Shown here piece after piece: positions 1 through 64,000 of a stretch of 64,000 nt of DNA. The translations under genes and the position numbers were made by a program. The notes beneath the pieces were generated by a model that saw only the letters and a list, made by a program, of their open reading frames with translations, did not search any database and was not told the origin of the DNA. Source of the DNA: Bacteroidia bacterium (GTDB lineage: Bacteria; Bacteroidota; Bacteroidia; Bacteroidales; Paludibacteraceae); assembly GCA_009929375.1 (NCBI GenBank), contig SAAO01000018.1, forward strand, positions 17,069 to 81,068, read 5' to 3'. How positions within the stretch are numbered: the stretch's first letter is position 1; each line of letters begins with the position of its first letter.

Positions 1-312
1 GACGAACTTAGCAATGCGGAGATTAAACGAAGGATAGTCGATAAGTATCACTACATCAGGTTTGAAGCTAGTGATAGCCGCCTTGCAGTCGTCAATATTT
101 TTCAGTACTGTTTTCAGATTGCGCAGCACAGCTACAAAACCCATAAAAGCCATATCGCGGTAATGTTTTACCAGCTTTCCTCCCTGAGCAAACATCAGAT
201 CGCCGCCCAAAAAGCAGAATTCGGCTATCGGGTCGTTTTTCTTTATTTCGCGCATCAGGTTCGATGCATGCAAGTCGCCCGAAGCCTCACCGGCAATCAA
301 AAAATACTTCAT
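1..312 (-). CDS. lpxB: Lipid-A-disaccharide synthase, 5' part (truncated by window edge)
   Basis: This is the N-terminal 104 codons of LpxB, the glycosyltransferase that joins UDP-2,3-diacylglucosamine and lipid X to make the lipid A disaccharide at the inner face of the cytoplasmic membrane. The reading frame starts at the ATG ending at 312 and opens with MKYFLIAGEASGDLHASNL, the family signature in which GEASGD and LHASNL are nearly invariant. FLGGDLMFAQGG and PDVVILIDYPSFNLRIAKF follow, also typical of the first Rossmann half. The stop codon lies outside the window on the left. It is the last visible gene of a minus-strand run and begins 11 bases after the phosphoribosyltransferase gene ends, which suggests co-transcription. 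Confidence 0.95.
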   Translation of the reverse strand, partial: MKYFLIAGEASGDLHASNLMREIKKNDPIAEFCFLGGDLMFAQGGKLVKHYRDMAFMGFVAVLRNLKTVLKNIDDCKAAITSFKPDVVILIDYPSFNLRIAKFV

Positions 313-323
313 TTTGTTTCAGG

Positions 324-722
324 TCAGAGTGTCCACGGCAAGCGGAAACAGTTTTCGTTGTAGAGTGCGTAATCGGCATTTCCGTTTACAGCAAAAGTTT
401 TTATAAGTGCAGCCTCTTTCAATAATTCTTTAGCCAGCACTATGGTAGCCCCACTTTTAATGCGATCGTCAACCAAAAGAATTTTTTTTCCTTTGAAATC
501 GAAATTAATTTGTTGTAAAAGCTTTGGCGAATCGTAACGTGGTTTTTGTTTTTCGTCCTTAAAATTAATTCGCAAAACCTGCACGTCCACATTCAGCAAC
601 TGATTGATAAGCGCAGCCGGAACCAAACCTCCATTGGCAATGGCCACAATCATATCAAAACTTTCGCCAAACTGTATTTCTTTGAGGCGCGCGGTAATTT
701 CATCGAAACTTTTACTATTCAT
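324..722 (-). CDS. Small phosphoribosyltransferase-domain protein
   Basis: This 132-residue protein is a minimal type I phosphoribosyltransferase fold. The PRPP-binding loop is clear at residues 81-94 (ILLVDDRIKSGATI, with the paired acidic residues and SGAT turn), and the GGLVPA segment near residue 31 fits the pyrophosphate-binding loop. Such enzymes transfer a base to or from PRPP. The substrate cannot be read from the sequence, and the hood region that usually sets specificity is short. It may act on xanthine or guanine, or be regulatory. It sits between the ECF S component (26 bases upstream) and lpxB (11 bases downstream), on the same strand. Confidence 0.8.
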   Translation of the reverse strand: MNSKSFDEITARLKEIQFGESFDMIVAIANGGLVPAALINQLLNVDVQVLRINFKDEKQKPRYDSPKLLQQINFDFKGKKILLVDDRIKSGATIVLAKELLKEAALIKTFAVNGNADYALYNENCFRLPWTL

Positions 723-748
723 TTTTATGAGTTATGCAAATCAGTAAT

Positions 749-1258
749 TTACAAACGTGAGATAGCTTTGAGCACCAGATATCCACCAAAAAGTTGCAAA
801 AGCATACCGGGGAAACCCATTCGGAAATCCTGCACTGCAAGCTGGAAGTCGCCAAGCATAATCCACTCAACGCCTGTACCCACCAACTGATAAGCCAAAA
901 TGGCAATTACCAGACTTATTAAGCTCACTTTTTTAAAGTAATTGGCCGCAAGAGATGCTGATACTGCAAACAAAGTTGATTTTAGCAGAATAATGGGTAA
1001 CATAGCCACCATCGGCATTCCGAAGATGACACTGTTCAGCACAGGCGAAAGCACAGCTGTTAGTAAACCTACACGAATACCATATTTATAAGCGGCAATC
1101 AGCGTAAAGAAATAAATAGGCAAAAAGGTTGGTCCGCCATTTGGAACTGCATGAAACAGTTGAGGCAGAATAAGATTACCTGCTATAAATATTACTGCAA
1201 AAAGATATGTTTTGACGGTTTTAAAATCGTAACTGTAAAGCTTTGCTGTTGTAGCCAT
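749..1258 (-). CDS. ECF-type transporter S component-like membrane protein
   Basis: This 169-residue hydrophobic protein has about five to six predicted membrane segments: roughly residues 15-35, 45-62, 64-80, 84-105, 110-130 and 148-165. The layout, with FLPIYFFTLIAAYKYG followed by VGLLTAVLSPVLNSVIFGMP, resembles the substrate-binding S components of energy-coupling factor vitamin transporters found in Bacteroidota. The ligand cannot be told from the sequence. No ATPase (EcfA) or EcfT gene is visible nearby, so if it is a true S component it must share a module encoded elsewhere. A TATATTTG element lies about 45 bases upstream of the start. It heads the minus-strand run that continues into the phosphoribosyltransferase and lpxB. 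Confidence 0.7.
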   Translation of the reverse strand: MATTAKLYSYDFKTVKTYLFAVIFIAGNLILPQLFHAVPNGGPTFLPIYFFTLIAAYKYGIRVGLLTAVLSPVLNSVIFGMPMVAMLPIILLKSTLFAVSASLAANYFKKVSLISLVIAILAYQLVGTGVEWIMLGDFQLAVQDFRMGFPGMLLQLFGGYLVLKAISRL

Positions 1259-1832
1259 AATTTTCTGATTTGAAGGTATGATACTTTATGAATCCAATCG
1301 CAAATATAAATAAAAACATTGTACAGACTTGAGTTTTTCTGTTTTTTTAATTTATTTCTCTACAATCTGAGTCGTAAGCCCATAAGTACCGACATCAAAG
1401 AATGCATATCCGCAGGTACTTATAAATGGAGATAGCATACAATTGAGAAAAACATAAAATTACAACAAATACAATATGTTATAGTCACCGTTAAATATAT
1501 TCAATTAAAACTAAATAAAACGCTCACATCTAACTCTGAATAACCTTGTTAATATTAGCATTTCAAAGAGTCGTATATTTTACTACATTTACAAACAAAA
1601 TTTTCCACAAACACTTCAATTCGCAATTCAAAACAAAAATATATTTACAACTGAAAGATATTTACGCATATTTATCAGCATTCATAATGTCATATTTTAA
1701 AAAGATGTAATTTGCGAATATCGTAAAAAGACAATTTCACTGACCGGAAAACAACATTTCAAACGCTGTCAGCTTTATTCTAATTTAGAAATAAGTATTT
1801 TATTTATATAAACCAATTAATTAAATTTTAAG
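1259..1832. other. AT-rich intergenic region with an inverted repeat
   Basis: No gene is seen in these 574 bases between divergent genes. The right two thirds are extremely AT-rich. A perfect 9-base inverted repeat (ATAAGTACC at 1382-1390, GGTACTTAT at 1415-1423, 24-base spacer) stands out in the only moderately GC-containing part. Besides the TATATTTG at 1301-1308, a second minus-strand match to TAnnTTTG (TATTTTTG, 1633-1640) would place the inverted repeat inside a long leader of the ECF gene. No clear plus-strand promoter for the gene at 1833 was found. Confidence 0.5.
1301..1308 (-). promoter_or_regulatory. Bacteroidota -7 promoter element (TATATTTG) for the ECF S-component gene
   Basis: Read on the minus strand, the bases are TATATTTG, an exact match to the TAnnTTTG element of the Bacteroidota housekeeping sigma factor. 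It lies 43 bases before the start codon at 1258. No convincing -33 element was seen at the usual distance. Confidence 0.5.
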
Positions 1833-3092
1833 ATGAGAAACTTATGTTTTTTATTATTTCTTGGAATGGCGATGAGTTTATTCACCAAAGCTCAATCAAA
1901 TCCCGAAGGCATTCCCGTATTTCAGGGAAATGTTGAGCTCGACAAAAACGGGCGAAGTTTCAGTTTTGCATTTGCTCAGGGCGACAAAGTGCTTATAAAA
2001 CTTCAAACAGGCAAGAAGAAACAGGTACGCAACGTGCGAATAACCACTTTATCGGGCGACCCGGTTTGGAGCAAAGACAATACGGCTACCTTTGAAGAAG
2101 AAATCAGCCTTTCGCGCGAGGGCGTTTACACCATCAGCATTGAAAAGAAAGGGCTTTTTAATCAGAACATCGGCCTGGATATTTTCCGCAAACCCGGCGC
2201 TATGGCCGATTTCAATCCCGCTTGGACAAAACACAACCGTTACATAGCCGAAAATGTAAGCTTTAAGGTAGATACGGCTGTGGGTTATCAATCGGCTGTG
2301 CAAAACGAGATTGAAATGAAGGTTTTCAATAAGTATTATTACCAAAACATAAGTCTGTATAGTTACGGAGATCAGGTAAAAGGCAATCTGGCGCTCGACG
2401 GAAATCATGTACAGGGTTTCCCAATGGCTATTGACCCGAACAAAGTTCCAAAAGATGCAAAATTCAAATGTTATACTTATTCGCTTAGTTCGGTTTTGGG
2501 CGGACAAAAACACTGGGAAATAGCCCGGCTTGCTTCTCAGATTGGCGGTACTGCAGCGTCAATTTTCCTCACTCCTGCTGCTGGTTTTGCAGTGCATGGC
2601 GCAATGGCACTTGTAGGCCCGGCACCAAATAAAGCCCCTGTCATGTATTATATGTCGAACCGTCAATCGGACATAAAAACTGTAGGAGAAATGAAATCGA
2701 ACACAGGCAAAGCCAAAGATGTGGCAAATACAGTGACCGGAGGTGTATCGAAAGTGGTAGGATTGTTCAGTGATGATGCAGCCAAAACAGTGAAAAACGC
2801 CACCGAACTCGACACCAAAACCGAAGCCGATCTGGACTTTACACAAAAAGGCAATGTGACCAATCTGTTTGTAAATTCGGCCATTCCACCTACCGAGAAG
2901 TATTTTATTATGACAAACTCGTATCTGATGCAGGCTAAAAATATCAATTTAAATGCCACTGCATTGTACTACGTCCCTTCGTTTTTCACTGTGAAAGCCA
3001 AAGAAGAAGTTTTCAACCTGAAAAAAGCTCAAACTGAGAAAACAGAGAGAAAGGTCACAAAAACAACAGAATACGTATCTATTAAGTATTAA
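1833..3092 (+). CDS. Secreted protein of unknown function (first of a pair)
   Basis: This 419-residue protein begins with a signal peptide (MRNLCFLLFLGMAMSLFTKAQ, cleavage after AQ near residue 21) and is therefore exported. Residues 30-120 look like an all-beta domain that ends in a GVYTISIEKKG strand, as in jelly-roll or PPC-like modules. Residues 145-260 form a second domain with a glycine/alanine-rich stretch (GGTAASIFLTPAAGFAVHG) that could be a surface-seeking hairpin. The C terminus is charged (KAQTEKTERKVTKTTEY). I do not recognise a family. The gene is followed after 22 bases by a second secreted protein with the same two-domain layout, so the two probably work together. An A-rich segment precedes the ATG. 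Confidence 0.75.
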   Translation: MRNLCFLLFLGMAMSLFTKAQSNPEGIPVFQGNVELDKNGRSFSFAFAQGDKVLIKLQTGKKKQVRNVRITTLSGDPVWSKDNTATFEEEISLSREGVYTISIEKKGLFNQNIGLDIFRKPGAMADFNPAWTKHNRYIAENVSFKVDTAVGYQSAVQNEIEMKVFNKYYYQNISLYSYGDQVKGNLALDGNHVQGFPMAIDPNKVPKDAKFKCYTYSLSSVLGGQKHWEIARLASQIGGTAASIFLTPAAGFAVHGAMALVGPAPNKAPVMYYMSNRQSDIKTVGEMKSNTGKAKDVANTVTGGVSKVVGLFSDDAAKTVKNATELDTKTEADLDFTQKGNVTNLFVNSAIPPTEKYFIMTNSYLMQAKNINLNATALYYVPSFFTVKAKEEVFNLKKAQTEKTERKVTKTTEYVSIKY

Positions 3093-3114
3093 TCAAAAAA
3101 GTCAGAAAAACAAT

Positions 3115-5187
3115 ATGAAACAATTAAGTCTGAATAGAATTATCGCGCTGACTTTAATGATTATAATCGCTCCGGCATTATTCTGCCTGTGTGCTCAGTC
3201 AGTAAACATTATAAAAAGGACTTTCAAATCCGACCGCGAAACCAAATTACTCAAAACCTTTGCGGTTTCGAAAGGCGATGTGCTGAACATCAACCTAAAA
3301 TCGCTACACAAACGCAACGGCGTGAACATTGGCATTCTGCAACATCCGGGCAATCTACTAGTGTTTGATTTTCAGGATGCCCTACAGATAAACAGAAAAA
3401 TTATTGCACCGGCCGATGCTATTTACGAAGTTTATTATGGCGGCCATAAAGTGGACTTCAACATCGAAATCAGCAACAACACTACGAAACCGAATGGTCC
3501 GGGGCGTGGCGACATTGTGTATGTGCGCATGCCCGACACAGTGCATGTCAGCGGATATGTGGACAGACCAATTGGTGAAAACTACAAACTCTCACCTTAC
3601 AAGGAAAAAGTAATTCTGAATTCGCTGATTGTGACTGAGCCTGTGGCTAACCGCGATTTCATAACAGGTTCGGACATTATGCATCTCTATATTCCGGGGG
3701 ATGTAAAAGATGAATACCGAGAACAAAAGTTGCTATCGTATAATGTCAGCCTGATTGTGGATGCGCCTTCGAGCTATGCAGCTGTCACCGGAGTGGTAAA
3801 AGCCGGAATGGATGCATTTATTCCGGAACTTTCGCCTGCAAAATTTATTGGAAAAGGAAAATCTCCTAAAATGGATCCCAATAATATGTATGAAGTGGTG
3901 AAAGATGCAAATAAAGAACGTGAAAAATGGGAAAAAACCATACAAAGCGTCCAGCTTGCACAGGAACTTGGAGATTCGCTGCGTCCCGGAAAAAGCACTT
4001 CAGCTGACAAAATACTTGAAACTACCGGTTTTCTGCTTGACACTGACGGAATAAAAAAAATGGCTCTGAACAAGGGACTGAAAGCAGTTGGTGCTTCGAG
4101 CGAGGTATTGTCCATTGCCGACAAAGTTATGAATATTCCAAGTGCTACCGATTTTCTGAAAAGCGGACTAGACAAATATGCATCGAAAATTAAAGGTAAA
4201 GCCACTCTTGTCATTCGCGAACCAAAGCTTTTCAAAGAACCTATATACACTGATCCGGATCCAAACAGGAAATACTATATTCAATCGGCAATGAATTATG
4301 GTGCAAACGATGGCGGATATTGGGATCTTCCGGGCGACAAAAACAACATTAAAAAAGGTCAGAATCTTCAGTTATGGAAACTCAATGAAGGTATCGATCG
4401 ACAGTTCTCTTTCAAAAAATCAGGTCAGGATGGTTTTTATGAAATTGTAGTAGGCGATGTATCAAATGCCCGCGTAAATGTGGATGGCGGTAAGAAAGCC
4501 AACGGATCGAACGTGGAAATATGGGAAGCCGATGGAAAACCTAAACAACTTTTCAGACTGAAACATATGGGAAACGGACGATTCAAAATTTTTGATGCCA
4601 ACGACAATGTCATTTGTAATGAAGGACGAAAAAACGAAAACGGAACCAATGTACAAATGTGGGACGACCACGATGGCGCCTGGACTGAATGGTATCTGAT
4701 TGATGCAACGAGCAAAGTGGCCTTTGTACCGCAAAACACCGGACGCACCATCGACATTTGGCGCGATGTGGACTTGCTGCGTAAAACAGGTGGTGCCATC
4801 AACGAAACCATTGAAGTTGCTAAAGAAACCGATCCTTTGAATCCTGATCTTCCTTACAAAACCGTCAAACTGCGAATTTTTGAAGAAGATTATGTAGCAG
4901 ATGCGAAACTGATTGTAGAAGCTAAATATAAAATTACCGATTATACCGAAGTTGTAAAATACCGCAAAGTATCGGAACCTGTAAATACCAAAGACTTTTG
5001 GACTGCATACAAAGTGAATTACGATTACGCCATCATGTTTAAGGATCAGGTGAAAGATTATTACGAAATTATCAACAGTACTGATTACTTCAACAGCAAT
5101 CGTCTGCAATCGGAATTGCCCAAACGAGACGATGAAGCACAAAAAGTGCGACTCGAAAAATTCAACATCCTGACATCTGCGAAATAA
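3115..5187 (+). CDS. Secreted protein with ricin-type beta-trefoil lectin domain (second of a pair)
   Basis: This 690-residue protein has a hydrophobic N-terminal export signal (residues 10-28, ending CLCAQ). Residues 40-120 are a beta-rich domain like that of the upstream partner. A middle region (about 150-370) carries alpha-helical segments. Residues 385-535 form a ricin-type beta-trefoil: YYIQSAMNYGANDGGYWDL, then QNLQLWKLN, VEIWEADGKPKQLFRL and VQMWDDHDGAWTEWYLI, the repeated Q/E-x-W pattern of carbohydrate-binding RICIN modules. The C-terminal 150 residues are unassigned. It is likely anchored or secreted at the cell surface and binds glycans, but no enzymatic motif is seen. Downstream lies a good terminator hairpin. 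Confidence 0.8.
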   Translation: MKQLSLNRIIALTLMIIIAPALFCLCAQSVNIIKRTFKSDRETKLLKTFAVSKGDVLNINLKSLHKRNGVNIGILQHPGNLLVFDFQDALQINRKIIAPADAIYEVYYGGHKVDFNIEISNNTTKPNGPGRGDIVYVRMPDTVHVSGYVDRPIGENYKLSPYKEKVILNSLIVTEPVANRDFITGSDIMHLYIPGDVKDEYREQKLLSYNVSLIVDAPSSYAAVTGVVKAGMDAFIPELSPAKFIGKGKSPKMDPNNMYEVVKDANKEREKWEKTIQSVQLAQELGDSLRPGKSTSADKILETTGFLLDTDGIKKMALNKGLKAVGASSEVLSIADKVMNIPSATDFLKSGLDKYASKIKGKATLVIREPKLFKEPIYTDPDPNRKYYIQSAMNYGANDGGYWDLPGDKNNIKKGQNLQLWKLNEGIDRQFSFKKSGQDGFYEIVVGDVSNARVNVDGGKKANGSNVEIWEADGKPKQLFRLKHMGNGRFKIFDANDNVICNEGRKNENGTNVQMWDDHDGAWTEWYLIDATSKVAFVPQNTGRTIDIWRDVDLLRKTGGAINETIEVAKETDPLNPDLPYKTVKLRIFEEDYVADAKLIVEAKYKITDYTEVVKYRKVSEPVNTKDFWTAYKVNYDYAIMFKDQVKDYYEIINSTDYFNSNRLQSELPKRDDEAQKVRLEKFNILTSAK

Positions 5188-5218
5188 TTTTATCTTTTTG
5201 TTATCAGGCTTAAGGTTC

Positions 5219-5258
5219 GGGCCTGACAGGTTTTCATTAATCTGTCAGGCCTGTTTTT
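5219..5258 (+). terminator. Rho-independent terminator after the secreted pair
   Basis: GGCCTGACAG at 5220-5229 pairs with CTGTCAGGCC at 5242-5251 across a 12-base loop, followed by a short T run. It sits 32 bases after the stop codon at 5187. Confidence 0.75.
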
Positions 5259-5384
5259 ACATTGTTATCTACAAAGCAGAATTTTGCTATCAATAAAATC
5301 ATATTCAAAGTAGTCCGGCAACAATAACAATGTATTTCAATCTTAAAATAATATAGACAGAAACAATAAATAGTTCAAATTTTG

Positions 5385-5392
5385 TATCTTTG
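5385..5392 (+). promoter_or_regulatory. Bacteroidota -7 promoter element (TATCTTTG) for uvrA
   Basis: TATCTTTG is an exact TAnnTTTG match ending 21 bases before the GTG at 5414. Because transcription would begin about 5-8 bases after this element, the upstream in-frame TTG at 5390, which lies inside the element, cannot be the start codon. The element therefore decides the uvrA start. Confidence 0.65.
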
Positions 5393-5413
5393 CAAGTTAT
5401 AAAATTTAAAGTT

Positions 5414-8272
5414 GTGACTGACAATAAAAATATACTCTCCGAGCCAACCAAACATGTTGACGTAATAGGTGCACGTGTTCATAATCTGAAAAATATTGAT
5501 GTTTCTATTCCACGCAATGCACTCACGGTAATTACCGGACTGAGTGGTAGCGGAAAATCGTCGCTGGCTTTCGATACCATTTTTGCCGAAGGCCAACGCC
5601 GTTATATCGAAACTTTCTCGGCTTATGCACGTAGCTTTCTCGGAAATATGGAACGCCCGGATGTCGATAAAATTACGGGATTGAGCCCGGTGATTTCTAT
5701 CGAGCAAAAAACAACCAACAAAAACCCACGCTCCACAGTAGGTACAACCACCGAAATTTACGATTTTCTGCGTTTGCTTTATGCCCGTGCAGGCGATGCT
5801 TACTCGTATGTTACCGGCGAAAAAATGGTAAAATACAGCGAGGATCAGATTGTGGATTTGATTCTGAAAGAGTACGAAGGAAAGAAAACATTCCTCCTTG
5901 CACCACTTATCCGCGGTCGTAAAGGACATTACAAAGAACTTTTTGAGCAAATTCGCAAAAAAGGATTTCTGAATGTACGCGTGGATGGCGAATTGCGTGA
6001 ACTCACACACGGTTTGAAAGTGGATCGATATAAAAACCACGATATTGAGGTGGTGATCGATAAATTGCTGGTCAGCGAAAAAGACCGTCAGCGTCTGAAA
6101 CAATCGATGCAAAAAGCCATGCAACAGGGAAATGGCGTGGTTATGCTGCTCGAAAAGGATGCGGAAGAAGGACGCTATTTCAGTAAAATGCTCATGTGTC
6201 CTACAAGTGGCGTTTCGTACGATGAACCTGCACCGCACAATTTCTCGTTCAACTCGCCACACGGTGCTTGTCCGCATTGCAAGGGTCTGGGATTTGTAAA
6301 CCAAATCGACATGGATAAAATTGTGCCGGACAAACGTTTGAGCATTTATGCCGGAGCCATTGCACCACTTGGCAAGCACAAAAGCACAACCATTTTCTGG
6401 CAAATAGAAGCCATACTCGAAAAATACGGTCTGAACCTGAAAACGCCTGTTGCCGAAATTCCCGACGAGGCAATGGACGAAATAATGAATGGTACCGACG
6501 AACATTTGAACATTAAAAATCAGACCATTGGCACCAATTACTTTTTGAGTTACGATGGCATTCTGAAATATATCGAAATACAATCGGACAATTCAGCTTC
6601 GGCCAGTGAGCAGAAATGGGCAAATCAATACTCAAAAGAAATAAAATGTCCCGAATGTAACGGACAGCGCCTGCGTCGGGAATCGCTGCATTTCCGCATT
6701 CACGATAAAAATATTGCCGAACTGGCAGCACTTGATATTTCGCAACTCCACGAATGGCTTTCAGGCGTGGAAGCTTTTATGAACGAAAAACAGAAAACCA
6801 TTGCCACCGAAATTCTGAAGGAAATTCGTACAAGACTTCAGTTTTTGCTCGATGTGGGACTGAATTACCTATCGCTGAACCGCAGTTCGCAGTCACTGTC
6901 AGGCGGCGAAAGTCAGCGCATTCGCCTTGCCACACAAATCGGATCGCAACTTGTGAATGTGCTCTACATTCTGGATGAGCCCAGCATCGGTCTGCATCAG
7001 CGCGACAACGAAAGGCTTATCCGTTCGCTCAAGCAATTGCGCGACACAGGCAACTCGGTAATTGTGGTGGAACACGACAAAGACATGATGCTGGCTGCCG
7101 ATTATGTGGTCGATTTGGGTCCGCGCGCCGGTCGTCATGGCGGTGAAGTGGTTTTTGCCGGAACACCTGCCGAAATGCTGAAAGCCAACACGCTTACTTC
7201 ATCATATTTAAACGGAAGAAAAAAGATAGAAATTCCTGAAAAGGTTCGTCCCGGAAATGGAAATTTCCTGACAATAAAAGGAGCTAAAGGCAACAATCTG
7301 AAAAATGTGGAGGTCACTTTTCCGCTCGGAAAAATGATTTGTGTGACAGGTGTTTCGGGTAGTGGTAAATCAACGCTGATCAATGAAACATTGCAACCCA
7401 TTTTGAGTCAGCACTTTTATCGTTCACTGCAGGACCCATTGGAATACGACAGCGTGGAAGGTCTCGAAAATATCGACAAAGTTGTGGAAGTGGATCAATC
7501 GCCTATCGGACGAACACCACGTTCGAATCCGGCTACTTACACAGGCGTTTTTTCGGACATCCGGAATGTATTTGTGACTTTGCCCGAAGCAAAAATCCGT
7601 GGCTACAAACCCGGACGTTTTTCGTTCAATACGGCTGGCGGACGTTGCGAAGTTTGTGGTGGGAATGGTTATAAAACCATTGAAATGAACTTTTTACCCG
7701 ATGTATATGTACCGTGCGAAAGTTGCGGTGGCAAACGTTACAATCGCGAAACGCTTGAAGTTCGCTTTAAAGGAAAATCAATCGCCGATGTGCTCGACAT
7801 GACCATTAATCAGGCTGTTGAATTCTTTGAAAATCAGCCTCAAATTCTGAATAAAATCAAAACCATTCAGGATGTGGGACTTGGCTACATCAAACTCGGA
7901 CAGTCGAGCACCACGCTTTCGGGTGGCGAAAGTCAGCGCGTAAAACTGGCCACAGAACTTTCGAAACGCGACACCGGAAAAACATTATACATACTTGACG
8001 AGCCAACTACAGGTTTGCATTTCGATGACATTAGGGTTCTGCTTAACGTACTGAACCGTCTGGTTGACAGAGGAAATACAGTTATTGTGATTGAACACAA
8101 TATGGATGTAATAAAAGTGGCTGATTATATTATTGACATTGGCCCCGAGGGTGGCGCAGGTGGTGGAAAGGTGATTTGCACCGGAACTCCGCAGGAAATA
8201 GCTGCACATCCAAAGAGCGAAACCGGAAGGTTTTTAAAACCCGAACTGGAAGCCGCTGCCCGATTGAAATAA
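5414..8272 (+). CDS. uvrA: UvrABC system protein A
   Basis: UvrA is the damage-recognition ATPase of nucleotide excision repair; it dimerises, loads UvrB on DNA and then leaves. The GTG at 5414 gives 952 residues, the normal length. Both ABC halves are complete: Walker [11 protein letters not shown] near residue 42 and [10 protein letters not shown] near 645, with signatures [12 protein letters not shown] near 493 and [12 protein letters not shown] near 833. The zinc-binding cysteines are present (CPHC and CPEC in the first half, CEVC and CESC in the second). The family block [15 protein letters not shown] is intact. The promoter element just upstream rules out the longer TTG-started frame. 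oxyR follows after 44 bases on the same strand. Confidence 0.97.
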
Positions 8273-8316
8273 AAATCTTCAAATCCCAAATTTTCAAATC
8301 TTCAAATAAAAATATT

Positions 8317-9240
8317 ATGACCTTACAACAACTTGAGTATATAGTAGCTTTGGACAAGACACGTCATTTTGTACGTGCAGCCGAAATGTGTGGCGTAACG
8401 CAGCCCACGCTCAGTGCCATGATTCAAAAACTGGAAGATGAACTGGATTGCCGGGTTTTCGACCGTTCATCGCATCCCATAGTTCCGACTGAAATTGGTG
8501 TGGCTGTTATTCAGCAGGCTCAGGTTGTACTTTTCAATGTCAATCAGCTTAAGGAAAACGTATTGGTGCAACGTGGCACTGTGGCCGGAAATCTGTCACT
8601 TGCCATTATTCCAACAGTTGCACCTTATTTATTGCCGGGCATTATTTCACTTTTCCGCAGCGATTATCCCGAGATTTCGCTCAAAGTTTCCGAAATGCGC
8701 ACTGAAACCATTATCGAGAAACTTCACACAGCCGAAATCGATATGGCCATTTTGTCCACTCCGCTCGAAGATCCGAAAATTCTGGAAGTGCCGTTGTATT
8801 ACGAAAAATTCATTGCTTACATTGCGCCGGAAGAACCCATGTATGCACAGGAAGAAGTATCGACTAACGAAATGCCGCTCGATCATCTCTGGGTACTTGA
8901 AGAAGGCCACTGTTTACGAAATCAGGTGTTTAATTTCTGCGAAAACAAAACACATTCATCCACTTACGAAGCCGGAAGCATAGATACGCTTGTAAAAATT
9001 GTGGATCGCAACGGCGGTTACACTGTGATTCCCGAATTGCATGTCGATTTGCTCAACGAAACACAAAAGCAAAATCTGCGAAAAATTGTTCGTCCCGAAG
9101 CAACCCGCGAAATTGCACTGGTTATTCGTCACGATTATGTGCGCGAAGGCATGATGAACGCTGTGGCCAATACCGTGAAGAAAATCATTCCGCAACACAT
9201 GCTGGATGCCCGTTTGAAGAAATTTGCCATTAAACTGTAA
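8317..9240 (+). CDS. oxyR: Hydrogen-peroxide-sensing LysR-type regulator OxyR
   Basis: OxyR activates peroxide defence genes when two cysteines form a disulfide. The ATG at 8317 gives 307 residues. Residues 1-60 are the LysR winged helix (MTLQQLEYIVALDKTRHF, then TQPTLSAMIQKLEDEL). The redox motif EEGHCLRNQVFNFC places the cysteines at residues 199 and 208, the same numbers and spacing as the classical C199/C208 pair, so the protein should be redox-active. A longer frame from 8176 overlaps uvrA and has no homology-like sequence, so it was not used. The gene sits between uvrA and a DNA glycosylase gene, all plus strand, which suggests a stress and repair cluster. Confidence 0.95.
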   Translation: MTLQQLEYIVALDKTRHFVRAAEMCGVTQPTLSAMIQKLEDELDCRVFDRSSHPIVPTEIGVAVIQQAQVVLFNVNQLKENVLVQRGTVAGNLSLAIIPTVAPYLLPGIISLFRSDYPEISLKVSEMRTETIIEKLHTAEIDMAILSTPLEDPKILEVPLYYEKFIAYIAPEEPMYAQEEVSTNEMPLDHLWVLEEGHCLRNQVFNFCENKTHSSTYEAGSIDTLVKIVDRNGGYTVIPELHVDLLNETQKQNLRKIVRPEATREIALVIRHDYVREGMMNAVANTVKKIIPQHMLDARLKKFAIKL

Positions 9241-9267
9241 TTTTTATCTATCCGGATATTGCAAAAA

Positions 9268-9786
9268 ATGAATCCAGAAAGATTAGATGAACGGTTTTTC
9301 AGCCAGGATGCTGTGACTGTTGCACGATTGTTATTGGGGAAAACGCTGGTCAGAGTTTTTCCTGATGGTAGCGTTGGACGTTACAGGATTACCGAAACCG
9401 AAGCCTACCTGGGCGAAGCAGACAAAGCCTGTCATGCCAGCAAAGGTCGTACGCCACGCACCGAAGTCATGTATCACAAAGCCGGAAAAATTTATGTGTA
9501 TCTGATTTACGGAATGTATTGGATGCTGAATTTTGTGACCGGACCCGAAGGTAGTCCGCAGGCTGTACTGATTCGCGGGCTCGACGATTTGCGCGGTTCA
9601 GGAAAAGTCGGTCGCTTACTGTCGGTGGACAAAAATTTTTATGGCGAAGAGTTGCAAAATTCTCCCCGAATGTGGGTTGAAGATGCTCCTGAACTTAGCG
9701 ATTTTGAGACTGCTGCGCGCGTAGGTATTGATTATGCCGGGGAAGAATGGAAAAACAAACCATGGCGGTTTATTGCTCTGCGTTAA
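9268..9786 (+). CDS. 3-methyladenine DNA glycosylase (AAG/MPG family)
   Basis: This is an alkyladenine DNA glycosylase of the AAG/MPG family, which cuts alkylated or deaminated purines from DNA to start base excision repair. The first ATG at 9268 gives 172 residues, slightly shorter than the usual 190-200. Family blocks are clear: FFSQDAVTVARLLLGKTLVR near the N terminus, RITETEAYLGEADKACHA (with the catalytic glutamate in TETEAY), TPRTEVMYHKAGKIYVYLIYG and LNFVTGPEGSPQAVLIRG. It ends in PWRF, as usual for the family. The gene starts 27 bases after oxyR, probably in the same operon. Its last 17 bases overlap the 3' end of the exosortase-like gene on the other strand. Confidence 0.92.
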   Translation: MNPERLDERFFSQDAVTVARLLLGKTLVRVFPDGSVGRYRITETEAYLGEADKACHASKGRTPRTEVMYHKAGKIYVYLIYGMYWMLNFVTGPEGSPQAVLIRGLDDLRGSGKVGRLLSVDKNFYGEELQNSPRMWVEDAPELSDFETAARVGIDYAGEEWKNKPWRFIALR

Positions 9787-10366
9787 TTTCGGACTGATTG
9801 TCTTTGATTTTTTGTTTTCTAATCACTTCTTCCCAATACACCCACATACCAAAAATTACGGCATAATACATGTATTTAAACAAATGTTCGTGCAGGATAT
9901 AAAACCAATCGGGATGTAGTTTTGTAATGGCCGAAATCATGGCAATCCGAAAAATATTGAACGCATACACCACCACAAGTCCTGCCGGAATATACCAGAG
10001 TTTTTTCAGAAAAGGCCCTTTGTAAAAGCCAATAATACAGGCAAATATATAAGCCTGTTTGAATCCCGTACACGACCACACCACGCGAACAGCCTGTCCG
10101 TTATCATGCCGAATCACATTGAAAGGTTCAAGCTGCGCATTGATGCCAAAGAAATTCAGCACGGCAGTAGTGGCTTCGGCCACATGATCGGCACCAAACT
10201 GAAAAATGGCTGAAAGATTAATGCCGAAGAAGCTTACAAAATTGTCGGATTCGTCACCAAGCATTGTAAATTTCCAGAAAAAGTGCGATCCGGCCAGTAT
10301 CAGCATAAAATATATCACTCCGCTGTACGGAGCGAGTACATCTTTTATTTCGGAATACTTTTTCAT
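9770..10366 (-). CDS. Exosortase/archaeosortase family protein
   Basis: This is a 198-residue multi-spanning membrane protein of the exosortase/archaeosortase superfamily, putative transpeptidases that process proteins carrying a short C-terminal sorting tripartite signal. The three proposed catalytic residues are all present: Cys99 in VVWSCTGFKQ, Arg140 in AFNIFRIAMIS, and His159 or His161 in YILHEHLFK. About six membrane segments are predicted. It resembles the short Bacteroidota type (XrtF-like). It begins 14 bases after tsaD ends and is probably co-transcribed with it. No candidate substrate with a PEP-like C-terminal signal was seen in the window. Its 3' end overlaps the glycosylase gene by 17 bases. 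Confidence 0.85.
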   Translation of the reverse strand: MKKYSEIKDVLAPYSGVIYFMLILAGSHFFWKFTMLGDESDNFVSFFGINLSAIFQFGADHVAEATTAVLNFFGINAQLEPFNVIRHDNGQAVRVVWSCTGFKQAYIFACIIGFYKGPFLKKLWYIPAGLVVVYAFNIFRIAMISAITKLHPDWFYILHEHLFKYMYYAVIFGMWVYWEEVIRKQKIKDNQSEINAEQ

Positions 10367-10380
10367 TTAAGAATTAATCT

Positions 10381-11409
10381 TTACAATTTCTGAGTTACTC
10401 TGGCATAAGGCACTTCATCAATCGCACAAAAATCGCCTTTCAGATATTTAAAGTAGCCTGTGATGGCAATCATCGCAGCATTGTCGGTTGTAAATGAAAC
10501 GGGCGGAATAAAAACATTCCACTTATATTTATCGGCATAAGCATGAAAAGCAGCCCGCAATGCAGAGTTAGCCGACACGCCACCGGCCACAGCAATGTTC
10601 TTTATTTTCAAATCGGCAGCTGCTTTTTTAAGTTTCGACATTAAAATATCAACCACCGTAGCCTGAATCGAAGCACATAAATCGTTCAAATTTCCTTTCA
10701 CAAAATCAGGATTTTCCTTTTCTTTATCGCGTAAAAGATATAAAAATGAAGTCTTTAACCCACTGAAACTGTAATTATATTCGGGAATCTGTGGCTTATT
10801 AAACTTAAACGCCGCAGGATTTCCTTCACGCGCCAAACGATCAATATGGGGGCCACCGGGATAAGGAAGTCCCATCACTTTGGCACACTTATCGAAAGCT
10901 TCACCGGCTGCATCATCAATGGTTTGCCCGATCACTTCCATATCAAAATGCGAACGGACAAGCACAATCTGTGAATTTCCACCCGAAACCAGCAAACAAA
11001 GGAAAGGAAATTCGGGCATTTTCTCATTTTCGGCTCCCTGACTTATAAAGTGAGCTAACACATGAGCCTGCAAATGATTGACATCCACAAGCGGAATGCC
11101 GAGCGCCTGCGCAAATCCCTTTGCAAACGAAGTTCCCACCAAAAGCGATCCCAAAAGTCCGGGGCCACGGGTAAAAGCAATGGCGCTGATTTCTGATTTT
11201 TTGATACCTGCTTTTTTAATGGCAGCATCCACCACCGGAATGATATTTTGCTGATGTGCACGCGAAGCCAGTTCGGGCACCACACCGCCATAAATTGAAT
11301 GAACTTCCTGCCCGGCTATGACGTTCGAAAGCATGATACCATCGCGTATCACCGAAGCTGAAGTATCGTCGCACGACGATTCAATTCCTAATATTGTAAC
11401 GGGATTCAT
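10381..11409 (-). CDS. tsaD: tRNA N6-adenosine threonylcarbamoyltransferase
   Basis: TsaD transfers the threonylcarbamoyl group to adenosine 37 of tRNAs that read ANN codons, together with TsaB and TsaE. The protein is 342 residues long, the normal length. It opens with ILGIESSCDDTSASV, and the metal-binding histidines are in VNHLQAHVLAHF (His112 and His116). The nucleotide-binding blocks LLVSGGNSQIVLV, AGEAFDKCAKVMGLPYPGGP and VAGGVSANSALR are all intact. It is transcribed divergently from tamB across a 146-base gap and leads into the exosortase-like gene. Confidence 0.97.
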   Translation of the reverse strand: MNPVTILGIESSCDDTSASVIRDGIMLSNVIAGQEVHSIYGGVVPELASRAHQQNIIPVVDAAIKKAGIKKSEISAIAFTRGPGLLGSLLVGTSFAKGFAQALGIPLVDVNHLQAHVLAHFISQGAENEKMPEFPFLCLLVSGGNSQIVLVRSHFDMEVIGQTIDDAAGEAFDKCAKVMGLPYPGGPHIDRLAREGNPAAFKFNKPQIPEYNYSFSGLKTSFLYLLRDKEKENPDFVKGNLNDLCASIQATVVDILMSKLKKAAADLKIKNIAVAGGVSANSALRAAFHAYADKYKWNVFIPPVSFTTDNAAMIAITGYFKYLKGDFCAIDEVPYARVTQKL

Positions 11410-11450
11410 TTATAATTTTCTGATAAAAAAGGAATGATTATTGTAAACAT

Positions 11451-11508
11451 GCGGGTATTGCAGTTTTCCGGCTTTAAAGTATTCTAAAATAATCGGAAAC
11501 AGACCCGC
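11451..11508. promoter_or_regulatory. Bipartite inverted repeat in the tsaD/tamB divergent promoter region
   Basis: GCGGGT (11451-11456) and TTTCCG (11465-11470) pair with CGGAAA (11494-11499) and ACCCGC (11503-11508), with uneven internal loops. It lies between two divergent genes and could be an operator or part of a 5' leader of tsaD. No family is recognised. Confidence 0.35.
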
Positions 11509-11539
11509 TCATTATCATTCGTATTTGCAAATATTTATT

Positions 11540-11547
11540 TACTTTTG
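11540..11547 (+). promoter_or_regulatory. Bacteroidota -7 promoter element (TACTTTTG) for tamB
   Basis: TACTTTTG is an exact TAnnTTTG match that ends 8 bases before the tamB ATG at 11556. The leader would therefore be only a few bases long. Confidence 0.5.
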
Positions 11548-11555
11548 CTGAAACA

Positions 11556-14500
11556 ATGCCCAAAGGTATAAAAAAATCGACAAAAATAATCATTCTTTTG
11601 GTGGCTATCCCGCTCGCAGTGCTGGCCTCCATGCCTATCTTACTACAAAACAGCAAGATACAGAACTACATTGCCCAAATGGTAACCAGCAGCCTGTCGG
11701 AAATGCTGGAGACCAAAGTCACTGTGGGGAATGTGAACTACGAACTATTTAATCAAATAAGTATCAGCGATGTATATGTTGAGGATCGACAAAAAGACAC
11801 CTTGCTTTTTGTGGGCGATGCCTCAGCTGGTTTTAGCTTCAAACAACTTTTCAACGGAAAACTGCTTTTCGACGAAGTAGAACTGGACAGGCCGGTTTTT
11901 CATCTGAAAGCCGACACTTTGGGTCGTACAAATCTCGACTTTGTAATTAAAGCATTCAAAAAAGACAAAAAAACAGATTCGTCCACAGTTGAATACCGCA
12001 TCAAAAAACTCAAAGTCAGAAACGCCCTGTTTAGCTATTCGAAACAGTATGGACAGCCCACCAAATCGGCAAATATATTTAATCCGGACAGTATTTTACT
12101 AAAAAATCTGAACGCTACCATACTGCTGAATATTCTGAAAAAAGACAGTCTGAATCTTGAAATTCCATCGCTGAGTTTCACCGAACGTTCCGGCTTCAGA
12201 GTGAATAAATTCAGCACACAGATAAGTGCTTCGAAAACTTCAGCCAAAATCAATTTTATAAAATTGCTAATGCCCGATTCTGAAATCAGTTTCGGTCAAA
12301 CCTCGTTTGATTACAAAAATCTGTCGGCATTCTCCGATTTTATACACGAAGTTCGCTTTCGTATTCCAATGAAAAATGCTTCAGTAGCTTTCGCCGACAT
12401 TTCATACTTTGTGCCTGAGCTAAACCGCCTCAAAAACAACTTTACGCTGAACGGAATTATTTCAGGACGTGTTTCAAGTTTGAAATTTCAGGATTTCGCT
12501 TTCAAATACGGCAAAAGTCTGGCTGTAAATGCCAATATTGAATTAAGCGGATTGCCCGATATTGAGGAAACTTTTGTTTACGCCGACATCAACGATTTGA
12601 AAGCTGACAAATCAGACATTCAGGATGTTGTCTCCGCATTTACACGCAAGCCTTTTGTTTTACCAAAGGAACTTGCACAACTTGGTACGGTAAAATACAC
12701 CGGAAATATCACCGGATTTTTCAGCAACCTGGTAGCTTATGGTAATGCATCGACCAATATCGGAAGCGTATCGACCGACATTTTGCTGAAATTCGAAAAT
12801 GAGTTGCGCGACCTAACTTACAACGGAACCGTAAAGTCGCGAAATTTACAGTTAGGTAAACTTCTGAGCAACAATCAGGTGGGCAATGTAAATTTCATGC
12901 TGAACACGAATGGACAAAAAAAATCAGATTTACCTGTCAGAGGAACTGTGAAGGCTGTTTTCAACGAAATTCAGTTTAATAAATATGCCTACAAAGACAT
13001 AAAACTGGATGGAAAATATGATGGTACCGGATTTATCGGCAACATCGACCTGAAAGATGAAAACATTAGCGCCGACTTTAGTGGCGAAATCGACCTTACA
13101 AAAGCACTACCGGTTTTCGATTTCGATCTGATTGTTGAAAATGCCAACCTCCACGCGCTGAATCTTGCCGGAGGATATAAAGACGCTTTACTGACTTTCA
13201 GGGGAAAAACAAATATGGTCGGAAATTCGCCCGATAACATCAACGGGTATGTAAATTTTGACAGCATTATGTTTACAAATAAAGATAAAACACTCAATGT
13301 AAACGAAATAAACCTGACAAGCAGAACCGGCGATGGTTACAGTAATTTTAGTGTGCGTTCCGATTTTGTAAACGGGTCTTTTAGCGGAAATTTCAAATAC
13401 AGTACGGTTTCGTCTACCATAAGAAACATTATTCATTATTATCTGCCTGTCCTATCCGGTGGAACCGACGAGAAAAAATTTGCAAATCATATCGATATGG
13501 ATCTGAAAATTGAAAATACCGAAAGTTTTTTCGATGTTTTTGAATTACCATATCGTATAAACGGTATCACCACACTCAAAGGTAGTATCGATGAGAAAAT
13601 GAATAAAGTGGATATCAGAGCTGTGATTCCAACGCTTATGTCCGGCAAACAGAAAATTGAGAATATTTCGCTTGATATTCAGAGTGCTCGTAAGGAACTT
13701 AAAATGACTACCCGTGCCAATCTGCATGAGAAAAACGGCGTTTCACGCGTGTATTTGTTGGCCGGTGCTTCGCAGGATTCGGTAACCACGCAAATAGGCT
13801 GGCAAAATGCACAGGCGATTACCAATGCAGGAGAATTTCAGACAGTTACACGTTTCAGAAACGAAAATGGTAAAACGCTTGCCCGAATGTCGGTACTTCC
13901 TACTCAAATTATCATTGCCGATTCGGTATGGGATATTCGTGCAAGCAAAATTGATTTTAAAGCCGACAGCACATTTGCAGTTCAGAATTTCAGAATTGAC
14001 AACGGACGACAGTTTATCAACATCAACGGGCTGATTTCGAAAAGACAAAACGACAGCCTCGTGGTGAAAACCAACGATTTAAATCTGGACTACGTCATGC
14101 AACTGGTTCGCTTGAAAGGAATAAGCATCGGCGGGTTTGTAACAGGAGAAATTAAGTTATTCAGTTTGCTGAAACAGCCTGTATATCTGGCCAATCTTGC
14201 CGTAAAAGACGTATCGCTCAACCGCATGGTTATTTCTGATGCCCGTGTATTCTCGACATGGGACCGCGAAAACAAAAAAGTACTGTTGGGAGCGAATTTC
14301 ATAAAAGCGCAAAACGATACAGTGGCTGTGGCGTCGGGCGATTACACTCCTTCACGCGATTCTATTGATATTCAGTTTAATGTAAACAGTCTGAGTGTCG
14401 CATTTTTGCAGCAGTATTTTGCCGGAGTGGCCAGCAATGTGCAGGGAAATGGCAAAGGAAAGGTGCGAATGTTTGGCCCAATGAAAAAAATTGGCTTCGA

Positions 14501-16016
14501 AGGAGATGTGTATGTTGACAAAGCTCAGGCAACTATCGACATGCTTAGAACCACCTATTTTTTCAACGACACTGTCAGGTTAACCAAAAATGCCATTCAT
14601 TTTAAAGATATTCGTTTGTACGACTCAGAACGCAATCAGGGAACGCTCAACGGCCTGATAAACCACGATGGTACGTTTGGCGATATGCGCTACAACGTCA
14701 ACATTCGCGCCCGCAATTTACTGGCAATGAATACGCATGCAGCCGACAACGAATATTTCTTCGGAAAAGCCTATGCTACGGGAACTGTCAATATTTTCGG
14801 AGATTCGAAAGAAGCCAACATTCAGGTAAATGCGGTTACACGTCCCGGTTCGAAAGGTTCGATTCAAATGGGTGGTGCTTCCACTGCTGCCGACAATAAT
14901 TTTATTACGTTCATTAATCCGCGGCAAAACCAGCCTAAAGAAACTGAACCCGAAAAACCTGCTTTACCTCAGAGCGAATTTAATGTAAAGGTGGATTTGC
15001 AAATTGAAGTTACACCCGATGCTCAGGTTGAACTTTTGGTCGACCCCAAAGCAGGAGATGTCATTTCGGGACGTGGAAACGGTAACCTGAGAGTGCAGTT
15101 TGACACTTTTTCCGATTTGAAACTTTTTGGTACTTATGTGATTGATGAAGGATTTTATTTATTCACTCTTCAGACTGTGATCCGTAAGGAATTTAAAATC
15201 GACAGAGGAAGTACCATTTCCTGGTCGGGCGATCCTTTCGAAGCAAAAGTTGATATTCGCGCACTCTACAATCTCACAGCTCCTTTGGGCGACCTGCTCG
15301 ACGATGTGGGAAGTACAACCAATCGTGGAAATGTGCCTGTGAATTGTGTGCTTGAGCTTACCGACAATCTAATGAAACCCAATATCAAATTTGATATCGA
15401 TTTACCCTCAAGTGATGAGGGCGTAAAGCAAAAAGTGCGGAGCGTTATTAATACCGAAGAAAGCATGAACCGACAAATTGCGTCCCTGCTTTTCCTCAAC
15501 AGATTTTTCACACCAACCAATGTAGGTGAAGAAAATACAAATTCAGGCTGGAATCAATCCTTATCGCTTCTGACAAACACATTAAGCTCTCAGGTGAATG
15601 GTTGGGTACAAAAATCACTCAACACAAACAATCTGAGCGTTGGTTTCGACGTGGTTACCCAGACTGAAAGCGATGAATATAAAGCTTTGCTAAACTATCA
15701 ACCCAACAAACGTATCGTTATCAATGGCAACATTGGATACCGAAACGATAACATTGCCACAACCACAAATAATTCAAAAATCATAGGTGACTTCGACTTT
15801 GAATACCTGCTTACAGAGTCCGGAAAACTGCGATTTAAAGCTTACAGCCATACTGTGGACCGCGATTTACTAAAAGAAGCCAAATCGACTCAGGGACTTG
15901 GTTTGGCATACAAAGAAGATTTTCAGTCGGTAAGTGAAATGATGTCTTATTACTGGGATGCATTACGAAGTCTGTTCAAAAGTAAAAATAATGAGAAAAA
16001 TAAAAATACTAATTAG
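11556..16016 (+). CDS. tamB: Translocation/assembly module TamB-like protein
   Basis: TamB-like proteins are long periplasm-spanning beta-structures of the AsmA/TamB/YhdP superfamily that bridge the inner and outer membranes, probably carrying phospholipids or helping outer-membrane protein assembly. This one has 1486 residues. A single N-terminal anchor is at residues 8-28 (TKIIILLVAIPLAVLASMPI). A very long repetitive beta-rich body follows, and the conserved C-terminal TamB (DUF490) domain occupies roughly residues 1150-1450, with IDLPSSDEGVKQKVRSVINT and the MNRQIASLLFLNRFF block characteristic of the Bacteroidota members. It overlaps the following DUF3256 gene by 26 bases. tsaD is divergent upstream. 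Confidence 0.9.
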   Translation: MPKGIKKSTKIIILLVAIPLAVLASMPILLQNSKIQNYIAQMVTSSLSEMLETKVTVGNVNYELFNQISISDVYVEDRQKDTLLFVGDASAGFSFKQLFNGKLLFDEVELDRPVFHLKADTLGRTNLDFVIKAFKKDKKTDSSTVEYRIKKLKVRNALFSYSKQYGQPTKSANIFNPDSILLKNLNATILLNILKKDSLNLEIPSLSFTERSGFRVNKFSTQISASKTSAKINFIKLLMPDSEISFGQTSFDYKNLSAFSDFIHEVRFRIPMKNASVAFADISYFVPELNRLKNNFTLNGIISGRVSSLKFQDFAFKYGKSLAVNANIELSGLPDIEETFVYADINDLKADKSDIQDVVSAFTRKPFVLPKELAQLGTVKYTGNITGFFSNLVAYGNASTNIGSVSTDILLKFENELRDLTYNGTVKSRNLQLGKLLSNNQVGNVNFMLNTNGQKKSDLPVRGTVKAVFNEIQFNKYAYKDIKLDGKYDGTGFIGNIDLKDENISADFSGEIDLTKALPVFDFDLIVENANLHALNLAGGYKDALLTFRGKTNMVGNSPDNINGYVNFDSIMFTNKDKTLNVNEINLTSRTGDGYSNFSVRSDFVNGSFSGNFKYSTVSSTIRNIIHYYLPVLSGGTDEKKFANHIDMDLKIENTESFFDVFELPYRINGITTLKGSIDEKMNKVDIRAVIPTLMSGKQKIENISLDIQSARKELKMTTRANLHEKNGVSRVYLLAGASQDSVTTQIGWQNAQAITNAGEFQTVTRFRNENGKTLARMSVLPTQIIIADSVWDIRASKIDFKADSTFAVQNFRIDNGRQFININGLISKRQNDSLVVKTNDLNLDYVMQLVRLKGISIGGFVTGEIKLFSLLKQPVYLANLAVKDVSLNRMVISDARVFSTWDRENKKVLLGANFIKAQNDTVAVASGDYTPSRDSIDIQFNVNSLSVAFLQQYFAGVASNVQGNGKGKVRMFGPMKKIGFEGDVYVDKAQATIDMLRTTYFFNDTVRLTKNAIHFKDIRLYDSERNQGTLNGLINHDGTFGDMRYNVNIRARNLLAMNTHAADNEYFFGKAYATGTVNIFGDSKEANIQVNAVTRPGSKGSIQMGGASTAADNNFITFINPRQNQPKETEPEKPALPQSEFNVKVDLQIEVTPDAQVELLVDPKAGDVISGRGNGNLRVQFDTFSDLKLFGTYVIDEGFYLFTLQTVIRKEFKIDRGSTISWSGDPFEAKVDIRALYNLTAPLGDLLDDVGSTTNRGNVPVNCVLELTDNLMKPNIKFDIDLPSSDEGVKQKVRSVINTEESMNRQIASLLFLNRFFTPTNVGEENTNSGWNQSLSLLTNTLSSQVNGWVQKSLNTNNLSVGFDVVTQTESDEYKALLNYQPNKRIVINGNIGYRNDNIATTTNNSKIIGDFDFEYLLTESGKLRFKAYSHTVDRDLLKEAKSTQGLGLAYKEDFQSVSEMMSYYWDALRSLFKSKNNEKNKNTN

Positions 16017-16683
16017 TCTGCTTGCTATTTCATTGTCAGCCCTGGTTCAGGCGAGTAACGTGGATAGTGTTTTCCTGAAACTACCATCAAAAATACTGCC
16101 TTTAGTGGATGAAAAAGCCCGCTTCGAAATGCTTGAGTACTTCAAGGCCGGGCAAACCGACAGTGTAAAGAACAAACTTGGTGGTTTTGCACACATGCTG
16201 CACCGCGACACGACGCAGCAACACATCATAATAAAACCGGCTGCCAACAGCACACTCGAAATACGTCTTTTTAAAACAACAGATTCCACGTATATCACCG
16301 GTATAATTTCCACAGTTGGCGAAGATATATTCCGTTCGGTATTGGAATTTTATAATGCAAATGGCAATCGTTTGAATCTGCAGTTGCCGGAAATAACCCC
16401 TGTTGAATGGTATCGTAACTGGACAACAAATGAAACTTTACAAATCGACGATTTTAAAGCAAATCTTCTGAATGATAATTTTCTGAAAATGAGTTTCTCG
16501 AAAACAGATAATATTATCGAAGTACAAAACTACACGGTAAAACTACTTCACCGGGAACATCAAAACATGATTTCGGAGTTTACAGGCAACAAACAAACCG
16601 AAGAAAACAAAATCCTTTTCAGGATAAATTGTTATCTTTGTAGCCCTGTTATAGAAAAACTGAAATCAAATGATCGAAAATGA
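15991..16683 (+). CDS. DUF3256 family secreted protein
   Basis: This 230-residue protein starts at the ATG at 15991, which gives a signal peptide (MRKIKILISLLAISLSALVQA). A longer frame from 15958 lies wholly inside tamB and spoils the signal peptide. The body resembles DUF3256, a Bacteroidales family of unknown function: DSVFLKLPSKILPLVDEKAR near the start, then a pattern of short beta strands and an LHRDTTQQHIIIKPA segment. The gene overlaps tamB by 26 bases and purU by 14 bases, so translation is likely coupled. A promoter element for purU is embedded near its 3' end. Confidence 0.75.
   Translation: MRKIKILISLLAISLSALVQASNVDSVFLKLPSKILPLVDEKARFEMLEYFKAGQTDSVKNKLGGFAHMLHRDTTQQHIIIKPAANSTLEIRLFKTTDSTYITGIISTVGEDIFRSVLEFYNANGNRLNLQLPEITPVEWYRNWTTNETLQIDDFKANLLNDNFLKMSFSKTDNIIEVQNYTVKLLHREHQNMISEFTGNKQTEENKILFRINCYLCSPVIEKLKSNDRK
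16633..16640 (+). promoter_or_regulatory. Internal -7 promoter element (TATCTTTG) for purU
   Basis: TATCTTTG matches TAnnTTTG exactly and ends 29 bases before the purU ATG, inside the DUF3256 coding region. purU may therefore be transcribed separately from tamB. Confidence 0.5.
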
Positions 16684-17536
16684 ACAAACAGCAATTTTGC
16701 TGATCCACTGTCCCGACAAACCGGGAATTCTTGCCGCCGTCACCGAATTTATTAACCACCATCAGGGAAACATTCTGTACCTCGACCAATACGTAAACCG
16801 CGAGGAAAAGGTATTTTTCATGCGTGTGGAATGGGACCTCAGTAGTTTTCAAATTCCAAAGGATAAAATTGAAGAGTATTTCCGTACTTTGCTTGGCCTG
16901 AGATTTGACATGAATTTCAGCCTTTATTTCTCCGAAGTACGACCACGTATGGCCATTTTTGTTTCAAAAATGTCGCATTGTCTTTACGATTTACTCGCCC
17001 GTTACGCTGCCGGCGAATGGAAAGTTGACATTCCGGTGATTATCAGCAATCACCCCGACATGGAGCATGTAGCCAAACGTTTCGACATTGAATATCACTA
17101 TTTGCCTGTAAATGCAGCTAACAAAGCCGAACAGGAAGCACGTGAGCTTGAGCTGCTGAAAGCGCATAAAATTACATTCTGTGTACTGGCGCGTTACATG
17201 CAAATTTTATCGCCCGAATTTATCGATAGCTTTTCGGGCCGCATTATCAATATTCATCACTCCTTTTTGCCTGCATTTGCCGGAGCGCGTCCCTATCATG
17301 CAGCACACGAACGCGGCGTAAAAATTATCGGAGCTACCAGTCACTACGTAACAAGTGAACTGGATGCAGGTCCTATCATTGAGCAAAAAGTAGCCCAGAT
17401 ATCGCACAAGGACACTGTAGAGGAACTTATTCGCAAAGGCCGCGACCTTGAAAAAATTGTACTTTCGCATGCTGTGGATAAACATATTGATCGCAAAATT
17501 TTGACTTACAAGAACAGAACCATTGTTTTTCAATAA
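16670..17536 (+). CDS. purU: Formyltetrahydrofolate deformylase
   Basis: PurU hydrolyses 10-formyl-tetrahydrofolate to formate and tetrahydrofolate, balancing one-carbon pools and feeding formate to purine synthesis. The protein has 288 residues, a normal length. Residues 1-85 are the ACT regulatory domain (LIHCPDKPGILAAVTEFI). The catalytic formyltransferase domain follows, with SNHPDMEHVAKRFDI, ARYMQILSPEFIDSF, the active-site histidine in NIHHSFLPAFAGARPY and the aspartate in TSELDAGPIIEQ. It overlaps the DUF3256 gene by 14 bases but has its own promoter element at 16633-16640. A terminator hairpin follows. Confidence 0.95.
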   Translation: MIENEQTAILLIHCPDKPGILAAVTEFINHHQGNILYLDQYVNREEKVFFMRVEWDLSSFQIPKDKIEEYFRTLLGLRFDMNFSLYFSEVRPRMAIFVSKMSHCLYDLLARYAAGEWKVDIPVIISNHPDMEHVAKRFDIEYHYLPVNAANKAEQEARELELLKAHKITFCVLARYMQILSPEFIDSFSGRIINIHHSFLPAFAGARPYHAAHERGVKIIGATSHYVTSELDAGPIIEQKVAQISHKDTVEELIRKGRDLEKIVLSHAVDKHIDRKILTYKNRTIVFQ

Positions 17537-17544
17537 TAATAAAT

Positions 17545-17552
17545 TATATTTG
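17545..17552 (+). promoter_or_regulatory. -7-like element (TATATTTG) between purU and the acyl-CoA ligase
   Basis: TATATTTG matches TAnnTTTG. It lies only about 20 bases before the purU terminator hairpin, so a transcript starting here would be very short unless read-through occurs. It may be fortuitous. Confidence 0.3.
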
Positions 17553-17570
17553 TGCATTGTAACTGACCTG

Positions 17571-17616
17571 AACTGCAACTTTTAACGCACAAAAGTGTTT
17601 ATAAGTTGCAGTTTTT
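17571..17616 (+). terminator. Rho-independent terminator after purU
   Basis: AACTGCAACTT at 17571-17581 pairs perfectly with AAGTTGCAGTT at 17603-17613 and is followed by Ts. The loop contains a second small pairing (GCAC with GTGT). Confidence 0.75.
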
Positions 17617-17749
17617 CATCTGTTTATAATTAATTTAAATTGCAATTGGAACTCACATATCAAAATTTAATTATGACCTTTGAGTCAAAAACAGATTAAA
17701 TTTTGTCATATTCGTTTCATGAATATAAAAACAAATAAATCATTCGAAA

Positions 17750-19513
17750 ATGGAAGTAACCCGTTTATATGATTTGCTGGATAGCTATTTAGAAAAATAT
17801 CCAACACAAGAAGTAGCTCTGGCTGCTAAAAAGCAAGGACAATGGCGCAAATACAGCATACAGGAGTATGTGGAACTTACCAATTTGCTGAGTTATGGTA
17901 TGCTGAAATCAGGTATCGAACCCGGCGATAAAGTAGGTATTGTGAGCAGCAACCGTCCCGAGTGGAACATGCTCGACTTTGCCATTATGCAAATTGGCGC
18001 TATTTCAATTCCTATTTATCCCACTATTAGTCAGGAAGATTATCGTTATATTCTGAATCATGCCGAAATGAAAATGATTTTCATTGAAGGTAAGGAATTG
18101 CGCAACAAATTGAAACCCATACTTCCCGAAGTTAAATCACTGAAAGAAATCTATACTTTTGACAATGTAGATCCTGACTTTAAGTATCTTGAACAATTAA
18201 TAGAACTGGGACGTGAGAATCAGGACGCAGAAAAACTTAAAGCACTTAAAGCAGCCGGAAAAGCTGACGAACTGGCTACAATTATTTACACATCGGGCAC
18301 CACTGGTAATCCTAAAGGAGTGATGCTTTCGCACAGCAACATTGTAAATCAGATCAAAAACTTACAGGAAACTCCGGCCAAATGGAGTAAAATTGCACTT
18401 AGCTTCCTGCCTCTTTGCCACGCTTACGAACGCGTTTTGGTATATCTTTATCAGTTTTTGGGAATGTCGGTATATTATGCCGAAAGTTTGGCAACTATTG
18501 CCGAAAATATCAAGGAAATAAATCCGACCATGATGTCGGCTGTGCCGCGCTTGCTCGAAAAAATTTACGACAAATTCTATCTGGCCGGAAAATCACTGCC
18601 ATTTCTTCAGAAAGTAATTTATTACTGGGCTTTCAATCTGGCTACCCGTTATCAACTCAACGGCATTTCACCATGGTTTAAGTTCCGGTTAAAAATTGCC
18701 GACAAACTCATTTACTCTAAATGGCGTGAAAAACTGGGTGGTAATTTCGACATCGTTGTATCAGGCGGATCGGCCATACAGCCTCATATGGCTTCATTCT
18801 TTTCTGCGATTGGAATGCCTGTATTCGAAGGCTATGGCCTGAGCGAAACTTCACCTGTAATTGCAGTGAGCCAGCGTGGTAAAAATGGTCGCAAATTCGG
18901 AACAGTAGGTTTGCCATTGCCCGGAGTTGAAGTAAAACTGGCCGAACGCGACGAAATCATCTGCCGCGGCCACAATGTAATGCTCGGCTATTACAAAGAT
19001 CCTGAACTTACTGCTCAGGTAATCGATGCCGACGGTTGGCTACACACCGGCGATACCGGTAAATTCACTCCGGAAGGTCAGTTGATCATTACAGGTCGTC
19101 TGAAAAGCATTTTCAAAACATCGTTCGGGAAATATGTGAATCCTCAGGCTGTGGAATCGAAATTTACAGAATCACCTTTTATCGAAAACATGATAGTGTT
19201 GGGCGAAAACAAGAAATTTGCGGCTGCGCTTATTTCTCCCGACTTTGTATATCTGAAATCGTGGTGTGGTAAACACAAACTCAATTATACTACTAATGCC
19301 GAAATGATTCAGGATCCGATTGTACAAAAACGTTTTGCCGACGAGGTGAAAAAATACAATCAGTTCTTTGGCGATTTCGAACAGGTGAAACGCTATCAGC
19401 TTGTGGCCGATGAATGGACGCAGCCCGGTGGTTTCCTATCGCCAACACTAAAAATCAAACGTAATGTGATTGAAGCACATTATGCTGACAGAATTGAAAA
19501 ACTGTTTGCTTAA
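17750..19513 (+). CDS. Long-chain fatty-acid-CoA ligase (AMP-forming)
   Basis: This 587-residue enzyme of the ANL superfamily activates long-chain fatty acids as acyl-AMP and then acyl-CoA, at the cytoplasmic face of the membrane. The AMP-binding P-loop is IIYTSGTTGNPKGVMLSHSN near residue 180. The motifs FEGYGLSETSPVIAVS, GDTGKFTPEGQLIITGR and the C-terminal lysine region LKIKRNVIEAHY are all present. It is the FadD15/long-chain type common in Bacteroidota. It stands alone, with a 213-base gap upstream. A convincing promoter element was not found directly before it. Confidence 0.92.
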   Translation: MEVTRLYDLLDSYLEKYPTQEVALAAKKQGQWRKYSIQEYVELTNLLSYGMLKSGIEPGDKVGIVSSNRPEWNMLDFAIMQIGAISIPIYPTISQEDYRYILNHAEMKMIFIEGKELRNKLKPILPEVKSLKEIYTFDNVDPDFKYLEQLIELGRENQDAEKLKALKAAGKADELATIIYTSGTTGNPKGVMLSHSNIVNQIKNLQETPAKWSKIALSFLPLCHAYERVLVYLYQFLGMSVYYAESLATIAENIKEINPTMMSAVPRLLEKIYDKFYLAGKSLPFLQKVIYYWAFNLATRYQLNGISPWFKFRLKIADKLIYSKWREKLGGNFDIVVSGGSAIQPHMASFFSAIGMPVFEGYGLSETSPVIAVSQRGKNGRKFGTVGLPLPGVEVKLAERDEIICRGHNVMLGYYKDPELTAQVIDADGWLHTGDTGKFTPEGQLIITGRLKSIFKTSFGKYVNPQAVESKFTESPFIENMIVLGENKKFAAALISPDFVYLKSWCGKHKLNYTTNAEMIQDPIVQKRFADEVKKYNQFFGDFEQVKRYQLVADEWTQPGGFLSPTLKIKRNVIEAHYADRIEKLFA

Positions 19514-19576
19514 TTCCCACCCAATCAGAACAAAATAAACAGGAGTGATACTATTTAGCATCACTCCTGTTTGTTT

Positions 19577-20044
19577 TCAGCGGTCAGTCACTTTCACCGC
19601 TATTCCCTTAAAGGTTTGCCAGCCCGATTTATCGGTTAATCTGACAGTTATATGATAATCGCCTGTATCCACATTTGCAGGCACAACAATCTGATTTTGT
19701 ATTGCATACGAAGTTAAACCTGCCGGAATTTCATATTCTTCGATAAAAACAAACGGATTGACAGGCGATTTGACCTCCTCCATTTCGCAGCTCGTACCAC
19801 TTGTACTGTGCGTATGATGATCGAAATTGTGATGCATTTCAATACTGTATGAACCGAGTTCAGTATTGTCGGTTAGCGTGGCCGAAAACACAAAAGCTTC
19901 ACCCCGATACACTTTTGCACAGTTTTGCGGAAAATCATTCGCCCCCGTCATATCGATTTGTGGCACTTCCTCGTCTTTCACAATTTCGTCGCAACCTGCA
20001 AGGAGCAACAAAAGAAATGCAAAATATAACATTCTTATTTTCAT
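19577..20044 (-). CDS. DUF4625 domain lipoprotein
   Basis: This 155-residue lipoprotein has a type II signal with its lipobox cysteine at residue 18 (LLLLLAGC). The body is a single beta-sandwich of the DUF4625 type: RGEAFVFSATLTDNTELGSY, then a histidine-rich segment HHNFDHHTHSTS near residues 71-82, and a closing strand DTGDYHITVRLTDKSGWQTF. The histidine cluster could bind metal. It is the last gene of a minus-strand run that begins with a Fur-family regulator and a TonB receptor, and begins 9 bases after its paralogue ends. It probably acts at the outer membrane as a receptor-associated substrate-binding lipoprotein. Confidence 0.8.
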   Translation of the reverse strand: MKIRMLYFAFLLLLLAGCDEIVKDEEVPQIDMTGANDFPQNCAKVYRGEAFVFSATLTDNTELGSYSIEMHHNFDHHTHSTSGTSCEMEEVKSPVNPFVFIEEYEIPAGLTSYAIQNQIVVPANVDTGDYHITVRLTDKSGWQTFKGIAVKVTDR

Positions 20045-20053
20045 TGGAATAAA

Positions 20054-20479
20054 TTATTGAGCAATTAAAACTTCAAATTCTTTTTCTGCCGTAGTCTGAT
20101 TTCCTTCCATATCAGTCACAATAAGATGTAAATGATAAAAACCCGCAGGAGCAGTAGCCGGCACCTCAATATGTTCGTGAAAATCGGTATTTTTAACGCC
20201 AACATACTTTGTGCTATAAACCGAATCCACTTCCCAGGTATGCGCTTCGTCGGTAGCCTGAACAATGGAGGCATGCTCACCTTCAGGATGAATAGTGAGC
20301 CGGATTGTGCTGATTTTATGCTCAGCCACAATTTCCGCATCGATGTGTAAATCGGCTCCCTGCACTACTGTAGCCGTATTTTCATAACCAAGTTCATGTA
20401 TCTCAATTACGGGACTCTCGTTTTTATCACAGGCAGAAAAGCCAATAGCCAATAAGGCTGCAAAAAGAATTTTTCTCAT
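20054..20479 (-). CDS. DUF4625 domain lipoprotein (paralogue)
   Basis: This is a paralogue of the next gene. The ATG ending at 20479 gives 141 residues and a clean lipoprotein signal (MRKILFAALLAIGFSAC, lipobox cysteine 17). An ATG five codons earlier (20494) is equally possible. The DUF4625 beta-sandwich contains GADLHIDAEIVAEHKISTIR, scattered histidines (HPEGEHASIV, FHEHIEV) and the closing FYHLHLIVTDMEGNQTTAEK. It lies between the TonB receptor gene (19 bases upstream) and the second DUF4625 gene, so the three are almost certainly co-transcribed. The paired histidine-rich lipoproteins suggest a metal ligand. Confidence 0.8.
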   Translation of the reverse strand: MRKILFAALLAIGFSACDKNESPVIEIHELGYENTATVVQGADLHIDAEIVAEHKISTIRLTIHPEGEHASIVQATDEAHTWEVDSVYSTKYVGVKNTDFHEHIEVPATAPAGFYHLHLIVTDMEGNQTTAEKEFEVLIAQ

Positions 20480-20498
20480 TTTTATTTTAATCATTTGG

Positions 20499-22865
20499 TT
20501 ATAAAGGTATTTGTAAATGTGCTGAGAAATTCCGTCCGGGTCCGGGAACCTCAATCAAACGGTAAAACGAGGTATGGTCGTAGTATTTCTTATTAAAAAT
20601 ATTATCCACGCGAAGCTGAAATTTCAAAATCCGCCGGGAGTACTTTATTTCAGTTGCCCAATAGGCATGCAGCAACGCAAAACCTTCAGTAGTTTTCTCA
20701 GGTGGCACTACATTGTATTGTCGTGAAGTTAGTTGAAGCGTAAGTCCGGCTTCCGGTTTTCCCAAAAATTTTTTCTCTTTAGCTTTATAAATAACACCAA
20801 GATGCATATTAGCAGGAGGAGAAAACGGCAGAGTGTAACCTTTTTTAGCACCAGAAAGCTGCAAAGAGTATATGTATTCGGCATCAGCCGTAAATTCAAC
20901 TTTTTCTGTAGCTCTGTAGTTTACACTCAATTCAGCACCGGTTCTGAAAACCTTACTCTGACTGTGGTAAAACACCTGTTGAGCCATAAAATACTCATAA
21001 CCGGGATTAAGATAAATGTAATTGGGAAAATAATTTACAAAAGGGCTAAATGCCACGGTAAACTTTTGGGTCTCCCAATCGAGACCTGCATCAAGTTGAT
21101 AGGATGTTTCGGCACGAAGCGTCGAATCGCCTTTCTCGTAACGGTAATAATGATAATTCATACCATTCGAAGCAAGTTCTTTAGCATTGGGCATTCTGAA
21201 ACTTTTACCTGCATTTATTTTTAAAGTAAGCGTTTCGGATGCCTTCAGCATTGTCCCGATGGCCCAACTGAGATTATGATAATTTCGCGTCAGTGAAAAT
21301 GCCCGCTGCAAAAATTCAGGCTGACTTTTGACAACGCTCTCGTACCAATCGGTATAATCTCCTGTTCTCAAACGTCCGAAATCGTAACGTAAACCTGCAT
21401 TCAGATGCCATTTTTCCGAAAATACAATTTTATCCGTTGCAAAAATACCTGTCGTAAAACTTTTGTAATCAGGTAAAATAAATCCCCAGCCACCACGATT
21501 GTTATGCTGATATTCGGCATTTACACCGCTCACAAATTGATGTTTCCCGGCTTCGGCCATTGTAAATTTCATTTGTCCGGTAAATGTCGATTTATCAAAA
21601 TGCCGCTCCAGATTATTATCGGGAGCAGGCATATACCCGTGTGCAATGGCTTCCGAAAATTCGCTGCGAACATTCCGCTGATAACCCAGATCGAGATGAA
21701 TAAAATGGTCACTGAATTTTAAATTACTATTGCTCATTACTTTAAAGTGATTCACCTGTTGTGAAGGAAAATCGATATCGCGCGTTGAAGCATCATAATC
21801 GATACCCGATGTTCTGATTTCAAGTCCGTGAGCGTTGGCAAAAAAACCACTTTTGGCAAACACATTGCTCACAGTGAGATGACTTGCAAAATTGTAGCCC
21901 ACATATCCGGCGGTAGCACTTCCATTGTATTCGTATCCTGCAGTATTGCGCAGTCTGTTGTTTTTCAGTTTAAAATAATACGACATATACTCAATACTAT
22001 CAGTGGGTACTTTGTAATCGGCATAATGTGCAGTACTGAACTTTCCTTTTACATAAAAATTATCTGCGCGGGCAAAATATGAAGCAGCCGCTCCTACCCT
22101 GTCGCTGTTCGAACCGTAGCTCAAATCTGCTTTTCCACCATGAGTGTGACGATACGGAATTGAAAGTTGCTTCAGGTCAATCACGCCTGCAATGGCTCCT
22201 GCTCCGTACATAAGCGAAGCAGGACCTTTTACAATCTCAATTCGCTCCACACCATTCTGATCAATTTCAAGTCCGTGATCGGCGCCCCACTCCTGCCCTT
22301 CGTGCTTCAGACCATTTTCTGCCACAGTCACGCGATTAAAACCCAGTCCACGAATCACAGGCTTTGATTGTCCCGAACCAATACTGATTGTACTGATTCC
22401 GGGCAGGCGACTCAGCGTTTGCATCAGACTTCCGTTTTCGTTTCGTTTCAAAAAATCCTTATTCACCGAAACCAAAGCCGAAGTTTCCATGCTTTCCTTC
22501 CCGTTTTTTTTATCGGTTACCTGCAGTTCGCCCAGCAGATGAGTAGCAGGAGTCAGTTTTATTTTCAGAAATTCCCTGATAGCAAAATGCAGCGTATCGG
22601 TATATTTTTCATAACCTGTATACGACACTTCCACCACCAGCCAGGTTTGATTTATGGCCGGGAATTCAAACTGTCCGGTGCGGTTTGTCACCGTGCCAAA
22701 CTGTCCGTGATTGATTATCACAGTAGCTCCGGGCAATGGGTGGTTATGTTCATCGAACACCTGACCTCTCAGATTTACCGCCGGTTGCGACCAGCCTGAT
22801 GCAAAGCAAAAGAGCCAGAAAATTGTGGCAAAAACGATTTTTGTTTCTGCTGAAAATAGTTTCAT
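20499..22865 (-). CDS. TonB-dependent outer-membrane receptor (probable metal uptake)
   Basis: This 788-residue receptor has a signal peptide (cleavage near WSQ, residue 27), a carboxypeptidase-regulatory-like domain (about 30-115, LRGQVFDEHNHPLPGATVII), a plug (about 125-235, with LMQTLSRLPGISTI, KPVIRGLGFNRV and IVKGPASLMYGAGAIAGVI) and a beta barrel to the C terminus. It imports a ligand across the outer membrane with energy from TonB/ExbBD. The plug and the missing SusD partner point to a siderophore or metal type receptor rather than a glycan transporter. It lies 18 bases after a Fur-family regulator gene and is followed by two DUF4625 lipoproteins, so a metal or metal complex is the likely ligand. 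Confidence 0.9.
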   Translation of the reverse strand: MKLFSAETKIVFATIFWLFCFASGWSQPAVNLRGQVFDEHNHPLPGATVIINHGQFGTVTNRTGQFEFPAINQTWLVVEVSYTGYEKYTDTLHFAIREFLKIKLTPATHLLGELQVTDKKNGKESMETSALVSVNKDFLKRNENGSLMQTLSRLPGISTISIGSGQSKPVIRGLGFNRVTVAENGLKHEGQEWGADHGLEIDQNGVERIEIVKGPASLMYGAGAIAGVIDLKQLSIPYRHTHGGKADLSYGSNSDRVGAAASYFARADNFYVKGKFSTAHYADYKVPTDSIEYMSYYFKLKNNRLRNTAGYEYNGSATAGYVGYNFASHLTVSNVFAKSGFFANAHGLEIRTSGIDYDASTRDIDFPSQQVNHFKVMSNSNLKFSDHFIHLDLGYQRNVRSEFSEAIAHGYMPAPDNNLERHFDKSTFTGQMKFTMAEAGKHQFVSGVNAEYQHNNRGGWGFILPDYKSFTTGIFATDKIVFSEKWHLNAGLRYDFGRLRTGDYTDWYESVVKSQPEFLQRAFSLTRNYHNLSWAIGTMLKASETLTLKINAGKSFRMPNAKELASNGMNYHYYRYEKGDSTLRAETSYQLDAGLDWETQKFTVAFSPFVNYFPNYIYLNPGYEYFMAQQVFYHSQSKVFRTGAELSVNYRATEKVEFTADAEYIYSLQLSGAKKGYTLPFSPPANMHLGVIYKAKEKKFLGKPEAGLTLQLTSRQYNVVPPEKTTEGFALLHAYWATEIKYSRRILKFQLRVDNIFNKKYYDHTSFYRLIEVPGPGRNFSAHLQIPL

Positions 22866-22883
22866 CGAGTATTCCGGAGTTTC

Positions 22884-23303
22884 TTATTTCTGACTACAAA
22901 ATTTGCAATATCCCTTTATCATCACCTCACATTCCTCTGTCTGAAAACCTGCGGGAAGCCGGTATTGCTGAATGTCTGTATTTTCGAGGCAAAATGTTTT
23001 ACCACAACTTTTACAATTGAAATGTACGTGTTTGTGTATATGCTGATGTTTTTTCTCAGTTTCGCAACAATTGAGCGCATATTTCACAGTATGACTATCC
23101 ACTACAATCCTGTGTATCACTCCTGCATCTTCGAGCGCCTGCACATTGCGATAAAAAGTTATGCGGTCGTACTGATCGCTCATGCGGCTCTTCATTTCAT
23201 TCTCCGACTGAGGAAATGTACTTTCCTGCAATGCTTTGATAAGTGCAAGCCGTGAGTTGGTTTTTTTTAATTCGTGAACCTGTAATATATCTGTTGGTTT
23301 CAT
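22884..23303 (-). CDS. Fur-family metalloregulator
   Basis: This 139-residue repressor has the Fur fold. The winged helix spans residues 10-70, with recognition helix around YDRITFYRNVQALEDAGVIH. The dimerisation domain has two CxxC pairs for structural zinc (Cys97/Cys100 and Cys133/Cys136) and a histidine-rich sensor segment (KKHQHIHKHVHF). Whether it senses iron, zinc or peroxide cannot be decided from sequence alone. The ATG ending at 23303 is chosen because the longer frame from 23360 would start inside a double palindrome that looks like its own operator. It heads a probable operon with the TonB receptor and the two DUF4625 lipoproteins. Confidence 0.9.
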   Translation of the reverse strand: MKPTDILQVHELKKTNSRLALIKALQESTFPQSENEMKSRMSDQYDRITFYRNVQALEDAGVIHRIVVDSHTVKYALNCCETEKKHQHIHKHVHFNCKSCGKTFCLENTDIQQYRLPAGFQTEECEVMIKGYCKFCSQK

Positions 23304-23310
23304 ATTGCAG

Positions 23311-23346
23311 CATTTAAAACAATGTTTTAAATGAAACATTGTTTCA
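23311..23346. promoter_or_regulatory. Double palindromic Fur-family operator
   Basis: Two overlapping palindromes lie 8-43 bases upstream of the Fur-family start. The first (23311-23333) is perfect, with 11-base arms (CATTTAAAACA and TGTTTTAAATG) around one base. The second (23332-23346) is perfect, with 7-base arms (TGAAACA and TGTTTCA) around one base. The 7-1-7 core is the classic geometry of Fur/PerR/Zur boxes, so autorepression of the operon is the natural reading. Confidence 0.75.
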
Positions 23347-23542
23347 ATAAAAAAGTTCAATATACTAAAAAATTTATCTGGACTACATGTCTGAGTGTAT
23401 TCAGATAACCAAAAAATGATATTTAGCGGTCGTAAATAACTATAAACAAAAAAAATGAATTTAGATTGATCAAAATTTATTCAAAATAGGGGGATATTTG
23501 ACCTTTTTGGAACCAAAGATTCATTATTAAAATTATTATGCG

Positions 23543-23550
23543 TATTTTTG
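23543..23550 (+). promoter_or_regulatory. Bacteroidota -7 promoter element (TATTTTTG) for the VTC module
   Basis: TATTTTTG matches TAnnTTTG exactly, 90 bases before the TTG start at 23640. The predicted start of transcription lies just before the palindrome at 23567-23585. Confidence 0.5.
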
Positions 23551-23566
23551 TACATTATATTTATTA

Positions 23567-23585
23567 CATACGTATTGCATACGTG
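23567..23585. promoter_or_regulatory. Palindrome and direct repeat in the leader of the VTC module
   Basis: CATACGT occurs at 23567-23573 and again at 23578-23584, one helical turn apart. The same bases form a perfect palindrome, ACGTAT-TGC-ATACGT (23570-23584). Its place just after the likely transcription start fits a repressor operator. Confidence 0.45.
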
Positions 23586-23639
23586 TAAAAAAAATATTAC
23601 AAAAATTCCGGTGTTAACTCTTTAAATCTACTTGCTGTT

Positions 23640-24395
23640 TTGGAAAACTCTCTCGATTTATATGGCGGCTTTGAGCCCATTTCACTCGACGAAATGAATA
23701 AGGTGAAGCTGCTCGACAGGATGGACCGGAAATTTATGTTTCATTTCTCGCATCTGAACGACATACTGTCAATGGCTGCAGAGCACTTTTACATCCTCGA
23801 AATTTCAGGAAAACGTTTTGCGCGCTACGAAACCACCTACTTCGACACTCCCGATTTTGATATGTACACCCGTCATCACAACGGGAAACTGAATCGCTAC
23901 AAAGTGCGCTTCAGATCGTATGTTGATTCAAACCTCAATTTTTTCGAAATAAAATTCAAATCGAACAAAGGTCGCACCATCAAAAGCCGTATAAAGCTAC
24001 CCGACAATAAATGGTCGCTCGAAGGCGAAACCGGTGCACTTCTCGAAAAGAAAACCATTTACAAGGCTTCGGATCTCCAACCGGCACTACAGGTAAACTA
24101 CAACCGTATTACACTGGTAAACAAGAACATGACCGAACGACTGACCATCGATTTCGGTTTGAATTACATATGCGGAGAGAAACGTGCCGAATTACCATCG
24201 CTGATTATTGCCGAAGTAAAACAGGATCGATCGGGCAGTTCGGAATTTATCACCATCATGCAGCAAATGCGCATAAAACCAGCTTCCATGAGTAAATATT
24301 GCCTTGGAATTGCAAGTACAGTAAATAATGTAAAACTCAATAACTTTAAACAAAAAGTACGATATGTCAATCAAATTTTCTCAAAACATGCGTAA
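23640..24395 (+). CDS. VTC-domain (polyphosphate polymerase-like) protein
   Basis: This 251-residue protein carries a VTC domain, the tunnel-shaped fold that makes polyphosphate in the yeast vacuolar VTC complex; bacterial members are mostly untested. Family blocks are present: KVKLLDRMDRKFMFHFSHL near residue 22 (basic tunnel residues), ETTYFDTPDFDMYTRHHNGK, RYKVRFRSY, NFFEIKFKSNKGR and LPSLIIAEVKQDRSGSSEF. The start is a TTG; the first in-frame ATG would cut into the domain. It overlaps the DUF4956 gene and heads a four-gene module. It probably acts at the inner face of the membrane with the DUF4956 protein as its membrane partner, as seen in many genomes where the two are adjacent. Confidence 0.85.
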   Translation: MENSLDLYGGFEPISLDEMNKVKLLDRMDRKFMFHFSHLNDILSMAAEHFYILEISGKRFARYETTYFDTPDFDMYTRHHNGKLNRYKVRFRSYVDSNLNFFEIKFKSNKGRTIKSRIKLPDNKWSLEGETGALLEKKTIYKASDLQPALQVNYNRITLVNKNMTERLTIDFGLNYICGEKRAELPSLIIAEVKQDRSGSSEFITIMQQMRIKPASMSKYCLGIASTVNNVKLNNFKQKVRYVNQIFSKHA

Positions 24396-25119
24396 ATTAT
24401 TTGCAGGCGCATTGTTTTCGCTCTTCTTTTTAGTTCCATCACCGGCATTTGCTTCTGCACCTGTTGATGTAAATGTATTGCAGGCTGAATTCACAGATGC
24501 AGCTGCAGCTGAACCTCAGGATGGTTTACTCACTGTCACAAAGAAAAAAGATAAAATCCAGATAGATCAAAAATTCTTTTTCAGTCTTGTTATCGATCTG
24601 GCTGCAGTATTTCTGATCCTGATTTTTGTATATTATCCCAATTACAAAAAAATGGATACCATTTTTACATTCATGATGTTTAATCTGGTGATTTTCCTTT
24701 TGACTTTTGTACTAAATGAAGTAAAAATGTCGATGGGAGCTGCCTTCGGACTTTTTGCCATTTTCTCAATGTTGCGTTATCGTACAGCAGGTATCAACAT
24801 GAAAGATATGACTTACCTGTTTATTTTCATTGCCATGGGTCTTGTGAGTGCTATTCAGCTCGAATATCACGAACTGGCAATCATTACAGGTATTATCTTT
24901 GTGGGTACGCTGTTGCTCGACACGCGAATTGTAATGAAAAAAGAGTATTCGAATATATTGAGATACGAAAAAATTGAAATGATTAAGCCTGATAAACGTG
25001 AAGAACTGATTGCGGAACTTCGTGAACGTACAGGGCTGAATATACACCGCGTATCTATCAACGAAATTGATTTTCTGAAAGATACTGCTATGATTTCGTA
25101 CTACTATTACGAAAAATAA
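24388..25119 (+). CDS. DUF4956 membrane protein
   Basis: This is a DUF4956 protein. The ATG at 24388 overlaps the VTC-domain stop codon (ATGCGTAA) and gives 243 residues with a signal-like N terminus (MRKLFAGALFSLFFLVPSPAFA). An in-frame ATG at 24364 would add eight residues. Four hydrophobic helices follow (roughly 62-80, 88-105, 108-122 and 140-172) with the family signature AFGLFAIFSMLRYRTAGINM between helices. The C-terminal 60 residues are soluble (YEKIEMIKPDKREELIAELR). The family is known as a neighbour of VTC-domain genes and is presumed to form a membrane complex with them; the function is not established. Confidence 0.85.
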   Translation: MRKLFAGALFSLFFLVPSPAFASAPVDVNVLQAEFTDAAAAEPQDGLLTVTKKKDKIQIDQKFFFSLVIDLAAVFLILIFVYYPNYKKMDTIFTFMMFNLVIFLLTFVLNEVKMSMGAAFGLFAIFSMLRYRTAGINMKDMTYLFIFIAMGLVSAIQLEYHELAIITGIIFVGTLLLDTRIVMKKEYSNILRYEKIEMIKPDKREELIAELRERTGLNIHRVSINEIDFLKDTAMISYYYYEK

Positions 25120-25172
25120 TAATACGTATTTTCTTCACAATAATTTGTTAAGAAATTCGTTTTTAGTTTGTA

Positions 25173-25202
25173 ATGTCTTAATCTGCTAACAGATTAAGAC
25201 AT
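25173..25202. repeat. Perfect 13-bp inverted repeat between DUF4956 and DUF2490 genes
   Basis: The arms ATGTCTTAATCTG and CAGATTAAGACAT are perfect over 13 bases around the loop CTAA. No T run follows on the plus strand, so it is not a typical terminator. It could be an mRNA-stability hairpin or an operator. Confidence 0.6.
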
Positions 25203-25237
25203 ACCTGTAAAATAAAAAACCATTCTCTTGTCACAAA

Positions 25238-25966
25238 ATGAAAAGAAAACTCATCATATTATTGTTTGCAATTCTGCCTGTCACTTTTATATGGGCGCAG
25301 GGCGAATACGGATGCTGGACTACTATATCGCTGGAGAAAGAACTCAGCAAAAAATGGGAACTGGGCGCCGAAGCCGAAGTGCGCACAATATACTATGCGC
25401 GTTTAATCGAAAGAGCGAGCCTGGGATTAAGTGCCGATTATACCATTCTGAAAGGGTGGAAAGTGGGTGCTGGTTATCAGATTATGAACAAACTGGATAC
25501 GAAATATACGAACTATCAGTTGCGTAACCGCATTAACGTTTCCACCTCGGGACGATTGAAATTCAACGACCTGACGATTTCGCTACGCGAAAGAATTCAG
25601 TTTACAACTAAAGATGAGTCGAAGCGCATCAGAGACGATCAAACAATTGATACATATAAGATTAACCCTGAATGGAAATGGCGCAACCGCCTGCAATTGA
25701 GCTACAACATTCCAAATTGCAAAATAACTCCAACGGTTTCAGTCGAATCAAATTTTCAGTTGAACAACCCCGATGGTAATCATTTCGATAAAATGAGATA
25801 TGTTTTATCACTTGGTTATAAAATTAAAAAGGTGCATCTGATTGAAGTATTTGGTGTATTGGATGACGAATTTGAAACAGGTGAGGCAGGCGAGATCATC
25901 AGCAGTTCCGACGATGATGTGTATGGAAAATACAATCTGGGTATAGGTTATAAATATTCGTTTTGA
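25238..25966 (+). CDS. DUF2490 outer-membrane beta-barrel protein
   Basis: This 242-residue protein has a signal peptide (MKRKLIILLFAILPVTFIWAQ) and alternating aromatic/polar strands typical of a small outer-membrane barrel. WTTISLEKELSKKWELGAEA, then repeated strands such as KVGAGYQIMNK and QLRNRINVSTSGRLKFNDLT, fit DUF2490. It ends in a strand with a terminal phenylalanine (LGIGYKYSF), the usual signal for barrel insertion. It lies between DUF4956 and the beta-helix lipoprotein in the VTC module and may be the outer-membrane component of that system. The substrate is unknown. Confidence 0.8.
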   Translation: MKRKLIILLFAILPVTFIWAQGEYGCWTTISLEKELSKKWELGAEAEVRTIYYARLIERASLGLSADYTILKGWKVGAGYQIMNKLDTKYTNYQLRNRINVSTSGRLKFNDLTISLRERIQFTTKDESKRIRDDQTIDTYKINPEWKWRNRLQLSYNIPNCKITPTVSVESNFQLNNPDGNHFDKMRYVLSLGYKIKKVHLIEVFGVLDDEFETGEAGEIISSSDDDVYGKYNLGIGYKYSF

Positions 25967-25990
25967 TAAAACGAAAAAAAACAAAGTAAG

Positions 25991-27640
25991 ATGAAAAAAA
26001 TATTATTATTTTCCGCAATACTTAGTAGTTTTCTGTGGTTTAGCTCCTGCGACCCCGAGAATGTGATTGACGATCAGGGCAAAGACACTGACACACTCGA
26101 TTATGTTTGGGATGAAACCAAAGTAATTGACATAAAACTCAACAGCACTTCCATAGAATGTAACAGCACAAATGTGTCCATCAACGGACAAAATGCTGTT
26201 ATCACAAAAAAAGGAACCTACAAACTTTCGGGAACTCTCGAAAATGGCCAGATTGTGGTAAATGCTTCGGGAATTGTGCGACTCTTGCTCAACAACGTAA
26301 ACATCACCAGCCAAACTACTTCTGCCATTTACGTAGCCGATGCCAAAAGGGCAATTATCTTTTTACCCGAAGGCACGAACAACACAATTACCGACGGACC
26401 AAACTATGTAATGACTGCCGACAGTATCAATTCAACGATTTACAGTCGCGACTATATGGCTATTGCCGGTTCCGGAAAACTAACTGTAAATGCAAATTAT
26501 AACAGCGCCATTTCGTCGCGTGACGAATTGATTATTGAAAGTGGCGATATCACCGTAAATTCAGTAGGGCTGGGTATCAAAGGTAAAGACTATCTGATTA
26601 TCAACGGAGGTAAATTCAACATTAAAAGTGGTGGCGATGGACTGAAATCGGACAAGGATTCAACCGAAAACGAAGGTTTTATTGAGATCAACAACGGAGA
26701 ATTCGATATCATTTCGGATCAGGATGCTATATCGGCGCAAACTGAATTGAGAATTAAAAATGGCACATTCCGCATAACCACTGGCGGCGGAAGCAACTTT
26801 ACGTCGGATCTTATTTCGGCCAAAGGATTGAAGTCGCAGGACAGAATTACAATTGAAAATGGTGGTTTCACACTCGACTGTGCTGATAATATTATAGACG
26901 CCGACAATCATCTGACCATCAATGGAGGAAATTTTGTTTTAAGCTCGGGCAACAAACCTCTTGACTCTGATTCAACTCTGACTATCAACGGAGGAACAGT
27001 GCAGATTACAAAATCTGTAAAAGGAATCAGTTCTCATCACATTGCTGTTAACGGAGGACTTGTGACGGTTTTATCGCGCAACGACTGTATGAAAGCTTCG
27101 CTGGGTGCTGAGCTTACCACCGACGATGGCAGTTCGATAAGTATAAACGGTGGTATGGTGACATTAAGCTCCGACAAGGGTGATGCACTCGACAGCAACG
27201 GAAGTATTCTGATTGGCGGAGGCGCAACTATTGTACAAGGCTCGGCTACCAAGCCCGACGATGCTGTTTCGTACCGCAGTACATTCAAAATCAATGGAGG
27301 AAGCATGTATGCTGCTGGAGCCACTTCGCTTCTGCCACAAAATGATTCGCAGCAAAATTCACTGGCGGTAAGTTTTAGCATTATTCAGCCTCCCGGACAG
27401 ATTTTCTGCATTCAAACCGAAGCTGGAGTTACTGTAGCTGCCTTTAAAGCTACACGCTATTCATACTTCTTCATGACTTCATTCCCCGGATTAGAAACCG
27501 GAAAGACCTATAATTTATACACAGGTGGTACATTGACTGGCACCGACATAGGTGGTTATTACATTGATGGAGTTTATACACCGGGTGCAAAGAAAACCAC
27601 ATTTACAGTAAATCAGAGAGTCACTTCGATAAAGCTGTAA
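25991..27640 (+). CDS. Cthe_2159-like beta-helix lipoprotein (carbohydrate-binding type)
   Basis: This 549-residue lipoprotein has its lipobox cysteine near residue 20 (FLWFSSC). Most of the chain is a repetitive right-handed beta-helix with short N-G-G turns: LTVNANYNSAISSRDELIIE, LIINGGKFNIKSGGDGLKS, FEINNGEFDIIS-like rungs and TLTINGGTVQI. This pattern fits the carbohydrate-binding Cthe_2159 family. In other genomes that family sits beside VTC, DUF4956 and CotH-type genes. It begins 25 bases after the DUF2490 gene and is the last gene of the module, closed by a terminator. Acidic residues in SDKDSTENEG and SDQDAIS loops could bind calcium. A role in surface binding is an inference. Confidence 0.8.
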   Translation: MKKILLFSAILSSFLWFSSCDPENVIDDQGKDTDTLDYVWDETKVIDIKLNSTSIECNSTNVSINGQNAVITKKGTYKLSGTLENGQIVVNASGIVRLLLNNVNITSQTTSAIYVADAKRAIIFLPEGTNNTITDGPNYVMTADSINSTIYSRDYMAIAGSGKLTVNANYNSAISSRDELIIESGDITVNSVGLGIKGKDYLIINGGKFNIKSGGDGLKSDKDSTENEGFIEINNGEFDIISDQDAISAQTELRIKNGTFRITTGGGSNFTSDLISAKGLKSQDRITIENGGFTLDCADNIIDADNHLTINGGNFVLSSGNKPLDSDSTLTINGGTVQITKSVKGISSHHIAVNGGLVTVLSRNDCMKASLGAELTTDDGSSISINGGMVTLSSDKGDALDSNGSILIGGGATIVQGSATKPDDAVSYRSTFKINGGSMYAAGATSLLPQNDSQQNSLAVSFSIIQPPGQIFCIQTEAGVTVAAFKATRYSYFFMTSFPGLETGKTYNLYTGGTLTGTDIGGYYIDGVYTPGAKKTTFTVNQRVTSIKL

Positions 27641-27663
27641 GTATACAAAACTTATAAAATTTG

Positions 27664-27695
27664 AAAGCAGTGAATTGACGTTCACTGCTTTTTTT
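27664..27695 (+). terminator. Rho-independent terminator after the VTC module
   Basis: AAAGCAGTGAA (27664-27674) pairs perfectly with TTCACTGCTTT (27681-27691) around a 6-base loop and runs into Ts. It closes the four-gene module 23 bases after its stop codon. Confidence 0.85.
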
Positions 27696-27760
27696 GTTTT
27701 CGAACATTCAACCTTCTGTATTGTTTAAACAAAAACAAAGTCAATGCTGAATAAATATTT

Positions 27761-28570
27761 ATGCTGAATAATCTATCGAAATACGGTGAAAACACTGAGC
27801 GTATGCCTGTTGTGTTTGTGGGTCACGGTAGCCCAATGAATGCAATTGAGGACAATGAATTCAGCAGATCGTGGCAGAAACTTTCGCAAAACATCTTGCA
27901 ACCGAAAGCAATACTTTGCGTGTCGGCTCACTGGGAAACATATGGCACCAGCGTTACGGCTATGGAACATCCGTCAACAATTCACGATTTTGGCGGTTTT
28001 CCGCGCGAACTTTACAATGTACAATATCCGGCTGAAGGTAGTCCTGCACTCGCCAGCGATCTGATAAAGAATGTAAAATCTCACATTGTACAGGCCGATT
28101 TAAACGATTGGGGCTTAGATCACGGCACATGGAGTGTGCTGCGACATATTTATCCAGATGCCAACATTCCTGTGCTGCAGTTAAGCCTGAACCGTAATTT
28201 AAAACCATCTGAACATTATAGTCTGGCAAGCGAATTACATGCACTGCGTCACAAAGGTATACTCATTATGGGAAGCGGCAATATGGTACACAATTTAAGA
28301 CTTGTGGACTGGCGCAATCAGGACAATGCCTATACATGGGCTGCAGAAGCAAACGAGACAATGAAAAACCACATTTTAAGTGGAAATCACAAAGCACTTA
28401 TCAATTTTGATACTCAGGGCGAAGCTTTCAGACTGTCGATTCCCACTGCAGAGCACTTTTTACCATTGCTTTACGTGCTCGGATTGCAGCAAAAGGATGA
28501 ACAACTCACTTTCTTTAATGATAAATTGCAGATGGGCTCACTATCAATGACCGGGCTGATAATTGGCTGA
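27761..28570 (+). CDS. Extradiol ring-cleavage dioxygenase (DODA/YgiD type)
   Basis: This 269-residue protein belongs to the class III extradiol dioxygenases (LigB fold), of the DODA/YgiD type that opens catechol rings such as 4,5-DOPA. Metal ligands are recognisable in PVVFVGHGSPMNAIED, ILCVSAHWETYG and LIMGSGNMVHNLRL. YNVQYPAEGSPALA and DWGLDHGTWSVLRH (with the catalytic histidine) are highly typical. The ATG at 27761 is used; an ATG 14 codons later is also possible. It stands alone between the VTC module terminator and a tRNA gene. Confidence 0.9.
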   Translation: MLNNLSKYGENTERMPVVFVGHGSPMNAIEDNEFSRSWQKLSQNILQPKAILCVSAHWETYGTSVTAMEHPSTIHDFGGFPRELYNVQYPAEGSPALASDLIKNVKSHIVQADLNDWGLDHGTWSVLRHIYPDANIPVLQLSLNRNLKPSEHYSLASELHALRHKGILIMGSGNMVHNLRLVDWRNQDNAYTWAAEANETMKNHILSGNHKALINFDTQGEAFRLSIPTAEHFLPLLYVLGLQQKDEQLTFFNDKLQMGSLSMTGLIIG

Positions 28571-28662
28571 GGTATTTTCTGTGCAATGTGATTTTTGAAC
28601 AAAAAATATCAAAATGACCACATTTATTTACAAAAAACGGGCTCCGAAAAAATATTTTTGAT

Positions 28663-28670
28663 TACATTTG
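28663..28670 (+). promoter_or_regulatory. -7 promoter element (TACATTTG) for tRNA-Lys
   Basis: TACATTTG matches TAnnTTTG and ends 22 bases before the tRNA. A second match, TATTTTTG, lies 10 bases upstream (28653-28660). Either could start the tRNA transcript. Confidence 0.5.
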
Positions 28671-28692
28671 CAACTCAAAAATTAATGTGACC

Positions 28693-28765
28693 GACTTCGT
28701 AGCTCAGTTGGTAGAGCAACAGACTCTTAATCTGTGGGGCGTGGGTTCGACCCCCACCGGGGTCA
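28693..28765 (+). tRNA. tRNA-Lys (anticodon CTT)
   Basis: This is a complete 73-base cloverleaf. The acceptor arm is GACTTCG with CGGGGTC (two G-U pairs) and discriminator A. The D arm is GCTC...GAGC. The anticodon stem is ACAGA/TCTGT with loop CTCTTAA, giving anticodon CTT (lysine, codon AAG). The T arm is GTGGG-TTCGACC-CCCAC. The CCA end is not encoded. Confidence 0.95.
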
Positions 28766-28855
28766 CAAATTTTTATTCAAACATAAGAAAGCCATATACC
28801 TTAACGGAATATGGCTTTTTTGATCACAGAACTGAACAAATAAATAATTCTAAAA

Positions 28856-30250
28856 ATGAAAAAACTGATTTTATTTGCATTAACACTACTTTTCAGCTGC
28901 TTTGCACAGGCTCAGGTTCCGGCTTTTCCCGGTGCACTGGGCGGAGGAGCTTATGTGACCGGAGGCCGCGGAGGTAAAGTACTGGTGGTAAATTCACTTG
29001 CCGACGATGGCAGCGAGGGAACACTCCGCTGGGCCATTGATCAGAAGGGTGCGCGAATCATCGTGTTTCGCGTGGCCGGAATAATTGAACTACAGTCGGA
29101 ACTCAAGATAAATCGCGGTCATGTTACCATTGCCGGACAGTCGGCTCCGGGCGATGGCATTACCATTAAAAATCATCCGGTGGTAGTAAGTTCCGACAAC
29201 GTCATCATCCGTTTCATACGTTTTCGTATGGGTGATGAATTTTTCGAACAGGAAGATGCACTGAAAGGTTTGCGCAAGAAGGATATCATGATAGATCATT
29301 GCTCGATGAGCTGGAGCACCGACGAATGTGCTTCGTTTTACGATAACGAAAATTTCACGCTGCAATGGTGTATTCTGTCGGAAAGTTTGAGAAATTCAAC
29401 TCATAAAAAAGGTTCACATGGCTACGGAGGAATTTGGGGCGGCAAAAAAGCATCGTTCCACCACAATCTTCTGGCACATCACGACAGTCGCAATCCGCGC
29501 TTTTGCGGAAGCCGTTACAGCAATCAGCCCGAACTCGAAAAAGTTGATTTCCGCAACAATGTAATTTATAACTGGGGAAGCAACAGTGGCTATGCAGGCG
29601 AAGGTGGCGAATATAATATCATAAACAATTACTATAAACCCGGCCCTGCCACACTCGCCGGAAGTGGAAAACACACTTACCGCATTTTCTCACCAAATGC
29701 CGATGAAGGAGCAAATGCTCAGGCTCAGGGTGTTTGGGGAAAATTCTTTCTAAAAGGAAATGTAATGCACGGTCGCAAAAACGTAAGCCGCAACAATCTC
29801 CTTGGTTTTCATCCGAACACCGACGACAAAACTATAAAAACTGAAGATTTGCTTTTAAAGGAAGAAGTAAAACTGTTTGAATTTCCACGTCAGTGCGCGA
29901 AAAAAGCCTACACTCAGGTATTGAAAAAAGCAGGAGCCAGTTTCGTTCGCGACGAAGTGGACAAACGCATTGTGCAGGAAGTTAAAGCGGGCTCATACAC
30001 TTTTACCGGATCGAACGGTAGCAAAAACGGGCTTATTGATTCGCAAAAAGACGTAGGAGGCTGGCCCGTCTACACCTACAACGCAGCCAATGTTCCGGCC
30101 GATAGTGATATGGATGGCATGCCCGACGAATGGGAAATAAAGAACAAACTCGACAAAAATAATCCGGCCGATGCGTCTGTGACCGGTTTAAATAAAAATT
30201 ATACAAATATCGAAGTATATCTGAATAGTCTGGTAAATCATTTATATTGA
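28856..30250 (+). CDS. Secreted pectate lyase (polysaccharide lyase family 1 type)
   Basis: This 464-residue protein has a signal peptide (MKKLILFALTLLFSCFAQAQ) and a right-handed parallel beta-helix of the PL1 pectate lyase type. Typical blocks are FPGALGGGAYVTGGRGGKVL, VTIAGQSAPGDGITIK, IIRFIRFRMGD, IMIDHCSMSWSTDE, NPRFCGSRYSNQPELE and VDFRNNVIYNWG. It should cleave polygalacturonate by beta-elimination with calcium. A C-terminal segment DSDMDGMPDEWEIKNKLD resembles a calcium-binding linker common in Bacteroidota lyases. No T9SS sorting domain is visible, so it is likely periplasmic or soluble. A hairpin follows the gene. Confidence 0.9.
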   Translation: MKKLILFALTLLFSCFAQAQVPAFPGALGGGAYVTGGRGGKVLVVNSLADDGSEGTLRWAIDQKGARIIVFRVAGIIELQSELKINRGHVTIAGQSAPGDGITIKNHPVVVSSDNVIIRFIRFRMGDEFFEQEDALKGLRKKDIMIDHCSMSWSTDECASFYDNENFTLQWCILSESLRNSTHKKGSHGYGGIWGGKKASFHHNLLAHHDSRNPRFCGSRYSNQPELEKVDFRNNVIYNWGSNSGYAGEGGEYNIINNYYKPGPATLAGSGKHTYRIFSPNADEGANAQAQGVWGKFFLKGNVMHGRKNVSRNNLLGFHPNTDDKTIKTEDLLLKEEVKLFEFPRQCAKKAYTQVLKKAGASFVRDEVDKRIVQEVKAGSYTFTGSNGSKNGLIDSQKDVGGWPVYTYNAANVPADSDMDGMPDEWEIKNKLDKNNPADASVTGLNKNYTNIEVYLNSLVNHLY

Positions 30251-30280
30251 TTTACTGACTTTTACTTATTTCAAAAACCG

Positions 30281-30324
30281 GGAACAGGCTGAAGACTGAT
30301 TGAAATCAGACTACAGCCTGTTCC
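30281..30324 (+). terminator. Terminator hairpin after pectate lyase
   Basis: GGAACAGGCTG (30281-30291) pairs with CAGCCTGTTCC (30314-30324). An inner stem CTGAT/ATCAG extends the structure. Only a weak T-rich tail follows. Confidence 0.6.
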
Positions 30325-30396
30325 TGTTATATATCACAACGGCATTTATTACACACATTGCGGTAATATGTACACATATATTGACGGTTATGATAT

Positions 30397-30404
30397 TATT
30401 TTTG
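30397..30404 (+). promoter_or_regulatory. -7 promoter element (TATTTTTG) for the T9SS-sorted protein
   Basis: TATTTTTG is an exact TAnnTTTG match 39 bases before the ATG at 30444, after the pectate lyase terminator. Confidence 0.5.
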
Positions 30405-30443
30405 AGTTTAGAAAATTATGTCTAACATCTAAAATAAATGATC

Positions 30444-31247
30444 ATGAAAAAAACATTACTTTTTATTGCTGCAACAATGTTTACTTTTTCACTGAGTGCC
30501 CAAAGAACATGGGTTGTAGGTGACGATGCAACGAATTTTCCTGTAAGCGCTGGCATTGGTGCCGGACCTGATAAATCTGTTTTTGTTGCCGATTTAGGCA
30601 TACATACAGGTACAGCGACAAATACAAATATGGGACAGGTTGAAGCTTCTTCAAAGTCTTTTGGAGATATAACCTACCCAAACAGATTCAAAATGAACGG
30701 AGCTGGTTATCCAAGTGCGGCTGATACTCAAACTACTCCTGCTGTTGGTGAAACCACATACTACACTCCAACACAACGTTTCCTCACTATAAAGGTTACC
30801 GGAGCAGGAACTATAAAAATACAAGGAGTTACCGGATCCAGTTCCTCAACACGAAGACTTTTCGTAACCAATGGAACAAGTCTTGTTGGAACAATGGTTT
30901 TCGAAGCAGGGTCTGCAATCAGTGAACAAACAGTTGAATATACCGGAGGAGAAGCAGTTCTTTATATTTTCGGAAATCAATCGATAAATTTATATCGTAT
31001 TGAAGCAACTTCAGCAACCACGCACACTTCATTAACCTCATCTGTAAACAACATTTTCACTGACAAAGGCATTCGTTTCGACGGTGTAAAACTTACAAAC
31101 GAATCAAACTTATCGTTAAGAGTTTACAATACTCTTGGAAAAGAAGTAGCCCGCGCCAACTCTGAAATCAATATGAGTACTTTGCCGAAGGGCGTTTACA
31201 TGGTTCGTGCCGAAGGAGTTAAAGGTGCTTTCAAATTCTCAAAATAG
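30444..31247 (+). CDS. T9SS type A sorting domain secreted protein
   Basis: This 267-residue protein has a signal peptide (MKKTLLFIAATMFTFSLSAQ) and ends with a T9SS type A sorting domain (about residues 195-267: SLRVYNTLGKEVARANSEIN, STLPKGVYMVRAEG and a short basic tail). It is therefore exported to the cell surface by the type IX system. The middle part (25-190) is a beta-rich, serine/threonine-rich domain of unknown function, with RFLTIKVTGAGTIKIQGVTG and AVLYIFGNQSINLYRIEA. It may bind polysaccharide, given the pectate lyase next to it, but this is an inference. The second ATG at 30444 gives the best signal peptide. Confidence 0.8.
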   Translation: MKKTLLFIAATMFTFSLSAQRTWVVGDDATNFPVSAGIGAGPDKSVFVADLGIHTGTATNTNMGQVEASSKSFGDITYPNRFKMNGAGYPSAADTQTTPAVGETTYYTPTQRFLTIKVTGAGTIKIQGVTGSSSSTRRLFVTNGTSLVGTMVFEAGSAISEQTVEYTGGEAVLYIFGNQSINLYRIEATSATTHTSLTSSVNNIFTDKGIRFDGVKLTNESNLSLRVYNTLGKEVARANSEINMSTLPKGVYMVRAEGVKGAFKFSK

Positions 31248-31256
31248 TTTTTTAAG

Positions 31257-31310
31257 GTTTCGCACAAAAAAAGGAGACAAATTAAATTGTCTCCTTTTTT
31301 TGTGCGAAAC
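31257..31310. terminator. Long bidirectional terminator between T9SS protein and recA
   Basis: Perfect 24-base arms (31257-31280 and 31287-31310) surround a 6-base loop. The core GGAGACAA/TTGTCTCC is flanked by a seven-A and seven-T run inside the stem, so it can serve both converging transcripts. Confidence 0.9.
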
Positions 31311-31319
31311 ATCAAATGA

Positions 31320-32345
31320 TTAGTTTTTTGCTTCTTTGATTGCTTCCACAATTTTGGCTTCGAGTTCGGCAGCCAAATCCGGATTATCACGAATCACATT
31401 TTTCGAAGCATCACGTCCCTGCGCAAGTTTAGTATCGCCATAGCTAAACCACGAGCCACTTTTCTTAACAATACCATATTCCACTCCAAGATCGAGAATT
31501 TCACCTGTTTTCGAAATTCCTTCGCCGAACATAATGTCGAATTCAGCCTTACGGAAAGGAGGTGCCACTTTGTTTTTCACCACTTTTACGCGGGTTTGGT
31601 TACCAATCGCGTCTTCTCCATCCTTCAACTGGCCGATACGGCGAATATCCAGACGAACCGAAGCGTAGAACTTCAAGGCGTTACCACCGGTTGTGGTTTC
31701 AGGATTTCCGAACATTACACCAATCTTATCGCGCAACTGGTTGATAAAGATACAGGTTGTATTTGTCTTGTTGATATTGGCGGTAAGTTTACGCAAAGCC
31801 TGCGACATAAGGCGCGCCTGCAAACCCATTTTCGAGTCGCCCATATCACCTTCGAGTTCAGCTTTGGGAGTAAGAGCAGCAACCGAGTCAATCACCACAA
31901 TATCCACAGCCGACGAGCGGATCAACTGATCGGCAATTTCGAGTGCCTGCTCACCATTATCAGGTTGCGAAATCAGCAGTTCGTCGATATTTACACCTAA
32001 TTTTTCAGCATAAAAACGATCGAATGCATGCTCGGCATCGATAATTGCTGCAATACCACCGGCTTTCTGAGCTTCCGCAATGGCATGTATGGCCAGGGTT
32101 GTTTTACCCGACGATTCAGGTCCGTAAATTTCAATCACACGACCACGCGGATAACCGCCCACGCCCAATGCAATATTCAAACCCACCGAGCCGGTCGAAA
32201 TCACAGGAACATCTTCCACTTTGCTGTCGCCCAGTTTCATAATAGTACCTTTTCCGTGATCTTTTTCAATTTTATCCATTGCCAGTTGCAATGCTTTCAG
32301 TTTTTCAAGCGAAGGTTTTTTAGCTTCGTCAATTTTCTCTGCCAT
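31320..32345 (-). CDS. recA: Recombinase RecA
   Basis: RecA forms filaments on single-stranded DNA, drives strand exchange and stimulates SOS cleavage. The protein is 341 residues, normal for the family. Walker A is [10 protein letters not shown] at residues 75-84. [57 protein letters not shown] and [20 protein letters not shown] are intact. It is a single-gene unit on the minus strand, ended by the 24-bp hairpin. A TACCTTTG element lies upstream. I saw no obvious SOS box in its promoter, though its consensus in this group is not well defined. Confidence 0.98.
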
Positions 32346-32425
32346 AGTTTATTATATTATTTATTTTTTTTGATATCACACTAAAAAAATGCCGGGAGAA
32401 CTAAGCTGTTTTCCCAAGCCTGTGA

Positions 32426-32433
32426 CAAAGGTA
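32426..32433 (-). promoter_or_regulatory. -7 promoter element (TACCTTTG) for recA
   Basis: On the minus strand the bases read TACCTTTG, matching TAnnTTTG, about 80 bases before the recA start codon. Confidence 0.5.
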
Positions 32434-32639
32434 TAATTTATTTTTTATTCATAATACAGAAAAATACAAATGATTTGTGAATTGTTGAAAACAAAAATGT
32501 ACGAACCGTTTAGAGCTATCTGTAAAAACTAAATCGGAAAAAATGAACTGATCAAAAAAGAATAATTTGTGAATATAATTGTAATAATCAGCCGCAAAAA
32601 TCGTTAATACAAGAAAACCATTCACAAAACCCTGAAGCT

Positions 32640-33455
32640 ATGCTTAACAAAATCCCCCTGTTCACGATTCTACAGTTTTTCTGCATTACAGTTATTTTTA
32701 ATTCCTGTGCACTGATCACAGAACCCTCACCATGGAACGAAGAGGTTGTTCCGGTTGTTTTTTCGATTATTACACCTGGCGAAGAAGTACAGGTTTATGT
32801 GGGAACTTCATACTCAGAAGACACTACAACCAATCATTACACCCCCTCAAAAGTATTTATTTCAGAAAAAGACAGCAGTTGGATTGAATTAAATGCTCAG
32901 GACAGCGCTGTGTACAGCACTAATAATATTCATATAAAAAGCGGCAGCACTTATTTGCTTAAAGTTGAAACCGGCACAGAAACTGTGTATGCACAAACCA
33001 CTGTTCCTACTCTGGACGCAGAAATAATTGACGGAAAATGCATCCGGATTTCAGATTCCAGCGGTGACAATGTGAATGTATCTACCTATAATTGCTTGCT
33101 TAAAGTTCAGCTCCGCTTTTCGGAAAACAAAGAATACGGCTATTACCTGACGGCATTTTCAAATGTGATTGCTTCATTTCTTTTTTCAGGCTCCGAAACT
33201 TTTGAACTACCCAATTTTATAGTCGAAAGGAGAGTCAGTGCATTCAATATTCAAATGACGACTGTAGATCCTAACCTAAAAAAATTCCTACGGGCTGTAG
33301 AAATCGAGTCTTCCACATTCGATGGCGGTGACATCACATATGTCTTAGCTTTGTATGGAGGCAACTATCCGGCATATTCAAATATTACAAACGGAGTAGG
33401 TTTGTTCGGAAGTTTCGTAAAAAACAGCAAACTGATTTATGTAACCAACAACTAA
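32640..33455 (+). CDS. DUF4249 lipoprotein, copy a
   Basis: This 271-residue lipoprotein (lipobox cysteine near residue 23, VIFNSC) belongs to DUF4249, a Bacteroidota family encoded next to TonB receptors. Family features are PVVFSIITPGEEVQVYVGTS, VFISEKDSSWIEL and the closing YSNITNGVGLFGSFVKN, a G-x-G-x-F-x-S motif shared by all three copies in this window. The fold is two beta-sandwich modules. It probably sits in the outer membrane as an accessory to the receptor encoded 6 bases downstream. The ligand is unknown. It starts a plus-strand block after recA. Confidence 0.85.
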   Translation: MLNKIPLFTILQFFCITVIFNSCALITEPSPWNEEVVPVVFSIITPGEEVQVYVGTSYSEDTTTNHYTPSKVFISEKDSSWIELNAQDSAVYSTNNIHIKSGSTYLLKVETGTETVYAQTTVPTLDAEIIDGKCIRISDSSGDNVNVSTYNCLLKVQLRFSENKEYGYYLTAFSNVIASFLFSGSETFELPNFIVERRVSAFNIQMTTVDPNLKKFLRAVEIESSTFDGGDITYVLALYGGNYPAYSNITNGVGLFGSFVKNSKLIYVTNN

Positions 33456-33461
33456 GCCGTG

Positions 33462-35843
33462 ATGAAGCATCTGAAAATTTTTATACTTATCGTTCTGGTG
33501 ATACATATTTCCAACAATGCCAAAGCACAGGCTTATGCCCGCCAATATCAACTTCGGGGAACAATTGTGGATAGTCGTACGCAGAAAGGAATCAGTAAAA
33601 TACCATTTGTAGTAAAACCCTTCAACCGACGTTTGGAAGCCAACAAACAAGGTGAATTTCTATTTCAGCTCCGGAAAGGTGAATACAGTATTGTAATTGA
33701 TTTTTACCCATTTACAAAAAAGGAAGTCGCTATAAATCTGGTTTCGGACACAACTCTGTTCATTGAACTTGTGACCTCCGAAGAAACCATTTACATTCCC
33801 GATGTGGAGGTTTTTTCTGCAAAACCGACCACAAACCAACCTGCAGGAATTGTGCAAACCGACAGAGTCACATTACAAAACTTTCCGGCACTTATTGGCG
33901 AGCGCGATATTCTGAAAGCGCTTTCGCAGACCTCGGGAGTAACTTCGAGCAGCGAGGGCGCAGCCGACATGCAGGTTCGGGGAGGTTCGCACGGACAAAA
34001 TCTCTATTTGCTGAACGGCATTCCGCTTTACAGCACCGAACATTTTTGGGGAATGGTTTCGGCGTACAATCCGCTTATTGTAAAATCGGCAAAGCTTTAC
34101 AAATCAGGTTTTCCCGCAGAATATGGCGGAAAAGTTTCATCCGTGATCGATGTGCAGACCGACGATGCTGATTTGAAAAAATTCAGAGGTGCAGCGGACA
34201 TAAGTCTTTTGTCGTCGAAACTTATGCTTAACACACCGATAATTAAGGATAAAATGGCACTTTCGTTGTCGGGACGAATTTCTAATTACAGTCTGGTAAA
34301 TATCATTTCACGGCTCAACCTTAAGCCCGAAACTCCGGTTTACAACCTGTATTTTGGCGATATTAATGCTGATTTTCATTGGAAAATATCGGAAAAAGAT
34401 AAATTAAAAATCACATGGTTCAACAACAACGATGGATTTGGTGTAATTACAGAGGATGAAAACTACATTACAGACTCGTGGATGAAAAATGCGCAGAAAA
34501 ATATCAGCGCTAACTGGTATCGAAAAGTTGGCCACAATACCGAAAACCATCTTATGACCTATTACGACAGTTATAAATTTGATTTCGGATTAGAAAACAC
34601 CAGCATAGACAAAACTCAAAAAAGCACATTTCGCATGATCACAGGCATTGGCTCGTGGGGTGTGTCCGACAAATTTCAGCTGGATTTATCTGATGATTTG
34701 AAACTAAAAAGCGGACTTTCATTTACCACTTACAGATTTTCGCCTTTCACGGGTAGTTTTTCCGACAGCACTTTCAGAAAACCGGAAACACGCAACAATC
34801 TTCACACTTACGACATAACTGCATTCGCAGATGGTCACTGGACGTTTCGTCCTAAACAAACAGTCAGCGCCGGAGTGCGTATAAATGGTTTTGGTAACAA
34901 ACAGAGTTTTTTTAATTCGTTTGAACCACGTGTAAGTTATCATGGCGAGTTCGAAAAAGCGTTCTCGCTCAGCGCATCGGCTGGTAGGCTTTCGCAACCT
35001 GTTCACCGACTTGCAAATACGGGGTTGGGAATTCCGATAGCTCTTTTTGTACCTTCAACCGATTATTTACGGCCACAAAGCTCATGGAATTTCTCACTGG
35101 GAGCCGCAAAAGATTTCAAAACCGAAAAATGGGCAGCTTCGCTAAAAGCAGATGCATGGTTTAAAACATTCCAAAATATTGCCGAATTTAAAGATGGCAT
35201 TGATGCTTTTACAATTATGCAAAAAAATCTGGACATACTGAACCACCCAACTGATTTTGTAACTCAGGGAAAAGGACAGGCTTACGGATTAGACATAAAC
35301 AGCAATATAACAAACAAGAAATGGTCGGCCACAGCCGATTATACATTGATGCAGGCGATACATCAATTCGACGAACTAAATGCAGGCAAACCATTTGCAG
35401 CATCCACCGACATCAGGCACAGCATTAACGTGACTTTCAAACGCTATATATCCGACCATATGAATATATGTATCAGTTGGCAATATCGCACAGGAAAGCC
35501 CATTACCGTCCCTACCCGATTGTTTATGTATCCGAATTACAATCCCGACAATGGAAAAATTGAAAACTCGTACCAACAAACCTTAGTCGTTGAAGAAGCA
35601 CGAAATAACTACCGCACAAAGTCGTTCCATAAAGCTGATGTGGCCATAAACAGAGACTATCTGGCATTTGGAAAATACGAAGCTAATTTCTCGCTCGGCT
35701 TTTACAATTTGTACAACCGTGCCAATCCCTATATTTACTTTATTACACAAAAAAGAAATGCCAACGGAAGCTACAAACCAGTTTTAAAATCGATGCAGAT
35801 ATTTCCAATCCTGCCATCGTTTTCGTGGATGATGAGGTTTTGA
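33462..35843 (+). CDS. TonB-dependent receptor, copy a (paired with DUF4249)
   Basis: This 793-residue receptor starts at the ATG at 33462 (a GTG just before it is less likely). It has a signal peptide ending near NAKAQ, a carboxypeptidase-regulatory-like domain (about 30-110), a plug (about 120-240: ILKALSQTSGVTSSSEG, MQVRGGSHGQNLYLLNGIPL, GMVSAYNPLIVKSAK) and a barrel to residue 793. There is no SusD partner; the DUF4249 lipoprotein takes that place. It is close in sequence to copy b, so the two probably arose by duplication. The imported molecule cannot be read from sequence. Confidence 0.9.
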   Translation: MKHLKIFILIVLVIHISNNAKAQAYARQYQLRGTIVDSRTQKGISKIPFVVKPFNRRLEANKQGEFLFQLRKGEYSIVIDFYPFTKKEVAINLVSDTTLFIELVTSEETIYIPDVEVFSAKPTTNQPAGIVQTDRVTLQNFPALIGERDILKALSQTSGVTSSSEGAADMQVRGGSHGQNLYLLNGIPLYSTEHFWGMVSAYNPLIVKSAKLYKSGFPAEYGGKVSSVIDVQTDDADLKKFRGAADISLLSSKLMLNTPIIKDKMALSLSGRISNYSLVNIISRLNLKPETPVYNLYFGDINADFHWKISEKDKLKITWFNNNDGFGVITEDENYITDSWMKNAQKNISANWYRKVGHNTENHLMTYYDSYKFDFGLENTSIDKTQKSTFRMITGIGSWGVSDKFQLDLSDDLKLKSGLSFTTYRFSPFTGSFSDSTFRKPETRNNLHTYDITAFADGHWTFRPKQTVSAGVRINGFGNKQSFFNSFEPRVSYHGEFEKAFSLSASAGRLSQPVHRLANTGLGIPIALFVPSTDYLRPQSSWNFSLGAAKDFKTEKWAASLKADAWFKTFQNIAEFKDGIDAFTIMQKNLDILNHPTDFVTQGKGQAYGLDINSNITNKKWSATADYTLMQAIHQFDELNAGKPFAASTDIRHSINVTFKRYISDHMNICISWQYRTGKPITVPTRLFMYPNYNPDNGKIENSYQQTLVVEEARNNYRTKSFHKADVAINRDYLAFGKYEANFSLGFYNLYNRANPYIYFITQKRNANGSYKPVLKSMQIFPILPSFSWMMRF

Positions 35844-35920
35844 CAAAACCCAATCAAACCTAAAAAAAAAAACATACGTTAATCGCAAACCCAATAATTT
35901 TTACATTAAGAATATTGAAT

Positions 35921-35928
35921 TATATTTG
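35921..35928 (+). promoter_or_regulatory. -7 promoter element (TATATTTG) for a short leader unit
   Basis: TATATTTG matches TAnnTTTG 29 bases before a 15-codon reading frame. A TTTT lies about 19 bases upstream in the place of the -33 element. Confidence 0.5.
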
Positions 35929-35957
35929 CATTGCAAATAAATAACCAAACAATAATT

Positions 35958-36005
35958 ATGGATACTACTGTTACTTTTCTCAGAAAGTCATTGTTTCTAA
36001 CATAA
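35958..36005 (+). CDS. Possible 15-residue leader peptide
   Basis: This is a 15-codon frame (MDTTVTFLRKSLFLT) directly after a promoter-like element and 1 base before a strong hairpin terminator. The arrangement (promoter, short frame, terminator, then another gene) is that of a transcription attenuator or a small RNA. The frame has no run of one amino acid, so the controlling signal is not obvious. Translation is not proven. Confidence 0.4.
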   Translation: MDTTVTFLRKSLFLT

Positions 36006-36006
36006 A

Positions 36007-36066
36007 AAAAACTCTTTATCGCTTTATCCGGCTTATAATATGCCGGCATTGCGGTGAAGAGTTTTT
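36007..36066 (+). terminator. Large hairpin terminator after the short leader frame
   Basis: AAAAACTCTT at the left pairs with AAGAGTTTTT at the right, continues through TATCGC/GCGGTG with G-U pairs, and an inner CCGGC/GCCGG stem caps it. Ts follow. It would end the leader transcript about 140 bases after its start. Confidence 0.75.
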
Positions 36067-36158
36067 GTTTGTATATACATTAAAGCTATCTCGACTTTTG
36101 TCACATAGCGCACAACCAACGGTCAACGACACGAAGTGAGTTAATAGTTCAATTATTT

Positions 36159-37133
36159 AAGAAAAAAGTAATTTTTATCTTCGCTATTATATTAACAGCA
36201 CTTACATCGTGCGAGAAAGAAGAAGTAACATTAGCAACAAGTAATCTTTCAAACAATGAGTTTTCAAAAGGTTTTGTCATTGAAAATGGGTATATAAAAT
36301 TCAACAGCATTCATTCTTACGACAGCATAATCAGGACGCTATTTGAATTAGACCATTCAGAGCTAAAATCGTTCACTAATTCGCTTGGATATACAACTCT
36401 TTACGATTTTAATCATAAAACTGGGCTGCCTGTAGATTCTATTAAAATCCAAACACAAGATGTGTATTTAAGTATGCTTCTAAACAAAGATGGGATATTA
36501 ATGATTGGTGATACAATTCTTAAAATAACAGAAAATGATGCATTCATTATTGAAGATGGCAACTTTGAAACAGTCAAACAAATCAACTCCAGAATGAATA
36601 ATTCAAAATTAAAAAACGTTATTGTAAAATCACATTCAAAAAATTTAAATCCGATTAATGATGTATCAGAAATGAGAAAACTACAGGGAACAGAATCGAA
36701 ATACGATGGATTTGTACAAACAGGCTTAACAAAATCGGGTACCAACTATCCAAGAGAAGAAAGAGTCGAGTTTAGTGCATTCAGTGTTGTTTCACCATTT
36801 TGGCCATTTGGTCTCACATACATTGGAGCAAAGATGAATGGGGAAGCACGCCAAAAGGACGTATGGTGGGGAAAGTACTGGGGATCATGGTTTAACGATG
36901 AGATAAATTATGGTGAAATAACCATTAACTCAGGCAAATGGGGTCCGGAAAACAACTGTATTGAAAATATAGTTCCGGGAACAAAAGTATTCAACATAGC
37001 AGATAAAGAAATGAAATATGCCAGAGAATATGGTCCAACAAACAACCTGCATGCAAAAAATCTCAGTGTAACATATAAATATAGAAAAACACCGGGATTT
37101 AGCATTCACTCAACCACTATTGTCTGGGAATAA
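36159..37133 (+). CDS. Lipoprotein of unknown function lacking a recognisable start codon
   Basis: The frame is open from 36084 to the stop at 37133. From 36159 it reads KKKVIFIFAIILTALTSCEK, a textbook lipoprotein signal with lipobox LTSC, but no ATG, GTG or TTG precedes it in frame; the codon where ATG is expected is TTT. The first in-frame ATG (36462) is internal and would remove the signal. The protein (about 324 residues) has an N-terminal helical module, GFVIENGYIKFNSIHSYDSI then SFTNSLGYTTLYD, that vaguely resembles the DUF4848 family, followed by an unknown C-terminal beta domain (KWGPENNCIENIVPGTKVFN). It may be a start-codon pseudogene or use a rare start. Confidence 0.6.
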   Translation, partial: KKKVIFIFAIILTALTSCEKEEVTLATSNLSNNEFSKGFVIENGYIKFNSIHSYDSIIRTLFELDHSELKSFTNSLGYTTLYDFNHKTGLPVDSIKIQTQDVYLSMLLNKDGILMIGDTILKITENDAFIIEDGNFETVKQINSRMNNSKLKNVIVKSHSKNLNPINDVSEMRKLQGTESKYDGFVQTGLTKSGTNYPREERVEFSAFSVVSPFWPFGLTYIGAKMNGEARQKDVWWGKYWGSWFNDEINYGEITINSGKWGPENNCIENIVPGTKVFNIADKEMKYAREYGPTNNLHAKNLSVTYKYRKTPGFSIHSTTIVWE

Positions 37134-37136
37134 AAA

Positions 37137-37158
37137 AAAGAGGCTGTCTCAAAAAAAA
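37137..37158. repeat. Copy of a short interspersed repeat (AGAGGCTGTCTCAAAAA type)
   Basis: AAGAGGCTGTCTCAAAAAAA begins directly after the lipoprotein stop. A diverged copy (AAGGAGGCAGTTTCAAAAAA) directly follows the stop of the third TonB receptor at 46362-46385. Confidence 0.5.
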
Positions 37159-37159
37159 T

Positions 37160-37276
37160 GAACGCAAATTACGCAAAAAACCGCAGATTCTCAGAATTCC
37201 TGTGTTATTATTAAATTAAACAAAACATAGAATATTACAATTGTTATATTTGCAAAAATTCGCGTAACTTGCGTTC
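37160..37276. repeat. Inverted-repeat element A (GAACGCAAATTACGC type)
   Basis: GAACGCAAATTACGC (37160-37174) and GCGTAACTTGCGTTC (37262-37276) are 15-base terminal arms with one mismatch. The 87 bases between them hold no gene but carry a TATATTTG promoter element. It lies in front of the first small barrel gene and looks like a non-coding mobile or REP-like element. Confidence 0.6.
37245..37252 (+). promoter_or_regulatory. -7 promoter element (TATATTTG) inside repeat element A
   Basis: TATATTTG matches TAnnTTTG, 78 bases before the ATG at 37330. The promoter of the next genes seems to be provided by the repeat element. Confidence 0.45.
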
Positions 37277-37329
37277 AATAAAAACATTTGATACAGCATC
37301 TTAACTGCGACACTATTACACTCAAAAAC

Positions 37330-37929
37330 ATGTTCAAAAAAAATTTATTACTTTCTATACTGATTTCAGCATCAGCATTGATTTATGGCCAACGAAAGAT
37401 ATATTTTGAAAGTGAGGCCGAAAAAGCGATTGCAATTAAAGGCAACTCCGGAATAAAATCAAAATTATCGACTATTGTAAACGAGAACGGACTTAGGCCT
37501 GCAATTAAATTTGAATATATAACCGAAAGCGTTATTTCAAAATTCAGTAGCGTTCTCTGGGGTGTTGGATTTATTAATTCAACATACAGCAACTTTGCAA
37601 ACGAGAATTCAATAAAATACAGTTTACAGGGAAATGTTTTTGTCGAACCCCGATGGTACTTTAACTATAAAAAACGAATTCTTTCGGGAAAAACTCCAGG
37701 CAATAACAATGGTTTGTTTCTGGCTTTACCATTAGAAATGAACACCTCCAATCTTCTGACTCAAAACCCATTAAACATAAATCTTTCAATACCGCTGGTA
37801 ATTGGTTTACGCACCGATATTTCAAGTAAACTATTTTTCGAGGTTGCAGGCGGTGCCGGATTTTTCACCGATTTTAGTTCTGTAAGTCCAATGCCTGTAT
37901 TAGGTATAAGTATAACATACACTTTATAA
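37330..37929 (+). CDS. Small outer-membrane barrel-like protein
   Basis: The ATG at 37330 gives 199 residues with a signal peptide (MFKKNLLLSILISASALIYGQ); the longer TTG-started frame spoils it. The body alternates hydrophobic and polar residues in strands such as LFLALPLEMN, INLSIPLVIGLRTDISSKLF and ends LGISITYTL, as expected for a small outer-membrane beta barrel. I do not recognise a specific family. It starts about 200 bases after the lipoprotein and lies 9 bases before the second DUF4249 gene, so it probably belongs to that operon. Confidence 0.7.
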   Translation: MFKKNLLLSILISASALIYGQRKIYFESEAEKAIAIKGNSGIKSKLSTIVNENGLRPAIKFEYITESVISKFSSVLWGVGFINSTYSNFANENSIKYSLQGNVFVEPRWYFNYKKRILSGKTPGNNNGLFLALPLEMNTSNLLTQNPLNINLSIPLVIGLRTDISSKLFFEVAGGAGFFTDFSSVSPMPVLGISITYTL

Positions 37930-37938
37930 TCGATTCGT

Positions 37939-38754
37939 ATGAGAATATCTTTCGGAAAATTATTATTGACAATTACAATACTATACATGACTTCATGTAT
38001 TACAGAAGAACCAGCACCCTGGAACACCGACCCTGTACCTGTGGTATTTAGCATAATTAGTCCGGGAAAGCAAGTACGTGTTTTTGTAAGTGAGACATTT
38101 GCAGAACAAAACTCAAACAATATTGATAATTCAGAAACAAAAGTTTTTATTAGTAACGACAACAGTAATTGGTACGAACTAACACATGACATTTTAGATA
38201 ATTCACTTTTTGTTGACACCGCAAAAATATTTAATGTGGAAGGTGGAAGAAGCTATTATTTAAAAGTAGAAAAGTCAGAAAGCCTGCTCACCTCACAAAC
38301 AACCATCCCCGATACTGATGCATATATAAAAAACGCTGAATGCATTGAGTATTATAAAGACAGTACAAACCAAAATATACTCTGCGGATTAAAAGTAAAT
38401 TTCACATTAACCAACAATAAAAACGAAGGCTGCTACCTTGAAGCATTTGGCAAACAACTTGGCTCAGAACCATTTCTCACCGGAGATTTCTATCAGGATG
38501 ACTATTTTTTTGTACCACTCGACTCCGCTGCATTTAGTCTTAAATTAGTGACAACCGACAGTCACCTTAACAAATTCAGAATCTCAGAGAATATAAACAT
38601 TACGCAAATTCACGAGAAATTTGATGTAAATTTAATTATCTCCACTTACGCAGGTGTTCGCCCTATATTTTCGAATATAAAAAATGGTATAGGACTTTTC
38701 GGAAGCTATAATTATAGTAATTACAAAGTAACTGTAAAACAGAAAAATGAGTAA
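37939..38754 (+). CDS. DUF4249 lipoprotein, copy b
   Basis: This 271-residue lipoprotein (lipobox cysteine 20, YMTSC) has the same length and layout as copy a. EEPAPWNTDPVPVVFSIISP matches copy a's EPSPWNEEVVPVVFSIITP, and the C-terminal FSNIKNGIGLFGSYN matches the shared closing motif. It is distinctly AT-richer than copy a. It overlaps the downstream receptor gene by 8 bases, so the two are translationally coupled. Function as a receptor accessory in the outer membrane is an inference. Confidence 0.85.
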   Translation: MRISFGKLLLTITILYMTSCITEEPAPWNTDPVPVVFSIISPGKQVRVFVSETFAEQNSNNIDNSETKVFISNDNSNWYELTHDILDNSLFVDTAKIFNVEGGRSYYLKVEKSESLLTSQTTIPDTDAYIKNAECIEYYKDSTNQNILCGLKVNFTLTNNKNEGCYLEAFGKQLGSEPFLTGDFYQDDYFFVPLDSAAFSLKLVTTDSHLNKFRISENINITQIHEKFDVNLIISTYAGVRPIFSNIKNGIGLFGSYNYSNYKVTVKQKNE

Positions 38755-41137
38755 CAGAATGAATACCTATCAACGAAAAATTGTTTTTCTGTGTCTAATA
38801 ATTTCAGCTTTTAGTTTTACTAATGCCCAAATAGCAAACTCAAGATACGTTTTGAAAGTGGAAATTAAAGACTATCGCAGCGATAAAGGATTGAAAAGAA
38901 TACCAGTTACTGTAATGCCATTTAACAGAAAGGTGGAAACCAATCATCAGGGTAAATTGCTTCTCGACATGCCACAGGGCGACTATACACTTGACATTGA
39001 TTATTATCCTTACAACAAAAAAAGCATCAGCATACATCTGATAGCTGACACAAGTATCGTGATACTCTTACAATCGCCATTTGAGTTGCAATATATAGAT
39101 GAATTTGAAGTACTTGCAACCAAACCTTACACAGAAAACCCACTGTCGGTTGACAAAATTGATCAGATCCAATTTAGAAAAACCCCTGCATTAATGGGAG
39201 AAATAGACATATTAAAGTCGTTTCAGCTAAGTTCCGGTGTAAGTGCTTCGAGCGAAGGAGCTGCCGACTTACAGGTGCGTGGAGGCACACATGGACAAAA
39301 CCTTTATATGCTCGATGGAATTCCCCTCTATTCTACGCAGCATTTTTTCGGAATGGTTTCGGCGTACAATCCTCTGATTGTGAAAAGTGCTCAGTTATAT
39401 AAGGCCGGTTTTCCGGCAGCATTTGGAGGAAAAACATCGGCAGTTGTAGTTGTAAAAACCAAAAACGCAGCACTCAATGAGACAAGCACTGAGGCTGAAA
39501 TTAGCCTTCTTACTTCAAAAGTGGCAATAAACACTGCTTTAATTAAAAACAAAGTGGGTTTTGCCATATCCGGACGAATTTCAAACTACAGCCTTATTAA
39601 CTTACTTTCGCTGAGTCCGATAAAACAAGACACCAAACTTCGTATGGGATTTGGGGACATCAATTCAAATATCTTTTGGAAAATTGACGATAAAAACAGT
39701 CTGAAACTTTTTCATTTCAACAATTCAGATCGAATCAATATTTTTCAGCCCGACAGAAATTCGATTGCAAAATCATGGATAAATAATTCTCAATTTAGTA
39801 CTGGAGTAATCTGGAACACAAGACTTTCAGAAAAAAGTCAAAATGACATTCAATTATTTTCTGATAAATATGTATTTGATTATGGTTATATGAAAAGTGA
39901 CACTTCAGTAGGGTTGAACTATATAAAACAAATTGTAACCGGAATTGATTCGTACGGTTTAAGCAGTAAATTCAAATCGGAGGTGAATAATCAACTAAAT
40001 CTGGAAGCAGGTTTAGAAATTAAGAATTATGGCTTTGCTCCGGTAATGCTCAATATTTCGGATTCAACAATTAAACAAAAAAATTACAAAAAGGCCTCAC
40101 AACAGTTTGAAGCTGTAGTATTTGCTGAAACAGAATTAAAAATAGGGAAAAATCAAAAATTAATATCCGGACTGCGACTTAACACATTTGGAAAATCAAA
40201 AACCTACTATCACTCAGCCGAGCCAAGATTTAGCTATCAGGCATTTATCACGAAATCCTTTACCATAAATACTTCTATCTCGCGCATGTCGCAACAAATT
40301 CATCGGGTAGCCAATCCCGGATTGGGAATGCCGTTTGAAATATTTCTTTCGTCGGATAAAAAAATCCTGCCTCAAAAATCGTGGAATCTAACAGGTGGTA
40401 TTGCAAAGGATTTCTCAGCAGAAAAAACAAAATTCTCTTTTAAAACTGATTTTTGGTATAAAAACTTCACAAACATTACTGAATTTATTGATGGTTACGA
40501 TGCCCTAATGGTGCTTCGCTACAAATCAGGCATTGCGGAAAACAACTTAGACATTGTAACTCAGGGCAAAGGATATGCCTGTGGGTTTGACTTTGCAGCA
40601 TCCTGTAATACAAAAAAAGCATCGCTAACCGGCGCATACACATACACCAGAGCAATGAATAAATTTGAAGCGCTAAACAACGGCAATTGGTTTCCTGCAT
40701 CTACCGAGATTCGAAACTCAATATCAATTACAGGAGAGCTACGTTTGTCGCCTCAATGGACATTTCTTGCAGTGTGGCAATACAATTCAGGTCGTCCAAT
40801 TACGGTACCTACCCACGTGTTTAAATACCCCATCAATGAATCATCTGACATAAACGAAAGTCCCACGTATCGCTACCAATTAATAGAAACACAACGTAAT
40901 AACTATCGCACCAAATCATTTCACAAAGCCGACGTATCATTTATCAGATCGTACAAGGCCTTTGGCAAATACGACAGTTCACTTACAGTGGGGATATATA
41001 ACATTTACAACCGTGCAAATCCTTTTTTCTATTTTGTAGCCGAACAAAACAACGAATCGGGACAAACAGTCCCCGTTCTTAAATCCATCTCCATGTTCCC
41101 CATTTTACCTTCGTTCAGCTGGAGTATGAAGTTTTGA
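38747..41137 (+). CDS. TonB-dependent receptor, copy b (paired with DUF4249)
   Basis: This 796-residue receptor is a close paralogue of copy a, with a signal peptide (cleavage near FTNAQ), a regulatory-like domain, a plug (ILKSFQLSSGVSASSEG, LQVRGGTHGQNLYMLDGIPL, GMVSAYNPLIVKSAQLY) and a barrel. The C-terminal part matches copy a in SFHKADVSFIRSYKAFGKYD and YNIYNRANPFFYF. Codon use is more AT-rich than in copy a. It overlaps its DUF4249 partner by 8 bases. The receptor start could be moved to the fifth codon (ATG) without changing the signal peptide. Confidence 0.9.
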   Translation: MSNRMNTYQRKIVFLCLIISAFSFTNAQIANSRYVLKVEIKDYRSDKGLKRIPVTVMPFNRKVETNHQGKLLLDMPQGDYTLDIDYYPYNKKSISIHLIADTSIVILLQSPFELQYIDEFEVLATKPYTENPLSVDKIDQIQFRKTPALMGEIDILKSFQLSSGVSASSEGAADLQVRGGTHGQNLYMLDGIPLYSTQHFFGMVSAYNPLIVKSAQLYKAGFPAAFGGKTSAVVVVKTKNAALNETSTEAEISLLTSKVAINTALIKNKVGFAISGRISNYSLINLLSLSPIKQDTKLRMGFGDINSNIFWKIDDKNSLKLFHFNNSDRINIFQPDRNSIAKSWINNSQFSTGVIWNTRLSEKSQNDIQLFSDKYVFDYGYMKSDTSVGLNYIKQIVTGIDSYGLSSKFKSEVNNQLNLEAGLEIKNYGFAPVMLNISDSTIKQKNYKKASQQFEAVVFAETELKIGKNQKLISGLRLNTFGKSKTYYHSAEPRFSYQAFITKSFTINTSISRMSQQIHRVANPGLGMPFEIFLSSDKKILPQKSWNLTGGIAKDFSAEKTKFSFKTDFWYKNFTNITEFIDGYDALMVLRYKSGIAENNLDIVTQGKGYACGFDFAASCNTKKASLTGAYTYTRAMNKFEALNNGNWFPASTEIRNSISITGELRLSPQWTFLAVWQYNSGRPITVPTHVFKYPINESSDINESPTYRYQLIETQRNNYRTKSFHKADVSFIRSYKAFGKYDSSLTVGIYNIYNRANPFFYFVAEQNNESGQTVPVLKSISMFPILPSFSWSMKF

Positions 41138-41210
41138 GAAATATCAGTTAAATTCATTTTATTTCTCACAAATAAAAATAACATTTAAAACTATCACAAC
41201 AAGTAATATT

Positions 41211-41218
41211 TAACTTTG
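41211..41218 (+). promoter_or_regulatory. -7 promoter element (TAACTTTG) for the barrel gene pair
   Basis: TAACTTTG matches TAnnTTTG and ends 53 bases before the ATG at 41272. A GCTGCAGC palindrome overlaps and follows it. Confidence 0.5.
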
Positions 41219-41271
41219 CTGCAGCAAGACCGTAATAAAACTTTATAACTATCCAAAATATCTGATTTTAC

Positions 41272-41889
41272 ATGATAAGAAAACAAAATCTAATTACTGC
41301 GCTACTACTTGTTTTTTCTACAATTCAACCAGTTTTATCACAAACCACAGAATTCAGCCGAAAGTTAAGTCTTTCTGTGTCATACGAATCAGCAAACTTC
41401 ACCAACGATCAGTTTAAGCCCTATTTGCTGAGTCAAAATCCCAATACCGGATTTGCAAAACTGGCTGTACACTATAAATTGTCTGAGCTTTTGAGTTCAG
41501 GCGTTTACCTGGGTTATGGCCGTTTAGGTTTGCCTGAACCTTATACAATATCCGTTATCCAAAACGGAGTCGAACAAGAAAGAACGTGGTACGGATTTGA
41601 CAAGTCGAATGCTTTCAGTACCGGAATTGAGCTTAAATTCATGCTGTTACAATTATTTATAAAAAATGAAACCAGAATCAGCATCTACCCCAAAATTCAA
41701 GCCGGTGTTTTGCTTCACAATACGCAAAATAATACTCTGGTTGATAAAACCAAATTTGAATACGGAGCAGGCATAGGTGCAGGATATGCTTTTACCCGAA
41801 AATTCAGCGTATTTGGCGAATTTATGCTGGGAGATTTTTATAATGACGACAATTCGAAATGGAGTGTGGGCGTTAATGTGAAGTTGTAA
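41272..41889 (+). CDS. Small outer-membrane barrel protein, first of a tandem pair
   Basis: This 205-residue protein has a signal peptide (cleavage after VLSQ, residue 24). Its strands fit an OmpA/OmpX-like eight-stranded barrel: KLAVHYKLSELLSSGVYLGY, FSTGIELKFMLLQLFIKN, FEYGAGIGAGYAFTRKFSVF and the final WSVGVNVKL. It is a paralogue of the next gene, as the last 40 residues align. No ligand or enzymatic motif is visible. It lies 134 bases after receptor copy b and shares a probable operon with the next gene and the third DUF4249 gene. Confidence 0.75.
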   Translation: MIRKQNLITALLLVFSTIQPVLSQTTEFSRKLSLSVSYESANFTNDQFKPYLLSQNPNTGFAKLAVHYKLSELLSSGVYLGYGRLGLPEPYTISVIQNGVEQERTWYGFDKSNAFSTGIELKFMLLQLFIKNETRISIYPKIQAGVLLHNTQNNTLVDKTKFEYGAGIGAGYAFTRKFSVFGEFMLGDFYNDDNSKWSVGVNVKL

Positions 41890-41895
41890 AATTAT

Positions 41896-42501
41896 ATGAA
41901 AAACACCATATTACAATTCATAATATTATTTGCATTTTTCAACATTCAGGTAAATGCACAAGACTCTTTATCTATAAATAACTACCGCTTTTCGTTGAAA
42001 GCAAGTTGCGGTTTAGTGAACAGCAATTCAGTTACAGATGGTACTCAGCCGACATTTGTTCAACAAAAACCTCAGTTTGCAATATCTATGGGATATAATT
42101 TTTTGAAAAACTTTAATACAGGTTTAAGCATTGCTCACGTAAATGGCAGTAAAGCAATTCCAGACACATATAGCGAATACGGAACAAACTATATGATGAC
42201 AAATTCTTCAATTTGGTATTATGGATTAGGTCTCTCTTACGATATACTGCCGGCTATTTTTAAAACAAACCGTATCCGATTCGATGTGTATCCAATATTG
42301 CATATTAATTATGTTCGTGATAACTGGATTAATATAAATTCAAACACTCCCGGCTCTGCTAACTTTTGGGAATTTAATGGAGGTGTTGGGTTAGGCTATA
42401 ATTTCAATAAACATTTTGGAATATTTACAGAATCTCTAATGGGGAGATTTTACAACTATGATAAGTTTCAGTTGAAAGTAGGTTTTAACTGTAAGTTTTA
42501 A
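41896..42501 (+). CDS. Small outer-membrane barrel protein, second of a tandem pair
   Basis: This 201-residue paralogue of the previous gene has a signal peptide (cleavage after VNAQ, residue 22). FNGGVGLGYNFNKHFGIFTE and FQLKVGFNCKF align with the end of its neighbour and finish in the terminal phenylalanine expected of an outer-membrane barrel. The gap to the previous gene is 6 bases and to the next gene 32 bases. The pair is a tandem duplication that has diverged strongly in the first half. Confidence 0.75.
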   Translation: MKNTILQFIILFAFFNIQVNAQDSLSINNYRFSLKASCGLVNSNSVTDGTQPTFVQQKPQFAISMGYNFLKNFNTGLSIAHVNGSKAIPDTYSEYGTNYMMTNSSIWYYGLGLSYDILPAIFKTNRIRFDVYPILHINYVRDNWININSNTPGSANFWEFNGGVGLGYNFNKHFGIFTESLMGRFYNYDKFQLKVGFNCKF

Positions 42502-42533
42502 CGTAAAATGAATTGAGTAATATCTGAACATAT

Positions 42534-43451
42534 ATGAAGCACTTCTTTTTGTATCTCATTACCTTTTTGAGTATTCAATGGTTATTTTCTTCCTGTCACG
42601 CATTGGTCGAAGATGAATTTCCCGACTTTGCGAAAGTACCTGTCATAAATGGCATATTGCAGGCCGACAGCACTTTCAATATTCATGTGAGTTTTAGCGC
42701 TAACCTTAGCGAAAGCGCGCCCGCACCTGTTGAAAATGCACAGGTAATTGTGCTTGGCGACAACAGCAGTCCCGACACGCTGCATTACACGCAAAAAGGT
42801 TGGTACAGCAGCACACGTAAGGTAAAAGCAGGCGAAACCTACGAGTGTATCGCCACCATTCCCGGCTATTTGCCTTTGAGCGCACGAACTACAGTACCCG
42901 AGCCAACCGAAATCGACTCCACAATTTTCACCGACCTCGTGGGGCGTTCTGAAGATGGAGTAAAAGTTTCATCAGTGAAATTTCGCATCAAGAATAAACC
43001 CAATAAGGCTCTGTTTTGGGATTTCAGTTTTAAAGCCAAAGGGATAACAAATAGTTACAATTATGACACAGAGGAATGGAGCGAGGAATTTCGCGTTTGG
43101 AGTGGTTACTTCACAATGAAAGCCGAACAGGATTCAGTTTTTTTGTACGAGCCTAACCCGCTGCAGGTTTTCAGTAACCGAAAAATGACAGGCAACCATC
43201 ATTGGGTAAAGTTTTATTTCAACGAAAAGAACATTTATTATAGGCCGGGCAAAGACACTGTGTTTATCGAATTACGGAGCATCGACCAATCGCTCTACGA
43301 CTATCAAAAGCAACTGTATGTGTATGGCGGAGGCGGTTCAGCATTAGGAAGTGCGTATCAGAATTACCCGCTTTACAGCAATATAAAAAATGGACTCGGA
43401 GTGTTCAGCTCATTTACTGTAAGCCGGAAAGATATTGAAATAAAGGAGTAG
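42534..43451 (+). CDS. DUF4249 lipoprotein, copy c
   Basis: This 305-residue DUF4249 lipoprotein (lipobox cysteine 21, WLFSSC) is more distant from copies a and b and slightly longer. It shares the two-domain layout: VPVINGILQADSTFNIHVSF, VENAQVIVLGDNSS, then YECIATIPGYLPLSARTTVP and the closing YPLYSNIKNGLGVFSSFTVS. Base composition is clearly GC-richer than the genes just upstream. Its receptor partner (copy c) is not directly next to it but 504 bases away, across a repeat-rich gap. Confidence 0.85.
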   Translation: MKHFFLYLITFLSIQWLFSSCHALVEDEFPDFAKVPVINGILQADSTFNIHVSFSANLSESAPAPVENAQVIVLGDNSSPDTLHYTQKGWYSSTRKVKAGETYECIATIPGYLPLSARTTVPEPTEIDSTIFTDLVGRSEDGVKVSSVKFRIKNKPNKALFWDFSFKAKGITNSYNYDTEEWSEEFRVWSGYFTMKAEQDSVFLYEPNPLQVFSNRKMTGNHHWVKFYFNEKNIYYRPGKDTVFIELRSIDQSLYDYQKQLYVYGGGGSALGSAYQNYPLYSNIKNGLGVFSSFTVSRKDIEIKE

Positions 43452-43453
43452 AT

Positions 43454-43478
43454 GACCCCCAACCCCTAAAGGGGAGTC
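43454..43478. repeat. C-rich/G-rich palindromic repeat
   Basis: GACCCCCAACCCCT is followed by AAAGGGGAGTC, giving a hairpin CCCCT/AGGGG with outer GAC/GTC. This short element is familiar as an interspersed repeat in Bacteroidota genomes. Confidence 0.55.
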
Positions 43479-43658
43479 AGAAACGTAGATCAAGATCAAT
43501 TTGGACTTGCAAGTTTCCTTCTTATATGCATTCAGTCAATACATCAAGCTAAGCAATAAAATCGCGTTAACAACGACAACAAAGACACTGACTATAAACA
43601 AAATAATGGACGAAATGTATTTTGGGCTTGCTGAAAAACTAAAAAGAAAAATAGAAAC

Positions 43659-43831
43659 GCGGATTAGGCGGATGTCAGCGGATCTATTATTTATTTTGGG
43701 ATTTTTTTCTGATTATGTTTTCTTCGAAAATGGCAGATTTTGAAAACTAAATTAGAAAATCCGTTTCGATTTATCGAAAAAACCGATATAAATCCATATA
43801 ATAATTATCTGTGCACATCCGCCTAATCCGC
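43659..43831. repeat. Inverted-repeat element B (GCGGATTAGGCGGATGT)
   Basis: The 17-base arms GCGGATTAGGCGGATGT (43659-43675) and ACATCCGCCTAATCCGC (43815-43831) are perfect inverted copies, 139 bases apart. The inside is AT-rich and non-coding. It has the form of a small non-autonomous mobile or REP-like element. Confidence 0.65.
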
Positions 43832-43867
43832 TAAATCAGCGTTGCCATTATAATATCTAAAATGTAC

Positions 43868-43895
43868 TGTCATCCCGAAGCACAGCGAGGGAACT
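43868..43895. repeat. TGTCATCCCGAAGC...GAGGGA element
   Basis: The bases TGTCATCCCGAAGCACAGCG followed by AGGGAACT form an imperfect palindrome (ATCCC with GGGA). Similar elements are scattered between genes in many Bacteroidota. Confidence 0.45.
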
Positions 43896-43955
43896 AAAGT
43901 AATATTTATTTTTACATTCGTAGTACTGATAATCTTTTTATTGAATTTGAAACTT

Positions 43956-46361
43956 ATGACTTTGAAAACAAAACTCCTGAAAATAATCCTTTTCGCTATA
44001 TTTCTGTTTTTATTTTTTATTAAAAATAATCTGTCGGCAGCCACTATTCAACTCTCCGGATTTATGCGCGATGCACAGTCGGGCGAGGTACTGATTGGCG
44101 CCAATGTATGGGAAAAAAATCAGCAAACGGGCACTACCACCGACAATCGCGGATATTTCAGTCTGAAAGTACAAACGCCCTGTACACTCTCTTTTTCGTA
44201 TGTGGGTTTTGCCAACCGCGAAATTGTACTGAAAGCCGTTTCGGACACGCTGATAAGCGTAGCCATGCAAACCGAAAACAAGCTGAACGAAGTAACAGTA
44301 ACCGCAACGCGCCACAAAAACTACGAGGTAACGCGCCTGAGCGCCAAAGATCTCTCGCGCATTCCGGCCATTGGCGGCAAACCCGATGTAATAAAAGCCC
44401 TGCAACTTTTGCCCGGTGTACAAACGCAAAGCGAAGGCATGAGCCTCATGATGGTGCGGGGTGGCGAGCCCGGACAAAACCAGTATTTGCTCGACAATGT
44501 ACCGCTTATTTATGTAAATCATTTGGGTGGATTGATGTCGGTGTTCAATCCCGACATGATAAACTCGGTGGATTTTTACAAAGGAAATTTCCCGGCACGA
44601 CAGGGCGGAAAACTTTCGTCGATTGTGGATATTACGCAGCGCGAAGGCGACATTTCGAAACATCAGGGTTCGTTTAGTCTGGGCGTGACCGATGCGGCAT
44701 TTACTTTCGAAGGGCCGTTAGCCAACAAAAAAATGAGTTATATTGTCACTGCCCGCAAAACACTGTTTGATGCTTTATTAGGTGGCGCTTCGGCTGCAAT
44801 GCCCGAAAATGACGCAATCGTTTCGTATGGTTTTCACGATTTCAATGCCAAGCTAAGCTGGAAGCCTGATGCACGCAACTCACTCAGTCTGAACCTGTAT
44901 CAGGGCGACGACTACCTGAACTATTGGACAAAACCATGGAAAATGAAAAATGACGAACGCAGTCATCTCAATCAGCAATGGGGTAACTGGCTTGTTTCCG
45001 GTCGCTGGAACCGTGTGATAAGTTCGAAACTTTTCTCGGAAAACATACTGTCGTTCAGTCGCTACCGCAACAAATCGGGCATGGAGTACAGCTACCGCGA
45101 AAACAACACAAACACGATGAATAAAGCGCTGAACATGGCTTCGGTCAACGACTTTTCGTTGCGCTCGGCATGGAAATACGCCCTGCACAAAAACTGGAAT
45201 ATGGAATTTGGCGCACATGCAGGTTATTTGCTCTATCGCCCCGATTATAATTATTTGTCCACGTCCGCCACACCACAAATTGGCAATACCTATCGTTCGC
45301 TCGAATCAGCCTTGTTTATCGACAATAAAATTCGCTTGTCGGAAAAACTGACTTTTCAACCTTCGCTGCGTTTCAGTGCATTTTCGAACAATGGGGCATT
45401 TTTCCCTGAGTTGGAGCCGCGCGTCAATCTGTCGTACAACATAAACGGGCATCACAGCATAAACGTAAACTACATGCGCGTAAGCCAAAGTTCGCATTTG
45501 ATTTTTGCACAAACCGAGTTGCTGAAACGCGAAGTGTGGCTTCCGGCCACGCAAGTCATGCGTCCATCCATTTCCAATCAGGCTTCGCTATCGTGGAACG
45601 GCAGCTTTGCCAACGGAAAATTCAGCGCCGAAAGCAGTCTGTATTACAAACGAATGGAACATTTGGTTTCGCTCAAAGAAGGTTACGAAAACATGGTGGG
45701 CATTACCGGCATCGACAACAAAGTGGAAACCGATGGGCTTGGCACTGCTTACGGAGCCGAGTTTATGCTGAAGAAAAATACCGGAAAATGGACAGGTTCG
45801 CTCAGTTATGCATGGTCGTATGCCGACCGTGTGTTTGCCAATATTAACGGAGGCAAAAGCTACGAGTTCGATTACAACCGTCCGCACAGCATAGCACTGA
45901 ATGCCAACCGCGATTTACGGAACAACTGGACCATGAGTGCGGTTTGGATTTTTCAGAGCGGAACGCCTTACACGCCCGCATTAAGCAAATACTATACGCC
46001 CGACCCTGAAACCGGAGAACCCTTACTTGTTATTCATTATGGCGAAAAAAACTCAGCCCGTATGCAAGCCTATCATCGCCTCGACCTGAGCTTCAACCAC
46101 ACCATAACCACAAGGCGTGGTAACAAAGCTGTCTGGACATATTCGCTTTACAATGCCTACAACCGCATCAATCCTTTCGGTTATTACTACGACAACGACA
46201 ACGATCTCGACAATATGACACGTTACGACCGGCCGCTTAAACTATACAAAATGAGCCTTTTCAGTATTATCCCAAGCATTTCGTACAAAGTGTATTTCGA
46301 TTACAGCAAAAAAACTCAGGAAAAGAAAGAAAAGAAAAAGTATAACTGGTTGTATTTTTAG
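43956..46361 (+). CDS. TonB-dependent receptor, copy c
   Basis: The ATG at 43956 gives 801 residues; a TTG five codons upstream is less likely. A signal peptide (cleavage near LSAA, about residue 29), a regulatory-like domain (IQLSGFMRDAQSGEVLIGAN), a plug (VIKALQLLPGVQTQSEG, MMVRGGEPGQNQYLLDN, NSVDFYKGNFPARQGGKLSS) and a barrel follow. The C-terminal tail is unusually lysine-rich (SKKTQEKKEKKKYN) and the chain ends LYF. It is clearly diverged from copies a and b and markedly GC-richer than copy b. It is probably the partner of DUF4249 copy c despite the repeat-rich gap between them. Confidence 0.9.
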   Translation: MTLKTKLLKIILFAIFLFLFFIKNNLSAATIQLSGFMRDAQSGEVLIGANVWEKNQQTGTTTDNRGYFSLKVQTPCTLSFSYVGFANREIVLKAVSDTLISVAMQTENKLNEVTVTATRHKNYEVTRLSAKDLSRIPAIGGKPDVIKALQLLPGVQTQSEGMSLMMVRGGEPGQNQYLLDNVPLIYVNHLGGLMSVFNPDMINSVDFYKGNFPARQGGKLSSIVDITQREGDISKHQGSFSLGVTDAAFTFEGPLANKKMSYIVTARKTLFDALLGGASAAMPENDAIVSYGFHDFNAKLSWKPDARNSLSLNLYQGDDYLNYWTKPWKMKNDERSHLNQQWGNWLVSGRWNRVISSKLFSENILSFSRYRNKSGMEYSYRENNTNTMNKALNMASVNDFSLRSAWKYALHKNWNMEFGAHAGYLLYRPDYNYLSTSATPQIGNTYRSLESALFIDNKIRLSEKLTFQPSLRFSAFSNNGAFFPELEPRVNLSYNINGHHSINVNYMRVSQSSHLIFAQTELLKREVWLPATQVMRPSISNQASLSWNGSFANGKFSAESSLYYKRMEHLVSLKEGYENMVGITGIDNKVETDGLGTAYGAEFMLKKNTGKWTGSLSYAWSYADRVFANINGGKSYEFDYNRPHSIALNANRDLRNNWTMSAVWIFQSGTPYTPALSKYYTPDPETGEPLLVIHYGEKNSARMQAYHRLDLSFNHTITTRRGNKAVWTYSLYNAYNRINPFGYYYDNDNDLDNMTRYDRPLKLYKMSLFSIIPSISYKVYFDYSKKTQEKKEKKKYNWLYF

Positions 46362-46385
46362 TAAGGAGGCAGTTTCAAAAAAAAC
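46362..46385. repeat. Diverged copy of the AGAGGCTGTCTCAAAAA repeat
   Basis: TAAGGAGGCAGTTTCAAAAA directly follows the stop codon of receptor copy c and resembles the repeat at 37137-37158. Confidence 0.4.
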
Positions 46386-46477
46386 AAAACACTTTGCCAC
46401 GTTATTAACTGCTTTCTCATCTATGTAAACAGTACTACAGCGTAAGCAAAAAAGCATGAAATTATGAAACGAACATG

Positions 46478-46524
46478 ACAAAATTTAAACAATTTTGACC
46501 CACAGGGGTATGTTTAAATTTTGT
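46478..46524. terminator. Perfect 14-bp hairpin after receptor copy c
   Basis: ACAAAATTTAAACA (46478-46491) and TGTTTAAATTTTGT (46511-46524) are perfect inverted arms. Inside, ACCC pairs with GGGT around ACAG. It lies between receptor copy c and two lipoprotein genes and could end transcription, though it is AT-rich. Confidence 0.5.
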
Positions 46525-46567
46525 TTTGTGAGTTCCATCTGACAACTATAAAAAAAATTATAAACAG

Positions 46568-47149
46568 ATGAAAAAAATCCTATTCCTAATTTTAATAATC
46601 CCGATTCTTTACGGCTGCCCTCCCCCTTGTCAACAAACAAGCCTAATCGAAGTTGGGCCGTTATCGGAATCAGCTCTTGCACTTTGCCCTTATAAAAACG
46701 GAGAAACATACAAATTCAAACACTCCAATGGGCATGTTATTGATTTTTCGGCAACAAGGGAAACTATTATTCAATACAACAATTATGATTATGGCTGTGG
46801 TCCTATGTTGAGATTCGAAGAAAACATTTGTGCATTAAAACCCAACTATCCAATTTTCGATATTGAGATTCGCATTTCAAATCCCGATACAGCATTTAAC
46901 GTCCTGAGCATTTATGCAGGTAACAGCTACTTTATGTTTACACATTCCAATCAGTTTGGTTTTGTAGCCGACACTTTCGAAGATTCGCTGGTGCTCGACA
47001 ACAAGACATTCTACAATGTTCAAAAAATGAAGAACTATGGGTATGGCTATAACGAAATACAATTAGCCGATAGCATATATTACAATCAGGAATCAGGTAT
47101 TATCAAAATCAAATTATCAAATGGCGAAAGTTATACGGTCAGCAATTAA
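46568..47149 (+). CDS. Lipoprotein of unknown function
   Basis: This 193-residue lipoprotein has lipobox cysteine 17 (IPILYGC), followed by an unusual PPPCQQ that offers an extra cysteine. Four more cysteines are spread through the first 90 residues (ALCPYKNG, YGCGPM, NICALK), suggesting disulfides. The rest looks like a single beta domain (YKFKHSNGHVIDFS, IKIKLSNGESYTV). No family is recognised. It is AT-rich compared with receptor copy c just upstream. It overlaps the next lipoprotein gene by 29 bases. Confidence 0.7.
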   Translation: MKKILFLILIIPILYGCPPPCQQTSLIEVGPLSESALALCPYKNGETYKFKHSNGHVIDFSATRETIIQYNNYDYGCGPMLRFEENICALKPNYPIFDIEIRISNPDTAFNVLSIYAGNSYFMFTHSNQFGFVADTFEDSLVLDNKTFYNVQKMKNYGYGYNEIQLADSIYYNQESGIIKIKLSNGESYTVSN

Positions 47150-47807
47150 TATTGTATTAATAGCATTAAGCATGTATCTAAGTTCCTGTGGCGACGAATT
47201 CGCACTTTCTGAAAAATACTATTACATAAAAGATAGTAGCAAAGAATGGCTCGTGGCTGACTCGCTCGTTGGTAAACCCTTTGATATGATTGACAAAAAT
47301 GGGATTAGTACAAATTACAGTGGATTTACTCAAAGTAAAGAATTCAGCACAGGCACTTCAGGACTAATATTTTTGCCAATGCCTACAAAAAAATCATATC
47401 GCGAAAATTATTATCTGGCTACCAATTCGAATTATAATCACTCATTCAGTATGTACCTTTACGCCTCATACGGATCGGGATTGGGCGACGAACTGCATTT
47501 TAATTTTCAGGATCTGTATTTTCATTACAACATTGAATCTAACAAGCTTACTTACCTCTGGAGCTATCAGGGAGCATTTGATTTCAACGAAGAATCTCTA
47601 CAAGTAAAAAATCCTTATGCTTCAGTTGAAATAAAAAATAATTTCATAATCAGAGACAGGCAGTACAGCGAGGTTCTGTGTTTTCAGATAAATGATGAAT
47701 TAAACAAGCGGAACAATAATGATATTGTAGCTATATATTATGCAAAAGGCTGGGGATTGGTAAAATACACTTATAAAAATGGATTAGTCGTGGAGCGAAA
47801 ATCTTAA
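47121..47807 (+). CDS. Lipoprotein of unknown function
   Basis: This 228-residue lipoprotein has lipobox cysteine 23 (SMYLSSC). The body is beta-rich with many aromatic residues (YYYIKDSSKEWLVADSLVG, YASYGSGLGDELHFNFQDLY) and a final GWGLVKYTYKNGLVVERKS that resembles a cell-surface beta-sandwich ending. No family is recognised. It overlaps the previous gene by 29 bases, so the two are probably coupled. A bidirectional terminator follows. Confidence 0.7.
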   Translation: MAKVIRSAINIVLIALSMYLSSCGDEFALSEKYYYIKDSSKEWLVADSLVGKPFDMIDKNGISTNYSGFTQSKEFSTGTSGLIFLPMPTKKSYRENYYLATNSNYNHSFSMYLYASYGSGLGDELHFNFQDLYFHYNIESNKLTYLWSYQGAFDFNEESLQVKNPYASVEIKNNFIIRDRQYSEVLCFQINDELNKRNNNDIVAIYYAKGWGLVKYTYKNGLVVERKS

Positions 47808-47832
47808 ACTAATCTTGTCAGAATCATCTGAA

Positions 47833-47865
47833 CAATGAGCGATTGACTTCAAATCAATCGCTCAT
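47833..47865. terminator. Bidirectional terminator between lipoprotein and aspartate kinase genes
   Basis: AATGAGCGATTGA (47833-47845) pairs perfectly with TCAATCGCTCATT (47853-47865) around a 7-base loop. It lies between converging genes. Confidence 0.85.
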
Positions 47866-47911
47866 TTATCAAAAAAACAGTCATTTTATTTCGAAAATTC
47901 AAAAATCCACT

Positions 47912-49168
47912 TTACTCTTCTTTCATTAAAAAGCGGGCACTGCGTCGCGTGCGTTGCGAAAGCAGAATGATTCGTCCGGCTGTGGTTTCGTCGGCCACTT
48001 TGTCGTTTACCGAACGAATGGTGAGCAGTTCGAGTTTTTCGTTGTAGTTTACTTTAAAGTCGTTGCCCAGTTCGTCGAGGGCTCCCGCTAAGTAGCGGTT
48101 ATTATCCACACACACCGAGATACTAATGGCCGACGATTGTATAAGTGATATTTTGAGACGATGCTTGCTCATTACCGTAAATGCTTTCGAAAGACTTTCC
48201 TCGAGCACAAACGAAAAGTCGCGCGGACGAATGGTAACCAACACCTGATTTTTTCGCAAAATATACACAGGCACATCCACCGGATTTTTCACTTCGGCTT
48301 TTATCACCGAACCAGCCTCGTCGGGACTTCCAAACGGACGCACATAAAGCGGGATGTTTTTATTTTCGAGTGGCTTAATGGTTTTAGGGTGAATAATTTG
48401 CGCACCGCTATAAGCTAATTCCACTGCATCGAGATATGTTAGTTCGGGGATATGCACAGTATCCTTAAAAATGCGTGGGTCGGCATTCAAAATCCCGGGT
48501 ACATCTTTCCAGATACTAACACTTTCGGCATCGAGCAGATTACCCACCACAGCAGCTGTATAATCTGAACCTTCACGTCCAAGCGTGGTGGGGTCGCCTT
48601 TGATATTGGCACCAATAAAACCCTGTCCGATATAGACTTTGACATCCGAGAAATCAGCAGCTTTCCGGAGTTGCTTCTGCGACTCTTCCATTTTCACATT
48701 AGCTTCGCGGAAATTACTGTCGGTCATCAGCAAACCACGCATATCGAGCCAACGGTTATCGACACCCGATTTCTGCAAATAAGCCGAAACTACTTTGGTG
48801 GAAAACAATTCGCCATACGAAACCAAACGGTCGTACCAGCGATCGTAATCGTCGCCCACACCATTCGTAATCGCAGCTTTTATCTCATCGAACAAAGGTT
48901 TCATGGCCTGCATTCCTTCGGGTGATTCGCCAAAAAGTTCAGCCACAATGCCTGCATGATAAGCTTCCACTTCGGCCAGTTTTGCAAACGCAGCATCGCG
49001 ATCAGCTTTCATAAAATGCTCAAGCACTTCCTCCATGGCATTGGTTGTTTTGCCCATTGCCGACACAACCATAAACAAAGGTTCGTTCACATGCGATACA
49101 ATCGATACGATGTTGCGGATTCCTTCGGCCGAACGAACCGAAGCACCACCAAATTTATAAACTTTCAT
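47912..49168 (-). CDS. Aspartate kinase
   Basis: This is a 418-residue monofunctional aspartate kinase, which makes aspartyl phosphate at the first step to lysine, threonine, methionine and diaminopimelate. The N-terminal kinase block KVYKFGGASV is intact, as are VVSAMGKTTNAMEEVLE, YGELFSTKVVSAYL, GFIGANIKGDPTTLGREGSD and WKDVPGILNADPR. The C-terminal third has two ACT-type regulatory repeats (VTIRPRDFSFVLEESLSKAF and the region ending LLTIRSVND). It is on the minus strand, after the pullulanase gene. A terminator separates the two. Confidence 0.95.
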   Translation of the reverse strand: MKVYKFGGASVRSAEGIRNIVSIVSHVNEPLFMVVSAMGKTTNAMEEVLEHFMKADRDAAFAKLAEVEAYHAGIVAELFGESPEGMQAMKPLFDEIKAAITNGVGDDYDRWYDRLVSYGELFSTKVVSAYLQKSGVDNRWLDMRGLLMTDSNFREANVKMEESQKQLRKAADFSDVKVYIGQGFIGANIKGDPTTLGREGSDYTAAVVGNLLDAESVSIWKDVPGILNADPRIFKDTVHIPELTYLDAVELAYSGAQIIHPKTIKPLENKNIPLYVRPFGSPDEAGSVIKAEVKNPVDVPVYILRKNQVLVTIRPRDFSFVLEESLSKAFTVMSKHRLKISLIQSSAISISVCVDNNRYLAGALDELGNDFKVNYNEKLELLTIRSVNDKVADETTAGRIILLSQRTRRSARFLMKEE

Positions 49169-49236
49169 TCCTACAGGGTATTAATTGATTTTTTATGCTT
49201 TAAAAAAAAACGTACCGAAAGTAATCATTTTTATTG

Positions 49237-49278
49237 AAAAAAACCTTTGACGAAATAAAATTCATCAAAGGTTTTTTT
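49237..49278 (-). terminator. Rho-independent terminator of the pullulanase gene
   Basis: AAAAAAACCTTTGA (49237-49250) pairs perfectly with TCAAAGGTTTTTTT (49265-49278), with an additional inner GAA/TTC. Read on the minus strand it ends in a T run 41 bases after the pullulanase stop codon. Confidence 0.85.
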
Positions 49279-49318
49279 GAAAATAATTTACCAAACAATC
49301 ACCGTTAATTATTTAAAA

Positions 49319-51316
49319 TCACTTAGTATAAAGCACAGTCATCGACGAAGGTGCAAGTTGCAGAAGTCCACCGTCGTGCGCTTTTATTCCGTTGAGATTA
49401 ATCACTGCATCGTGGGCCACAATGGTCCATTTGTCTGTAGGAATTTCTACTTGTACGGCCTTACGGTTTCCGTTATGGATAACCAGAATATTTTTCCATT
49501 CGTCGCCATTGGCATTTTCGCCAAGAGTAAATGCCACTACATTCGGAGTTTTCAGGTCGTTGAATTTCAAATATTTTTCCATCATTTCCTGCGTCGGAAT
49601 ACGGAAAGCGGGATGTGCTTTACGCATAGCAATGAGACCTTTGTAATAATCGTACACATGTCGATAAGTGGTTTTATTATCCCAGTCGATCTGATTGATT
49701 GAGTCGGGCGACTGATAAGTATTGTTCACACCTTTTTTGTTGCGATACACTTCCTCGCCGGCATACATAAATGGCACACCCATTGACGTAAATACGACAG
49801 ATTGTGCAAGTTTATTGAAACGAACAAGCTCTTCGGGAGTTGTTCCGGCGGGTTTCGACAAATTGAGTTTATCCACCAGACACATATCGTCGTGACACGA
49901 CACATAGTTGATAATTTGCGTCGGGTTGTTTGTATAAGGTTCTTTCGAATAAATCGGTTTTGTATAGTCCACCTGCGGATGAAAAGCAGCGGCAGTAATG
50001 CCAAATTTCACACTTTCTTCAAGACTGTCCACACCCGAAGCAAATCCCGGAATTTCCTTGTTCATCCAGCTTCCCTTCAAAGCATCGCGCAGATCGTCGC
50101 TGAACACGCCAATATTATTGAGCAGTTTTGCATTTTTCTTCACTGCACGCTTTTCTTCGGGCAGCGGCGAACTGTCGGCTGTCCAGCCTTCGCCATACAC
50201 ATAAATGGTAGGATCAACTTTGTCGAGTGCTGCACGTATCGCATTCATTGTTTCGATATCATGAATGCCCATGAGGTCGAAACGGAAACCATCCACTTTG
50301 TATTCGGTAGCCCAGTAAACTACTGATTCGATGATAAATTTACGCATCATGGCACGTTCCGAAGCAGTTTCGTTTCCACAACCCGAGGCATTCGACCATG
50401 TTGAATCCTGACGGAAACGATAAAAATAGTCCGGAACCAACTGATTAAGATGAGATTCTCCGCCTACAAAAGTATGGTTGTAAACCACATCCATAATGAC
50501 ACGAATACCGGATTTATGCAGCGATTGCACCATTTGTTTGAACTCACGAACGCGTGTGGCCGGATCGTAAGGATTAGTGGAATAACCGCCTTCGGGTACA
50601 TTGTAGTTTTGCGGATCGTAGCCCCAGTTGTACTTGTTTTCGTTCAGTTTGGTTTCGTCAATCGAAGCATAGTCGTACGAAGGCAAAAGATGTACATGAG
50701 TAACGCCTAAATCCACCAAATGATCAATTCCGGTAGCTTCGCCGGCAGTATTTTTTGTACCGTGTTCTGTAAAGGCAAGGAATTTTCCTTTATTCTTCAT
50801 TCCTGAATTTGGCGAAACAGAGAAGTCGCGCATATGCACCTCGTAAATCACCATATCCGTAAAATTTTTCAGCGGTGGGCGCACATCGTTTTCCCAACCT
50901 TCGGGATTTGTTTTGGCAAAATCAATAATAGCAGCACGTTTCCCGTTTACGCCTGTAGCTTTCACCCACATACCTGGTGTTTCAGCAAGCCATTTTTCAC
51001 CTACTTTTGCCTGAAAAGTATAGAATTTGCCTTCCAGATTTTCTTTTATAACCAGTTTCCATGTACCACCTTCCGAACGTTTCATATCGTGCATTTCGTA
51101 GGCAGCACCTTCGTAACCATCGTTATAAAGCAAAAGTTTCACTTCGGAAGCTGTGGGTGCCCACACTCTGAATTTCGACTTTTCCGGTGTAAAAGTCAAT
51201 TCCAGATCATCGCCTTCGTAAACCGGATATTCATCGAACGAACTGTAACTTGCAGGCTTTTGACAGGCAAAAAGCAATGCTGTGGTTAAAAGCATAAGGA
51301 TTTGTAGTTTTTTCAT
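49319..51316 (-). CDS. pulA: Type I pullulanase lipoprotein (GH13)
   Basis: This glycoside hydrolase of family 13 cleaves alpha-1,6 branches in pullulan and glycogen. The ATG ending at 51316 gives 665 residues with a lipoprotein signal (MKKLQILMLLTTALLFAC), so the enzyme is membrane-anchored. A CBM48-like N-terminal domain (FTPEKSKFRVWAPTASEVKL) precedes the GH13 barrel. The type I pullulanase signature is YNWGYDPQNYNVPEGGYS. Catalytic residues are visible: nucleophile Asp near 347 in VDGFRFDLMG, acid Glu near 375 in VYGEGW, and Asp near 474 in SCHDD. It is a single-gene minus-strand unit. Confidence 0.95.
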   Translation of the reverse strand: MKKLQILMLLTTALLFACQKPASYSSFDEYPVYEGDDLELTFTPEKSKFRVWAPTASEVKLLLYNDGYEGAAYEMHDMKRSEGGTWKLVIKENLEGKFYTFQAKVGEKWLAETPGMWVKATGVNGKRAAIIDFAKTNPEGWENDVRPPLKNFTDMVIYEVHMRDFSVSPNSGMKNKGKFLAFTEHGTKNTAGEATGIDHLVDLGVTHVHLLPSYDYASIDETKLNENKYNWGYDPQNYNVPEGGYSTNPYDPATRVREFKQMVQSLHKSGIRVIMDVVYNHTFVGGESHLNQLVPDYFYRFRQDSTWSNASGCGNETASERAMMRKFIIESVVYWATEYKVDGFRFDLMGIHDIETMNAIRAALDKVDPTIYVYGEGWTADSSPLPEEKRAVKKNAKLLNNIGVFSDDLRDALKGSWMNKEIPGFASGVDSLEESVKFGITAAAFHPQVDYTKPIYSKEPYTNNPTQIINYVSCHDDMCLVDKLNLSKPAGTTPEELVRFNKLAQSVVFTSMGVPFMYAGEEVYRNKKGVNNTYQSPDSINQIDWDNKTTYRHVYDYYKGLIAMRKAHPAFRIPTQEMMEKYLKFNDLKTPNVVAFTLGENANGDEWKNILVIHNGNRKAVQVEIPTDKWTIVAHDAVINLNGIKAHDGGLLQLAPSSMTVLYTK

Positions 51317-51510
51317 ATGGAAATAATTTAACCACATACTCCTCAAAGAGGATAGATGGTAATGTTGATTTTACAATTTTATAAAACAGTGATTGTATTT
51401 TTGATTGATTCCGATAAAATAATGCCGCATTTAATATAATTGTTTAAACACTAGCTTATTCAGCTAACAAAAATATAAAATTCTGTGAATATCACTATTA
51501 TAAAATAACA

Positions 51511-51541
51511 GAAACGATTGCAGAGTCATTGCAATCGTTTC
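51511..51541 (-). terminator. Terminator of the M3 peptidase gene
   Basis: GAAACGATTGCA (51511-51522) pairs perfectly with TGCAATCGTTTC (51530-51541), loop of 7 bases. On the minus strand a T-rich tail follows. It lies 26 bases after the stop of the peptidase gene. Confidence 0.8.
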
Positions 51542-51566
51542 CGATAAGTTTATATATTTCCGATAA

Positions 51567-53654
51567 TTATTGAATTCCGTGTCGTTTCAATAAAGCATCA
51601 ATTGTAGGTTCCTGCCCGCGGAAGCGTTTGTAAAGCACCATTGGGTGTTCAGTACCGCCCGGAACAAGGATATTCTGACGGAAGGAAGTGGCTGTTTTTT
51701 TATCGAAAATACCATTCTTTACAAATACCGAATAAGCATCAGCGTCAAGCACTTCAGCCCATTTATAACTGTAATATCCTGCTGCATAACCACCTGAGAA
51801 AATGTGACTGAAAGTCGGACTCATGGCAGCATCCGACACCACTGGTAAAATCTGAGTGGGAGCCATTGCATCTTTTTCCATTTTAATCACATCGCCTTTG
51901 TATGGTTTTTCAATCGAATGCCATGCCATATCGAGGAATCCGAAGCTTAACTGACGAAGTGTAAAGTTCGCTGTATTGAAATTCTCCGAATCCTTGATTT
52001 TCTGAATCAACTCAGCAGGAATTTTTTCGCCTGTCTGATAATGTACTGCAAAGCCGTCGAGGAATGCTTTTTCCGAAGCCCAGTTTTCCATTATTTGTGA
52101 AGGCAATTCCACGAAATCGCGATATACATTTGTACCCGAAAGCGATTCGTAGTTACATTTAGTCAGCATTCCGTGAAGTGCATGTCCGAACTCATGGAGG
52201 AAAGTAGTCAACTCGTCGTAAGTGAGCAAGGCTGGTTTGGTTTCGGTCGGACGGGTAAAGTTCATCACAATGGTAATGTGCGGACGGCTGTCAGTTTTAC
52301 CTTCTATCCATTGTCCTTTGAATTCATTCATCCATGCACCTGCGCGTTTGCCTTCACGCGGGTGAAAATCGGTATAAAGTACCGAAAGAAATTTGCCTTT
52401 TTCGTCGAAAACCTCGTAGGCATCTACTTCGGGGTGATATACTTTAATGTTTGTATTTTTTACAAAACGAACGCCGAACAATTTCGTAGCAAGTCCGAAA
52501 ACTCCTTTTTTTACATTTTCGAGTTCAAAATATGGTTTGAGCATTTCGTCGGTAAGATCGAATTTCTCTGCTTTCAGTTTTTCGGAATAATACGACCAAT
52601 CCCACGATTGCACTTTGAAATATGCACCGTTTTTATTGGCATAAGCCTGAACTTCGTCGTATTCTTTCTGAGCTGCAGGCTTGTAAGCCACGAGCAATTT
52701 ATTCAGCAGGTCGTACACATTTTCCTTGTTTTCGGCCATGCGCTGCACCAAAGCCTGATCGGCATAGCTGTTTTTTCCAAGCAGTTTGGCTATTTCAAGA
52801 CGTGTGTTGGCAATACTACGGATATTTTCAAGATTATCGAACTCACCACCCTGCATATTGCGGGTAGAATAAGCCATATACAGTTCGCGACGCAAATCGC
52901 GGTTGTCGGCATATTTCATTACAGGCACATAAGTAGTGGCTTTGAGGTCGAGCATCCAACCTTCTTTTCCGGCTTTTTTAGCATTCAGCGCCAACATTTC
53001 GAGCACATCAGCTGGCAACCCGGCCAACAGATTTTTATCTGTGATATGCAGATTCCAGTTGTTGGTTTCTTTCAGCACATTCTGTCCGAAATTCAGCGTA
53101 AGCATGCTCAGCTCTTTCGAAAGTTTGCGATATTTCACTTTATCCTTTTCCGAAAGGTTAGCTCCATTGTCGGCAAAACCATCGTACGTTTTTTTCAGCA
53201 AAGTGCTCTGTTCCGGAGTCAGTTTCAGTTTATCGCGTCCTTCGTAAACCACTTTCACTCTTTCGAAAAGTTTCTCGTTCAGGCGAATACTGTTGGAGTG
53301 TTCAGTTAACAGTGGTGACATTTTTTGCGCAATAGTCTGCAATTCGTCGTTTGTTTCAGAGCCAAGCAGATTGAAAAAAGGTGAACTCACTTTATTCAGC
53401 AAACTTCCGGCTTTGTCGAGCGCCACAATTGTGTTTTCGAAAGTAGGTGCTTTCGGATTGTTTACAATCTCGTTTATTTCGTTCATGTGCTGCTTCATGG
53501 CTTCCTCGAAAGCAGGCACATAATGCTCCGTTTTAATTTGATCGAAAGGTATGGTTTGATGAATTGTTTTGTAAGGCGAGAGCAGTGGATTAGCCGCCAG
53601 TGCTGCTCCTGCCACAGTAATTGCTGTCATAAGTAATAATAATTTTGTTTTCAT
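51567..53654 (-). CDS. M3-family zinc metallopeptidase (peptidyl-dipeptidase Dcp-like)
   Basis: This 695-residue exported peptidase has a signal peptide (MKTKLLLLMTAITVAGAALA) and the thimet-oligopeptidase fold. The zinc motif HEFGHALHG is at residues 487-495 (H487, E488, H491), followed by the third ligand glutamate in the DFVELPSQIMENW region. HPREGKRAGAWMNEF and SHIFSGGYAAGYYSYKWAEV are also typical of the Dcp/OpdA group. It degrades peptides in the periplasm, probably by removing dipeptides from the C terminus. It lies in a minus-strand run with its own terminator. Confidence 0.95.
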   Translation of the reverse strand: MKTKLLLLMTAITVAGAALAANPLLSPYKTIHQTIPFDQIKTEHYVPAFEEAMKQHMNEINEIVNNPKAPTFENTIVALDKAGSLLNKVSSPFFNLLGSETNDELQTIAQKMSPLLTEHSNSIRLNEKLFERVKVVYEGRDKLKLTPEQSTLLKKTYDGFADNGANLSEKDKVKYRKLSKELSMLTLNFGQNVLKETNNWNLHITDKNLLAGLPADVLEMLALNAKKAGKEGWMLDLKATTYVPVMKYADNRDLRRELYMAYSTRNMQGGEFDNLENIRSIANTRLEIAKLLGKNSYADQALVQRMAENKENVYDLLNKLLVAYKPAAQKEYDEVQAYANKNGAYFKVQSWDWSYYSEKLKAEKFDLTDEMLKPYFELENVKKGVFGLATKLFGVRFVKNTNIKVYHPEVDAYEVFDEKGKFLSVLYTDFHPREGKRAGAWMNEFKGQWIEGKTDSRPHITIVMNFTRPTETKPALLTYDELTTFLHEFGHALHGMLTKCNYESLSGTNVYRDFVELPSQIMENWASEKAFLDGFAVHYQTGEKIPAELIQKIKDSENFNTANFTLRQLSFGFLDMAWHSIEKPYKGDVIKMEKDAMAPTQILPVVSDAAMSPTFSHIFSGGYAAGYYSYKWAEVLDADAYSVFVKNGIFDKKTATSFRQNILVPGGTEHPMVLYKRFRGQEPTIDALLKRHGIQ

Positions 53655-53685
53655 TCAAGTCTTCAATTAAAAAATGATCTTTATT

Positions 53686-55032
53686 TTATTCGTATTTAAT
53701 AAGTTTTATATTCAGGAGATTATCTCCGGCCTTCGCTCTGAGAAGATAAACCCCGTTGGGCTGATCAGATAAATCGATTACACCCGATGCTGAGCCACCA
53801 TGCTGCGTTTTCAGCAAACGACCATTCATATCAAACACAGTCCAGCTATCAGGCTCAATTTCAGCGGGATTATAATAAAAAACGCCCGACGAAGGATTCG
53901 GAAAAACATTTAAAACAGGTTGATTTGCTTTATTTACAACTTTCAGGTCGTTCACTTCCGAAGTCGTAATCTGCATTTTTTGCCCGTAAGCAATACGCAT
54001 CTCGCCATTGAAGTGATAGGGAATTCGGGAAATTACAGGATCGCCTTCGTTCCCACCCCAAAATCCGTAAACCGATTCAATTTCCTGCACATTCGGATTA
54101 GCGGTACTCAGATACCTGATATTGATTGTATTTCGCCATTCCTTATAAACCGGAACCGATAAATGCTTTGCAAAAAGCTGATCCTGCTCATCGTATTTAT
54201 ACACATAGCGCAAATCATTTTCCCAAACCATTGAATTCCAGTAAAAATAAATCTCCTCGTTAAGATTCCCGTTTGCATCGTAACGATATCTTTGCATGCA
54301 TGAATTTTCCCACACGCCACTTACCGTATCACATTTACGGAATCGTTCGGACGACACCAAAGTAGTACCCGGCTTGTAAAACCATTCTGATTCACTTATT
54401 GTTTTCCAAAGCGTATCATTCACATATACCTTTTCCTGCATTGACACGGGATTTCCTACTTCGTTGTATTTGTAATCAAACATATACGCAGAAAGTGCTC
54501 CACCTGGTTTGTAGTTATAGTGCGTTTCGGTCAACAGTTTTGCTGAAACATAATCGTACATAACCGAATCGACCAATACAGGGTTCCCGTTTACAATTTG
54601 TCGGCGGGTCAGGCTTTTCAGCAAATTATTTTCAAAAAGTTTTGTAGTGGTTTTAATCAGGTTTTCGGCTGTAGCTGCACCCGAAAAATGCTCCTCCACA
54701 AGGACATTACCCTCACGTTTCTGTTTAATTATATAATTATCAACCCACTCATTTCCTTTCCATTTCCGGTCAATCTGAATTTCAGGTTTATTCTCGAAGT
54801 AAATCCATTCGGTTTGTTCGGTATTAGTCCATTCAGAACCATTGCGGAACGAACGGGTATCGAGTAAAACTCTTTTTTGCTGATCGTAAAGATAGGTGTG
54901 GCGGAAAACAGAATCGGATTGATATAACAGAATTTCAGTCACAAGTTTGTCGGTAGAAGCAAAAAGCATATTGATTGAAAACACAATCAGTATGCTCCAC
55001 ACGAAACCAGACCTTAATATATTGTTAATCAT
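53686..55032 (-). CDS. T9SS type A sorting domain protein with repeat-like beta body
   Basis: This 448-residue protein has an N-terminal signal (VWSILIVFSINMLFAST). The body (about 30-360) is made of RHS/YD-like strands (YLYDQQKRVLLDTRSF, YRYDANGNLNEEIYFYWNSM, YKYDEQDQLFAKHL), so it is probably an extended beta-roll. The C-terminal 75 residues form a T9SS type A sorting domain, starting NVFPNPSSGVFYYNPA and continuing VFDMNGRLLKTQHGGSASG and GVYLLRAKAGDNLLNIKLIK. It is therefore displayed at the surface by the type IX system. No enzymatic motif is seen. Confidence 0.85.
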   Translation of the reverse strand: MINNILRSGFVWSILIVFSINMLFASTDKLVTEILLYQSDSVFRHTYLYDQQKRVLLDTRSFRNGSEWTNTEQTEWIYFENKPEIQIDRKWKGNEWVDNYIIKQKREGNVLVEEHFSGAATAENLIKTTTKLFENNLLKSLTRRQIVNGNPVLVDSVMYDYVSAKLLTETHYNYKPGGALSAYMFDYKYNEVGNPVSMQEKVYVNDTLWKTISESEWFYKPGTTLVSSERFRKCDTVSGVWENSCMQRYRYDANGNLNEEIYFYWNSMVWENDLRYVYKYDEQDQLFAKHLSVPVYKEWRNTINIRYLSTANPNVQEIESVYGFWGGNEGDPVISRIPYHFNGEMRIAYGQKMQITTSEVNDLKVVNKANQPVLNVFPNPSSGVFYYNPAEIEPDSWTVFDMNGRLLKTQHGGSASGVIDLSDQPNGVYLLRAKAGDNLLNIKLIKYE

Positions 55033-55217
55033 TAAAATAGTTATATCCTGAACTTCAATTTAAAGCGCCCAAAAATACACATAATTATTCAAAAGCACAA
55101 GTACAGGCCTGTTCGCAATTCAAAATCTTACTGTTAGAATGCAAATCATTCAAAATCGTTCACTAAAAAATTCAATTTAAAGTTTTTTGGGGCTGTGAAT
55201 AATTGTTTTTAAAAGAA

Positions 55218-55258
55218 AAGCTGATACAATATATGATTCACATATACTACATCAGCTT
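55218..55258 (-). terminator. Terminator of the GH76 multi-domain gene
   Basis: AAGCTGAT (55218-55225) pairs with ATCAGCTT (55251-55258) with inner ATATG/CATAT pairing. On the minus strand TTCTTTT follows. It lies 28 bases after the stop codon at 55286. Confidence 0.7.
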
Positions 55259-55285
55259 CATAAACTTACGAAAGGAACTTTTCGG

Positions 55286-57805
55286 CTAATCCTTTATAAA
55301 CTTAACTCTGTTTACAACAGCACCACTACGAACCAACAAAACATACATACCCGGAGAAAAAGCTGACATATCAATCTGATTATCATTCGTTTTCAACAAA
55401 GTCCGACCTGTGGCAGTAAAGATTTCCTTTGTTGTATCATGATATTTTGAATCAATATTCAGAACCGATTTCACCGGATTTGGATATACTTTTATCAGAT
55501 CATCGCTCTGAATTACCTCATTATTCGTTGTAAAAGCTGTAAACTTCCATTTCTGATAATTATTTATGCTCTTGTCCCACAAATACACAGGAATATCATT
55601 TGCATTATTCGGAGCTGCCATAAGTGCTTTATTGCTGCTTTTGGTAATAATCTGAAATTGTCCCAAACCTACATCAATCATAGAAAACTGACGGCATTCA
55701 ACCGGATCGACTGAATATTGCTTTATTTGCGTGCTATTATCCCGCTTGCAATCAGCAGGAGCAATTTTAAACTCACTGCTCAACGGTGCAAACGAATAAA
55801 AACCCTGTACATCGGCTTGCAGCAACCAATGTTGATCAGTACGACTTTCATAATTCGAAGTCACAGCCAATGCACCATCAGTTTCTGCGTTATCCGAAAT
55901 AATACTTAGATTTCTTTTGTTTCCTACATTCGCTATGCTGTAAATACCCTCCTCCACTGCCAAAACTTTCACTTTAATGGTTGTTGAATATCCGGTATTT
56001 CCTGATTTATCGTATGCCCGGGCAAAAAGTTCGTAAATACCCGTTGTTTTCTGACTCCAGATATACTGAAACGGAGCCACTGTTGAAATGCCTGTCAGAA
56101 CACCATTCACATAGTATTCAACCTTTTGCAAATCATCCGCATCACTGAATGCATTCATTTTCAGCATAGTATTTTTCGAGGTAAACACTGTAGTATCCGC
56201 AGTTGGCGAGAGCCAGTCGGCTTTGGGCTCCAAGCGTTCCACTTTCCATTTTTGCAATTCAGTTTCAGTTGGCTCAGCCAACACAAGTGCGTCATTTGCA
56301 GCAGCATCAACGGCAAGCGCTTTTCCGCTTTTATGCAGGATTTTATAAAATCCATCGTCAGCCTTTTCAATACTGAATTTCACACAATCGCCTCCGGCAA
56401 GCGTGTTGGTTTCAATGCGTGCGGCATTGTTATATTCACAGCTTTCTACAGAAACACTTGCACTGTTTTCAACAGAAGTAAGCGTATATTTTCCCGAATG
56501 ATCAACCGCCAGCATCCATTTTTGCGATTTAAGTTTTTCATCAGCGCTTAAAGCCACATACCTTCCTCCGCTGGCATTTTCGGAACTCTGTTGCGAAACC
56601 ACTTTTCCATTAGCCTGATTTGTAATCCGGTACATTCCTTTCGACAATGGCATATTCAAATCCACGTAAGCAAACCTTAGAAGCGCATTTGCAGCACAAG
56701 CCTGCGACATCATTCCCACTTTTTCGTTCGGAGCATCGTTTGTGCGCACCACATTCCAGTTTCCACTGCCCGAAGCGCCATCGGGGTAATATCCGGCTTT
56801 GTCTCTGGATTTATCAATCAAAAAATCGCAAATATTTTTCGCGGCATAATACCATTTCAGGTCACGATCAATTTCATACATTTCGCAAAGCATTTCTACC
56901 GAATAATTTCCTCCCCAGTACGAAATCTCGCCAAATCCACCATTATAAGCATAATAACGTTTCAGAATAGCATCGGCCATTGCGCGGGTTTCGTTCAGAT
57001 ATCTTTCGTCGCCGGTAATTTTGTAAAGCCGTATGCCGAGCAATACAACCGCAGCGGTATTACAGGCTCTGGGACCTTCGTTCGGCTTTGTCCAAATTCC
57101 ATTTGCATAAGTAGAGCCGCTCAAAAAAAGCAAGGTTACCGGATCTTTTAATTTAAGAGTATAATCGTTGAATTTATCATAATATGTTTTAGCAATATCC
57201 AAATGAGCCGAATCGCCCGTAATTGTGAAATACTTGGCATAAGCATTTGCTAACGGATCGACAGGCCCCATATAAAAAATGCCTTTATTCAATCCACTTT
57301 CGGTTTGTGGAATTCCCCATTGTGCATCGCGGTATTTCAGACAATAATTCAGTGCAAAAAGTCCTTTGTTCAACACCAGCGCTGATCGGAATTTATGCAA
57401 ATACACGTCCATTATTACATCGCCAATAAGTCCGTTATCGTCGAAAAAACGTTCACCATTCTGAATACAGCCATAACCCTGACCATTTGTGTACCAATTC
57501 ATTTTATTAGTATAAGCATACAAACGGGCATCGTATTTCGAATCGATCATAGCACCCCAAAGCAATGCACGGATCATATGCCCGGCCGGCCACAGAAATG
57601 CCGGACCTGATTTTAGATTATTGGCTGTTGTAATTTCCTCCACATACAAACCCGTGGAAGCATTGTAAAATTTTGTATTCAGTTGGTCAAGTAGCGCAAA
57701 TCCGGCATCCTTGTATTTATTGGTTTGTGAACGTACATTTTGTATTGCAACAAGCAAAACAACAGCAATGACAGTGCGGAAGAAAAAAGCATTTGTGATT
57801 TTCAT
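55286..57805 (-). CDS. GH76-like alpha-1,6-mannanase with lectin and T9SS domains
   Basis: This 839-residue protein has a signal peptide (cleavage after VRSQ, residue 27). Residues 30-390 form an alpha/alpha toroid of the GH76 type, with the catalytic paired aspartates in ERFFDDNGLIGD (Asp122/Asp123). GH76 enzymes cut alpha-1,6-mannan. Residues 395-535 look like a ricin-type lectin (YRITNQANGKVVSQQSSENA, LQKWKVE). An Ig-like/bacterial invasin-like domain (540-620, VEYYVNGVLTGISTVAPFQY) and a second lectin (625-765) follow. The end is a T9SS type A sorting domain (KVYPNPVKSVLNIDS, SPGMYVLLVRSGAVVNRVKF). It should be a surface mannan-degrading enzyme. Confidence 0.88.
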   Translation of the reverse strand: MKITNAFFFRTVIAVVLLVAIQNVRSQTNKYKDAGFALLDQLNTKFYNASTGLYVEEITTANNLKSGPAFLWPAGHMIRALLWGAMIDSKYDARLYAYTNKMNWYTNGQGYGCIQNGERFFDDNGLIGDVIMDVYLHKFRSALVLNKGLFALNYCLKYRDAQWGIPQTESGLNKGIFYMGPVDPLANAYAKYFTITGDSAHLDIAKTYYDKFNDYTLKLKDPVTLLFLSGSTYANGIWTKPNEGPRACNTAAVVLLGIRLYKITGDERYLNETRAMADAILKRYYAYNGGFGEISYWGGNYSVEMLCEMYEIDRDLKWYYAAKNICDFLIDKSRDKAGYYPDGASGSGNWNVVRTNDAPNEKVGMMSQACAANALLRFAYVDLNMPLSKGMYRITNQANGKVVSQQSSENASGGRYVALSADEKLKSQKWMLAVDHSGKYTLTSVENSASVSVESCEYNNAARIETNTLAGGDCVKFSIEKADDGFYKILHKSGKALAVDAAANDALVLAEPTETELQKWKVERLEPKADWLSPTADTTVFTSKNTMLKMNAFSDADDLQKVEYYVNGVLTGISTVAPFQYIWSQKTTGIYELFARAYDKSGNTGYSTTIKVKVLAVEEGIYSIANVGNKRNLSIISDNAETDGALAVTSNYESRTDQHWLLQADVQGFYSFAPLSSEFKIAPADCKRDNSTQIKQYSVDPVECRQFSMIDVGLGQFQIITKSSNKALMAAPNNANDIPVYLWDKSINNYQKWKFTAFTTNNEVIQSDDLIKVYPNPVKSVLNIDSKYHDTTKEIFTATGRTLLKTNDNQIDMSAFSPGMYVLLVRSGAVVNRVKFIKD

Positions 57806-58079
57806 AATAATAACTTTGAAATTTTACCGTGAGCTCCGGAAATCTGAGGGCAACACGAATCAACAGGCCAAAATTACCTACAATCAGTATGACAGAAAGT
57901 AACTGTTGTTCCAATAAATAGCAATAACGCTGCAAATATGAACATTTTCGACTTTCTCATATTATCTTTGTAAAATATTTTCACACTCTTTGCAACAAAT
58001 CATACTAAATCAGCATCCTGATTTTAATCACTTTTCTGATTTTTCGGAATTATTATTAACCCTTAAATACTATTTTTCT

Positions 58080-58871
58080 ATGAGATTTCACAAACACTTC
58101 CTGCTATTATTATTGTTTACAACGGCGAACACATTCGCTCAGAATGCCGGGGAATGGTCATTTAACATCGATCTTAATTCGAATCAGACAAACGGAAGCC
58201 TTCGTGAAAACTGGCCTATCAGGCAGGATGTAGGTGCCAGTTATTTCGATTCGTATTATTATAGTTCGAATCGCGTGTCAACTGATTTGATTTTTTCGCA
58301 AATCAGCATTCGACCTGAATATCAACTTATACAGGATAAACTTTCGGTAAGCTCAGGGATTCGGTTTACACACCTGCAGAGCGAAATCAGCAAATACGAT
58401 TCGGAAAGCGGAGGTTATTTTTTTATTCGATACAAGTCCGACCCAATGAGTTCAGAATATGCACGTATTCACTCAATTTCCGAAGAAACTGCATACCTCG
58501 GTATTCCACTAGAATTTCAGTTAACACCTTTTAGATTTCGTAAACTGGCTCCTTATGTGCGTATTGGCTCCGAATTGGGATTCAAAATTTCATCGTTCAA
58601 TGAAATTAAATTTTTCTCCGAGTCGATGAAAGTTTATTCTGATGCCATAATGCAACAATATGGCTTTGAACCTCAGGGATTTTTTGCCACATTAAACTCT
58701 TCTGTTGGATTTAGCCTTGGAGCAGCCGGAAAAATAAATTATAATTTCGAATTTCTTTTACCCTCATTATTCCTGACTAACAGAAACAGCTCTTTACTCG
58801 ATTTGGATGGTTTCAGCGGCTTTCGCTTTTCGCTAAGAATTCCACTTTCACAGTTAAGAGCCTCAAAGTAA
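58080..58871 (+). CDS. Outer-membrane beta-barrel protein
   Basis: The ATG at 58080 gives 263 residues with a signal peptide (MRFHKHFLLLLLFTTANTFAQ); the longer frame from 57990 spoils it. The chain consists of barrel strands such as QISIRPEYQLIQDKLSVSSG, LGIPLEFQLTPFRFRKLAPY and VGFSLGAAGKINYNFEFLLP and resembles the PorT/OmpA-like porin family of Bacteroidota. The gene starts on the plus strand, divergent from the GH76 gene, and is followed by a lipoprotein gene 47 bases on. Confidence 0.75.
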   Translation: MRFHKHFLLLLLFTTANTFAQNAGEWSFNIDLNSNQTNGSLRENWPIRQDVGASYFDSYYYSSNRVSTDLIFSQISIRPEYQLIQDKLSVSSGIRFTHLQSEISKYDSESGGYFFIRYKSDPMSSEYARIHSISEETAYLGIPLEFQLTPFRFRKLAPYVRIGSELGFKISSFNEIKFFSESMKVYSDAIMQQYGFEPQGFFATLNSSVGFSLGAAGKINYNFEFLLPSLFLTNRNSSLLDLDGFSGFRFSLRIPLSQLRASK

Positions 58872-58918
58872 CAGGTTCAAATCATTCAAACCATCATTAC
58901 CTACAAATTTACAATCGT

Positions 58919-59521
58919 ATGAAACACACAATTTATAAAACAGCCATATACGCAGCCATTATTCTGCAAAGCATATTAATCGCATCGTGCTCAGTGAGCG
59001 ATTTTGAATTATCTAGATCGGTTTTTATCGAAGATCGTACAAATCCAGGCCTTCCCGAATACTCTGAATGGGGATATAACACCTTTGGAGCCTATATCGA
59101 CAGAGTGCCATTTGTATCCGGCGAAGATGAACCGGCTAAAATTTATGTAAACTCTGACACTTTGCGGTTCTTTCTAAAGGGAGTTTACAAAAATTCAGAA
59201 ACGATCTTATTACTCTCGGTAAAAGGACTTTCGCCCACCGAATACACTGAGCTAACCATGCTTAACGACACTGTCATTAACCTAAAAAACGGCAACTGTA
59301 AAGTTGAAATGAGTGTAAAAGACACTTTGAGGTTGCTGAATATTATCGACGGACAAATTTATTTTAAACGCGCACAACTGCTTAAAGTAGATGAAGTCGC
59401 TCAAAAAACCATACTTTCGGGTGAATTCAGATTTCGTACGTTTTTCAACAACCAACCTGTGGCAATATCCAACGGTCGTTTCGATGTCGGAATCGGGTAC
59501 GAAAATTTCTATAATTTCTGA
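58919..59521 (+). CDS. Lipoprotein of unknown function
   Basis: This 200-residue lipoprotein has lipobox cysteine 24 (ILIASC). The body is a beta-rich domain with segments DTLRFFLKGVYKNSETILLL and LSGEFRFRTFFNNQPVAISN, ending GRFDVGIGYENFYNF. The final part resembles a surface-exposed strand pair rather than a known domain. It lies 47 bases after the barrel gene and probably forms a two-gene unit with it. No family is recognised. Confidence 0.7.
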   Translation: MKHTIYKTAIYAAIILQSILIASCSVSDFELSRSVFIEDRTNPGLPEYSEWGYNTFGAYIDRVPFVSGEDEPAKIYVNSDTLRFFLKGVYKNSETILLLSVKGLSPTEYTELTMLNDTVINLKNGNCKVEMSVKDTLRLLNIIDGQIYFKRAQLLKVDEVAQKTILSGEFRFRTFFNNQPVAISNGRFDVGIGYENFYNF

Positions 59522-59570
59522 TAATTATTTGATTTTATATAAGTTAGTCACTTCTTGAAAAATATTTTTT

Positions 59571-59721
59571 AACGCGAAGAACGCAAAGTTTTTAAGACGC
59601 AAAGAAAAACTTTTAAGTTTTTCACTTCGCGTACTTTCTTGGCAAGCCAAGCGGCAAAGCCGAGCGGCGGATATTTGTTGATATAATAACTGGCATATTT
59701 AATCTTTGCGCACCTTGCGTT
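59571..59721. repeat. Inverted-repeat element C (AACGCAAAG type)
   Basis: AACGCGAAGAACGCAAAG (59571-59588) and CTTTGCGCACCTTGCGTT (59704-59721) are imperfect inverted arms. ACGCAAAG repeats at 59581 and 59597, CGCGAAG (59573) pairs with CTTCGCG (59625), and AAAAACTT/AAGTTTTT forms a hairpin at 59605-59622. It is non-coding and lies between converging genes. The GC-rich word CGCAAAG recalls elements A and B. Confidence 0.55.
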
Positions 59722-59762
59722 TAATTGTAAATTCTAAAGAAATCCAATAACTTATATAATAA

Positions 59763-61022
59763 CTATTTTTTTCGCAAAAGTTTTGACCACAAAGCGCCGG
59801 ATTCCTTTACGAATTCAGGCGCTTTACGTATAAACACAAGCATTACCAAAACACATATGCCTGATATCACTCCGAAAACCACAAAACTATTTTCATTACT
59901 CAGCATCGTGCTGACCGAGAATATTGCCGTACCTAAAAGCACAAAAATAAAAGTCACCAGATTCAGATAAGCAATTACGTCGCCCAGTTTACGTCCTGTA
60001 TCAGCATGCTGAAGTGTGGCCAACAATGGAATCTGAAAAAATCCACCCGACATTGCAAGCGCAAAAACCGAAAACCCGTAAAGCCAGTCCGGCAACCGGA
60101 ACACACTCAACAATATCATAAACACCAGAATCCCCGTCAAACCCGGCAATACAAATGCTTTTCGGGGCTGATTTCCTGATAACTTTCCGGCAAGCAACGT
60201 TCCTGCAGCAATTCCTGTGGCAGCAAGTGCCATGATAAGTCCCGTGCTCGTATTCGAAAAACCGTACACATTTTTGCTGTGAATCACCAGATTCATTTGC
60301 AACATTCCACCGATAAGCCAGAATGCCGACGAACCAAAAACCGCGATGTTGACTGCCGGGAATGCTTTTGCTCTGCGGTACGACAACAATAAAAACCTAA
60401 AAGGACGAAGTCCGGCTTCTGAAGGTTCTGTTGGCAATTCATTTGCTTTGATTTTCACTGTGGCAAAATAACCCGCAAAAGCTACCAGAAAAAATGCAGC
60501 CACAACAATCCAGGGTTTATAAAAATCGGAAATTACCGATGCCGTTACAGTTCCGATAAGTATGCCCAGAAAAGCCATCATTTCAAACACACCACTTCCA
60601 TACGAAACACCTTCCTCACCTCCGATATCTCTTATCAGACTATATTTCGAAGGGGAGTACAGACAACTTTGTATCCCCATTAAAAATACTGCCAGAATTG
60701 CCGGAATCACCCACTCGAACCAAAAGGCCAGTGCAGCCACAAACATTATTGGAAATTCGAGTAATTTGAAAAAACGAAAAACCCTTAGCTTGGAATATCG
60801 CACAGCCAAATGCCCTCCCAAAGGCGACAGAAAAAGATAAGGAAGTACCAAAGCAGCCGACACGAGCGAAATCAGCTGCGACTGATTGAGCCACGAAGGT
60901 AAAGCCCATCCTACAGAAATAAAAATAATGGCATTTTTAAGCAGATTATCGTTGAAAACCCCGAAAAAATTACTTGCAAACAAAGCATTCCAGCTTTTTT
61001 GAGTGTATCTGGTATTATTCAT
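59763..61022 (-). CDS. MFS transporter (LplT-like)
   Basis: This 419-residue protein has 12 predicted membrane segments and belongs to the major facilitator superfamily. The N-terminal block WNALFASNFFGVFNDNLLKN resembles LplT and the transporter half of Aas-type proteins, which flip lysophospholipids. MGIQSCLYSPSKYSLIRDIG is a second family block. An acyltransferase partner gene is not visible here. The gene is on the minus strand with a 440-base gap to rprX. Confidence 0.85.
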   Translation of the reverse strand: MNNTRYTQKSWNALFASNFFGVFNDNLLKNAIIFISVGWALPSWLNQSQLISLVSAALVLPYLFLSPLGGHLAVRYSKLRVFRFFKLLEFPIMFVAALAFWFEWVIPAILAVFLMGIQSCLYSPSKYSLIRDIGGEEGVSYGSGVFEMMAFLGILIGTVTASVISDFYKPWIVVAAFFLVAFAGYFATVKIKANELPTEPSEAGLRPFRFLLLSYRRAKAFPAVNIAVFGSSAFWLIGGMLQMNLVIHSKNVYGFSNTSTGLIMALAATGIAAGTLLAGKLSGNQPRKAFVLPGLTGILVFMILLSVFRLPDWLYGFSVFALAMSGGFFQIPLLATLQHADTGRKLGDVIAYLNLVTFIFVLLGTAIFSVSTMLSNENSFVVFGVISGICVLVMLVFIRKAPEFVKESGALWSKLLRKK

Positions 61023-61462
61023 TTAAAAATGTAGCGTGTTTTTTGTCCCAAACTTCAGGGAAATTCTGATATTAAATTCTGCCATTTTATCTATTAAAAT
61101 TATATTTCATAAAAAGGCACATTCTTTGTTGCATATTGCAGACCTATATAAGTTATGCAACAATAAGAATTGCTTAAAATCTGATATAATAATTGTCTTA
61201 AAATGTTGAATTATAAAAATAAATGTTGAAATCAACTTTTCAATAGCTTAATAAGTATACACAAAAGTAATTTATTTGCAGCATTTCACAAAAAAAAGCA
61301 TCAAGGTTGTAAACTAAATTACAGTTCTGAACGTTTTAAGTTAAATAACAAACAATTCAAATACAAAATTTCAGAAGAACTACAAAAATTAAGCATTTTT
61401 ATTGAGTTAATTTATATTAAATAGTAGTTTAACATTTAATTTTAATGTAACTTTGCGAAATA
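61023..61462. other. AT-rich divergent gap between the MFS gene and rprX
   Basis: No gene is seen in these 440 bases. They are very AT-rich. A TACTTTTG minus-strand match (61262-61269) and the TAACTTTG element at 61448-61455 are the only promoter-like words. A short direct repeat AAATGTTGAA occurs twice near 61201-61233. Confidence 0.4.
61448..61455 (+). promoter_or_regulatory. -7 promoter element (TAACTTTG) for rprXY
   Basis: TAACTTTG matches TAnnTTTG exactly and ends only 7 bases before the rprX ATG at 61463, so the transcript would be nearly leaderless. Confidence 0.5.
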
Positions 61463-62998
61463 ATGAAACGTTCGACCATACTAATATTGATTATCTCAAT
61501 GGTAATAACCTTTGTAGGACTAACCATTCTGCAGGTACGTTATGTTCACATTAACGCTGAGATGATCGAAAATCAGTTTAACGAGAGCGTTAAACGTAGT
61601 CTTTTTCAAACAGTAATTCTCGTTGAAGAAAACGAAGCACTCGAATATCTCGGACAAACTCTCGAAGGTATTGATTACAGGGGAAATAAGAACAAAATTC
61701 TCACCCTTGATCCGACCAACGATAAATTCAGCAAAATCGACAGCGTAACCGACAAACTCAAACTCACTGACGAAAATCTGAACAGACCGAGCATAAGGCT
61801 TTCGACACGACACGGAAAAGCCACTATCGAGGAGACATCGCGATACCTGCAGGAAAGATTCAAACAGAATTTTTCCCGTTCGAAAACGATACTCGATCAG
61901 GCTGTGTTTCGCTGGCTTAAAGAATCGGACAACAAGGAGATTTCGGAAAGAGTAAATTTCGAGGAACTCGATCTGATTCTCGAAAAAGTACTGGCTAACA
62001 ATGGTGTGGATCTGCCATTTTTTTACTCGATTGTCGACAAACAGGGTAAAATGATTTATAAGTGCAACAAGGATTTTCACCACGACCATCTTACTAAATC
62101 GAGAAATGTATATACGCAGAAGCTTTTCCCATCGGAGGATTCGCACAGAAGCGCATATTTGCAGGTCACTTTTCCGACCAAGCAAAACTACATAATCAAC
62201 TCGATGAATCTGTTGCTGCCGTCGATGTTGCTGGTAATACTTGTATTGGTGATTTTTATCGTGGCTATCATTATCATATTCCGTCAGAAACAACTGAACA
62301 CTATGAAAAATGATTTTGTCAACAACATGACCCATGAATTCAAAACTCCAATTTCAAGTATCTCACTGGCTTCGCAAATGCTTCAGGATCCGAGCGTGGG
62401 TAAAACGCCACAAACGCTTACACACATTTCGAATGTGATTCGCGACGAGACGAAACGCCTGAGCTTTATGGTTGAAAAAGTATTGCAAATGGCAATTTTC
62501 GAAAAAGACAAATCGATGCTTAAACTGAACGAAATTAAAATCAATAACCTTATTCAGGAAATTGCTAAAAATTTCTCATTGAAAGTAACGAGCAAAGGAG
62601 GACAAATTACCACCAATCTGAAAGCCGAACACGATATTGCACTTATCGACGAGGTTCATTTCACAAACGTGGTTTTTAACTTAATGGACAATGCTTTGAA
62701 ATACTGTGACAAGCCTTTGTTGCTGACCATCGAAACATGGAACGAGAAAGACAATCTCCTGATCAGCATCGAAGATAACGGCATAGGTATTCACAAAGAA
62801 GATCTGAAACGAATATTTGAAAAGTTCTACAGGGTTTCCACCGGAAATCTCCACAATGTTAAAGGTTTTGGCCTCGGATTGGCTTATGTAAAAAAAATCA
62901 TAACCGAACACCGTGGCACTATTAAAGTAGAAAGCGAAATTAATATCGGAACAAAATTCACTATCACAATACCAACACTAAAAAATTACGAATTATGA
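61463..62998 (+). CDS. rprX: Sensor histidine kinase RprX
   Basis: This 511-residue sensor kinase has two membrane segments (residues 5-26 and about 249-275) around a periplasmic sensor domain of some 220 residues, then the kinase. The H box is FVNNMTHEFKTPISSISLAS with the phosphorylated His291. The ATP-binding boxes are N (VVFNLMDNALKY), G1 (SIEDNGIGI) and G2 (GFGLGLAYVKKI). It overlaps rprY by 4 bases. RprX/RprY was first described in Bacteroides fragilis. The gene name is given because the RprY partner is nearly unmistakable. Confidence 0.9.
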   Translation: MKRSTILILIISMVITFVGLTILQVRYVHINAEMIENQFNESVKRSLFQTVILVEENEALEYLGQTLEGIDYRGNKNKILTLDPTNDKFSKIDSVTDKLKLTDENLNRPSIRLSTRHGKATIEETSRYLQERFKQNFSRSKTILDQAVFRWLKESDNKEISERVNFEELDLILEKVLANNGVDLPFFYSIVDKQGKMIYKCNKDFHHDHLTKSRNVYTQKLFPSEDSHRSAYLQVTFPTKQNYIINSMNLLLPSMLLVILVLVIFIVAIIIIFRQKQLNTMKNDFVNNMTHEFKTPISSISLASQMLQDPSVGKTPQTLTHISNVIRDETKRLSFMVEKVLQMAIFEKDKSMLKLNEIKINNLIQEIAKNFSLKVTSKGGQITTNLKAEHDIALIDEVHFTNVVFNLMDNALKYCDKPLLLTIETWNEKDNLLISIEDNGIGIHKEDLKRIFEKFYRVSTGNLHNVKGFGLGLAYVKKIITEHRGTIKVESEINIGTKFTITIPTLKNYEL

Positions 62999-63702
62999 CA
63001 GACGAAAAAGTAAAAATCCTGCTATGCGAAGATGATGAGAATCTTGGTATGCTTCTCAGAGAATATCTGCAAACAAAGGGTTACGATGCAGACCTTCAAC
63101 CTGACGGTGAAGCCGGCTTTAAAGCATTTAGCCGCAACAAATATGACCTGTGTGTATTCGACGTAATGATGCCTAAAAAAGATGGATTCGCCCTGGCTTC
63201 TGACGTACGTTCAATGAACTCGGAGGTGCCAATCATCTTCCTTACAGCCAAATCGATGAAAGAAGATATCCTTCAGGGTTTCAAACTCGGAGCTGACGAC
63301 TATCTTTCGAAACCTTTCAGCATGGAAGAATTACTCTACCGCATCGAATCAATTTTGCGTCGTGTAAAAGGCAAAAAAGCAAAAGATGTAGTGGTTTACA
63401 ATATCGGTGCATTTACATTCGACGCTCAGAAACAGCTTCTTACATATCAGGGAGATTCAAAAAAACTGACAACCAAAGAATCGGAATTGCTGAATCTGCT
63501 TGCTGCAAATGCCAACAATATTCTTGAACGTAACTTTGCCCTGAAAACTATCTGGGTTGACGATAACTACTTCAATGCACGCAGCATGGACGTTTACATC
63601 ACCAAACTGCGTAAACTCCTCAAAGAAGACCAGAACGTAGCAATTATAAACATTCACGGTAAAGGATACAAACTTATCACTCCACAAGTGAAAGAAGATT
63701 AA
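62995..63702 (+). CDS. rprY: Response regulator RprY
   Basis: This 235-residue OmpR/PhoB-type regulator has a receiver domain (residues 1-125) with the phospho-acceptor Asp56 in CVFDVMMPKKDG, acidic pocket LLCEDDENLGML, the switch Thr/Lys in FLTAKSMKED and YLSKPFSMEELL. The C-terminal winged helix (about 130-232) has LTTKESELLNLLAANANNIL and SMDVYITKLRKLLKED. It overlaps rprX by 4 bases and is co-transcribed. The receiver block LLCEDDENLGMLLREYLQTK strongly resembles the known RprY proteins of Bacteroidales. Confidence 0.95.
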   Translation: MTDEKVKILLCEDDENLGMLLREYLQTKGYDADLQPDGEAGFKAFSRNKYDLCVFDVMMPKKDGFALASDVRSMNSEVPIIFLTAKSMKEDILQGFKLGADDYLSKPFSMEELLYRIESILRRVKGKKAKDVVVYNIGAFTFDAQKQLLTYQGDSKKLTTKESELLNLLAANANNILERNFALKTIWVDDNYFNARSMDVYITKLRKLLKEDQNVAIINIHGKGYKLITPQVKED

Positions 63703-63725
63703 TTGTAAAAACCACATACAATACC

Positions 63726-63769
63726 AAAGAAACCGCCCCGGACAAAACCGTGGCGGTTTCTTTTTTTTT
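63726..63769 (+). terminator. Rho-independent terminator after rprY
   Basis: GAAACCGCC (63729-63737) pairs with GGCGGTTTC (63752-63760), followed by nine Ts. An inner CGG/CCG extends the stem. Confidence 0.9.
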
Positions 63770-63874
63770 ATAAAAGCATGTAAAAAATCGATCTCAAAAC
63801 CTTTGGGGGGCTAATATTGCACAACATTTTCCAAATACGGAACAAAATTACCATTCGGGAAAGCCCGGACACAT

Positions 63875-63882
63875 TATCTTTG
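63875..63882 (+). promoter_or_regulatory. -7 promoter element (TATCTTTG) for a gene beyond the window
   Basis: TATCTTTG matches TAnnTTTG exactly. The remaining 118 bases hold no start of a gene that can be recognised; a GCAAGT/ACTTGC inverted pair occurs near 63918-63933. Confidence 0.4.
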
Positions 63883-64000
63883 CATCAGTCATATATTAAA
63901 CTTAACTCAACTTTCGCAAGTATAATAACTTGCTGATTTATATAAAAATAGCAGCATAGAATTTTGGTAAAGTCGCTGAATTTCAGTAACTTTATGTCGC

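Follow-up and report, generated by a model that had tools for sequence, protein, structure and literature searches.

A conserved VTC-DUF4956-DUF2490 gene neighbourhood in Bacteroidota, joined at a subset of loci by a Cthe_2159-family protein, as a possible polyphosphate export module

The described systems closest to the locus reported here each resemble it in part. In the eukaryotic VTC complex (Vtc4, Vtc1-3) a cytoplasmic tunnel domain is combined with membrane helices, and in Gram-positive bacteria CotH, VTC and DUF4956 genes lie alongside pel clusters as part of an accessory block (CotH / polyphosphate-polymerase / DUF4956 / DUF4832; PMC7112168), which in S. intermedius comprises SIR_1591-1594 (PMC12345266). 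According to PMC12345266, deletion of the S. intermedius DUF4956 relative raised the Pel signal and lowered aggregation, deletion of CotH lowered both, and deletion of the VTC-type gene, which is not singled out there, left a strain that still aggregates and makes Pel; these DUF4956 and CotH phenotypes amend the statement in the preliminary description of the present locus that no function had been shown. The known member of the Cthe_2159 family (PF14262; PDB 4peu/4phb) was studied for plant polysaccharide binding, and the family binds cellulose and polygalacturonic acid (PMC6712302). In the open-access literature, surveyed by titles and opening lines of abstracts, we found no description of a VTC-DUF4956-DUF2490 or VTC-DUF4956-Cthe_2159 unit and no tie of Cthe_2159 to VTC/DUF4956.

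The window, the whole 64-kb stretch of DNA analysed here, belongs to a 3.87-Mb genome in 122 contigs that is 99.98% complete. The four gene families assigned to its plus strand in the preliminary description are borne out by Pfam, every match exceeding the curated cut-off (105.5 bits against 23 for VTC and 93.8 bits against 29.8 for DUF2490), and the features of the locus are as follows.

23543..23550, plus strand: TATTTTTG, a weak candidate for a -7 promoter box of the Bacteroidetes type (fit to the consensus)
23640..24395, plus strand: VTC-domain protein, 251 aa, TTG start at 23640 (Pfam PF09359, E 4.1e-30)
24364..25119, plus strand: DUF4956 inner-membrane protein (Pfam PF16316, E 7e-48)
25173..25202, plus strand: perfect 13-bp hairpin with a 4-nt loop and without a T run, in the DUF4956-DUF2490 gap (folding)
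25238..25966, plus strand: DUF2490 protein, 242 aa, predicted outer-membrane barrel (Pfam PF10677, E 1.4e-26)
25991..27640, plus strand: Cthe_2159-family beta-helix protein, 549 aa, predicted surface lipoprotein (Pfam PF14262, E 1.3e-85)
27663..27692, plus strand: terminator-like hairpin followed by a T run (consensus scan)

The VTC and DUF4956 frames overlap by 32 nt (ATG 24364) or by 8 nt if the alternative start ATG 24388 is used, DUF4956 and DUF2490 are 118 nt apart, and DUF2490 and Cthe_2159 are separated by 24 nt; NCBIfam gave no match for any of the four proteins, and PHROGs gave none for VTC and DUF2490. The VTC and DUF4956 pair resembles the eukaryotic complex in its predicted tunnel fold and in its combination of a cytoplasmic tunnel domain with membrane helices, but the VTC protein has neither an SPX domain nor a fused membrane part (VTC alone by Pfam), its membrane partner is of an unrelated family, and the module adds outer-membrane and surface parts. 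With the Pel accessory block the locus shares a VTC-type gene beside DUF4956; it differs in having DUF2490 and Cthe_2159, in the absence of any match to the CotH-core profile over 64 kb, and in that no pel operon is evident alongside, as judged without a Pel profile. The DUF2490 protein has a signal-peptide-like start and a terminal Phe and is predicted to be an outer-membrane beta-barrel; the Cthe_2159 protein, which matches PDB 4peu at E 1.6e-32, has a lipoprotein-like start with the Cys motif SSCDPEN read from the sequence. By these predicted localizations each level from the cytoplasm through the two membranes to the surface plausibly has a member in the set, which supports the proposed span from cytoplasm to surface.

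Conservation of the neighbourhood was followed in a phylum sample of 198 genomes, in an order sample of 295 Bacteroidales genomes, 108 of which contain strong DUF4956 matches (E up to 1.2e-33; 116 places in total, taken as 115 fetched regions plus the window and scored with profiles built from the loci), and in a named collection of 80 loci, the best of 572 confirmed relatives, which therefore samples close kin. In the phylum sample DUF4956 matched in 59 genomes, VTC in 37, DUF2490 in 70 and Cthe_2159 in seven, five of these over the cut-off. DUF4956 falls there into a weak and a strong type, the latter at 19 places in 18 genomes (E < 1e-44), and by coordinates VTC lies directly upstream of 17 of these 19 places while DUF2490 is directly adjacent at 12 or more. 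Among the matches listed, the order VTC-DUF4956-DUF2490 occurs nine times and DUF2490-VTC-DUF4956 three times; at one further locus (G158) DUF2490 is ~1.6 kb from VTC with CotH in between. VTC and DUF4956 matched in the same three of 14 control genomes. Same-strand runs with DUF4956 in the order sample contain VTC at a minimum of 99 of 116 loci, DUF2490 at no fewer than 70 and all three genes at 67 or more, counts that are lower bounds as some runs stop at contig edges, and the corresponding numbers for the named loci (best 80 of 572) are 74, 63 and 59. The gap between VTC and DUF4956 is at most 30 nt in 91 of 100 cases. Cthe_2159 is present in at least 18 of the 116 runs, 17 of them with VTC, and in one named locus, and in the phylum sample it adjoins the core in the window's own genome only. 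Thus, the gene neighbourhood proposed in the preliminary description does recur, and of the two downstream genes whose linkage it had put in question DUF2490 is kept beside the core whereas Cthe_2159 accompanies a subset; the three-gene core of VTC, DUF4956 and DUF2490 is conserved across the phylum. In B. thetaiotaomicron, BT3498-99 (annotated DUF4956, DUF2490) has one entry in an iron-dependent table in PMC10434189, -7.6 with a second value of 0.175 that, if it is a p value, is not significant.

The structure model of the VTC protein (pLDDT 93.8) has yeast VTC tunnel domains as its closest PDB structures. R86/K88/R90/R92, E192 and K219 are kept in 95-99 of 99 cases and are strong candidates for Vtc4 R264, R266, E426 and K458; the tunnel-residue check proposed earlier thereby finds near-invariant residues, their equivalence to the Vtc4 catalytic residues being one that we infer from aligned ranges. 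Near-invariance of catalytic-type residues suggests catalysis, not binding alone, and the protein is predicted to be a cytoplasmic polyphosphate polymerase. We consider polyphosphate export the best-supported reading of the locus, although our confidence in it is tentative. The VTC-fold enzyme would probably make polyphosphate from ATP in the cytoplasm, DUF4956 would pass the chain across the inner membrane or gate its passage, and the predicted DUF2490 barrel would let it out through the outer membrane and, with the surface lipoprotein, carry or retain it, or phosphate taken from it, at the cell surface. The surface protein would be the site of product use; Cthe_2159 might, for example, bind the polyanion there through calcium bridges. 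It is thus possible, at somewhat less than even odds, that the locus is an envelope module whose cytoplasmic product is exported or used as a phosphate source at the surface. What the analysis shows is the four families and their order, the close packing of the genes in related loci, a core repeatedly accompanied by Cthe_2159 or CotH, one single-membrane example that lacks DUF2490, a predicted fold like that of VTC, and conservation of the tunnel residues; the roles of DUF4956 as channel or gate, of the barrel as exit and of the surface protein as site of product use are assigned by inference. If the reading is right, bacteria possess a dedicated route of polyphosphate synthesis and export that does not depend on PPK1 and resembles the eukaryotic VTC complex in its construction but is directed at the cell surface, and DUF4956, DUF2490 and bacterial VTC proteins share one joint role.

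The main rival, which we regard as unlikely though clearly ahead of the other alternatives, is a phosphate-sensing regulator in which an MgtC-like DUF4956 and a phosphate- or nucleotide-binding VTC protein steer the output of surface polysaccharide or adhesin, with no export by VTC/DUF4956. Its appeal stems in part from an apparent kinship of DUF4956, modelled as five membrane helices with a C-terminal beta-alpha-beta-beta domain (pLDDT 84.6), with the MgtC/SapB family: a sister DUF4956 subfamily matches MgtC over 129 columns in hhalign (96.4%, with a score of 66.9 where the reversed profile scores 24.4 and none of 40 column shuffles exceeds 18.6; profiles of 7 and 3 sequences, respectively), and the window type matches this sister subfamily at 98.6%. 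The window DUF4956 has no match to Pfam MgtC (PF02308) and a weak direct profile match (10.3%), so that its relationship to MgtC is a probable one that runs through the sister subfamily. In agreement with this link, SIR_1592, the relative in Streptococcus, is described in PMC12345266 as combining an MgtC transmembrane domain with an ACT domain. A regulatory role is also favoured by the effects of the S. intermedius DUF4956 and CotH deletions on Pel and aggregation, the VTC-type deletion not being singled out, and by the position of CotH/VTC/DUF4956 beside pel clusters, but it is weakened by the faint direct match of the window DUF4956 to MgtC, gives no reason why DUF2490 should be a conserved neighbour and sits poorly with near-invariant tunnel residues of catalytic type.

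We think it improbable that the locus is two units side by side, a VTC-DUF4956 pair for phosphate handling and a DUF2490-Cthe_2159 pair for plant polysaccharide binding, although the ligands known for the Cthe_2159 family and the 118-nt hairpin gap of the window would suit such a division. Of the 295 Bacteroidales genomes, 50 have a Cthe_2159 match over the cut-off, and 57 of the places listed were fetched, which omits the weakest matches and repeated matches within one frame. Neither VTC nor DUF4956 occurs in the fetched stretch at 40 of these loci, and at L143, L144, L187, L188, L192 and L193 DUF2490 lies directly beside Cthe_2159 with no VTC in the fetched stretch, as a separate pair would require. 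DUF4956 is present at 17 of the 57, once without VTC (L142), and all three core genes at 16, which span 11 families by family numbers. There the position of Cthe_2159 relative to the core varies, which argues against two units: eight loci read VTC-DUF4956-DUF2490-Cthe_2159, three Cthe_2159-VTC-DUF4956-DUF2490, three Cthe_2159-CRE-YD-VTC-DUF4956-DUF2490 and one DUF2490-Cthe_2159-VTC-DUF4956, and one is divergent. The spacing points the same way, as DUF4956 and DUF2490 are at most 30 nt apart at 55 of 68 loci in the order sample and at 55 of 62 in the named collection; DUF2490 and Cthe_2159 are as close in 10 of 10 cases. Within the genus, 14 of 40 genomes hold DUF4956, at 15 places including that of the window, and nine of the other 14 were covered. 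Among these nine, the four-gene order is found at L324, L326 and L327, with more than one Cthe_2159 frame each at L324 and L327; L328-L332 carry the triad without Cthe_2159, and L325 stops at the contig edge after DUF2490. The DUF4956-DUF2490 gap, 1 nt at the four-gene locus L326, is 30 nt at L327, 89 nt at L324 and 133 nt at L325, and at the other five loci the genes overlap. In Paenibacillus cellulosilyticus (Bacillota) Pfam confirms consecutive VTC, DUF4956 and Cthe_2159 genes, and the 14.9-kb stretch has no DUF2490 profile match; this links VTC-DUF4956 to Cthe_2159 without DUF2490, and the single-membrane core without a barrel, one example, fits DUF2490 being an addition for the outer membrane. 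A plasmid collection searched for Cthe_2159 yielded two matching records, and in the Acetoanaerobium record VTC and DUF4956 are absent from the 14.5-kb stretch.

Equally doubtful is that the VTC protein is no polymerase but a hydrolase of the triphosphate tunnel type, acting as tripolyphosphatase or as nucleotide phosphatase, since the top VIA rows of the model are yeast VTC chains, though the drop from 16.9 to 16.2 lies inside the tie margin, and since R27 (95 of 99) and K194 (98 of 99), the apparent counterparts of the AtTTM3 acidic-patch residues Glu-2 and Glu-171 by a mapping from aligned ranges and motif spacing rather than printed columns, are basic, as are the residues that take the place of the acidic patch in Vtc4 (PMC4641920). 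Of the four patch positions three were mapped, and the third of these is acidic (D29). We infer polymerase rather than hydrolase activity. Replacement of PPK1 (PF02503) by the module, whose source genome has no PPK1 profile match, was rejected in view of the independence of the two across the 295 Bacteroidales genomes (70 genomes with both, 38 with strong DUF4956 only, 121 with PPK1 only and 66 with neither; odds ratio 1.00, p = 1).

The preliminary description had also given the unit its own promoter and terminator, of which the terminator-like hairpin with a T run was found (a consensus scan gave 4 in the region against 2.7 expected from shuffles), whereas the TANNTTTG promoter box was dropped as evidence, its 82 copies in the window being at the chance rate (mean 76.3 in shuffles). 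The 118-nt gap has a fold z of -5.15, and the 26-nt core of its hairpin (25175-25200) is single-copy in the window with up to 3 mismatches allowed; because this perfect hairpin without a T run sits between DUF4956 and DUF2490, a split or processed transcript is possible there.

The module is real and conserved and plausibly extends across the envelope, and its surface component varies between loci. CotH, scored with a kinase-core profile, occurs in at least 19 of 116 order-sample runs and in 33 of 80 named loci (best 80 of 572), where 37 of 37 CotH-core proteins match Pfam CotH and 28 carry a type IX sorting tail; the source genome has seven CotH matches, on other contigs among the matches listed. 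Cthe_2159 and CotH share a run at none of the 116 loci against about 3 expected (18 and 19 loci; Fisher p 0.04, with related genomes that are not independent). Mutual exclusion was nevertheless rejected in view of this kinship and because CotH lies directly beside Cthe_2159, outside VTC runs, at L143 and L194 (Pfam-confirmed), and 2.3 kb away at L169; we read the two as alternative or joint surface partners. A more speculative extension, to which we give little credence, is that exported polyphosphate serves type IX-secreted CotH kinases as a phosphoryl donor without ATP or, held by Cthe_2159 and calcium, as a polyanion glue, the surface protein being the variable part. If true, it would offer a possible answer to the phosphate supply of extracellular CotH-type kinases that lack ATP. 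PMC12345266 states that no CotH/VTC/DUF4956 arrangement had been found outside Pel loci; the presence of CotH in the run at 33 of 80 named loci, and several runs that hold these genes alone, such as L219, L236, L258 and L259, bear on that statement. The preliminary description's module omitted CotH and two recurrent small proteins often found upstream of VTC, CRE and the repeat protein YD. One example of each gave no Pfam match; CRE is found at no fewer than 40 and YD at no fewer than 47 of the 116 order-sample loci, and at 38 and 32, respectively, of the 80 named loci (best 80 of 572).

Immediately neighbouring Cthe_2159 and DUF2490 genes, with VTC absent from the fetched stretch, were found in L143, L144, L187, L188, L192 and L193 (L numbers denote stretches of other genomes fetched around DUF4956 or Cthe_2159 matches), and the DUF2490 identity was confirmed by Pfam in L144 and L187. 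DUF2490 and Cthe_2159 may also act jointly as a pair by themselves. Other genes lie beside the module, VTC-DUF4956 or CotH, the kinase-family candidate surface partner:

L296:12816-16248 and L036:2335-4506, ASST-like and propeller proteins bearing type IX tails
L202:10822-12788, histidine kinase and LytTR response regulator, after the module
L227:5100-7920, 357-aa protein, then an ankyrin and calcineurin-like phosphoesterase protein, downstream of VTC-DUF4956
L203:7737-9572, DUF6057 protein, after the module

The ASST-like and propeller proteins, which several loci place upstream of CotH, are possible additional surface cargo of the module system. The L202 pair is a candidate regulator of the module, and gene pairs close to it in size flank the module in other runs (same-strand gene series containing DUF4956). 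The L227 pair, whose 357-aa member returned no Pfam matches, is possibly another partner set; in L275, L279 and L286, DUF4956 without VTC is followed by a similarly sized gene pair. Genes sized like that for DUF6057 occur in L204, L269 and L273. Two further records, L063 under the name Bifidobacterium breve and L054 under Candidatus Methanoperedens, contain Bacteroidota-type modules, for which mis-binning of the contigs may be the explanation.

The module in the window is flanked as follows:

28856-30250, + strand, pectate-lyase-type beta-helix-like gene read from sequence (464 aa), downstream of the module
30438-31247, + strand, next gene, whose product bears a type IX sorting tail (Pfam)
19577-23360, - strand, putative metal-uptake operon, divergent from the module
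22884-23360, - strand, Fur-family regulator gene (Pfam)
20499-22865, - strand, TonB-dependent receptor-like gene (788 aa), read from sequence

A Pfam search of the 464-aa product gave zero matches. The divergent group looks like a metal-uptake operon from its sequence, the Fur gene being the member assigned by Pfam. Two small lipoprotein-like genes lie beside the Fur-family and receptor-like genes on the same strand.
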